A DNA stretch of 31,291 bases from the NCBI GenBank assembly GCA_017412025.1, contig JAFQOY010000152.1:1-31291 (forward strand), in the 5' to 3' direction. This DNA comes from Clostridia bacterium (GTDB lineage: Bacteria > Bacillota_A > Clostridia > Christensenellales > Aristaeellaceae). Below are positions 1 through 31,291 of this stretch, piece after piece. The notes under the pieces were generated by a model, which was given only the letters and a program-made list of their open reading frames with translations, had not been told where the DNA came from and did not search any database. Each line of letters opens with the position of its first letter. Within the stretch, counting starts at the first letter, position 1. The position numbers were made by a program, and so were the translations under genes.

Positions 1-49
1 ACATCGGATCATTGACAGGAGATTAAACAAGAGTGACAGGAGGCACACG

Positions 50-358
50 ATGGAACATGAACTGATCAGCAGGAGCGCGGTGATAGACCGAATTGCCGAA
101 TTCCTCGGTCCGAAAGGGTTGGACGAATGGGAAGTTATGGTGGCAATCAGGGAGATTATTGAGGCTGCTCCAGCCGTCGACGCTGTGCCGGTGGTGCATG
201 CGAGGTGGATTTATTCTGGCGATATGGATTCTGATGGTAATAGCCAAGGCTACTGTTCAAGGTGCGGAGCAGGAGATAAACATAGGGCAGATCTGAAAAA
301 CCTCGTCCCGTATTGTTGGAAATGCGGCGCACGAATGGACGGTGAAGCGGATGTTTAA
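50..358 (+). CDS. small zinc-ribbon phage protein
   Basis: A 102-residue protein with two CxxC knuckles (C69/C72 and C89/C92), the pattern of a small zinc ribbon. The N-terminal half is a helical, acidic segment. The layout, ending in a YCxxCGAxMDGE-like tail, resembles short zinc-ribbon proteins common in Firmicutes phages, usually of unknown role. The start at 50 is supported by an AGGAGG six bases upstream. The frame stays open to the window edge, so a longer protein cannot be excluded. Bases 1-49 may hold the end of a preceding gene: a TAA at 24-26 in another frame is followed by this ribosome site. It overlaps the next gene by eight bases. DNA or RNA binding is possible but is inference. 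Confidence 0.7.
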   Translation: MEHELISRSAVIDRIAEFLGPKGLDEWEVMVAIREIIEAAPAVDAVPVVHARWIYSGDMDSDGNSQGYCSRCGAGDKHRADLKNLVPYCWKCGARMDGEADV

Positions 359-596
359 ATGGATGAAAAAAGCCTGCGAAGGATTGCGTTTTGCCACCTA
401 TCCTGCCTGTGACCATCTAAACATTTCGCTCAGATTTCTGATGGAGGACGCAGAGAATAATCGTCGTGCGATTGAGGAAATCTGCTTCGCAATCATCAAG
501 GCTGGTGGTTATTACTATAAAGATGTCGCCAATTGCCTTGTGTTCTATGGATTTGGCGATTTTGTAAAGGAGGAAATGGTGCATGCGACCGATTGA
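351..596 (+). CDS. hypothetical early protein
   Basis: About 81 residues, not recognised. The N-terminus is basic and aromatic (MFKWMKK), followed by a mixed alpha/beta-looking chain with many aromatic residues and no clear motif. I chose the ATG at 351; a GTG at 342 in frame is the alternative. It overlaps the zinc-ribbon gene by 8 bases and the next gene by 14, which suggests translational coupling within one operon. No membrane segment or signal peptide is seen. Confidence 0.55.
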   Translation: MFKWMKKACEGLRFATYPACDHLNISLRFLMEDAENNRRAIEEICFAIIKAGGYYYKDVANCLVFYGFGDFVKEEMVHATD

Positions 597-1038
597 CGCG
601 AATGCGCTGATCGAAAAGCTGGATAATATCAATCCTGTCGATTACGGCGCAATGAGCAGCTATGAAACGCACAACGGAGCAAGAGAAGCTCTGTCAGATG
701 CAGTAATGCATGTCAATGATATGCCCACCCTCTCCCTCAACACCCTGCGCGATGCTATCTATCAGAACGCAGTGGAGCACGGGCTGTTTGAGGACTTCGA
801 CAAGATCGCAGATCCCGTCAGAAAGCGCAGAGCACTGGCGATGCGGATCATGGAAGAAGCTGCGGAGATGTACGCTGCTGCTGACGATCCCGAGAACTAT
901 GCGGAGGAAGCTGCCGACGTAACCATTATTACAGGCGACGTGTGCGGATATCTCGGCGTGGACTTGGACGCGGCGATCCGCAGGAAGATGGAGATCAACA
1001 AAGGGAGGCCGTGGAAACATGGAAAATCCGATGAGTAA
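583..1038 (+). CDS. MazG-like nucleotide pyrophosphohydrolase fused to an MRPIDANAL segment
   Basis: 151 residues in two parts. Residues 1-50 begin MRPIDANALIEKL, a segment seen at the start of many Firmicutes phage proteins and of no known function. Residues ~52-148 look like an all-alpha MazG/dUTPase-like NTP pyrophosphohydrolase domain. Its metal-site acidic motif is visible: EEAAE at 91-95 and EEAADV at 108-113, followed by a hydrophobic helix and a KGRPWKHG tail. Family members hydrolyse (d)NTPs to monophosphates and may adjust the nucleotide pool or alarmones during infection. The start is backed by AAAGGAGG nine bases upstream. It overlaps both neighbours. The activity is inferred from motif pattern only. 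Confidence 0.7.
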   Translation: MRPIDANALIEKLDNINPVDYGAMSSYETHNGAREALSDAVMHVNDMPTLSLNTLRDAIYQNAVEHGLFEDFDKIADPVRKRRALAMRIMEEAAEMYAAADDPENYAEEAADVTIITGDVCGYLGVDLDAAIRRKMEINKGRPWKHGKSDE

Positions 1039-1276
1039 GCTACTGACAAAGAACATCGCCGCCGTGGGCGTGGTCACCTTCGGCGTGGCGACGCTCCTGA
1101 TGCTGCTGACGACGCTGTTCATCTGCATCGGCATGATGGCTGGCGAGTGGGCTGTGCTTCACGCGCTGGCTGCGCTTGGCATGACGGCAGGCTTCGCTGT
1201 GCTGACAGCGTGCTGCATGGCGGTGTGCGAGTACCATGGCAATGCGTTCTGGAAAGGAGATTGCAAAGAGAAATGA
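1019..1276 (+). CDS. small membrane protein, two transmembrane segments
   Basis: 85 residues with two strongly hydrophobic stretches (about residues 14-38 and 46-70) joined by a short AGEW turn. A short charged cytoplasmic-type tail (FWKGDCKEK) follows. This fits an inner-membrane hairpin protein. No holin assignment is made: it sits in the early region away from any endolysin. The start at 1019 has GGGAGG ten bases upstream, and ATG 1031 is an alternative. The stop overlaps the next start as ATGA. Confidence 0.6.
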   Translation: MENPMSKLLTKNIAAVGVVTFGVATLLMLLTTLFICIGMMAGEWAVLHALAALGMTAGFAVLTACCMAVCEYHGNAFWKGDCKEK

Positions 1277-1623
1277 AAAGCCCTGATATGAGATTTGCAG
1301 ATATGGAGAAGAGACTTCGTGTCTTGGAGGTGGCGCTTGGAATTAAGGACACCAAGGATTGTAGTTCAAAGGGCGAACCTCTTGTTGCACTGTATGGATC
1401 AAATGTGGACAAGAGTACGGCGGCCAAGATTCTTGGCGTGACGCGTGCGACGGTTTATGCGATGCTGGCGGACGGACGGATTGAAGGCGCATACGGCGGC
1501 TCTCGTGTAGATGTTCGCAGTATCGAGAGATTTATTAACTCGAGCAACGGAAAGGACCGTTGCGGTCGCTTTGTCAATCGAAAGGGTGAACATAATGGCT
1601 CTGACACACTGGAAGAAGCTTGA
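1273..1623 (+). CDS. HTH (excisionase/MerR-like) DNA-binding protein
   Basis: 116 residues. The first ~25 form a charged, possibly coiled helix (MEKRLRVLEVAL). Residues ~46-90 carry a helix-turn-helix of the excisionase/MerR-like type: DKSTAAKILGVTRATVYAML, then ADGRIEGAYGGSRVDVRSI, whose wing and following helix fit the DUF3853/HTH_17 pattern. Likely a transcriptional or recombination-directionality DNA-binding protein. It is translationally coupled to the membrane-protein gene (ATGA overlap) and overlaps the next start by 29 bases. The start is chosen by that coupling; an in-frame extension to 1147 would be a shadow of the upstream gene. Confidence 0.6.
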   Translation: MKSPDMRFADMEKRLRVLEVALGIKDTKDCSSKGEPLVALYGSNVDKSTAAKILGVTRATVYAMLADGRIEGAYGGSRVDVRSIERFINSSNGKDRCGRFVNRKGEHNGSDTLEEA

Positions 1624-2113
1624 TAATCCGGACTACATTGGCGCTTATGCCTTTCAGCCAAACGAGGAGAAGGTTGTAACGATCAAGTTTGTCCGCCGAG
1701 AGATGGTGACCGGCCCTGATGGAAAGAAGGAAGAGTGCACGATCGTGCATTTTTACGAGAACGAGAAGCCGCTGATCCTTAATGCAACGAACGCAAAGAT
1801 GATCGAAAAGCACGCCGAAACACCTTATATCGAGCGCTGGGCAGACGTGCGAATTATCCTCGTTGTGGAGCGAGTCAAGGCATTTGGCGAGATGATGGAC
1901 GCGGTTCGAGTCAGCAAGAAGAAGCCGCCCAAGATCGCAAAAGCCGTGCCGCCGTGTCACGACTGCAAGCAGGCCATCACAGGATACGGCAAGCAGAATG
2001 CTGAAGAATTCGCAGCGTATACCAAGAGCGTGTTTGGCGTCCCGGTATGCTACGCATGCGGACAGAAGCGAAAGGAAGCGCAGGCCAGCAAGGCGGTGAC
2101 GGCCGATGCCTGA
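1595..2113 (+). CDS. conserved phage protein with C-terminal zinc ribbon
   Basis: 172 residues. The first ~105 form a beta-rich domain beginning MALTHWKKLDNPDYIGAY, with a segment about an enzyme-like barrel (KVVTIKFVRREMV, CTIVHFYENEKPLILN). I recognise this as a widespread Firmicutes-phage family with no assigned function, usually next to PD-(D/E)XK nucleases and recombination genes. The C-terminal part has C121/C124 and C152/C155, a split zinc ribbon. A nucleic-acid-binding helper of the adjacent nuclease is plausible but inferred. ATG 1595 is chosen because the chain then matches the family start; the frame is open upstream. Confidence 0.65.
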   Translation: MALTHWKKLDNPDYIGAYAFQPNEEKVVTIKFVRREMVTGPDGKKEECTIVHFYENEKPLILNATNAKMIEKHAETPYIERWADVRIILVVERVKAFGEMMDAVRVSKKKPPKIAKAVPPCHDCKQAITGYGKQNAEEFAAYTKSVFGVPVCYACGQKRKEAQASKAVTADA

Positions 2114-2948
2114 GTTTAAGCTGAGTTCTGAGAACTACTATTCCCGGGAAGCTGCTCAGGCATACTACTCCGCCAGTCAAATTAAGCAGTTTTGCGAGTG
2201 TTCATCCGCGGCGATGGCTGATCTGAGCGGCGATTATGTGCGAAAGAAGACGCCGGCGCTGCTGGTAGGCGGATACATCGATGCTCACTTTGCCGGGGAG
2301 ATGGACGAATTCAAGAAGGCGAATCCTGAAATCTTTACCAAGGTTGGTACGCTGAGAAGCGATTATGCCAAGGCTGAGGAGATCATTGAACGGATCGAAA
2401 GGGACGAACTGGCATGTGCTCTGATGGCCGGGGAAAAACAGAGGATCGTAACCGGAAAGATTGGCGGGCTTCCCTTCAAGGCAAAACTCGACGTCTGGCT
2501 TGATACAAAAGCTGCACAGAAGATCGCGCAGGATTACTCAGGAATGGTTGATTTGACATTCGCTGATGGGTGCATCGTCGATCTTAAAGTGATGAAGGAC
2601 TTTGAGCCGATGTTTCGTCAGGAAGAGGGCCGGCTCAGTTTCGTCGAGTATTGGCGGTACGACCTGCAAATGGCGATCTATCAGGAGCTGATGCGGCAGG
2701 AGATGGGAAGCAAAGTCCCGTGTTACATCCTTGCTGCGAGCAAGCAAGACCCGCCCGATTTGACGCTTGTGCAAATTCCACAAGAGCTTCTTGATTTCAA
2801 TTTGAAATGGTTGACAGATCGTCTACCAGATATCAATTTGATTAAAACCGGCGAAGAAGAGCCGGAGCCGTGCGGAAAGTGTGCATGGTGCCGGCAGAGC
2901 AAGAAACTAAACGGGCCGACTCTTCCGGGTACGCTGCTATGGGCATGA
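2106..2948 (+). CDS. PD-(D/E)XK nuclease, RecB/Cas4/DUF3799-like, possible Fe-S site
   Basis: 280 residues with the core of a RecB-type PD-(D/E)XK nuclease. D129 lies in FKAKLDVWLD, D159 and K161 in IVDLK, and YDLQMAIYQE (~185-194) is the typical motif with a conserved Q and Y. Cysteines at C30, C256, C259 and C262 (one N-terminal, three in a CxxCxxC near the end) are spaced as in nucleases that hold a 4Fe-4S cluster, such as Cas4 and AddB. Phage members (DUF3799) are thought to act as exonucleases in recombination or end processing. It overlaps the upstream gene by 8 bases and the ERCC4 nuclease by 4 to 10. The nuclease fold is well supported; the cluster is inference. Confidence 0.75.
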   Translation: MPEFKLSSENYYSREAAQAYYSASQIKQFCECSSAAMADLSGDYVRKKTPALLVGGYIDAHFAGEMDEFKKANPEIFTKVGTLRSDYAKAEEIIERIERDELACALMAGEKQRIVTGKIGGLPFKAKLDVWLDTKAAQKIAQDYSGMVDLTFADGCIVDLKVMKDFEPMFRQEEGRLSFVEYWRYDLQMAIYQELMRQEMGSKVPCYILAASKQDPPDLTLVQIPQELLDFNLKWLTDRLPDINLIKTGEEEPEPCGKCAWCRQSKKLNGPTLPGTLLWA

Positions 2949-3400
2949 TCTACGTGGATACGCGTGAAAAGCCGCACGCAATCAAGAAGATCCTCGCTTA
3001 CTTCGAGAAGAAGGGCGAGGAGGTTATTCGGAAAAAGCTGGATGTGGGCGACTACATGCTTTCCCTTGATGGAAAAATCAGCGTCGACCGAAAGCAGAAT
3101 CTTGCAGAAGTAGCCGTCAATCTTGGCAAGGACAGATTCAGATTCGGCAAGGAGTGCCAGAGAGCGAAAGACGCCGGCGTGCAGCTTGTAATCCTGGTGG
3201 AGCATGGCGGCCGAATCAAGGATATCGAGGACGTTCGGGCGTGGCAGAATCCGCGCCTGAGCATCTCCCCGTATGCTCTCAGCGGTCCGAGGATCTATCA
3301 GATCATGAAGGCGTTTGCGCTTAAATACGGCGTACAGTGGGAGTTCTGCTGTAAGCAATCGACAGGGAAACGGATTATCGAAATACTTAGCCGGGGTTAA
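2945..3400 (+). CDS. ERCC4-type (XPF/Mus81-like) nuclease
   Basis: About 151 residues forming a stand-alone ERCC4 nuclease domain. DTREK is at residues 5-9, VGDY at 34-37 and VDRKQ at 47-51, matching the GDx(n)ERK active-site signature with D in place of E. The strand VQLVILVEH follows. Such proteins cut branched or flapped DNA and could process recombination intermediates here. ATG 2945 gives a four-base ATGA overlap with the preceding stop; ATG 2939, two codons earlier in frame, is equally possible. There is no helix-hairpin-helix tail, so it is the catalytic domain alone. A small hairpin (CCGGG/CCCGG) spans its stop. Confidence 0.8.
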   Translation: MIYVDTREKPHAIKKILAYFEKKGEEVIRKKLDVGDYMLSLDGKISVDRKQNLAEVAVNLGKDRFRFGKECQRAKDAGVQLVILVEHGGRIKDIEDVRAWQNPRLSISPYALSGPRIYQIMKAFALKYGVQWEFCCKQSTGKRIIEILSRG

Positions 3401-3406
3401 ACCCGG
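3391..3406 (+). terminator. weak hairpin over the ERCC4-nuclease stop
   Basis: CCGGG GTTAAA CCCGG forms a perfect five-base stem with a six-base loop spanning the stop codon. No T run follows, so this is at best a pausing or processing hairpin that sets the 5' edge of the structured gap behind it. Confidence 0.3.
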
Positions 3407-3411
3407 CACAT

Positions 3412-3474
3412 GCGGAGTGCAGGTTTGCAACAATTGCGATGTTTGGCAAGCGGGTTCAATTCCCGCTGCTCCGC
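3412..3474 (+). ncRNA. tRNA-like element 1
   Basis: A 63-base unit closed by an eight-pair stem, GCGGAGTG with TGCTCCGC (last two pairs G-U). Directly inside the 3' strand is a canonical T-arm: stem GCGGG/CCCGC with loop TTCAATT. With A3449-T3467 the two helices can also be read as 7+6 pairs, 13 in all, as in bacterial tRNA-Sec rather than the usual 12. A short D-arm-like hairpin, TGCA-GGTT-TGCA (3418-3429), overlaps the acceptor. The anticodon region offers only TTGC/GCAA around an eight-base loop, so no anticodon can be called. No CCA is encoded. A true but aberrant tRNA, a decayed tRNA, or a tRNA mimic are all possible. Confidence 0.5.
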
Positions 3475-3482
3475 CTATTTAT

Positions 3483-3551
3483 GCGGGATGCAGGTTTGCA
3501 AGCGGCAAATTATCTCCGGCCAGTAAGCTGGTTCGATTCCAGCTGTCCCGC
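3483..3551 (+). ncRNA. tRNA-like element 2
   Basis: A 69-base unit, eight bases after element 1 and built on the same plan. The closing stem is GCGGGATG with TGTCCCGC. The T-arm is GCTGG/CCAGC with loop TTCGATT, extendable by A3526-T3544. The same 13-base string TGCAGGTTTGCAA occurs at 3489-3501. The middle (3501-3526) is six bases longer than in element 1 and does not form a five-pair anticodon stem with a seven-base loop. The 3' end continues TCT, so CCA is not encoded. Conservation of acceptor stem, T-arm and D-like hairpin while the stem bases change between copies (A-T replaced by G-C) suggests the structure is kept as RNA. Confidence 0.5.
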
Positions 3552-3568
3552 TCTCTTTCTTCATGGGG

Positions 3569-3648
3569 TCGCCCGGTGCTATCAGAGATATAAGGCAGCC
3601 GCTCACATCGCAGCATAGGGCCAGGGCTCGAGCCGGGCGATTCTTTTT
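3569..3648 (+). ncRNA. 72-base stem-closed element with T-rich tail
   Basis: TCGCCCGG (3569-3576) pairs perfectly with CCGGGCGA (3633-3640), extendable outward by G-U pairs, enclosing 56 bases. The span of 72 bases equals a tRNA body, but I cannot build D, anticodon or T arms. A small GGCTCGAGCC palindrome lies at its 3' side. The following ATTCTTTTTCT gives it some look of a terminator. It could be a third, more diverged relative of the two elements before it, a terminator for them, or a leader of the primase mRNA. Confidence 0.3.
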
Positions 3649-3666
3649 CTGATCAAAGGAGTATGC

Positions 3667-4245
3667 ATGGCAAAAAGCAGGCTGGATTATGCCGCAATCA
3701 TCAAAGAGCGCGTATCCGCGCGGGAGATGCTGGAAAGTGTCGGCATCCATGTAAACCAGCGAGGAATGGCGAAATGTCCATTTCATGCCGATAAAGATGC
3801 TTCACTCAAGGTATACAGCGATGCTCGCCGAGGGTGGCACTGCTATGGCTGCAATATTGGCGGTGATGCGACAGACTTTGCAATGATGTGGTATGGCATA
3901 TCCTTCAAAGAGGCGCTGTCAAGACTCAACGAGTCGTTTAATATTGGGCTGCCCATCGGAGAGCACGTCAAGTCGTCCGAGATGCGCGAGATTCGCGCCG
4001 ACATTGAGCGCCGCAGGAAGGAACGAGAGGCAAAGAAAAAGGCCTGTGACGAGGCTGAGGCGGCTTACTGGGCGGCTTTTGAGAGGTGGCTTGATAATGT
4101 GCAGACCATAAGATTCGAGCGGCCCAAGAGCCCACAGGAGTCGATGAGCGAGGCGTTTGTATATGCCGTGACCCATAGCGCGGAGATACTGGACAACTTA
4201 CAAATCACGGAAGAAAGGTGGTGCCTTGCCCGTGCCGCAGGATAA
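3667..4245 (+). CDS. DNA primase zinc-finger (CHC2-type) protein
   Basis: 192 residues. The N-terminal ~85 carry the DnaG-type CHC2 zinc-binding domain: C37-PF-H40 with the ADKDASLKVY strand, then WHCYGC with C59 and C62, then GGDATDFAMMW. In DnaG this domain binds the single-stranded template and helps choose the priming site. The rest is a charged helical tail (RRKEREAKKK) with no TOPRIM catalytic domain, so the protein is half a primase. The catalytic part may lie in the adjacent gene product or elsewhere. AAAGGAG precedes the ATG. The end overlaps the next gene by 20 bases. A replication-initiation role is inferred from family and context. Confidence 0.8.
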   Translation: MAKSRLDYAAIIKERVSAREMLESVGIHVNQRGMAKCPFHADKDASLKVYSDARRGWHCYGCNIGGDATDFAMMWYGISFKEALSRLNESFNIGLPIGEHVKSSEMREIRADIERRRKEREAKKKACDEAEAAYWAAFERWLDNVQTIRFERPKSPQESMSEAFVYAVTHSAEILDNLQITEERWCLARAAG

Positions 4246-6175
4246 CACAGGCGAGCTCAAGGTAATCCCAAGCAACGACGAGGCGCGGGTGATCATAGAA
4301 GGATACGTCAAAGACGACTTTTTGAGCGCAGAAGGCGAGCCGTATAAATGGCTGTTTTCGTATCGTGAAAGTCCATTTGCGTTTAATCGGTTCAAGCTGC
4401 TGCTTGCCGAGAGAGCGAAGCAATGCGGCGTTGGAAACTTTGCATCCGTCTGCAAAGGATACGCGGAGAGCAACCAGGTTGTAACGCCGAGAAGCGAAAG
4501 CATGACGCTGTTTTCCGGGCAAGAGATGCCGCTTTTTAGCGGACCGTACACATGCACAGATGACGGCGTTGTGGAGTACGGCGGCAAAGAAGGATTTGAA
4601 ACGGTCTGTCCGCATCCGATCATGCCGGTTGAAAGGCTGGTCAACATCGAGACAGGAGAGGTTAAGATACGGATTGCCTACAAGCGCGGCCGGGCATGGC
4701 GAAAGATGCTGGTGGACAAGGCGACTCTTTCCAGCGCGAGGAACATCGTCAGCCTTTCAAGCTGCGGCGTGGGTGTAACAAGCGAAAGCGCAAAGGCACT
4801 GGTCAAGTATCTTGCATACATGGAAGACCGGAATTACGACCAGATCCCAGAACGCAAAATGGTGGACAGGCTCGGATGGATCGAGGACGAGGGCTTCTCC
4901 CCATTTATTGACGGCGTTGAATACGACAGCGGCGGCCAGTTTGTGGATGAGTTTAAGGCCATCAGGACAGGCGGCAAGTATTCAGAGTGGCTCAGGATTG
5001 CCGAAGACGTCCGATCGTCCGGCCCGATATCAACGAGAATCGCCCTGGCTGCGTCGTTTGCGTCGGTGCTGGTCAAGCAGTTCAATGCCCTGCCGTTCAT
5101 CGTGCATCTATGGGGCAGCGTGTCCGGCATTGGCAAGTCGGTTGCGCTGATCCTGGCCGGTAGTGTATGGGCTTATCCTGAGATTGGCTATTACATCAAG
5201 ACGACCAAGGCAACGGACGTAGCACTCGAGCAGCTTGCGTTCTTCGCCGGAAACATGCCGCTATGCCTGGACGAGCTGCAGCTTATCCAGAACCGAAAGA
5301 ACTTTGACGAGACAATCTACGCCCTGTGCGAGGGCATCGGAAAGAGCAGAGGCGCCAAGACCGGCGGCCTGCAAACCGTTCGCCGCTGGTGCAATTCCAT
5401 CATCACGACCGGAGAAATGCCCGTGACGACTGCAAACAGCAAGGCCGGCGCAGTAAACCGCGTGCTTGAAATCGAGTGTACGGAAAAGACGTTCGATGAT
5501 CCGCGCGAGGCGTATCAACAGCTTGTCCACAATTATGGGCATGCTGGCCGGGATTTTGTGGAAAAGCTGCAGGATAATCCGCGGCTGATCGATGAGGCGC
5601 GAGAGATGCAACAGCACTTTTACAGACATCTCGAGGGCAAGGCCACAGACAAGCAAGTCTTGACAGGCAGCATCATCCTGGCGGCCGACTACATGGCCGA
5701 AAAGCTGATCTTCCGTGATGGATGCGCGCTGACGGCCGAAGAACTGCAGCCGTATCTTGTGACGCGGGAAAGCGCTGACACGAACCGACGCGCATACAAC
5801 TGGCTCTGCGAATGGATAGCGATGAACCCGCTGAAATTCAAGAGCCAAAACGACCAGTACGCCGGGGAATGCTGGGGAAAACTGGAATACGACAAGGACG
5901 AAAACCCCATCAGGGCATGCATCATCAGAACCGTCTTTGATCGAGCGATGAGTGAAGCCGGGTTCAATTCTTCTTCTTTCCTGAGCTGGGCGGCGAAGGA
6001 GTGCAAGGTGGTCAGACCTGATAAAGGCGACAAGCTCATGACCATGGCACGAAGGCTTGTGAAGGGCGGGCCGCTGGTGCGCTGCGTGGTTCTGATTCTG
6101 CCTGAGGAGGATGTTACAGGTGAGGAGGTGACCAACGGATTTGAACCGGTTCAATGTGAGCTGCCATTCGGTTAA
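4226..6175 (+). CDS. DUF927-type replication ATPase/helicase
   Basis: 649 residues. An N-terminal ~220-residue region precedes an ATPase core with a P-loop GSVSGIGKS (~297-305), hydrophobic strand then LCLDELQ with D349/E350 as Walker B, and a TTGEMP sensor-like segment (~392-397). This matches the DUF927 family found in phage and plasmid replication modules, usually beside a CHC2 primase, and is thought to be a primase-helicase or helicase loader. The start is an unusual TTG at 4226, five bases after AAAGGTGG; GTG 4232 is the alternative. Its last codons contain one inverted copy of the iteron found in the gap downstream (6112-6121). Helicase function is family-based inference. Confidence 0.75.
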   Translation: MPVPQDNTGELKVIPSNDEARVIIEGYVKDDFLSAEGEPYKWLFSYRESPFAFNRFKLLLAERAKQCGVGNFASVCKGYAESNQVVTPRSESMTLFSGQEMPLFSGPYTCTDDGVVEYGGKEGFETVCPHPIMPVERLVNIETGEVKIRIAYKRGRAWRKMLVDKATLSSARNIVSLSSCGVGVTSESAKALVKYLAYMEDRNYDQIPERKMVDRLGWIEDEGFSPFIDGVEYDSGGQFVDEFKAIRTGGKYSEWLRIAEDVRSSGPISTRIALAASFASVLVKQFNALPFIVHLWGSVSGIGKSVALILAGSVWAYPEIGYYIKTTKATDVALEQLAFFAGNMPLCLDELQLIQNRKNFDETIYALCEGIGKSRGAKTGGLQTVRRWCNSIITTGEMPVTTANSKAGAVNRVLEIECTEKTFDDPREAYQQLVHNYGHAGRDFVEKLQDNPRLIDEAREMQQHFYRHLEGKATDKQVLTGSIILAADYMAEKLIFRDGCALTAEELQPYLVTRESADTNRRAYNWLCEWIAMNPLKFKSQNDQYAGECWGKLEYDKDENPIRACIIRTVFDRAMSEAGFNSSSFLSWAAKECKVVRPDKGDKLMTMARRLVKGGPLVRCVVLILPEEDVTGEEVTNGFEPVQCELPFG

Positions 6176-6472
6176 AACTGGACGCGTTTACCAATGCCGA
6201 AGGCTTGAATTTGGCTAGTTTTATACCACCTGTAACAATATATGAAACGTTATAAATAAAAAATCTAGCTATTATTGAAAAAACTGGCCGTTACACTGTT
6301 ACAGGTCGAATACACATATTCTAAAATAAAACTATATTCTATATGCCGTGCGAATTCTATATGGAAAAATCGATTTTGACCTGTAACACCTGTAACAGTG
6401 CCGAAAAACCTAATAATAGCTAGAAAAAATTGTTACAGGTCACCTGTAACAGACCTGTAACGACCTGTAACA
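6112..6472. repeat. ACCTGTAACA iteron array
   Basis: Nine copies of a ten-base word ACCTGTAACA, either strand. Forward copies are at 6228, 6379, 6388, 6442, 6453 (last base G) and 6463. Inverted copies are at 6112 (inside the DUF927 gene end), 6297 and 6431. The 6431 and 6442 copies face each other around a single C as a near-perfect palindrome, and 6442/6453/6463 are spaced 10-11 bases, one helical turn. The array ends next to the SSB ribosome site. This looks like an iteron origin bound by a phage initiator, or a multi-site operator controlling SSB. Confidence 0.7.
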
Positions 6473-6487
6473 GAAGGAGGAAAGACG
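6176..6487. other. 312-base AT-rich intergenic region, candidate replication origin
   Basis: No gene is seen. The stretch is much more AT-rich than its surroundings (runs such as TATAAATAAAAAATC and TAAAATAAAACTATATTC). It contains eight of the nine iteron copies and a 13-base inverted repeat, TCTAGCTATTATT at 6264-6276 and AATAATAGCTAGA at 6412-6424. Iterons, an AT-rich unwinding-type segment and its position between the helicase-type gene and SSB are what one expects of an origin. The evidence is pattern only. Confidence 0.55.
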
Positions 6488-6928
6488 ATGAACAAGGTAT
6501 ATCTGATTGGCAATCTGACCCGAGACCCGGAGACCAGGCAAACACAGAGCGGCGTGAGCGTGTGCAATTTCTCGATTGCTGTCAATCGCCGAATGAAAAG
6601 CGACGGCCAGCAGGACGCGGACTTCTTCAACATCGTTGCATTGCGTCAGCTTGGCGACCTGTGCGCGCGATATTTGAGCAAGGGCAAGAAGTGCGCTGTG
6701 TTTGGCCGGATCGAAACGCGAACCTATGAAGCGCAGGACGGAAGCAAAAGAAGCGCGTTTGACATCGTGGCGGATGAGGTGGAATTCCTTTCGCCGGTTG
6801 GTCAAGGAACGAACCAAGGAACCTACACCGCGCCGGCTCCGAACGCCTACACAGAGGCGGTCAGCAAGGGGCCGGAGAATCCGCAAGAGGGGTTTACGCA
6901 GGTAGACAGCGAAGAGCTGCCGTTCTGA
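6488..6928 (+). CDS. ssb: single-stranded DNA-binding protein
   Basis: 146 residues, a clear bacterial-type SSB. The OB-fold opens MNKVYLIGNLTRDPE, continues with VCNFSIAVNRR, DFFNIVALRQLGDLCARYLSKG and VFGRIETRTYE, and ends near residue ~105. A Gly/Thr/Pro-rich linker leads to the acidic tip DSEELPF that recruits partner proteins. It coats single-stranded DNA in replication and recombination. GAAGGAGG precedes the ATG directly after the last iteron, so a protein bound there could control its expression. Confidence 0.95.
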   Translation: MNKVYLIGNLTRDPETRQTQSGVSVCNFSIAVNRRMKSDGQQDADFFNIVALRQLGDLCARYLSKGKKCAVFGRIETRTYEAQDGSKRSAFDIVADEVEFLSPVGQGTNQGTYTAPAPNAYTEAVSKGPENPQEGFTQVDSEELPF

Positions 6929-6942
6929 TGGGGTGATGCATC

Positions 6943-7173
6943 ATGACTTGGACTGACACAGAAACAAACATCATGCGGGATATCTTCTTGCTGATGAAGC
7001 ATAACGCGGATGTGCAGGACACCGAAGAATATTGGTGCAAGCTGACAGACCAGGTCAATCAGATCTGCACAAAATACAAAGGGCATGATCTGGCTGTGGC
7101 GTTCTGCGTGGCGTCGTGCCTGTTCTATGAGGAGCAACTAAAGGCCATCAAGGAAAGGAGCGAAACAGCATGA
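6943..7173 (+). CDS. hypothetical early protein
   Basis: 76 residues, not recognised, mostly helical, with a C-rich hydrophobic segment (VAFCVASCLFYEEQ) near the C-terminus. It starts 14 bases after the SSB stop and appears to be the last gene of the left operon, being followed by a bidirectional terminator. No ribosome site is strong (GGGGTGATGCATC). The length and continuity with the operon support a real gene. Confidence 0.5.
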   Translation: MTWTDTETNIMRDIFLLMKHNADVQDTEEYWCKLTDQVNQICTKYKGHDLAVAFCVASCLFYEEQLKAIKERSETA

Positions 7174-7198
7174 AGAAGTGGTATAACTAAAAAAATAA

Positions 7199-7223
7199 CC
7201 CCGTCCGGACGATCCGGGCGGGG
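7199..7223. terminator. bidirectional Rho-independent terminator
   Basis: An eleven-pair stem (7199-7209 with 7213-7223, one T-G pair) has a three-base CGA loop. A T-rich tail (GGTTTGTTATT) follows on the plus strand and an A run (CTAAAAAAATAA) precedes it, giving a T run on the minus strand. It lies between converging operons and should stop both. Confidence 0.85.
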
Positions 7224-7230
7224 CGGTTTG

Positions 7231-7425
7231 TTATTCAAGGTCATCTGGCGCATATGTTTCAATCATCATTGAGCTGTCGTTGATTGGGTACATATATTTA
7301 ATTTCTAGGTGCTTCGCCTCGTCTTCTGACAGATAGTGAAGTTCTTCTTCGTCGTAATCATAGTAAGAGAAAACAATCTCGCTCTGAAAGTCGATCATGG
7401 CGTTAAGCATATCTTGGAATGTCAT
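7231..7425 (-). CDS. hypothetical acidic protein
   Basis: 64 residues, very acidic and tyrosine-rich (FSYYDYDEEELHYLSEDEAK), not recognised. The start at 7425 is set by AAGGAGG eight bases upstream; the frame extends six codons further to a TTG but that would put the ribosome site inside the gene. Last gene of a three-gene minus-strand operon. An acidic small protein could be a DNA mimic or inhibitor, but nothing in the sequence proves that. Confidence 0.55.
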   Translation of the reverse strand: MTFQDMLNAMIDFQSEIVFSYYDYDEEELHYLSEDEAKHLEIKYMYPINDSSMMIETYAPDDLE

Positions 7426-7439
7426 AAAAGCAGCCTCCT

Positions 7440-7934
7440 TCAAAAATCACGGTAAGAGTATCGAGTAAGCAGCATTAGGGTCATAAGCTGGTTCCGAAGG
7501 TCCTGCACGTAAGGAACGATGTTGTTATACTGGGCAAGCGCGGCCGGGAAGCGCTCGAGGGCTGCTTCGTATTGGCTTGCTTCTTTGGTCTTTTCTTCGG
7601 CGTACTCGAGTAGCTTTTCTTTGCTGATCCGCTTTTGCTCGATGTCTCCAAGCGGGATGTAGTGGGATTCGCGCGTTCCGTTCTCGCGGTCGGTGATGAG
7701 GTAAACGCCTTTGTGCTTGCGGTTGTTGTCTGATGCGAAATACCTGGTCTTGTACTCGGGGAACAGGACTTCGAGCTGCGGCGCGAGCGATACGTTGACC
7801 ACGCGCCCGGCGAGGGGAGAGGCCGCCAGCCTCTTACAGGCGGCGGCAATCTCTCGACACTGACGGATTCGCTTCGCGGCTTCGTCCATGGCTTCTTCTG
7901 CGGTTCTGTCGCTGATCTGGTGAACGTTGCTCAT
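7440..7934 (-). CDS. hypothetical helical protein of the J-domain operon
   Basis: 164 residues, not recognised. The N-terminal third and C-terminal half are helical and charged (EEAMDEAAKRIRQCREIAA, EEKTKEASQYEAALERF) around a short beta-like core with RYFASDNNRKHKGVYLITDREN. The start at 7934 follows GGGAGGCGAGGAG; the ORF extends eight codons upstream. It lies 13 bases from the J-domain gene and 14 before the acidic protein, so the three are probably co-transcribed. Confidence 0.6.
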   Translation of the reverse strand: MSNVHQISDRTAEEAMDEAAKRIRQCREIAAACKRLAASPLAGRVVNVSLAPQLEVLFPEYKTRYFASDNNRKHKGVYLITDRENGTRESHYIPLGDIEQKRISKEKLLEYAEEKTKEASQYEAALERFPAALAQYNNIVPYVQDLRNQLMTLMLLTRYSYRDF

Positions 7935-7947
7935 CTCCTCGCCTCCC

Positions 7948-8463
7948 TCAGCAGTCAAGGGCCAGGTTAAACCCGCCCGCGCTGGCCTTGATGCGGTCGC
8001 TGCCGTACTTGCGGCGAATGTCGCCCATCGTGGTATTGCGGCGGCTCTTGTGGCAAGCGGCCTCTTCGGGGCGCCAGTACCACATCTTCTTCTTGCTGGC
8101 GTAGCGCAGGCCGGCCGCCTTGAGGGCGTCGCGGTTTGCGTAGGTATCGCCGGAGACCCAGAGCCAAGCGCCGCACAGCTCGATGTTAATGCCGGTCAGA
8201 TTGATGATCTGGGCGATCACTGCGCGATACGCCATTGCGAGATCCTGAGCATTGCGCGCTTCCTGCTCGGTTGCTTCGGTGCGTCCGTCGGAAGATACGC
8301 GGGAGAGGCGCTTGACGAGCTCGTCGTACTGCGCGTTGATCTGCTGCATGGCCTCGTCGCCTGCATCGGGGTTCAGGTCCGGGTGATATGCCTTGGCGAG
8401 TTCCTTGTAGCGCTCCTTGAGTGCCTGCAGGGTGTTGCAGCCTTCGAACCAATTTTTTTTCAT
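7948..8463 (-). CDS. J-domain (DnaJ-like) protein
   Basis: 171 residues. Residues ~9-60 form a J domain: TLQALKERYKELAKAYHPDLNPD with the essential HPD at 27-29, then a third helix MQQINAQYDELVKRL. The C-terminal ~75 residues hold a separate domain (IELCGAWLWVSGDT, LKAAGLRYASKKKMWYWRPEE) recurrent in phage and mobile-element J proteins, function unknown. J domains stimulate Hsp70/DnaK, so the phage may recruit the host chaperone, for example in replication or capsid assembly. The start at 8463 has AAAGGAG nine bases upstream. It is the first gene of a minus-strand operon in an otherwise plus-strand window. Confidence 0.8.
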   Translation of the reverse strand: MKKNWFEGCNTLQALKERYKELAKAYHPDLNPDAGDEAMQQINAQYDELVKRLSRVSSDGRTEATEQEARNAQDLAMAYRAVIAQIINLTGINIELCGAWLWVSGDTYANRDALKAAGLRYASKKKMWYWRPEEAACHKSRRNTTMGDIRRKYGSDRIKASAGGFNLALDC

Positions 8464-8540
8464 GGTGTGCATCTCCTTTGCCGTTTGGCGGTTGGTGTTG
8501 TGCTTGGTTGGTCGGCGGCTTGCCGTCCGTCGATGGCAAA

Positions 8541-8549
8541 AGCATAGCA
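8541..8549 (-). promoter_or_regulatory. candidate extended -10 promoter of the minus-strand operon
   Basis: Read on the minus strand, TGCTATGCT gives TG-N-TATGCT, an extended -10 box about 80 bases before the J-domain start. There is no convincing -35. It is the only promoter-like string I can point to ahead of the operon. Confidence 0.3.
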
Positions 8550-8594
8550 CAGTTTTTGCCCTGGTTCGGGCTGAGGGCGGTTTTGCAGCGCACC

Positions 8595-8625
8595 TTCTCC
8601 CCCTAAAGGGGGAGAAAATTTTTTT
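8595..8625 (+). terminator. Rho-independent terminator with no gene upstream on its strand
   Basis: TTCTCCCCC (8595-8603), loop TAAA, GGGGGAGAA (8608-8616), then AA and seven Ts. This is a textbook plus-strand terminator. All genes for 1.3 kb upstream are on the minus strand, so it must end a plus-strand or antisense transcript, or guard the sequence behind it from read-through. Confidence 0.8.
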
Positions 8626-8631
8626 GATTTG

Positions 8632-9121
8632 GCTGCAACGGGCGCGCGTGCGTGTTTTGATTACGTGCGCATGCGAGCGAGTGTGTGCGCGTATGCACGA
8701 GGCTTGCGGAGCGAACCGAGCGTGCCTGTGCGCGTCGCTTTGGACCGCTGCGCGGTGTTCGCTCTGTGGCGCTCTGGGACGTGCTGAGCGGGTGTCGTGG
8801 GTTGTTGTCCATCAGGGCGGCTGCGCCTGTTGTAGGGCCTGTCAGAGCTTGAGAAACGAACCAAAGGCGCGGGCTCAATTTGTCCCGTTTCGAATTAATG
8901 CGGGCAGATTTTGTCCTGGCGAACGGGTGCGGTGTGGTGCGTGTGGGCGGCTTCAACGCGCTAATATTTTCACACCCCACCAGGGCCCGAGGCTGTGCGT
9001 GCGTGTGTGCTGTGAGTGTGTGCGATGTGTATTACTTGTGCTCGTGCAGTTGCCACGACAATTGCCACGAAGCACAACAAACCTAGCTATTGTTTGATTT
9101 CTTTGCGGGTTGGAAGCCCGC
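8632..9121 (+). ncRNA. candidate structured non-coding RNA
   Basis: A ~490-base GT-rich segment lies between two plus-strand terminators and shows no coding character in either direction. Hairpins are visible: GAGCGAAC (8709-8716) with GTTCGCTC (8757-8764), extendable by G-U pairs to about 13 pairs, and CAGG-G-CG around GCTG (8813-8829). Two TTGCCACGA copies (9050-9058, 9062-9070) sit near the 3' end. Ending at the second terminator, it could be a free-standing RNA of a few hundred bases. No promoter is identified, so the 5' end is unknown. Confidence 0.35.
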
Positions 9122-9140
9122 TTTTGTTTTTTTCTTTTGT
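9105..9140 (+). terminator. Rho-independent terminator ahead of the late region
   Basis: GCGGGTT (9105-9111), loop GGA, AGCCCGC (9115-9121): seven pairs including one T-G, followed by TTTTGTTTTTTTCTTTTG. Strong plus-strand terminator that again has no plus-strand gene directly before it. Confidence 0.8.
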
Positions 9141-9187
9141 TTTTTCGTCGTTTTCTGCGTGAAAAAATGAAAATTGAAAACGCAAAC

Positions 9188-9283
9188 CGGGGAGAGGGAG
9201 GGCGGAACACCTCCTCCCAGGCGAGGCTAAAGGGTCTTTTATATACCTCCACCCCCAGACACCCCGACCCCACCCGGGGATAA
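9188..9283. other. purine tract plus minus-strand G-quadruplex motif
   Basis: A G/A-only run apart from one C (GGGGAGAGGGAGGGCGG, from 9189) is followed by CCTCCC that can pair with GGGAGG (9196-9201/9213-9218). From 9252 four C runs (5, 4, 4, 3) separated by 5, 2 and 1 bases give a standard four-run G-quadruplex pattern on the minus strand. The block stands out in both base composition and position just before the terminase genes; a packaging (cos/pac) site is possible. Confidence 0.4.
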
Positions 9284-9298
9284 TGGAAACTTGGGCTT

Positions 9299-9366
9299 TT
9301 ACAATAATTGTAACGCTATTACAAAACTCGTATCTTGTTTTGCGAAAGTCGTTATCCAATTTACAA
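9299..9366. promoter_or_regulatory. TTACAA operator-like sites before the terminase operon
   Basis: A perfect 15-base palindrome TTACAATAATTGTAA (9299-9313) is followed by further TTACAA half-sites at 9319-9324 and 9361-9366 in an AT-rich leader. The arrangement suggests a binding site of a dimeric regulator at a late promoter. TGTAAC at 9310 also matches the core of the iterons at 6112-6472. Confidence 0.4.
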
Positions 9367-9455
9367 AAGGTTAATGAGACAATATAGGAGAGTTAATAGG
9401 TAGTTCTTTTGATATAACTATTCGGTTCGTTAATCAACCGGAGAGGAGGGTGAAA

Positions 9456-9917
9456 ATGGCTTTTGAACCTAAGCTGACTGAATACCAGAGAGCAGCTATT
9501 TTTGAGAAATGTCTTAAAGGAGCGAAGACTGTAGACCTTGCAAAAGAGTACGACGTCAGCGAAACGACTATTCGCGTCATCAAGTATGACAAGAAGCGCC
9601 TTGCCGCCGCGCAGGCTTCGGTTGATGCGCATCAGATGTTCGCAAGACTTCGGATTCATGAGGGCGCTTTGAAAGGCATTGAAAAGGAACACGAAATCCT
9701 TGATCGCGAAGTGCCGGAAGGGGATAAGGGTACGAGCCTTCTGTACCTGCAGCATCAGGTCGCTGCCGGCATGATGGACCGTGATGGACTCAAAGCGCCG
9801 GATAAGAGCGAGCAGAAGCTTGAGATTTCCTTCGGTTGTGATGGCCCTGATCTGGGAATGCCGGAAGAGAACGCTCAGCCTGATGAAGATGAGGAGCAGG
9901 AGGATGAAGAGCCGTGA
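9456..9917 (+). CDS. terS: small terminase subunit (putative), HTH protein
   Basis: 153 residues. The N-terminal ~55 hold a helix-turn-helix (EYQRAAIFEKCLKG, then TVDLAKEYDVSETTIRVIKYD) of the type that recognises packaging sites. A central helical part follows, probably for oligomerisation, and the tail is strongly acidic (DEDEEQEDEEP). It directly precedes the large terminase, which defines the assignment. ATG 9456 has GGAGGG six bases upstream; GTG 9450 in frame would bury that site. A plain HTH regulator is the alternative. Confidence 0.7.
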   Translation: MAFEPKLTEYQRAAIFEKCLKGAKTVDLAKEYDVSETTIRVIKYDKKRLAAAQASVDAHQMFARLRIHEGALKGIEKEHEILDREVPEGDKGTSLLYLQHQVAAGMMDRDGLKAPDKSEQKLEISFGCDGPDLGMPEENAQPDEDEEQEDEEP

Positions 9918-11332
9918 GGCTCCTGATGGATTACAGTCCCACGGACAAGCAAAGGTTGTTTCATTCCAGCACGGCCAATGAGATTCTCTATGGTGGTGCT
10001 GCCGGAGGCGGCAAGAGCTATGCGATCTGCTGGGATGCGTTCATGAGGTGTTCTAAGTATCCCGGAACCAAGGCGTACCTGTTCCGTCGAACGTATCCCG
10101 AGCTCAAGCAGACCCTGATTGCAAAGATGCTTCAAATCGTGCCGAAAGCACTTGGTAAGTACAGGGCCAGCGATTATGTGATGTACCTTTATAACGGCAG
10201 CGAAATCCACTTCTGTCACCTGAGCGACGAAGGCGAGGGCCTTCTCAAGTATCAGGGTGCAGAAATCCACTGGCTCTATTTCGATGAGCTGACGCATTTC
10301 ACGCAGTCTATGTACGAATACATCCGCACTCGACTGCGCGCAGAGAAGAAGCTTGGCATCCGACCGGTTGTCCGGTGCGCCAGTAACCCCGGCGGGCCTG
10401 GCCATAGCTGGGTGAAGGCTTACTTTGTGGACAGCACGGACGTTGGAAAGAAGACCGTCGAACGCGAAGTCACAAACAAAAACCAGAAGACCGGCAAGGT
10501 CACGAAAAAAAGGATCACCGTTCAATATATACCGGCAACGGTGGACGATAATCCGTATATTACGGACGATTACAGATTCGAGCTTGAGCAGAAGCCTCCA
10601 AAGCTGCGAGACGCGCTTCTGCTTGGCAAGTGGGACTCTTTCGAGGGGCAGGCGTTCCCTGAGTTTGAAAACGACCCGGAACATTACGAGGACGGGCTGT
10701 GGACGCATGTTATTAAACCGTTTGACATTCCACTGCACTGGCCGCGCTATGTGAGCTTTGACCACGGTTTCTCAAGACCGTTTTCGTTTGGCGTGTGGGC
10801 GGTAGATGAAGAAGGGCGGGTATATCGGTACAAAGAGTGCTACGGGTGCAAACCGGGTGAACCTAATACGGGGCTTAAGATTGATCCATCAGAGATAGGG
10901 CAGATGCTGGGCGACCTGATGGAACCAGAATTCAAAGAGGGTTTGCGGCCAAGAGGCATAGCAGATCCGGCGATCTGGGATAGGAGCCGAGGCCCAAGCG
11001 TGGAAGAGCAGATCCGCACTGCGTTTGGCGGCGTCATCTTCCATAAGGGCGATAACACCAGAATGGCGGGAAAGATGCAGATGCATACGCGCCTGAAATT
11101 CGACAAGGATGGCAGACCGATGCTGTATGTGTTCAACACTTGCCGGGATTTCATACGCACAATTCCATCACTGGCGTATGATGCGCGAAAGGTCGAAGAT
11201 ATCGACACGGCCGGCGAAGATCATATTTACGACGAGACACGGTATTTTCTGATGAGCAGGCCGATTCCTCCCAAAAAGGGAGTAGAGAAGCCAAAGAAGC
11301 GACCGGAAATGAAGTACCCGCTGAACGGGTAA
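9914..11332 (+). CDS. terL: terminase large subunit
   Basis: 472 residues, ATP-driven packaging motor and nuclease. Walker A GGAAGGGKS is at residues 27-35; a WLYFDELTHF Walker B with D124/E125; a CASNPGGPGHSWV coupling segment (~156-168); and a C-terminal RNase-H-like nuclease with SFDHGF (~278-283) and IADPAIWD (~350-357). Length is typical. The start overlaps the small terminase stop as GTGA, ten bases after GGAGG; ATG 9926 is the alternative. It moves DNA into the prohead through the portal encoded next. Confidence 0.93.
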   Translation: MRLLMDYSPTDKQRLFHSSTANEILYGGAAGGGKSYAICWDAFMRCSKYPGTKAYLFRRTYPELKQTLIAKMLQIVPKALGKYRASDYVMYLYNGSEIHFCHLSDEGEGLLKYQGAEIHWLYFDELTHFTQSMYEYIRTRLRAEKKLGIRPVVRCASNPGGPGHSWVKAYFVDSTDVGKKTVEREVTNKNQKTGKVTKKRITVQYIPATVDDNPYITDDYRFELEQKPPKLRDALLLGKWDSFEGQAFPEFENDPEHYEDGLWTHVIKPFDIPLHWPRYVSFDHGFSRPFSFGVWAVDEEGRVYRYKECYGCKPGEPNTGLKIDPSEIGQMLGDLMEPEFKEGLRPRGIADPAIWDRSRGPSVEEQIRTAFGGVIFHKGDNTRMAGKMQMHTRLKFDKDGRPMLYVFNTCRDFIRTIPSLAYDARKVEDIDTAGEDHIYDETRYFLMSRPIPPKKGVEKPKKRPEMKYPLNG

Positions 11333-11341
11333 GGAGGAATA

Positions 11342-13207
11342 ATGGGAAACAGAAAGCTGACAAGGAACAAAAACCCGGCGAAAGTGCCCGGCGATATCCG
11401 TGTAGATCCGCTGGATATGATTGCCGGGGAACAGCCGCTTGATTCACGAGGAAAAGCGCTTCGAGATCGGGCATACGGCCTTTTTGATATCTTCAGAGAG
11501 CAGCTGACGCCGGAACATGAAGAAATGCGAAGCGCCCGGGCTATGCGGCAGTTGATGCAGGATGAACGAAGCAAGACGTCTCCGCCGACTATGACGCTCA
11601 ACAGCTGCGTTGACAACGTCCTTGCCGATCAGATTGATAACATGCCGGAAGCTGTCCTTGTGCCGGAACGAGAGGAAACGTCGAGAGGCGCAGAAGAGAT
11701 GACCGATGTTGTCGGTTTTGTTCTATATCAGTCCGGCTGGCCGGGAAAATACCAGAAGATCATGGAAGATGCGGTTGTTGCGGGGACAGGCATCGCGCAG
11801 ACGTTCTGGGATGAGGACATGATGGATGGCGAGGGAATGGTGAACGTTATTCCCTGGCACCCGGAAGACTTTTATCCGGATCCGATGTATGAAAACATCC
11901 AGGATGGACGCGGATGCTTCAAGGCGACATTGACAACCGTTGGATGGATCAACGAGCATTACCCGGATGTGGTTGGCTATGTGCATCCTGACGACATCCG
12001 TCCTGACGATCCGAACATGATCGGCATCCAGGCTCCTGACGGTGATGAAAAGGTAACGCTGCTTGAATTCTGGTACAAGCGGTATGACGCGGAGAAGCGC
12101 CGATATCGTGTCCACATGGCGCAGCTGGCCGGTAAAGCACTACTGTATTCAACAGAGTTAGGCATTGGCTGTAGCGAAGAGGACTATGAAGAAGGCGTAT
12201 ATGCGCATGGGCAGTATCCGTTCTTGCTGTTTAAGTACAGAGATGTATGGAGAAAACCGTTCGGCACAGGCCTGATTCATGATTATCGCGATACGCAGAA
12301 CATGATTGACCGGTGTCTGAAGTATATCGACGACAATGCCAGAGAATCGAGCATACAGCGTCACTTCATCCGGCGTGGAAGCGGCATCAATGCCGACGAT
12401 ATCGCGGATTACAACACCAGAATCATTGAGTGGGATGGAAGCGACATCCGAGAAGTGATGCAGACCATTCAGGCAGCTCCGCTAAACAATCAGGTATACC
12501 AGATCATGCAGTACATGGGGGACGCCATGAAGCAGGATAGCGGACAGAACCAGTTCTCCCGCGGAGAAGGAGGAATGGGCGTGACGGCCGCAAGCGCAAT
12601 CAATCAGCTGATTTCTCAGGGCGGCAAAATCACGCGCTGGCACTGCGAACAGTTCAAAGACGCATTCCGTGAGATGGTGGAGCAGATCCTGTGGATCCTT
12701 TCCGAGTACATGGACGGAAAACGCGTGCTGCGCATCGCTGGCGGATGGGAAAGCGGCATGAGCCAGGAAGGACGAAAAATCGTTGTTCGTGCGCCGAATG
12801 CTGAGGGTGACGTCCTGAAAAAGCCTGCGTATAGCGTGCGCGTGCAGGTGCAGAAACATAACCCAGTATGGAGCGAACGTTTCAATGAGCTGGTGATGCG
12901 GTCCGCAGAGATCAGCGCTCAGACCGGAAGACCGATCCCGGCGAAAGTACTTATCAGTACGCTTCAGGGTTTCCCGGATAAGGGCCGAATTGTGCGGATG
13001 CTGACCGATGTGGATAACATGTACGATCAGATTGAGCAGCAGCAGGCAGAGATTGAACAGCTGAAATCGCAGATTGAAGCCAAGGATGCCGTTATTGCCA
13101 GTGATGCCAAAGCACTTGGTACACCTAGCCTTGCTCGGGGAAACAACGAGATTGATTATCAGGGGCTGCTGATGGAACAAGCAGACCAACAGGAAGGAGC
13201 AGTATAA
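11342..13207 (+). CDS. portal protein, P22-type
   Basis: 621 residues, the size of a P22 gp1-like portal. Features typical of that family: SPPTMTLNSCVDNVLADQI near the start, DAVVAGTGIAQTFWD (~140), an IPWHPEDFYPDPM segment (~167-179), RKPFGTGLIHDYRDTQNMID in the stem region, and a coiled-coil C-terminus (DQIEQQQAEIEQLKSQIEAK, ~568-587) that would form the barrel reaching into the capsid. It makes the dodecameric DNA channel at one capsid vertex. AAGGAGG precedes the ATG. It is followed within 4 bases by the scaffold gene. Confidence 0.9.
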   Translation: MGNRKLTRNKNPAKVPGDIRVDPLDMIAGEQPLDSRGKALRDRAYGLFDIFREQLTPEHEEMRSARAMRQLMQDERSKTSPPTMTLNSCVDNVLADQIDNMPEAVLVPEREETSRGAEEMTDVVGFVLYQSGWPGKYQKIMEDAVVAGTGIAQTFWDEDMMDGEGMVNVIPWHPEDFYPDPMYENIQDGRGCFKATLTTVGWINEHYPDVVGYVHPDDIRPDDPNMIGIQAPDGDEKVTLLEFWYKRYDAEKRRYRVHMAQLAGKALLYSTELGIGCSEEDYEEGVYAHGQYPFLLFKYRDVWRKPFGTGLIHDYRDTQNMIDRCLKYIDDNARESSIQRHFIRRGSGINADDIADYNTRIIEWDGSDIREVMQTIQAAPLNNQVYQIMQYMGDAMKQDSGQNQFSRGEGGMGVTAASAINQLISQGGKITRWHCEQFKDAFREMVEQILWILSEYMDGKRVLRIAGGWESGMSQEGRKIVVRAPNAEGDVLKKPAYSVRVQVQKHNPVWSERFNELVMRSAEISAQTGRPIPAKVLISTLQGFPDKGRIVRMLTDVDNMYDQIEQQQAEIEQLKSQIEAKDAVIASDAKALGTPSLARGNNEIDYQGLLMEQADQQEGAV

Positions 13208-13210
13208 CAC

Positions 13211-13723
13211 ATGAGCGATATTAACGAATTGGTCGATGAGATTATGGAAGTTGAAGAGCCGGGCAATGAAGCGCCGGCAGTTGACGCCGAGGAACTCATT
13301 GATGAGCTGCAGGGGAAAGAACCTGAAAAGCAGGAGAAACCTGCCGCGCCGGAGCCTGAAAAGAAGGAGTCGGAAAAAGCGCCGGCCACTTCGCGCAAAG
13401 CTGAACTTGAGGCGGCTCTGAATGAGCTTGAAGAGGACGGATGGACGCGCGAAGAGATTGAGGCACTCTGCCAGGATGAACAGGTGAAAGCGGACGTCAG
13501 ATCTGGCAAGAGCCTGATGCGCGCAGCAAACGCCTGGGAACGCAAGCAGAAGCAGCAGAGCGCTGCGTCTGGCAAGCGCGGCGTGCCGACGGTGACCACT
13601 GCTGCGGCAGCGGGCGTGAAAGACAGAAACCGGATTGAAGACATGAGCGACAAGGAGTTTGAAGAATTCTCCCGCAGAGCTACTCAGGCCGCCATGTCCG
13701 GCAAGAAGGTAAAAATCCGATAA
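13211..13723 (+). CDS. capsid scaffolding protein
   Basis: 170 residues, highly acidic N-terminal half (VDEIMEVEEPGNEAPAVDAE), a Pro/Glu/Lys-rich middle, and a basic helical C-terminus ending SGKKVKIR. This composition and its place between portal and major capsid protein are characteristic of scaffolding proteins that guide prohead assembly and then leave. AGGAAGGAG lies about eleven bases upstream of the ATG. Sequence similarity itself is weak, as usual for scaffolds, so the call rests on context. Confidence 0.75.
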   Translation: MSDINELVDEIMEVEEPGNEAPAVDAEELIDELQGKEPEKQEKPAAPEPEKKESEKAPATSRKAELEAALNELEEDGWTREEIEALCQDEQVKADVRSGKSLMRAANAWERKQKQQSAASGKRGVPTVTTAAAAGVKDRNRIEDMSDKEFEEFSRRATQAAMSGKKVKIR

Positions 13724-13737
13724 GGAGGGAGTAAAAG

Positions 13738-14682
13738 ATGTCTTATACGAATACTGACACCAATATGACGAGCAGTTCCGGTCTTGCGCCGGGCATGCAG
13801 ACTTACTACAACCGTGAGCTGCTGCGCACGTTTGAGCCGGAACTGGTGCATCTGCAGTTTGGCGATGAGCATCGCATGCCGGAGAACAACGGTCTGGTGA
13901 TGAACATGCGCAAGCTGATTCCGCTGGATGCGAATACCAACCCGCTTGAGGAGGGCAATCCCGGTGACGGCATTCTGTATGCCGAGACTGAGGTTACTGT
14001 TCGCCTTGAGCAGTATGGTGAGTATGCCCGCACGACCGATAAACTGGATCTGGCCCATCTGGATCTCAATCTGCAGCGCAAAGTGCGTCTCTTTGGCGAT
14101 GCGGGCGCGCGCAGCATCGATGCGGTTGTGCGCGAGGAGCTGGCGACTTGCACAAACGTGATTTATGCTGGCGGCAAGACCAGCCGCAGCGAGCTCGGGA
14201 CGGCTGATGTAATCACCAGCAAGGAAATCCGCAAGGCGGTTCGACAGCTGAAGAAGGCGCATGCGCAGAAGTTTGGCGGCTATTACATCGCCATCTTTGG
14301 CCCGGATACGACCTATGACTTCCAGGATGACGAGATGTTTGTTGCCGTGTCCAAGTATCAGGACAAGGAGGCAGTGTACACGGGCGAGGTTGGCCGTATT
14401 TACGGATGCCGTATTGTGGAGACCACTGAGGCGAAGATCTTTGAAGGAGAAGGCTCTGGCGGCGCGGACGTTGCTTCTGTCATCGTTCTTGGCCAGTACG
14501 CCTACGGATATACCAGTTGGAAGGGCGCTAAGCCGCGTGTGATCGTGAAGCCTGCGGGCAGCGCGGGCACTGCCGATCCTCTCGAGCAGGTCAGTACGGT
14601 TGGCTGGAAGATGGACGGCTTTGGCGTAAAGATGCTGCAGCCGGAATACGCGGTCCGAATTGAGTGCGGCATTTCCGCCTGA
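13738..14682 (+). CDS. major capsid protein, N4-gp56 family
   Basis: 314 residues with the hallmarks of the N4-gp56-type HK97-fold capsid protein: an early QTYYNRELLRTFEPELVH segment, then FGDEHRMPENNG, NPLEEGNPGDGILY (the long loop), VTVRLEQYGEYARTTDKLDL and DAVVREELATCTNVIYAGG. The C-terminal part has IFGPDTTYDF and a YAYGYTSWKGAKPRVIVKP stretch. It forms the icosahedral shell. TAAGGAGGGAG precedes the ATG. A terminator sits directly after it. Confidence 0.92.
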   Translation: MSYTNTDTNMTSSSGLAPGMQTYYNRELLRTFEPELVHLQFGDEHRMPENNGLVMNMRKLIPLDANTNPLEEGNPGDGILYAETEVTVRLEQYGEYARTTDKLDLAHLDLNLQRKVRLFGDAGARSIDAVVREELATCTNVIYAGGKTSRSELGTADVITSKEIRKAVRQLKKAHAQKFGGYYIAIFGPDTTYDFQDDEMFVAVSKYQDKEAVYTGEVGRIYGCRIVETTEAKIFEGEGSGGADVASVIVLGQYAYGYTSWKGAKPRVIVKPAGSAGTADPLEQVSTVGWKMDGFGVKMLQPEYAVRIECGISA

Positions 14683-14697
14683 CCACTATGACCCTGA

Positions 14698-14727
14698 ACG
14701 GGGCAGGAAGGCCCTGCCCCGTCTTTT
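14698..14727 (+). terminator. Rho-independent terminator after the capsid gene
   Basis: ACGGGGCAGG (14698-14707) and CCTGCCCCGT (14713-14722) form a perfect ten-pair stem with a five-base loop, followed by CTTTTCT. It would end most transcripts here, leaving abundant capsid mRNA and lower expression of the tail genes by read-through. Confidence 0.85.
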
Positions 14728-14748
14728 CTGATTTAAGGAGGTTTTATA

Positions 14749-15027
14749 ATGGCTGTTACGACTAACACCACCAAGAGCATCAAGCACGCGAGCAGCGTTC
14801 TGGCCAAGAAGTGTGCTGACACCAAAAAGAACATGACTGCCCTGGCGAAGAAGGCCGGCATCAAGACTCCGGAAATGGTGAGCACTATGATTCCCAAGAT
14901 CCCGGGCAGCTATGACGACGTTGTATTCGTCGGCCTGAATGGCGTCAACTTCTACTTCATGCGCGGCGAGAGCGTCGATGTGCCGAAGCAGATCGTGGAA
15001 ATTCTCAAGAACTGCGGTCATCTGTAA
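14749..15027 (+). CDS. small head-region protein
   Basis: 92 residues. N-terminal half is lysine-rich and helical; the C-terminal half (DDVVFVGLNGVNFYFMRG, then VDVPKQIVEILKNCG) is a compact beta-hairpin-plus-helix unit I have seen in proteins following N4-gp56-type capsid genes, function unassigned. A minor head or decoration protein is likely from position. AAGGAGG precedes the ATG. Confidence 0.6.
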   Translation: MAVTTNTTKSIKHASSVLAKKCADTKKNMTALAKKAGIKTPEMVSTMIPKIPGSYDDVVFVGLNGVNFYFMRGESVDVPKQIVEILKNCGHL

Positions 15028-15042
15028 GAAAGGGGAATCGTC

Positions 15043-15606
15043 ATGACGCTGGCGGAGATTATGCGGCTGGCTCTGCGCCAGCTTGACGAGGATCCGGCGG
15101 ATATCAGCGAATTTGCAGACCTTTTTCGCAATTATGCGAATCTGGGCTATCAGATTCTTGTATCCCAATACTACAAGCCCAAGGATACAATCATGCTGAG
15201 CACTAACGAAAAGGGAGAGGCGTATATTGATGGGCTGGGCATTGATTCGATTATCAGCCTGACTGACGATTACGGCACAGCTGTTGGATACATCATGTCT
15301 TCTGACGGCTCGTCTATCAAGACGCCGAGGCAGGACGCGCACCTTAAAGCTGTTTGCGTGGTGGAGTATCCTATGATGCAAGAGGATACGGAAGAACCGC
15401 GCATCCCTGAATATGCGCATTACGCGCTTGTAGATTATATCTGCTTTCGTTATCTGTCGATTGGCAATGCGGCTAAGCAGAGTCGAGCGATGCTGTTCTA
15501 TCAGCAGTTTGAGCGGACGGCGCGCACAATCAAGCCGCAAGGCAGCGGCAGCGTGAAGCGCATGCGCAATCTGTATTCGGCAAGCAGTATTCATAATGTG
15601 GGGTGA
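15043..15606 (+). CDS. head-tail connector (adaptor) protein
   Basis: 187 residues. It opens with MTLAEIMRLALRQLDED, a helical start typical of connector or adaptor proteins, followed by an FRNYANLGYQILVSQ helix, a beta region (GEAYIDGLGIDSIISLTDDYG) and a helix-rich C-terminal half (HYALVDYICFRYLSIGNAAK). In P22-like particles such proteins extend the portal (gp4). Its position between capsid and tail hub genes fits. AGAAAGGGG precedes the ATG. Assigned from fold pattern and order, not from strong identity. Confidence 0.6.
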   Translation: MTLAEIMRLALRQLDEDPADISEFADLFRNYANLGYQILVSQYYKPKDTIMLSTNEKGEAYIDGLGIDSIISLTDDYGTAVGYIMSSDGSSIKTPRQDAHLKAVCVVEYPMMQEDTEEPRIPEYAHYALVDYICFRYLSIGNAAKQSRAMLFYQQFERTARTIKPQGSGSVKRMRNLYSASSIHNVG

Positions 15607-15611
15607 TAAGC

Positions 15612-17099
15612 ATGGCGGTATACGACAAGGGATACTATGGCAGCTTTTCCATTCCCACGCCCAAAGGCGTTTATCAGGCGGCGGGCGATACGAACGTCAA
15701 CGCTGATTACGCTTACAAGGCCGAGAACATCCGCACGGAACGCGGCTTGCTTGCCAGCGCATACGGTACAAGCCGCGCCTTCCCTGCGCTCGGCTATCCG
15801 ATTGAGACAATTACGCGCTTTTACCGACGGAACAGGCCGGATGACCCGGAAGTGTATGTTGCGGCGGCAAACGGCACGATCTATACATATACGACGGGTG
15901 AAGCGGGATGGGTTGACCGCATGGGCGGATTCTATTCTAACTTGTGGAGCTACGTCACGTATGAAACCGTTGAGGATGGAAAGACGGTTGACCTTCTTCT
16001 TATGACCAACGCCGAGGACGGCATGATTGCTGTATATGGCAGCGATCTTCGCGTAGAAAAAAAGACGCTGAACCTTGGCGATAACTATGCGGCGGTCAGG
16101 TTTTCTGTGCTTGGCAGATACGCTGAGCGAATCTGGGGGACGGGCGCGCCTGGATATCCGGACAACATCTTCTATTCGCACCCGTACAATCCGTTTGACT
16201 GGACGGCGATTGAGGAGACGCCAGAACTTGGCGGAGGCGTTATCCAGCAGCCGACATGGGACGGCGAAGCGTTTGTAGCCATTGAACCTTTTGGTGGTTA
16301 TTTGCTGGCCATCAAGCCTAGTACAGTATTTGAAATCCGGGGAACAGATCCATCTAGTTTCTCCATCACGCAGGCGTACGGAACGGACGGACCGGCGCAG
16401 CCGCGAACGATCTGCACGGACAGAATGAGCGCGCTGTTCCTTGCGCGCGGTGGGCTGGGCATGTATGACGGCAGTACGCTGTCGCTGCTGAGCCGGGATG
16501 CGCTGTATGAGACGATGCGCATGCGCATGCCAGGAATGGACGATAAGGCCACTGCCTGCGTATGCGATCATGTGTATTATCTGGCGCTGTGCGTTCGCGA
16601 GAGCGAAGACGACGTGCTGACGGAGAATAATACCGTCGTAGAGTTTGACACAGAGCGCGGAACGTTCATGATTCGCAAGGGCATCCGCGTGAAGGACTTC
16701 TATTCCATCGGCGGCAAGGTGTATTTCACCCGCGCAGACGATCCGTTTGAGATCCTGCGCTACAACGATCCAGACGCCCAGGGCTATCTGGGTGTGCCCA
16801 TGGACAGCGTATGGGAAACGCCGTGGTTTGATCTGGACAAGAGGAGCATCAAGAGCGAGTTTACGCTTCGATTCACAGCGGAAACGGATTACTCCGATGT
16901 GCCACTGGAAATCTATCTGGCTACGGACAGGCGGGAGCGCAAGAAGGTCGTCATGCTGCAAAAGGGCAGGAAGGATTACGCGGTTCCCATCCATTCCAGA
17001 GGCAAGCGTGTCAAGCTGCGTCTTCGTAGTCACGCCAAGGCGGCGAGTTGGCGCATCCACGGCGGCATTTTGGTCGAGTTCACCACGGAGGAGGAATAA
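15612..17099 (+). CDS. tail hub / phage stabilisation protein, P22 gp10-like
   Basis: 495 residues, almost entirely beta-strand, with repeats of a propeller-like pattern: PEVYVAAANGTIYTY, VDLLLMTNAEDGMIAVYGSD, TSVFEIRG-type blades and RVKDFYSIGGKVYFTR. The segment DNIFYSHPYNPFDWT is typical of the phage stabilisation family, where P22 gp10 closes the portal and forms the tail hub. The C-terminal ~110 residues (EFTLRFTAETDYSD...) look like a separate jelly-roll-type domain. ATG 15612 is chosen over an in-frame GTG at 15603, which has no better ribosome site. Confidence 0.78.
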   Translation: MAVYDKGYYGSFSIPTPKGVYQAAGDTNVNADYAYKAENIRTERGLLASAYGTSRAFPALGYPIETITRFYRRNRPDDPEVYVAAANGTIYTYTTGEAGWVDRMGGFYSNLWSYVTYETVEDGKTVDLLLMTNAEDGMIAVYGSDLRVEKKTLNLGDNYAAVRFSVLGRYAERIWGTGAPGYPDNIFYSHPYNPFDWTAIEETPELGGGVIQQPTWDGEAFVAIEPFGGYLLAIKPSTVFEIRGTDPSSFSITQAYGTDGPAQPRTICTDRMSALFLARGGLGMYDGSTLSLLSRDALYETMRMRMPGMDDKATACVCDHVYYLALCVRESEDDVLTENNTVVEFDTERGTFMIRKGIRVKDFYSIGGKVYFTRADDPFEILRYNDPDAQGYLGVPMDSVWETPWFDLDKRSIKSEFTLRFTAETDYSDVPLEIYLATDRRERKKVVMLQKGRKDYAVPIHSRGKRVKLRLRSHAKAASWRIHGGILVEFTTEEE

Positions 17100-17100
17100 C

Positions 17101-17277
17101 GTGTTCAAACAACCGAGAGTGCCGGAGCTACGCGACGGTGGAAATCTGTACATCGCAGTCAGAAACTTGGTCTTATTCCTCAAGGATTTTTGCAACGATG
17201 TATGGGCCGCATATCAGCAGCTCAAGAAAGAAAATGACGAGATCAAAAAGCGCCTGAACGCGCTTGAAGGGAAGTGA
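17101..17277 (+). CDS. 58-residue coiled-coil protein
   Basis: A GTG start immediately after the hub gene stop, with GGAGGAAT six to ten bases upstream, opens a 58-codon frame ending four bases before the next gene. Residues ~1-15 are Pro/Gly-containing, the rest helical and heptad-like (LYIAVRNLVLFLKD, then QLKKENDEIKKRLNALEGK). A small trimeric coiled coil or chaperone-like tail component is plausible. It is easy to miss because a longer overlapping frame runs into it from the hub gene. Confidence 0.65.
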   Translation: MFKQPRVPELRDGGNLYIAVRNLVLFLKDFCNDVWAAYQQLKKENDEIKKRLNALEGK

Positions 17278-17281
17278 ACCA

Positions 17282-18067
17282 ATGGCACGCGGAACGATTT
17301 CCACCACGGATAGCAGCACAAAATACGGCAGTACGACAGATACCACATCAAAAAGCCAAAGCACAAGTCAAAACCAAAGCCAAACCAATAAAGTACTGGA
17401 CGAGGCGCTACGTGATAAAATCCTTGCCGGTCTGCTCGGCTACATGACGGACGAAGAGATCGATGCCTATGCAGAGAATCTACTTCGACCGCAGCTCAAT
17501 GCAGGTCTTGAAGCGGCAGAGCAGCAGTACGCGACAACCGAGCTTGCGAAGCGGCAGGAGATTGAAAACCTTGCTGCTGCGCTGGATCGGAGCATTGAGG
17601 AACAGCAGGGCGCATATGCCAAGAGCCGCGCACAGCTGGAAACGGCTGCGCTTGCGCGTGGTATGGGCCGAAGCAGCTATACGCTGGGCACGCTGGCGAA
17701 CGCGGATGCGTCGTATGCGCGCGCAGTCGAGAACCTGACGCGCGATACGAGCCGCCAGCAGAGCCAGATTCAAGCACAGATTTCTCAGGCAGCAGCGCAG
17801 AAGGCGCAGACAACAGGCCGCCTGAACACCGACTATGCCAGTAATCTGGCGGCGAAGGTGCAGGAACTCAAGGAACAGCAGCGCCAGGAGTACAACCAGA
17901 ATTACCTTACCGCTGTATCCGGTGCGATGGGCACGGCCAGCACGGGCAGCCAGCAGACTCAGGGCAGCAGCGAGACGAACAGCAAGACAGAGGGCTGGAG
18001 TAATATGCACAGCACGACCGTCACCAAGAGTCTCGGTGGTGGAGGCGGATCGGACCGCATTGGTTAA
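17282..18067 (+). CDS. putative ejection/internal virion protein
   Basis: 261 residues. The N-terminal ~35 are Ser/Thr/Gln-rich low complexity (STSQNQSQTNK), the middle (~40-210) is a long Ala/Glu/Gln/Arg-rich helical section, and the C-terminus is again Ser/Thr/Gly-rich, ending GGGGGSDRIG. Small, helical, low-complexity proteins just before the giant virion protein are typical of P22-like and related ejection proteins. The start is ATG 17282 (AAGGGAAG upstream); the frame extends six codons to a TTG inside the previous gene. Confidence 0.55.
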   Translation: MARGTISTTDSSTKYGSTTDTTSKSQSTSQNQSQTNKVLDEALRDKILAGLLGYMTDEEIDAYAENLLRPQLNAGLEAAEQQYATTELAKRQEIENLAAALDRSIEEQQGAYAKSRAQLETAALARGMGRSSYTLGTLANADASYARAVENLTRDTSRQQSQIQAQISQAAAQKAQTTGRLNTDYASNLAAKVQELKEQQRQEYNQNYLTAVSGAMGTASTGSQQTQGSSETNSKTEGWSNMHSTTVTKSLGGGGGSDRIG

Positions 18068-18076
18068 GGAGGATAT

Positions 18077-21000
18077 ATGCCGTACACGAGCATCGACGAA
18101 GAAGAACAGCTGCGCAGGCAGCTTGAAGCGGAGCGCAAAGCCAGGGAAGAAGCCGCAAAGGCAGAACGCGAGGCGGCGGAACAGACGGAAAAGGCGCAAA
18201 AAGAAGCTGCTGAGGCAACGGCTGCGGCGGAGGAACAGGCGAAGGCCGCGCAGGAGCAGACAAATGAGCAGACGAACGAGACGGCGCAGGGAACTGCGTC
18301 CCTCGATCCTGCTGCGCCGATCAATCCTGCTGCGCCGGAAACGCCCGATCCTGTGTATACCGGTGTGCGATCTGGCGGTATGGGCCGCATTACATCGCAG
18401 GACAAGCTCAATGCGCAGTTTATGCGCGAGGAGCGCGAGGCCATCCAGGATACCCGATTCAAGGTGTCTGCCTACGATACCGCTGAGGGATACGACCAGA
18501 GCAAAAACAAGGCACACATGACCAGCATGCTTGTTGGGCACGCGGCAGACCTTCCGACCGAGGAAGAAAGCGGAAACAAGGTTTTTATCGACTATCGCAG
18601 CGTGCGCAACAAAGAGCAGGCTTATGCGCTGATGATGGTATACAGCGACGATGCCGCCAAGGTAAAGGGCGGCAAGAAGCTGGCCAGTGCACTTGGCATG
18701 GATTTTGAATCCTTCCTTGCTGAGGCAGAAAACTACATGTACGACAAGTACGGTCGGAACGTATTCTCCTCTCCGTATTCTTCTGCGGCTAAGAATCGTG
18801 CGTATGTGGCTGGCGTTCAGTCTATTGGACTTACAGGCGTTGATGGTCAGGTGCTTGATCCGTACAAGATGACGACGGCGGATATGATGCTGGCCGGGCG
18901 CATGGATCCCAGCGGAGAAACGGCAGACGCCTTGTATGAGCTGGCGAAAGCCGGATCGAAGATCCCCGGGAATATTTGGTACGGGCAGAACGTGACCAAA
19001 GACATGTTCCAGTTTGTGGACAGCGCAGATCTGACGATGGAGGATTACAAGGCCCGCATTGCGGAGATCAACGAGACGTTCACATACTCCAATGTCAAGG
19101 GCGCGTCCAATCCAAACGTTGCTGCGCTTGCCGAGCTGTATGGTGAAATCAAAGACGTATACAGCGACAATTCTCGTGTGATGGGGTATTATCTGCGCGA
19201 CCTGAAAAAGAGCTTTACAGACCATACCGGGCTGGAAGCACCGCCGGATGAACTGTTGGACAAGATCCTTGCAGATACGGCAGAGGCACGCGACGCGGCG
19301 AGAAACGAAACGGACGACCTGGAAGAGGGCAAGAAGGGCGCAATCGACGCGATTAAAGAATTTCTCTTTGGCGCACCTGATGCAGCAGGAGATATGAAAG
19401 AGGCTGAACCGGAAGCGGAGAAGCCGGAAACGAAGACTGTTGAACAGATCATGGAGGAGCTGGAAGGCGAAAAGGCTTCTGGCGGCGGCGGTTCGTCTAC
19501 TATGGCCAGCGGCGGCACCGCGAAGGTAAACGGGCAGGAGCTGCCTGTGAGCGCGCCGATCGCTTCTACTTCGATGCCTTCCAGGCAGGATCTATTTGGC
19601 GAGGATACGGCAGTTGACAGCGGCATGCAGGCGGAGTCCAATCCGCTTGGTCTGTCTGAGGAACTGCTGAACCGGTCGAGAAAAGGCGAAGCGGTTGGTC
19701 CGGTATACAATCAGGCAGCGAACATCGAATCTATCCCATACAATGCGGAGATGACGGATGAACAGGCGTGGGCGGCGTACCGTGCCGGTTACCGTCTGGC
19801 GCCTGAAAATTACAGCCAAATCAGCCGGTATGCAAACGCAGAGTTTAGCGGGCTGATGACCAACCAAAAGGCCGTGGAGAGCGGCGATCCGCATGTGTTC
19901 CGCAAGCACGGCAGTATTCTCGGCGCAACGGCCCAGGCGATTGCATCCAGCGGACTGACCGGCGAGGCGAGAGGCAGCGCGGAACTTGCGCTGATGAGCC
20001 TTGCTGCGGATATCTACGACATGTGGACCGACCCGCAGACGAAGATGTCGCGTCCGGCCGGATCCAACATGTACGACTATGCGTTCTCTCTGGATCCGTC
20101 TCTGGTTGACAGAAATGCGGCGATCATGGATTCGCTGAAAACTGCGAAGGGCGCATATAGCGAGAACGTGGTGCAGACGGCAGAAGAGCGTCAAGCGCGC
20201 ATGGACGGCTATGCCCAGAGCGTGCTCAGCGGACATGGGGATGCGCACATGGCGGACGCCCTGGCGGAGCACTACGCGCAGGACTGGGTGGATGTTGACG
20301 CGGACAGCAAGCGCAACGAGCTGATTGACGCTATGAGCCCGCTGGGTGGTTACTTTGGCGAGGACGGTACGTTCTGGCAGGGCGGAAGCCTTGCGGCCCA
20401 GGAGGGGCAGAATATCCGCATTGCCGGCGGCATGCAGGGATTCTACGACTTCCAAAATGATCTATACATGCGCACGGTGGATCTGCTGGACGGATATACA
20501 ACGGCGGCGCACAACATCGGCACGACGCTAGACAAATACCTTGAAAGCGCGAATATCGGCAGTCTCGATCAGATTGTAGATATCGCGTATAGCTCGATCC
20601 AAGCAGAGGGAAACGCCATCGTAGCGGACAAGGGCCTGCAGGAGGCAGCGAATGCTGCGGCGCAGGCCCCGCAGAGCACGGGCGACATCGTGTTTGGAAC
20701 AAACCGCCTGACTACGGGCGATGCGCTCAAGCACAGCGTCAATACGGCGTGGACGGATTATCTTGACGGATTTGCACATGCGAGTTATGTGATGGTCGAT
20801 CAGGCGACGCATAGCACAACGGTGCAGGCAATTGCTGATGATTACCGAGATAAGTACGGCTGGCAGGCGGAGATGATGTATCGCCGGGATCTGAATGCCG
20901 TGCTGGACAGCGGCGCGCTGAGCGACGACATGGCGGCAGAGCTGCGCATGAACATGGGCCGCGCATACAGTATCTTTGATGTCGGCTATGAAATTGATGC

Positions 21001-24000
21001 GACGGGATTGAAGGGTATCCTGCGCCAGACGTCTGCGGAACTGAATAAGAAGCTGGACATCCTGAATACTGTGACGGCGACGCTTGAACCGGACCAGCAG
21101 AGGCTGATTCAGATCGCAAGCGGCGCAGCTGGCAACCTGATCGGCATGGGCGTAAGCACACTGACGGCAGGCGCGGGGCGCGCTTTGGGCGTGGCTGGCC
21201 AAGTGGCGAATGCTGTTGGCAGCGCAGCAGGCTTTGGCATGAGTATCTTTGACGACGCCTACAACAACAATGTGCATGAAAAGGGCATGACGTCGGGTAC
21301 AGCGGCGAAAGCTGCGCTGCTGGAAACCATCGGCATGACGGCGATTGAGAATTTCAATACCGGATCCATCACGGACATGTTCTTTGGCGGAGCGAGCATT
21401 GAGGGTGTTGCAAAGGCTGCGAGAAAGAGCCCGGCCAACTTTGCCCGCGCGATGGGCGGCCTTTGGCTGAGCAATGCGGCGAGCGAGGGCGGAGAGGAAG
21501 CCCTGCAGACGGGGGCGGAACACCTGTTTGATATCCTTGACGAAGAATGGCTAGCTTATGAGCGGGGCGAAAAATTCTCTCTGGCCCGTACGCTGGGCAC
21601 GATGGAACGCGGCCTGAAGGCGACCGACTATACAGCGCTTGGCAAGGAAATGCTGAACAGCTACGGCGCAGGCATGGCCTACGGCGCAGTATTTGGCCTT
21701 GCGGGCATGGCGACGACGGGCCGCATGGCATTCAAGGATGCGAGGGCTTTTGGTAAATATGAATCCGTAAACCTTGCGACGCAGATTACTGAAGGAGATC
21801 TGGAAGCCAACAACGAGAACCTGGGCAAGGTTCATGCTGCGCTTCAGAAAGACTTGCAGGATCCTGCATTCCGCCGGTACATTGACAAGGGCAGCATGCA
21901 GGCAATGCAGAGCCGCCAGGTGATGACGGCGATGCTGGAAGGCACAATGATGGATACGCTGGACACGGCAACCACGCATGCGCTGAAAGCGAAGGAATAC
22001 GAAGAAAAGGCGACTGCGGCTGGCAAAGCCGTAAACGCCAGCAAGAGCGACTATATGAGCCTGCGCGAGCTGGTGGCCAGTGGTCAGCTGGATAAGAAAG
22101 CTGCGCTGGAATCTGCGCAGAACCGCTGGGCGAAGGCACAGACCACGTATACCGAGGCACAGCATGCGGCGGATAAGGAACGGAATACCGCGGCCAAGAA
22201 CGTGAAGGCATGGCTTGAAGGCTGCAAGGAGCGCGGCGCCGTGCTGGCCAGCGAGGGCATGCAGGTGCGCATGGAGCAGATTGCCAATGTGCGCATGGGC
22301 ATCGCCAAAAGGCTGGAAACGCTGTACAACGCGACGGAAAATTCCCGTACTGAATATGAAGCAATCCTTGCGGACAACGAGCGCAGCGATGCGCTGGCGC
22401 AGCGGGAGATTGACTATGCCGAAGGAGCGGTGTTTGGCGAGGCAGATGAAATCGACGAGGAACTTTCCGTGATGGATGACGCCGAACTGGACGCAGACAT
22501 CGAAGGCCTTACCGCGCAGATCGCGGAAGCGGAGGCGCGGATTGCAGATATATCTTCTCGCCAGGAAGAACTGGGCATCGACGGGGAAACCATTCAGGCA
22601 ATGACCGAGCAGGAACTTGCTCCGCTGGCCAATCGAAAAGAGCACATCATTGCCCGGGAAAAGAGCCGCTTCAACGATGCGTTTGACCGGATGCAGCAGG
22701 CCCTTGAAATGGACAACGAGGATGCAGCCGACCAGATCCAAGCCGAGTATGACGGTATCGCGGCAAGGCTTCAATCCCTTGGCGTGGATGCTGACGCGCT
22801 GACCATGGAGCAGTACGGCATCGCGCCGGAAGAGGCGGACGCGGCGTATGACGAGGCACAGGTGAAGGAGGCTCAGCGTGCAGAGGATGAGCAATACGGC
22901 AAGCTGACGGATGATCTGAGCAGGCGCATGGAATCCACGAATGCCGGTCTGGAAGCGATCAATCCTGCGAGATGGTATTTCGCCCGGAATCCGATCTATG
23001 TCAACGAATCGCAGGCGGCGGATATCCTGAGCGCGGAAGGGCTCAAGAGCATCAGCCAGTTTAACCGCAGATACGGCACGAAGCTGACCACCAAGGAAGC
23101 AGACGGCGCGATGCCGCTGGACGGGCATGTGCTTAGCGATATCGGCGCGGAAGCCGCTGGAAGTGTGAACGTAGACGGCGATCCCGTGGCGGAGATTCTG
23201 ACGGTGCTGCAGCGCGGCAAGGAGTTGACGGCAGCGCAGAAGGCGGAGAAGGCTGAAGCGAGGGAGCTGGAAGCAGAGCGGAAGCGCGTGGAGTCTGCCC
23301 GACGTGAGCGCGTGAAGGATGTTGCGACTGGCACGACCAAGGAGCAACGCGACGCACAGAAAGCCGAAGCGCAGGCTCAGGCGAACGTGGACGCGATGGA
23401 TGCGGAAGCATTCATTGAGGAAAAGTATCCCAATGCGACCGACGAACAGAAAGCAGAGATCCGCAAGCGATTTGCATCTGGCGCCCAAAAGGCCGGAGAG
23501 GCAATGAAGGACGCGGCTGCTTTTGCGGCAAGGGTGGCCAAGAAGTTTAAAGTTGCAATTAAGTTTGTTGATTCTCTTGATGGAGCCGAAGGCGAGTATG
23601 ACGGGAAGAGCATTCTGATTGCGCGCGATGCTACGCAGGGAGATGTTATCCGAAAGGTGATCCTGCATGAGCTGACGCATAGAGCGGAGGGGTCGAAGCT
23701 ATACGGCAAGCTGTCCGGCATGATTCTGGACATGAAGTATGGCGGCGATCAGGCGCGGATGGATGCGGATATTGCCTCCACCATCAGCCGCTATCAGGCT
23801 TTCTACGACAAGAAGGGACGCAAGGACAAATTCACCGAGGCGAACGCCAAGCAGGAAATCGTGGCCGACTTCATGGGCGAGATGCTGGACGGCAATCAAG
23901 AGATGGTTGACCGACTTGTGGCGGACGAGCCGAGCGTGGCGCAGAAGATTGTGGACGCCATCAAGGGAGCAATCGACAAGCTGCGCGGTGTGAAAGGCCC

Positions 24001-27000
24001 GGAGTTGGACAAGATTCGCAAGGCGGAGCGGATGTTTGAGCGGGCACTCAAGAAGGCGAAGAAGGGTGACGGCAAGTCTCACTATTCGATTGGTTGGACA
24101 AAAAACGGTAAACGCTATGTAGAAGTCGAAGAAGATATCCTTGATGGATTGCCGGAAAATGAGTGGGCTAAAGCTGCTAGAGATGCGCTGAGAAAGTTTT
24201 CTTCTGGAATCCCAGTTGGTAACAATATTATCAAAGTATCTCAAAAGACATACGGCGAGTGGATGCATTCTAAGGATGCCATGAGAATGAAGCGCGCAGA
24301 TTCTGAGACGTATGGAGATAAGATGCGTGCTGCGAATAACGCCGACGAAATTATCTGGGCTTCGACGAATTATGTGAACGAAGATGCTGTCCATAGCGGC
24401 GCAAACGGAATGAAAGACTTTGGGCGCGGTAAAGTTTTGATGAGTATCGGTGGTCGCGATTATCAAGCGGATGTACTTGTCGGGTTGAAGGAAAATGGAG
24501 AATTGCTTCTGTACGATGTGACGTATATCGAGCCGACTGAGATACAAAAAAAGAAGTCGCAGAACAGTAGTAGTTCTCGCGAAAGCGTCCCTACTAGTCA
24601 GCCTGTGACTTCTAACACCATTGTACAGCAGAATGCTGACGGTGTCAAGAATCAGGATATGCAAAGAGAGGTCGGAAAATTCTCCCTACCCTCCGGCGAT
24701 GCCCTCGACGCAGAAATCCGCGCATGGCGCGCGGGCCATCAGGCGCAGATCGACGCAGCACTCACAAACGACGGCGTGAGCCAGTTCGCAGAAAAGACCG
24801 TGCAGCACGCGGTGAGCTTACCTGTACAGGTGAAGAAGGAATTCCAGACGAATCCGCTTCTGCGCAATTATGCCAAGGACACCAATGCGGCGCAGCTTGA
24901 ACGCGCGATGGGTAACATCGAGCGGGACGGATACGAAGCGGAGGTAAATCGTTTGCTTGACGCTGAGACTTTCTCGGCAGAGGATACTGTTGAGGCTGGA
25001 GCGATTGCGATTTCCGCTTTTGAGGCTGGCGATGTGAGCACGGGTCTTGAGATGGCGCTCAAGTATCGCACGGTCGGCACTGAACAGGCGCAGGCGATGC
25101 AGAGCCGAAAGATGTTTGCCGGGATGTCTCCGACACACATTAAGCTCAAGGTTGCGGGCGAGGCAGAGCAGATGCTTTCTGATTTTATCGAAGGCCACCA
25201 GCCTAAGGCCAAAGAGGTCGATACCAGAGCGAAAGCGGCGGATGATCTGATTCGTGACATGCAGGGCGGCGATGAATCGGCCCGCGTGATGGAGGGCGGG
25301 GACTACACGATTGATGTAAGCAACAGCAAATGGGGCTTGCCGATCAATGAAAAGCAGAAAGCACTCATCGACCATTACAAGCTGAACAACGTGGCGCGGC
25401 CTGGACTGTATTACAACAGGGCGACTACCAAGCAACGTATGCTCGAAGCGATCCTTGCAACGCCTGACCCCGATGCAAACAGCGGCAACGGACTGACGCT
25501 TACGCAGCGTCTTGAGTGGATGAAGGAAGGAAAGGCTGTGGTGACGCAGGCTGACCTTGACTACATCGCAGACCAGATTCGCCAGTACAGTGCAATGCCA
25601 GATACGGATCAGGCGACTCGCGCAGGCGATCTGGCGCTTGCCAGAGCTTTTGAAGCATACGGCAACATCAAGCAGCCGACAAAGCTGGAAAAGGCGAGAA
25701 CGTGGCGATATGTGAGCATGCTGCTCAGTCTGCCTAGCGCGGAGCGTAACGTAATCGGCAACAGCGTAATGAACGCGGTCAATGCGGCAACGCACGACAC
25801 GGTCGGCGTATTTGCAGACTGGGTTACCAGCTTGTTCACAGGACAGAGAACCGCGGCAAACATCTCCTTCGGGGAACGCGCAGAGGGCTGGAACGCATGG
25901 GCGGATGAAACGGCAAACACATTCCGCGACTACTTCATGGATAAGGCGGATGTGACGCCGTCTGCGCAGGGCGAAGACCGATTCAACAAAAACCAGCGTG
26001 GCAGGGTATATCAGACGCAGGCGTTTGAAGACGTGCGGCTTGTCGAAGGATTCCTGATGAGCGTGGGCGACCGGAACTTCTGGAAGAAAGCATACGTCAA
26101 CAGCCTGGCAGAGCAGCAGCGCGTAGCCGATATGAACGGCGTGGAGCTGAACTACGACAAGGCATGCGAGATTGCCAAGGCGGAAGCCAACTATGCGACG
26201 TTCAATGAGGACAATTTCCTGCGCAATTGGCTGTCTGAGGCAAGAAAGAATCCGTATGTGGGGTTCGTGCTCGACATGGTCATGCCGTTTACTGGCGTTC
26301 CGACGAACATCACAAAGCGCATGGTGGAATACAGCCCGATTGGCATGGCGATGACGTTCCTCAAGCACGGCGGGAGGGCAATGGCCGGCGCAAACTTTGA
26401 CCAACGTTCGTTTGTGGAAGGTATTTCCAGAGGACTGAGCGGCACTGCGCTTTGGATGATCGGCATGGGCCTGGGTCAGCTTGGCGCGATTAACTTGGGT
26501 ACAGGCGGCGAGGATGACGAAAAGGTGTATAACCTCAAGGCATCCCTTGGCGAACAGTATAGCCCATTCGTCCGGATCGGCGATGAAAACATTTCTCTGG
26601 CGGCATTTGCACCTGCAATCAGCCCGATCATCATGGGCGCGACGGCATATGACATTCTGAAAGAGAGCGATGACAAGGTGCAGGCATTTACCAATGCGCT
26701 GACGTCTTCTCTTGATCAGATTTTCGACGCCAGCTATATGAGCGGTCTTGCAGACCTGTTCGACAGAAACGGAACGATTGCAGAAAATGCAATGAATACG
26801 CTTGCGACCAATCTCATCAGCCAGAACGTACCGGCGTTCATGACGCAGATTGCGACGGCGATGGACCCGTATGTGCGCGACACGAAGGATGCAAACGCAA
26901 TTGTTCAGGCGGTGAAGAACGGTCTGATTGCCAGAATCCCAGGCGCGCGCGGACAGTATCTCAACGAGAAGACGGATATTACCGGACAAGCGTTTGAGAG

Positions 27001-27472
27001 CAAGGAAGGAATCCGCAACTTTATTGACCCGTTTACAACGACCAAGGTGAACGATGATCCGGCGCTCATCGAGCTGGATCGCCTGTATGATGAACTTGGT
27101 AGCAGCACACATATCCCGAGCTATCTGGTGAAGACAAGCGGCAAGGTGACCGTACTGGCGAAGATTGCGGACGACCGGAGAGTGAACATGGATCGCTCTG
27201 CGGGCGAGAACAAGCTGACTCTGACGGCCAATGAACGCAACCATTACAATCGCCTGTACAGCGCGCTGTGCTTCGAGGGTACGGGCGATGTGCAGTATCA
27301 GAAGATTGGCAAGGTCGATACGAAATTTGAGGGCATTCGAGACGTGATGGCAAGCCGCAAGTATCAGCGCGCAAGCGACGAGGAAAAGGCCGAGATGATC
27401 AGTGATGTTATCGCTAAGGCCAAGCTTCTGACGCAGACACAGATGGTGATTGACAAGGGTTATGTATATTGA
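18077..27472 (+). CDS. giant polyvalent virion protein with metallopeptidase and LPD3-like domains
   Basis: 3131 residues in one frame, a third of the window. In order: a charged coiled-coil N-terminus (~1-80) and disordered Pro/Ala linker; helical regions; a Gly/Ala-rich hydrophobic section (~1010-1230) with the NAASEGGEEALQTG motif common in internal virion proteins and suited to membrane insertion; long coiled coils (~1290-1750); a zincin-type metallopeptidase with HELTH at 1864-1868 and a downstream ExxAD glutamate at 1927; an AT-rich LPD3-like cassette (~2002-2202); then a helical section and, at ~2720-2940, an LPD38-like C-terminal domain (MPFTGVPTNITKRMVEYSPIG). Such proteins are packaged in the head and injected with the DNA. 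I see no polymerase motif, so this is not an N4-type virion RNA polymerase. Confidence 0.85.
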   Translation: MPYTSIDEEEQLRRQLEAERKAREEAAKAEREAAEQTEKAQKEAAEATAAAEEQAKAAQEQTNEQTNETAQGTASLDPAAPINPAAPETPDPVYTGVRSGGMGRITSQDKLNAQFMREEREAIQDTRFKVSAYDTAEGYDQSKNKAHMTSMLVGHAADLPTEEESGNKVFIDYRSVRNKEQAYALMMVYSDDAAKVKGGKKLASALGMDFESFLAEAENYMYDKYGRNVFSSPYSSAAKNRAYVAGVQSIGLTGVDGQVLDPYKMTTADMMLAGRMDPSGETADALYELAKAGSKIPGNIWYGQNVTKDMFQFVDSADLTMEDYKARIAEINETFTYSNVKGASNPNVAALAELYGEIKDVYSDNSRVMGYYLRDLKKSFTDHTGLEAPPDELLDKILADTAEARDAARNETDDLEEGKKGAIDAIKEFLFGAPDAAGDMKEAEPEAEKPETKTVEQIMEELEGEKASGGGGSSTMASGGTAKVNGQELPVSAPIASTSMPSRQDLFGEDTAVDSGMQAESNPLGLSEELLNRSRKGEAVGPVYNQAANIESIPYNAEMTDEQAWAAYRAGYRLAPENYSQISRYANAEFSGLMTNQKAVESGDPHVFRKHGSILGATAQAIASSGLTGEARGSAELALMSLAADIYDMWTDPQTKMSRPAGSNMYDYAFSLDPSLVDRNAAIMDSLKTAKGAYSENVVQTAEERQARMDGYAQSVLSGHGDAHMADALAEHYAQDWVDVDADSKRNELIDAMSPLGGYFGEDGTFWQGGSLAAQEGQNIRIAGGMQGFYDFQNDLYMRTVDLLDGYTTAAHNIGTTLDKYLESANIGSLDQIVDIAYSSIQAEGNAIVADKGLQEAANAAAQAPQSTGDIVFGTNRLTTGDALKHSVNTAWTDYLDGFAHASYVMVDQATHSTTVQAIADDYRDKYGWQAEMMYRRDLNAVLDSGALSDDMAAELRMNMGRAYSIFDVGYEIDATGLKGILRQTSAELNKKLDILNTVTATLEPDQQRLIQIASGAAGNLIGMGVSTLTAGAGRALGVAGQVANAVGSAAGFGMSIFDDAYNNNVHEKGMTSGTAAKAALLETIGMTAIENFNTGSITDMFFGGASIEGVAKAARKSPANFARAMGGLWLSNAASEGGEEALQTGAEHLFDILDEEWLAYERGEKFSLARTLGTMERGLKATDYTALGKEMLNSYGAGMAYGAVFGLAGMATTGRMAFKDARAFGKYESVNLATQITEGDLEANNENLGKVHAALQKDLQDPAFRRYIDKGSMQAMQSRQVMTAMLEGTMMDTLDTATTHALKAKEYEEKATAAGKAVNASKSDYMSLRELVASGQLDKKAALESAQNRWAKAQTTYTEAQHAADKERNTAAKNVKAWLEGCKERGAVLASEGMQVRMEQIANVRMGIAKRLETLYNATENSRTEYEAILADNERSDALAQREIDYAEGAVFGEADEIDEELSVMDDAELDADIEGLTAQIAEAEARIADISSRQEELGIDGETIQAMTEQELAPLANRKEHIIAREKSRFNDAFDRMQQALEMDNEDAADQIQAEYDGIAARLQSLGVDADALTMEQYGIAPEEADAAYDEAQVKEAQRAEDEQYGKLTDDLSRRMESTNAGLEAINPARWYFARNPIYVNESQAADILSAEGLKSISQFNRRYGTKLTTKEADGAMPLDGHVLSDIGAEAAGSVNVDGDPVAEILTVLQRGKELTAAQKAEKAEARELEAERKRVESARRERVKDVATGTTKEQRDAQKAEAQAQANVDAMDAEAFIEEKYPNATDEQKAEIRKRFASGAQKAGEAMKDAAAFAARVAKKFKVAIKFVDSLDGAEGEYDGKSILIARDATQGDVIRKVILHELTHRAEGSKLYGKLSGMILDMKYGGDQARMDADIASTISRYQAFYDKKGRKDKFTEANAKQEIVADFMGEMLDGNQEMVDRLVADEPSVAQKIVDAIKGAIDKLRGVKGPELDKIRKAERMFERALKKAKKGDGKSHYSIGWTKNGKRYVEVEEDILDGLPENEWAKAARDALRKFSSGIPVGNNIIKVSQKTYGEWMHSKDAMRMKRADSETYGDKMRAANNADEIIWASTNYVNEDAVHSGANGMKDFGRGKVLMSIGGRDYQADVLVGLKENGELLLYDVTYIEPTEIQKKKSQNSSSSRESVPTSQPVTSNTIVQQNADGVKNQDMQREVGKFSLPSGDALDAEIRAWRAGHQAQIDAALTNDGVSQFAEKTVQHAVSLPVQVKKEFQTNPLLRNYAKDTNAAQLERAMGNIERDGYEAEVNRLLDAETFSAEDTVEAGAIAISAFEAGDVSTGLEMALKYRTVGTEQAQAMQSRKMFAGMSPTHIKLKVAGEAEQMLSDFIEGHQPKAKEVDTRAKAADDLIRDMQGGDESARVMEGGDYTIDVSNSKWGLPINEKQKALIDHYKLNNVARPGLYYNRATTKQRMLEAILATPDPDANSGNGLTLTQRLEWMKEGKAVVTQADLDYIADQIRQYSAMPDTDQATRAGDLALARAFEAYGNIKQPTKLEKARTWRYVSMLLSLPSAERNVIGNSVMNAVNAATHDTVGVFADWVTSLFTGQRTAANISFGERAEGWNAWADETANTFRDYFMDKADVTPSAQGEDRFNKNQRGRVYQTQAFEDVRLVEGFLMSVGDRNFWKKAYVNSLAEQQRVADMNGVELNYDKACEIAKAEANYATFNEDNFLRNWLSEARKNPYVGFVLDMVMPFTGVPTNITKRMVEYSPIGMAMTFLKHGGRAMAGANFDQRSFVEGISRGLSGTALWMIGMGLGQLGAINLGTGGEDDEKVYNLKASLGEQYSPFVRIGDENISLAAFAPAISPIIMGATAYDILKESDDKVQAFTNALTSSLDQIFDASYMSGLADLFDRNGTIAENAMNTLATNLISQNVPAFMTQIATAMDPYVRDTKDANAIVQAVKNGLIARIPGARGQYLNEKTDITGQAFESKEGIRNFIDPFTTTKVNDDPALIELDRLYDELGSSTHIPSYLVKTSGKVTVLAKIADDRRVNMDRSAGENKLTLTANERNHYNRLYSALCFEGTGDVQYQKIGKVDTKFEGIRDVMASRKYQRASDEEKAEMISDVIAKAKLLTQTQMVIDKGYVY
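24080..24682 (+). other. LPD3-like domain cassette of atypical composition inside the giant gene
   Basis: Residues ~2002-2202. The chain KNGKRYVEVEEDILDG...AKAARDALRKF...GIPVGNN...ADVLVGLKENGELLLYDVTYI follows the pattern of large polyvalent-protein domain LPD3, a small alpha/beta domain grouped with BECR-type nuclease toxins. The DNA here is much more AT-rich than the rest of the gene (for example 22 G/C of 60 at 24181-24240 against 37 of 60 at 25021-25080). The cassette starts with HYSI and ends with KFSL, similar short motifs. Confidence 0.55.
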
Positions 27473-27487
27473 AGGGAGTGACGCGCG

Positions 27488-28279
27488 ATGATCGAGGCGA
27501 GCTTCGACCGCAGCAGCAGAATGTCGGCAGTGAGCGGCGTGTACCAATACGACACAGGCCAGCGCTTGAGGATGCACGGTCTGCCCTCGCCAGATGAGCT
27601 TCTGGCGGGGGATGACCTCTTCTCTGGAACCGGCGTGACGGTGCAGGTGCACTTCTCCAATGAGGGCGATTCGCAGACGGAGATGCGCCTTGCCCAGTGG
27701 AATGACGATCGTTTGTTCTGGGTGGTGGACATCCCGGACGAATACCTGACGCGGATTGATCCGGTGCATGTGTATGTATACGTGTACCACGGCGAGAACG
27801 GCGACAGCAGCCGGGCTCGGACGGAGTATGAGGGCGTATTCAGCCCTATCAGCAGACCCACGCCGAACAATGTCGCCAGCGAGGACATGCTGAGCCAATG
27901 GGCAAATCTGGAAGCAGAGGTTGACCTGGTGCTCAGCAGCGTGCATACGTCCATCACGAACGCAAAGACATATGCCGCCAGCGCAAAAAATGCGGCCGAA
28001 GATGCTGATGAATCGGCGAAAGATGCACAGGACGCTGCGCAGTCGGCTAACGCGGCGACGCAGCGGCTTGAAGGAATTGAACGGATGTGGGACGGCGTGA
28101 CTGTTCAGACTGTTGACCTTCCTGCTGGATCGGCCGCATACGCCAAGCTGGAAGACGGTGCGCTGATCTATGGTCTGCCCAGAGGCGCAGACGGGCAGAA
28201 GGGAGAGACGGGTGACACAGGCCCGGCGGATATTACGCTGTCCTTTGCGGATGGCGTGCTCACAATCACACCAAAGTAA
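27488..28279 (+). CDS. baseplate/fibre protein with collagen-like tip, BppU-like
   Basis: 263 residues. The N-terminal ~150 form a beta-sandwich (VTVQVHFSNEGD, RLFWVVDIPDEYLTRIDPVHVYVYVYHG) like the N-terminal domain of lactococcal BppU baseplate proteins. Then an Ala-rich coiled coil (~165-205), a Gly-X-Y collagen-like stretch (GADGQKGETGDTGPA) and a closing beta strand pair (LSFADGVLTITPK). Trimeric attachment protein linking virion to receptor-binding tips is the likely role. GAAGGGAG precedes the ATG, 15 bases after the giant gene. Confidence 0.65.
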   Translation: MIEASFDRSSRMSAVSGVYQYDTGQRLRMHGLPSPDELLAGDDLFSGTGVTVQVHFSNEGDSQTEMRLAQWNDDRLFWVVDIPDEYLTRIDPVHVYVYVYHGENGDSSRARTEYEGVFSPISRPTPNNVASEDMLSQWANLEAEVDLVLSSVHTSITNAKTYAASAKNAAEDADESAKDAQDAAQSANAATQRLEGIERMWDGVTVQTVDLPAGSAAYAKLEDGALIYGLPRGADGQKGETGDTGPADITLSFADGVLTITPK

Positions 28280-28291
28280 GGAGGGATACGT

Positions 28292-28699
28292 ATGGCGAAC
28301 AACAGCTTTAACGCTCTGGTTGCGGATGTTAATGAGAAGATCGGCGAAATGAACAAGGCGATTTCCGAAGCGAACGGAGCTGCAGCAGTAGCCAGAAGCG
28401 CAGCGGATACGGCGACGCAGGAAACTGGGAAAGCCGTTGCAGCGACCGGTGCGGCAACCGAAGCGGCAGAGGCGGCAAACGCCGAAGCGGACGCCTGGGA
28501 GAATGTGGAGGTTGCGACTGAGACCGTGGACGATGTTGCAGAAGCCGATGTGTCCGTTACGGAGGCTGAAGGCAAGAAGCAGATGATTTTCAAGATTCCG
28601 CGAGGAAAGGACGGCGCAGCAGGCGCCAAGGGCGACACTGGTGCGAGCGGCGTGTCGTTTTCGCTCTCCGGCACGCGGCTCTATATCACGACCGGCTGA
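28292..28699 (+). CDS. collagen-like coiled-coil fibre protein
   Basis: 135 residues: an Ala-rich coiled coil (~10-70), a beta linker (KKQMIFKIPRG) and a Gly-X-Y run (GKDGAAGAKGDTGASG) followed by VSFSLSGTRLYITTG. The C-terminal ~55 residues align by eye with those of the preceding protein, so it is a shortened paralogue lacking the N-terminal sandwich. Probably part of the same fibre or baseplate assembly. TAAGGAGG precedes the ATG. Confidence 0.6.
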   Translation: MANNSFNALVADVNEKIGEMNKAISEANGAAAVARSAADTATQETGKAVAATGAATEAAEAANAEADAWENVEVATETVDDVAEADVSVTEAEGKKQMIFKIPRGKDGAAGAKGDTGASGVSFSLSGTRLYITTG

Positions 28700-28711
28700 G
28701 GAGGAACGAGG

Positions 28712-29566
28712 ATGGCGACAAAGATTCCGGCATACAGCTTCAGCGGCACGCACGCCTCTGAGGTGAAAAACGGCTATTGGTACATCTACCTGAAATCCGG
28801 TGGCACGCTCAATATGACCTATGCAAAATCCGGCGTGGAGGTCTGCATCATAGGCGGCGGCGCCGGCGGAGTGCGAAGCAACAGCACGGATGCCGGTTCC
28901 GGCGGCGGCGGCGGAGCGGTCACGAATCGATCCGGGATAAGCATTGCGGCGGGCACAGGCTATCCTATTGCCGTGGGCGACGGCGGACCGGTCCCGTCCG
29001 CAGGCCAGACTGCGAGCGGCGGCGCTTCTTCGGCGTTTGGTTTTACAGCCGCCGGCGGCGTATCCGGCGGGGGAAACGGCGGCGTGGGCACGGGTGCTGC
29101 CGGCGGAACCGGCGCGTATGCGTTCGGCGACAGCGGTCTGTCCCGTTATGGCGGCGGCGGCGGCGCTGGCGGTTCGGGCCCGGGCGGCGCTGGCGGCGGC
29201 GGCACGGGCGGGCAGACTGCCAATTATTTCAATGCTGTTGCACCCGCTTCGGCAGGCGCCGCGAATACAGGCGGCGGCGGCGGAGGCCAGGGACCGGGCG
29301 CATACTGGGATAACGGAACAAGCTACGCGCAGGGCGGCGATGCGGCAGCCGGCGGCAGCGGCGTCGTGATTCTGCGCGGCACCCAGGACGACAATCTGCC
29401 GGTATGGTTCAATGGAACGCAGCTTACCGAAATCTATTTCAATGGAACAAGGATTTCCGGTCTGATCTATGGAGGAACGAGACTTTTTGCAGGGAGGTGT
29501 AGAGAATGGCTGTTGAAGCGATGGGGATGCAGATCCGCATTCCGCAAGGCGATACAGGCAGCGTGA
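28712..29566 (+). CDS. glycine-rich receptor-binding (adhesin-like) protein
   Basis: 284 residues. The first ~45 are a beta-strand domain (AYSFSGTHASEVKNGYWYIY); residues ~47-220 are extremely glycine-rich with many GGGG runs and interspersed aromatic and Asn residues, as in phage adhesins built from polyglycine-II layers. The C-terminal part has two WFNG/YFNG-type repeats (VWFNGTQLTEIYFNGTRISG). Such proteins bind host surface receptors and evolve fast. The last 20 codons (CREWLLKRWGC...) overlap the next gene by 61 bases and look unlike the rest, probably a shifted reading of it. GAGGAACGAGG precedes the ATG. Confidence 0.65.
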   Translation: MATKIPAYSFSGTHASEVKNGYWYIYLKSGGTLNMTYAKSGVEVCIIGGGAGGVRSNSTDAGSGGGGGAVTNRSGISIAAGTGYPIAVGDGGPVPSAGQTASGGASSAFGFTAAGGVSGGGNGGVGTGAAGGTGAYAFGDSGLSRYGGGGGAGGSGPGGAGGGGTGGQTANYFNAVAPASAGAANTGGGGGGQGPGAYWDNGTSYAQGGDAAAGGSGVVILRGTQDDNLPVWFNGTQLTEIYFNGTRISGLIYGGTRLFAGRCREWLLKRWGCRSAFRKAIQAA

Positions 29567-29871
29567 AATTCGTTTGCTACAATGGTGAAGTTTTACAGGA
29601 TGATCGAGCGCTATTTACGGTTGCGAGCAGAAGCGGCATACCCATTCTGCGCAAAGTGCTCAGTCCTGACGAAAAAGGTGAAGCTTTTTGTCTGCCGTTT
29701 ACCTTTGAAGAGACATCGAAAATGAAGCCGGACAGCTATGAATGGTCGCTGCGGGTGGTGAGCGAAGGCGCATTTGATTCAAACGGCAAAATGACGGGCG
29801 CAAAAGCCAGCCATACACCTGTACTGTGCGGAAAACTCATCATTCTACCCGTGGCAGGAGGTGCCAAATGA
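29506..29871 (+). CDS. small beta-rich tail protein
   Basis: 121 residues, predicted beta-rich (IRIPQGDTGSVKFVCYNG, YEWSLRVVSEGAF), ending HTPVLCGKLIILPVAGGAK. It resembles the N-terminal sandwich of BppU-like baseplate proteins and stands alone here. GGGAGG lies eight to ten bases before the ATG. The stop overlaps the next start (ATGA). Function beyond structural is not clear. Confidence 0.6.
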   Translation: MAVEAMGMQIRIPQGDTGSVKFVCYNGEVLQDDRALFTVASRSGIPILRKVLSPDEKGEAFCLPFTFEETSKMKPDSYEWSLRVVSEGAFDSNGKMTGAKASHTPVLCGKLIILPVAGGAK

Positions 29872-30272
29872 GGTTGTCAGAGACGAACATGCCTCGTTTT
29901 CGGTTGGTATCGGAAACGGAAGTAAAGGTTCAAATCGAAAAAACCAGAGGTCCTCAGGGACCGGCTGGCCCGACCGGCGCGGATGGATACAGCCCGACGA
30001 TTGAGTTGAATCGTGTGAGCGGCGGCGTACAGATCAGAGTGAGGAACAAGAACGGCGAAGACATTGAAACCGTATATGACGGAAGAAACGGCACAGGCGA
30101 AGGCGGCGGTGGTTTTGATTACAGAATTGGTCGTGGTCTGAAGGTGACGGACGGAGACACGCTGGAAGTGGACACGGCGGATGTGGTCGAGGAAGATAAT
30201 ACGCTGCCGATCACGTCGGCTGCGGTGTATGAAACCGTGGGCAACATCAACGCGCTTCTGGCGACGATTTAA
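29868..30272 (+). CDS. collagen-containing fibre protein
   Basis: 134 residues: a short beta N-terminus, a collagen-like RGPQGPAGPTGADGYSP stretch (~26-42), a beta pair (GVQIRVRNKNGEDIETVYDG), a Gly-rich turn and a C-terminal part (GRGLKVTDGDTLEVDTAD, LPITSAAVYETVGNINALLATI). The ending is a common tail-fibre C-terminus motif (ITSAAVY). ATG 29868 overlaps the preceding stop and has GGAGG five bases upstream. Likely a tip or adaptor of the fibre complex. Confidence 0.6.
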   Translation: MRLSETNMPRFRLVSETEVKVQIEKTRGPQGPAGPTGADGYSPTIELNRVSGGVQIRVRNKNGEDIETVYDGRNGTGEGGGGFDYRIGRGLKVTDGDTLEVDTADVVEEDNTLPITSAAVYETVGNINALLATI

Positions 30273-30287
30273 GGAGGACGATAGACG

Positions 30288-30869
30288 ATGAGCACGCAGA
30301 GCGAAATCACAAGAATACAGACGGCGAGAAACAAGCTGCGCAGCAAGGCAGTTGCGTTGGGTATCGCCCAGAGTACGGCAAAGATTGATACACTGGCAAC
30401 GGCGTTTGACGGGATCGAAAACAGAGGCGCTGTATCTGCGCAGGTACAGGAAGGCACGACCTACACGATTCCAAAGGGATACCACAACGGAAGCGGCACA
30501 GTATCCGGCGTGGCGGGCGGCGGGAACTATGAACTGGAGACAGGCAAAGTAGTTACGCCGACCAAGAGCCAACAGAACATCACGCCAGCAAGCGGCAAGT
30601 ATGGCCTTGCAGAAGTGACTGTTGAAGCGATCCCGGAGAACTATCAGGATGTTTCTGACGTGACGGCGGTCGAGGCGGATGTACTGACGAACAAGATTTT
30701 TGTTAAAGCCGACGGCGAAGTCGCAGCCGGCACGATGAAGAACAACGGCGCGATCAGCAGGAGCATCGACGGCCTGACTACGACGAGCGCGACGATCCCG
30801 GCTGGCTACACCAGCGGCGGCACGGTGAGCCTGACCAGCGACATCGAAAATGCGCTTGCGGCGATTTAA
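30288..30869 (+). CDS. tail fibre-like repeat protein A
   Basis: 193 residues. An N-terminal helix (STQSEITRIQTARNKLRSKA, LATAFDGI) precedes beta repeats. Visible units include YTIPKGYHNGSGTVSG, a VVTPTKSQQNITPASGKYGL unit with EVTVEAIPENY, and TIPAGYTSGGTVS. These repeats are typical of Firmicutes-phage tail proteins that make triple beta-helical or Ig-like stems. TAAGGAGG precedes the ATG. It is paralogous to the next gene. Confidence 0.6.
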   Translation: MSTQSEITRIQTARNKLRSKAVALGIAQSTAKIDTLATAFDGIENRGAVSAQVQEGTTYTIPKGYHNGSGTVSGVAGGGNYELETGKVVTPTKSQQNITPASGKYGLAEVTVEAIPENYQDVSDVTAVEADVLTNKIFVKADGEVAAGTMKNNGAISRSIDGLTTTSATIPAGYTSGGTVSLTSDIENALAAI

Positions 30870-30884
30870 GGGAGGGATGCAGGC

Positions 30885-31291
30885 ATGAGCATCCAGAGCG
30901 AAATCAACAGGATCAGCAGCGAGGTGACGACGCAGACCGATCTGCTTGGACAGATTGCAGCGGAACTGGCTGGCAAAGCGGCTGGCGGCGATATTGAAAT
31001 ACAGACGGACAAGGATGCGGTTACGCCGAGCAACGTGGCGCAGACTGTGTGGCCTGATTCGGGATATGACGCGCTTGCCAAGGTGACGGTCAAGGCGATT
31101 CCGTCGGAATACATTGTTCCCAGCGGAACGAAGAACATCACAGCAAACGGCACGCACGATGTAACTCAATACGCGCAGGCGGTTGTCAGCGTTGATGCGC
31201 CGGAACCTGTGCTGCAAAGCAAGGAGGTCAGCCCGTCTACGTCCAGCCAGACGGTCAAGCCTGATTCGGGCTATGACGGTCTGTCTCAGGT
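30885..31291 (+). CDS. tail fibre-like repeat protein B (partial)
   Basis: At least 135 residues, running off the window edge. It opens MSIQSEINRISSE, matching the start of the preceding protein, then has repeats of V(T/S)PS...QTV.PDSGYD.L followed by VTVKAIP. Two such units are seen before the edge, so the whole is likely longer. GGGAGGG precedes the ATG. Probably a stem or adhesion part of the same fibre. Only the N-terminal part is available. Confidence 0.65.
   Translation, partial: MSIQSEINRISSEVTTQTDLLGQIAAELAGKAAGGDIEIQTDKDAVTPSNVAQTVWPDSGYDALAKVTVKAIPSEYIVPSGTKNITANGTHDVTQYAQAVVSVDAPEPVLQSKEVSPSTSSQTVKPDSGYDGLSQ

Follow-up and report, generated by a model that had tools for sequence, protein, structure and literature searches.

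Tandem tRNA-like units in an uncultured phage point to a probable phage RNA family built on the upper half of tRNA

What are two short units that stand in tandem between two phage genes and possess the acceptor stem and T-arm of a tRNA, yet offer no standard anticodon arm? The stretch of DNA that raises this question (31,291 nucleotides, hereafter the window) is that of a tailed phage, with genes for terminase, P22-like portal and head proteins, an exonuclease, an ERCC4-type nuclease, a DnaG-type primase, a primase/helicase and SSB. The host-named phages nearest to its primase/helicase infect Anaerostipes, [Ruminococcus] gnavus and similar bacteria (identity 36.5-39%), the closest matches of its capsid are phage contigs of human faeces (identity at most 45%), and a protein search placed homologues of its primase at 76-92% identity on contigs of 1.0-4.1 kb. 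Both units lie between the stop codon (3400) of the ERCC4-type nuclease gene directly upstream (2870-3400, plus strand; PHROG 3490, 4.8e-31; Pfam ERCC4, 2.3e-07) and the DnaG-type zinc-ribbon primase gene downstream (3667-4245, plus strand; Pfam PF01807, 5.5e-16), all on the same strand. A preliminary description had suggested, among other possibilities, tRNA mimics or processing signals, and both are judged plausible in what follows.

Unit 1 (3412-3474, plus strand, 63 nt) opens with the acceptor 5' strand GCGGAGT (3412-3418), which pairs with the 3' strand GCTCCGC (3468-3474), and continues with a mini D-arm, GCAGGTTTGCA (3419-3429), consisting of a GC/GC stem around the GG-containing loop AGGTTT and conforming to the family motif GCAGGTTNGCA; a variable middle that folds only weakly (3430-3448) stands where the anticodon arm would be, and is followed by the T-arm AGCGGG-TTCAATT-CCCGCT (3449-3467). 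Unit 2 (3483-3551, plus strand, 69 nt) pairs GCGGGAT (3483-3489) with GTCCCGC (3545-3551), repeats the mini D-arm GCAGGTTTGCA (3490-3500), and has a variable middle in which no anticodon arm was drawn (3501-3525) before the T-arm AGCTGG-TTCGATT-CCAGCT (3526-3544). CCA is encoded in neither, the next bases being C3475 and T3552, and covariance model R1, with each unit in its training set, scores them at 46.2 and 53.5 bits. The units share the 13-mer TGCAGGTTTGCAA, and both possess the 7-bp acceptor stem, T-arm and T-loop TTCRANY of a canonical tRNA together with a D-stem of 2-3 bp. Three stem pairs differ between them, each on both sides: acceptor pair 5 (A-T in unit 1, G-C in unit 2), acceptor pair 6 (G-C, A-T) and T-arm pair 4 (G-C, T-A). 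The preliminary description is thus borne out on the placing of the units, 71 bases apart start to start, on the middles of 30 and 36 bases (mini D-arm included), on the T-loops TTCAATT and TTCGATT, and on the total of 13 pairs in each, whether counted as seven acceptor pairs (the last a T-G) and six T-arm pairs or as 8+5. Its view that stem differences with pairing kept speak for selection on structure agrees with the three double-sided differences and with covariation in other phages. A scan of both strands of the window for seven acceptor pairs (at least six of them Watson-Crick), a T-stem of at least 5 bp, TTCRANT and a middle of 24-45 bases returned two structures, whereas the mean number over 200 dinucleotide shuffles was 0.005 and no shuffle had more than one. 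Folding z values were -2.85 and -1.98 for the single units and -1.81 for the pair.

The claim that a standard anticodon arm is missing holds for unit 2, in which none can be drawn by eye, and needs qualifying for unit 1. There the canonical 5-bp arm with a 7-base loop is replaced by a weak 4-bp arm seen by eye (AACA/TGTT, loop ATTGCGA, with a U at the U33 place); the energy model favours another pairing. At 5%, neither middle folds beyond shuffles (15/200 and 78/200). ARAGORN called no tRNA or tmRNA anywhere in the window, and Rfam 15 returned nothing at the units even at E 5, its sole entry in the window being a sub-threshold match far off at 9881-9928. One could also read the units as working tRNAs of minimal size, decoding by means of a reduced anticodon arm like some of those in animal mitochondria. 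Such tRNAs would accommodate the 4-bp arm, 7-base loop and U33 of unit 1, and likewise the 5-bp stem with a 7-base loop visible by eye in L100, a member of the family described below. This reading is very improbable, since no such arm is seen in unit 2 or, by eye, in most other members, and since ARAGORN is silent on the members in the window and in loci L062-L105, as is Rfam on those in 13 other scanned loci, a doubtful match at L224 aside.

The immediate surroundings of the units also contain possible structure. A hairpin, GCCGGG-GTTAAA-CCCGGC (3390-3407, plus strand), is found in both the MFE and the centroid fold 4 bases 5' of unit 1, and its loop includes the stop codon of the nuclease gene (3398-3400); taken alone it is not beyond chance, as 9/40 shuffles are equally good. 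On the other side of the units, 5' of the primase gene, a long stem followed by TTTTT (3565-3644) could be a terminator. Hairpin, units and terminator-like stem might together form a larger regulatory RNA, for example an attenuator, and the place of the long stem before the primase gene would suit such an element; we find this scarcely credible, because the stretch 3565-3644 folds no better than shuffles (36/200 equally good), and neither does the whole region (30/200).

Whether the units belong to a wider family was examined on viral contigs. No match came from a strict pattern that combined the two halves of the window motif. The mini D-arm of both window units, GCAGGTTNGC, itself served to find the family: a pattern of GCAGGTTTGCA, then 16-45 bases, then TTCRANTCC matched 44 stretches (L-numbers denote loci), many of them with the same plan of a 5' acceptor strand, GCAGGTTTGCA, a middle that is often a hairpin, a T-arm and a 3' acceptor strand. 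Two further scans with a relaxed D motif gave 102 and 84 stretches. In the first, 14 of 66 distinct matches had at least six acceptor pairs, and these carried GCAGGTTTGCA (nine), GCAGGTTAGCA (one), GCAGGTTAACA (one) or other strings (three: by sequence, one is part of a normal tRNA-Ala, and the remaining two are L132 and L156); the nine and two more keep GCAGGTT. In the second, at least five acceptor pairs were present in 35 of 66 distinct matches, a few of which look like chance, with GCAGGTTTGCA in 16, GCAGGTTCGCA in 11, GCAGGTTAGCA in two, GCAGGTTGGCA in two and single variants in four. These counts define the D motif as GC-AGGTTN-GC, a two-pair stem with a GG loop and one free position, although its conservation is partly built in, the family having been found through it. 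By analogy with G18 and G19 of tRNA, the GG of this loop may meet the T-loop. A separate notion took GTTNGCA for an alanine anticodon loop in which GC is fixed and the wobble base is free. It was dropped, as no member was seen to form the stem; the coincidence is odd.

The test least open to circularity concerns the acceptor stem, because matches were chosen by the D motif and T-arm only, with the acceptor left unused: 33 of 38 distinct matches have at least five acceptor pairs, whereas with the 3' sides swapped among the 38 an average of 7.8 did so, and never more than 15 over 2000 trials. Some of the 38 come from related phages; counted by distinct 5' string, 21 of 26 pair. A covariance model was built from 18 sequences, both window units included, and gave 34 matches in 43 chosen loci, training rows counted, with nothing in 11 loci. 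In its alignment, which is fitted to the structure and retains one doubtful row that is without the D motif (L068:9200-9248), 93.5% of 447 cells are paired against 64.1% when shuffled, and double-sided changes occur in 133 cells against 41.0 when shuffled and at most 46 in slid controls; sliding the partners by 1-3 columns lowers pairing to 28-47%. Two of the five measures separate the alignment from shuffles less well: the number of pairs with a double change (9 against 8.6, with 313/500 shuffles reaching 9) and further pair types (33 against 28.2, with 12/500 reaching 33). Double changes fall in all six acceptor pairs and in three of the five T pairs; the search pattern itself held the other two constant. 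The preliminary description had looked for covariation of both helices among relatives as support, and other phages show it. In the D-arm two pairs are invariant and the third is broken in 14/32 rows. The first acceptor pair is GC in 14, CG in 10, GU in three, UA in three and AU in one; compared with unit 2, L084 has two stem pairs changed and no more, each by a compensated double change.

Several candidates were set aside as chance or doubtful and are not counted as members (L082, L090, L201, L223, L224, L230 and L241), although L223, L224, L230 and L241 are within the 35 matches above and L082, L201 and L223 are within the 38, as failures; L187 is a member by script, but the model at 1e-4 does not include it. 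In 398 + 398 cellular genomes, a sample too small beside the viral collection to establish that cells lack the element, pattern searches gave one match, by sequence an ordinary tRNA, and the covariance model, run on 398 genomes, gave 12 candidates in every genome listed and so does not discriminate there. Comparison of the window region or single elements with named phages by blastn gave short matches, mostly to the T-arms of ordinary tRNAs or to unrelated stretches.

The conservation pattern bears on two further explanations. Decaying remnants of phage tRNA genes might be expected among tRNA genes, where some members do lie; however, decay would lose the stems, whereas here stem changes are compensated, and different phages share the unusual D motif, so that we give this reading next to no weight. 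The second holds that a stable tRNA-like RNA acts as a decoy by occupying a host factor that binds tRNA, such as a processing or CCA enzyme, an elongation factor, SmpB, or a defence enzyme directed at the elbow or acceptor. Retention and covariation of the elbow and acceptor half would suit a decoy, as would a D motif that is conserved in sequence beyond shape alone, but the first acceptor pair varies, which makes a single protein reading the acceptor end unlikely; on the whole a decoy appears improbable, if deserving of attention. The version in the preliminary description, a bait for anticodon nucleases, is a weak one because the loop that such nucleases cut is missing.

By script the family has 32 members, both window units included, all of about 55-83 nt. 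By the script's count the 30 members outside the window have 11 (22 members), 12 (six) or 14 (two) acceptor and T pairs, and the link to tRNA-Sec that the preliminary description drew from 13 pairs is not supported. CCA is encoded in four of the 32 (L084, L066, L068 and L203). In L084 the end is ACCA (discriminator A plus CCA), followed by a sub-threshold YrlA-like match, considered below, and a tRNA-Thr. A second group (L066/L075, L068 and L203) lies among phage tRNA genes, encodes CCA and shares CAGGCGTC in its middle loops. A compact clade of 21 members (55-66 nt, with copies in further contigs) consists of L069, L072, L074, L077, L080, L081, L085, L089, L094, L103, L104, L202, L204, L211, L216, L217, L229, L236, L248, L249 and L254, 14 of which have GGRGAAG in the middle, and a last group comprises L071, L187, L194, L207 and L252, with L100 added by the model. 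Across the family the folding of 17/32 middles surpasses that of 95% of mononucleotide shuffles; the window units are among the 15/32 that fail at 5%.

Some observations were made beside these. A Shine-Dalgarno-like role of the GGRGAAG loops was considered and found no support; the middle loop of L194, TTATTCCTCCATTCCCC, contains TCCTCC, which resembles the anti-Shine-Dalgarno sequence, whereas the compact clade has purine loops instead. Directly 5' of the element-like unit of L187, near the gene for the terminase small subunit, another tRNA-like unit with a short middle can be drawn by eye (TAGTCAG ... CTGACTA), a second possible tandem case. In phages that carry the element ARAGORN calls an untyped tRNA whose anticodon has two bases (tc) at L074:3415-3490, L076:2694-2769, L080:7982-8057, L099:2778-2853 and L073:2173-2248, in the first three just downstream of the element. 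L203 also contains a group I intron (9768-10016; Rfam, 80.5 bits), which overlaps the frame end of the gene for the terminase large subunit.

A scan of chosen reading frames around nine compact-clade loci places the element after a gene end, near DNA-metabolism genes: upstream stand an exonuclease (L069, L204), phrog_870 directly (L077) or, further off, a methyltransferase (L077, L085), and downstream a polymerase/primase (L077, L236) or a methyltransferase (L069, L080, L089, L103, L202). Many elements have a hairpin just before them. For the best hairpin ending at most 8 bases from the acceptor, the mean over the 32 members is -14.4 kcal/mol against -9.4 for shuffles and -9.4 for a downstream control, and the best hairpin reaches -8 in 30/32 upstream against 20/32 downstream; only five of the 32 beat all 40 shuffles, none is found upstream of L066 or L194, and only 1-2 bases separate the hairpin from the acceptor in nine members of the compact clade.

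In mitochondria tRNAs punctuate transcripts, and mascRNA ends MALAT1. In a like manner the fold might act in cis as a cutting or 3'-end signal within a polycistronic phage message, the excised piece being waste. The window units follow a stop codon and stand between the ERCC4 nuclease and primase genes, the compact-clade elements likewise follow a gene end near DNA-metabolism genes, and the upstream hairpins would cap a new 3' end. Against this, L066/L075, L068 and L203 lie among tRNA genes and not between messages, and a pure cut site would leave unexplained both the tandem units and the shared middle loops (GGRGAAG, CAGGCGTC and, in the mycobacteriophages considered next, CGAYAWCACCG). We consider such a signal a serious though unlikely alternative.

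L207 could be identified as Mycobacterium phage SkiPole, with 100% identity along all 4354 bases of the locus. A query made of this element and its upstream hairpin has matches in 395 mycobacteriophage records, duplicate deposits counted; 251 records, Bxb1 among them, cover 80% of the query or more. The phages are classed by genus in the records. Hairpin and element are present in 13/13 records read (SkiPole, Bxb1 and 11 others, not a random draw). The fetched stretches of these records carry no RNA annotation; a hypothetical gene, gp79, overlaps the element in Bxb1. The Bxb1 element consists of GAGCAG, GCAGGTTCGC, a middle stem TCAGC/GCTGA, the T-arm CCGTG-TTCGATT-CACGG and CTGCTC. Model scores are 34.2 bits for SkiPole, 24.7 for Bxb1 and 18.1-24.7 for the others, and since 18.1-24.7 is near the scores of ordinary tRNAs the membership of the low-scoring mycobacteriophages rests on their alignment with SkiPole. 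The elements of SkiPole and Bxb1 differ, with compensation, in the middle stem, one acceptor pair and one T pair, while the middle loop CGAYAWCACCG is retained and the upstream hairpin is almost identical; within Bxb1-like phages that hairpin varies between AGCC/GGCT and AGTC/GACT.

The upstream hairpin also occurs in other settings. A motif of about 40 bases, GAGCCGTTGMACGTGGCTACGACGAG, is some 90% identical between Fromanvirus and Kostyavirus mycobacteriophages, and in two Kostyavirus records read, Quink (L263:1501-1542) and Youngblood (L267:301-342), it is present without the element, with no annotated feature beneath it. In PainterBoy (L271:365-453) the motif, as CTGAGCCGTAGAACGTGGCTACGAC, lies inside a tRNA-like frame in the anticodon-arm position, whereas in Bxb1-type phages it precedes the element. 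The PainterBoy frame has six acceptor pairs (GGGTAG/CTACCC), five T pairs and TTCGATT; its D region is without GCAGGTT and reads GCGCTGGCGC by eye, its score of 17.6 bits is no better than that of ordinary tRNAs, and the motif match covers 26 bases at 92% (blastn, E 0.4). In the compact clade GGRGAAG is found not in the middle but in the loop of the upstream hairpin in L248 and L104, in both places in L211, and in neither in five members. PainterBoy may thus be regarded as one fair case of a hairpin changing place, an apparent move, and GGRGAAG as one suggestive case; together they suggest that the hairpin does the work and is carried by the tRNA half as a scaffold, although a change of module draws mainly on PainterBoy. 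Pseudomonas phage ventosus was rejected as a relative, having by eye an ordinary anticodon arm (5 bp, 7-base loop).

How firmly the element is tied to its neighbours was asked of loci related through the flanking genes (L001-L061: nuclease relatives, 10; primase, 1, 16 and, in genomes, 33; primase/helicase, 1), at 26-51% protein identity. No such element was found by a script over all of them, which required seven acceptor pairs and which six-pair members could thus escape, by the covariance model in 26, where it found only fragments of ordinary tRNAs, in L003, by ARAGORN in 23, or by reading of the gap in eight. The element is therefore not kept with its neighbours at that distance and seems to be gained or lost easily. 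A different sequence here in relatives, without covarying stems, was named in the preliminary description as an argument against its reading; this holds in part, at these loci, while the stems covary in other phages.

The best reading of the fold, its covariation and its spread is a new family of phage tRNA-like RNAs. We lean, short of calling it probable, towards RNAs that keep the upper half of tRNA and are matured by host enzymes into a stable scaffold for an exchangeable hairpin. The acceptor, T-arm and elbow are the features read by RNase P, RNase Z, the CCA enzyme and elongation factor Tu, and the lost half is what the ribosome and most synthetases read. Since the retained parts are those of maturation and the lost parts those of decoding, our view is that the RNAs are made and stabilised by tRNA maturation, probably by the tRNA-processing enzymes themselves, and do not decode. 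Once expressed, the units would fold within the phage transcript, retaining the acceptor stem, the T-arm and a tiny D-arm whose GG could dock on the T-loop, with the lower tRNA half replaced by a variable stretch that is a hairpin in many members. The acceptor/T-arm half would be what host RNase P and RNase Z recognise, with cuts at either end of it, and a CCA tail would be added where none is encoded. The product would be a stable small RNA in which the tRNA half serves as scaffold and processing signal, while the exchangeable hairpin, with any target that it may have, would sit in the anticodon-arm position or just upstream; in Bxb1 or SkiPole the RNA would be of about 60-62 nt, starting at GAGCAGGCAGG and with the discriminator plus CCA as its end. 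In the window a cut would also split the transcript into a nuclease message that ends on its own hairpin and a primase message. The shared loops and the moving hairpin favour the product as the purpose, whereas the operon position in the window favours the cut, and the hairpins that end 1-2 bases from the acceptor in nine compact members speak against simple RNase P cutting there. A bolder proposal is that phages have evolved a natural tRNA scaffold, a portable upper-half cassette that recruits host maturation while effector hairpins move between the upstream and the anticodon-arm position; this may be so but is rather doubtful, the PainterBoy match at E 0.4 having lowered its standing.

By title and the start of the abstract, no open paper searched, among them PMC7609411, PMC7157519 and PMC4810235, was found to describe such phage RNAs; the original Bxb1 genome paper falls outside this scope and may note the element. 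PMC7157519 reports a different non-coding RNA, beside parABS in cluster A phages, and no word beginning with tRNA occurs in its main text. ARAGORN and Rfam, where run, miss a family that is nevertheless present in about 250 mycobacteriophage records including Bxb1, so that an oddity of an uncultured phage becomes testable in a standard laboratory system. It may reveal a new phage use of host tRNA maturation, and it is a warning that seemingly degenerate tRNAs of phage arrays may be RNAs with a function other than decoding.

To our knowledge few tRNA-like RNAs without an anticodon arm are known, namely tmRNA, Y RNAs and some eukaryotic examples. The tRNA-like domain of tmRNA (SsrA) has another helix in place of the anticodon arm and a reduced D region. 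The abstract of PMC3929946 speaks of the 'upper half of tRNA', and an upper half without an anticodon arm is likewise what the phage family presents. The window units differ in having no alanine G3:U70, their third acceptor pair being G-C in both, and no tmRNA call by ARAGORN or Rfam, and the phage members are of about 55-83 nt, with no tag frame known. The bacterial Y RNA YrlA (RF02553) is a tRNA mimic with T-arm and D-arm that is circularly permuted, the T-arm coming before the D-arm; the phage family has the order acceptor-D-T-acceptor, and the window has no YrlA match. The sub-threshold match that immediately follows the encoded CCA of L084 (5482-5537; 35.6 bits, with a gathering score of 69) has the order T-arm, acceptor-like hairpin, D-arm, as in a permuted tRNA. 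The window units equal bacterial tRNA-Sec in their total of 13 acceptor and T pairs, which can be read as 8/5 or as 7/6, the other members having mostly 11-12; the units are without its 6-bp D-stem, long variable arm and UCA anticodon, and Rfam gives no match there. At L224 (6840-6961, minus strand) a GCAGGTT-pattern match overlaps a sub-threshold Rfam match to tRNA-Sec (29.7 bits against a gathering score of 47); it fails the covariance model as a family member and could be an odd phage tRNA-Sec-like RNA. The mascRNA and menRNA and the 3' tRNA-like structures of plant viruses are tRNA-like folds that act as processing or end signals and not in decoding; they are eukaryotic and of other sequence, and for the phage RNAs a comparable function is what we infer. 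Finally, sidearm-lacking mitochondrial tRNAs, which have lost an arm, still meet processing enzymes, according to PMC7609411. Those tRNAs lose the D-arm, the T-arm or both and keep the anticodon arm, and the phage family is the reverse.
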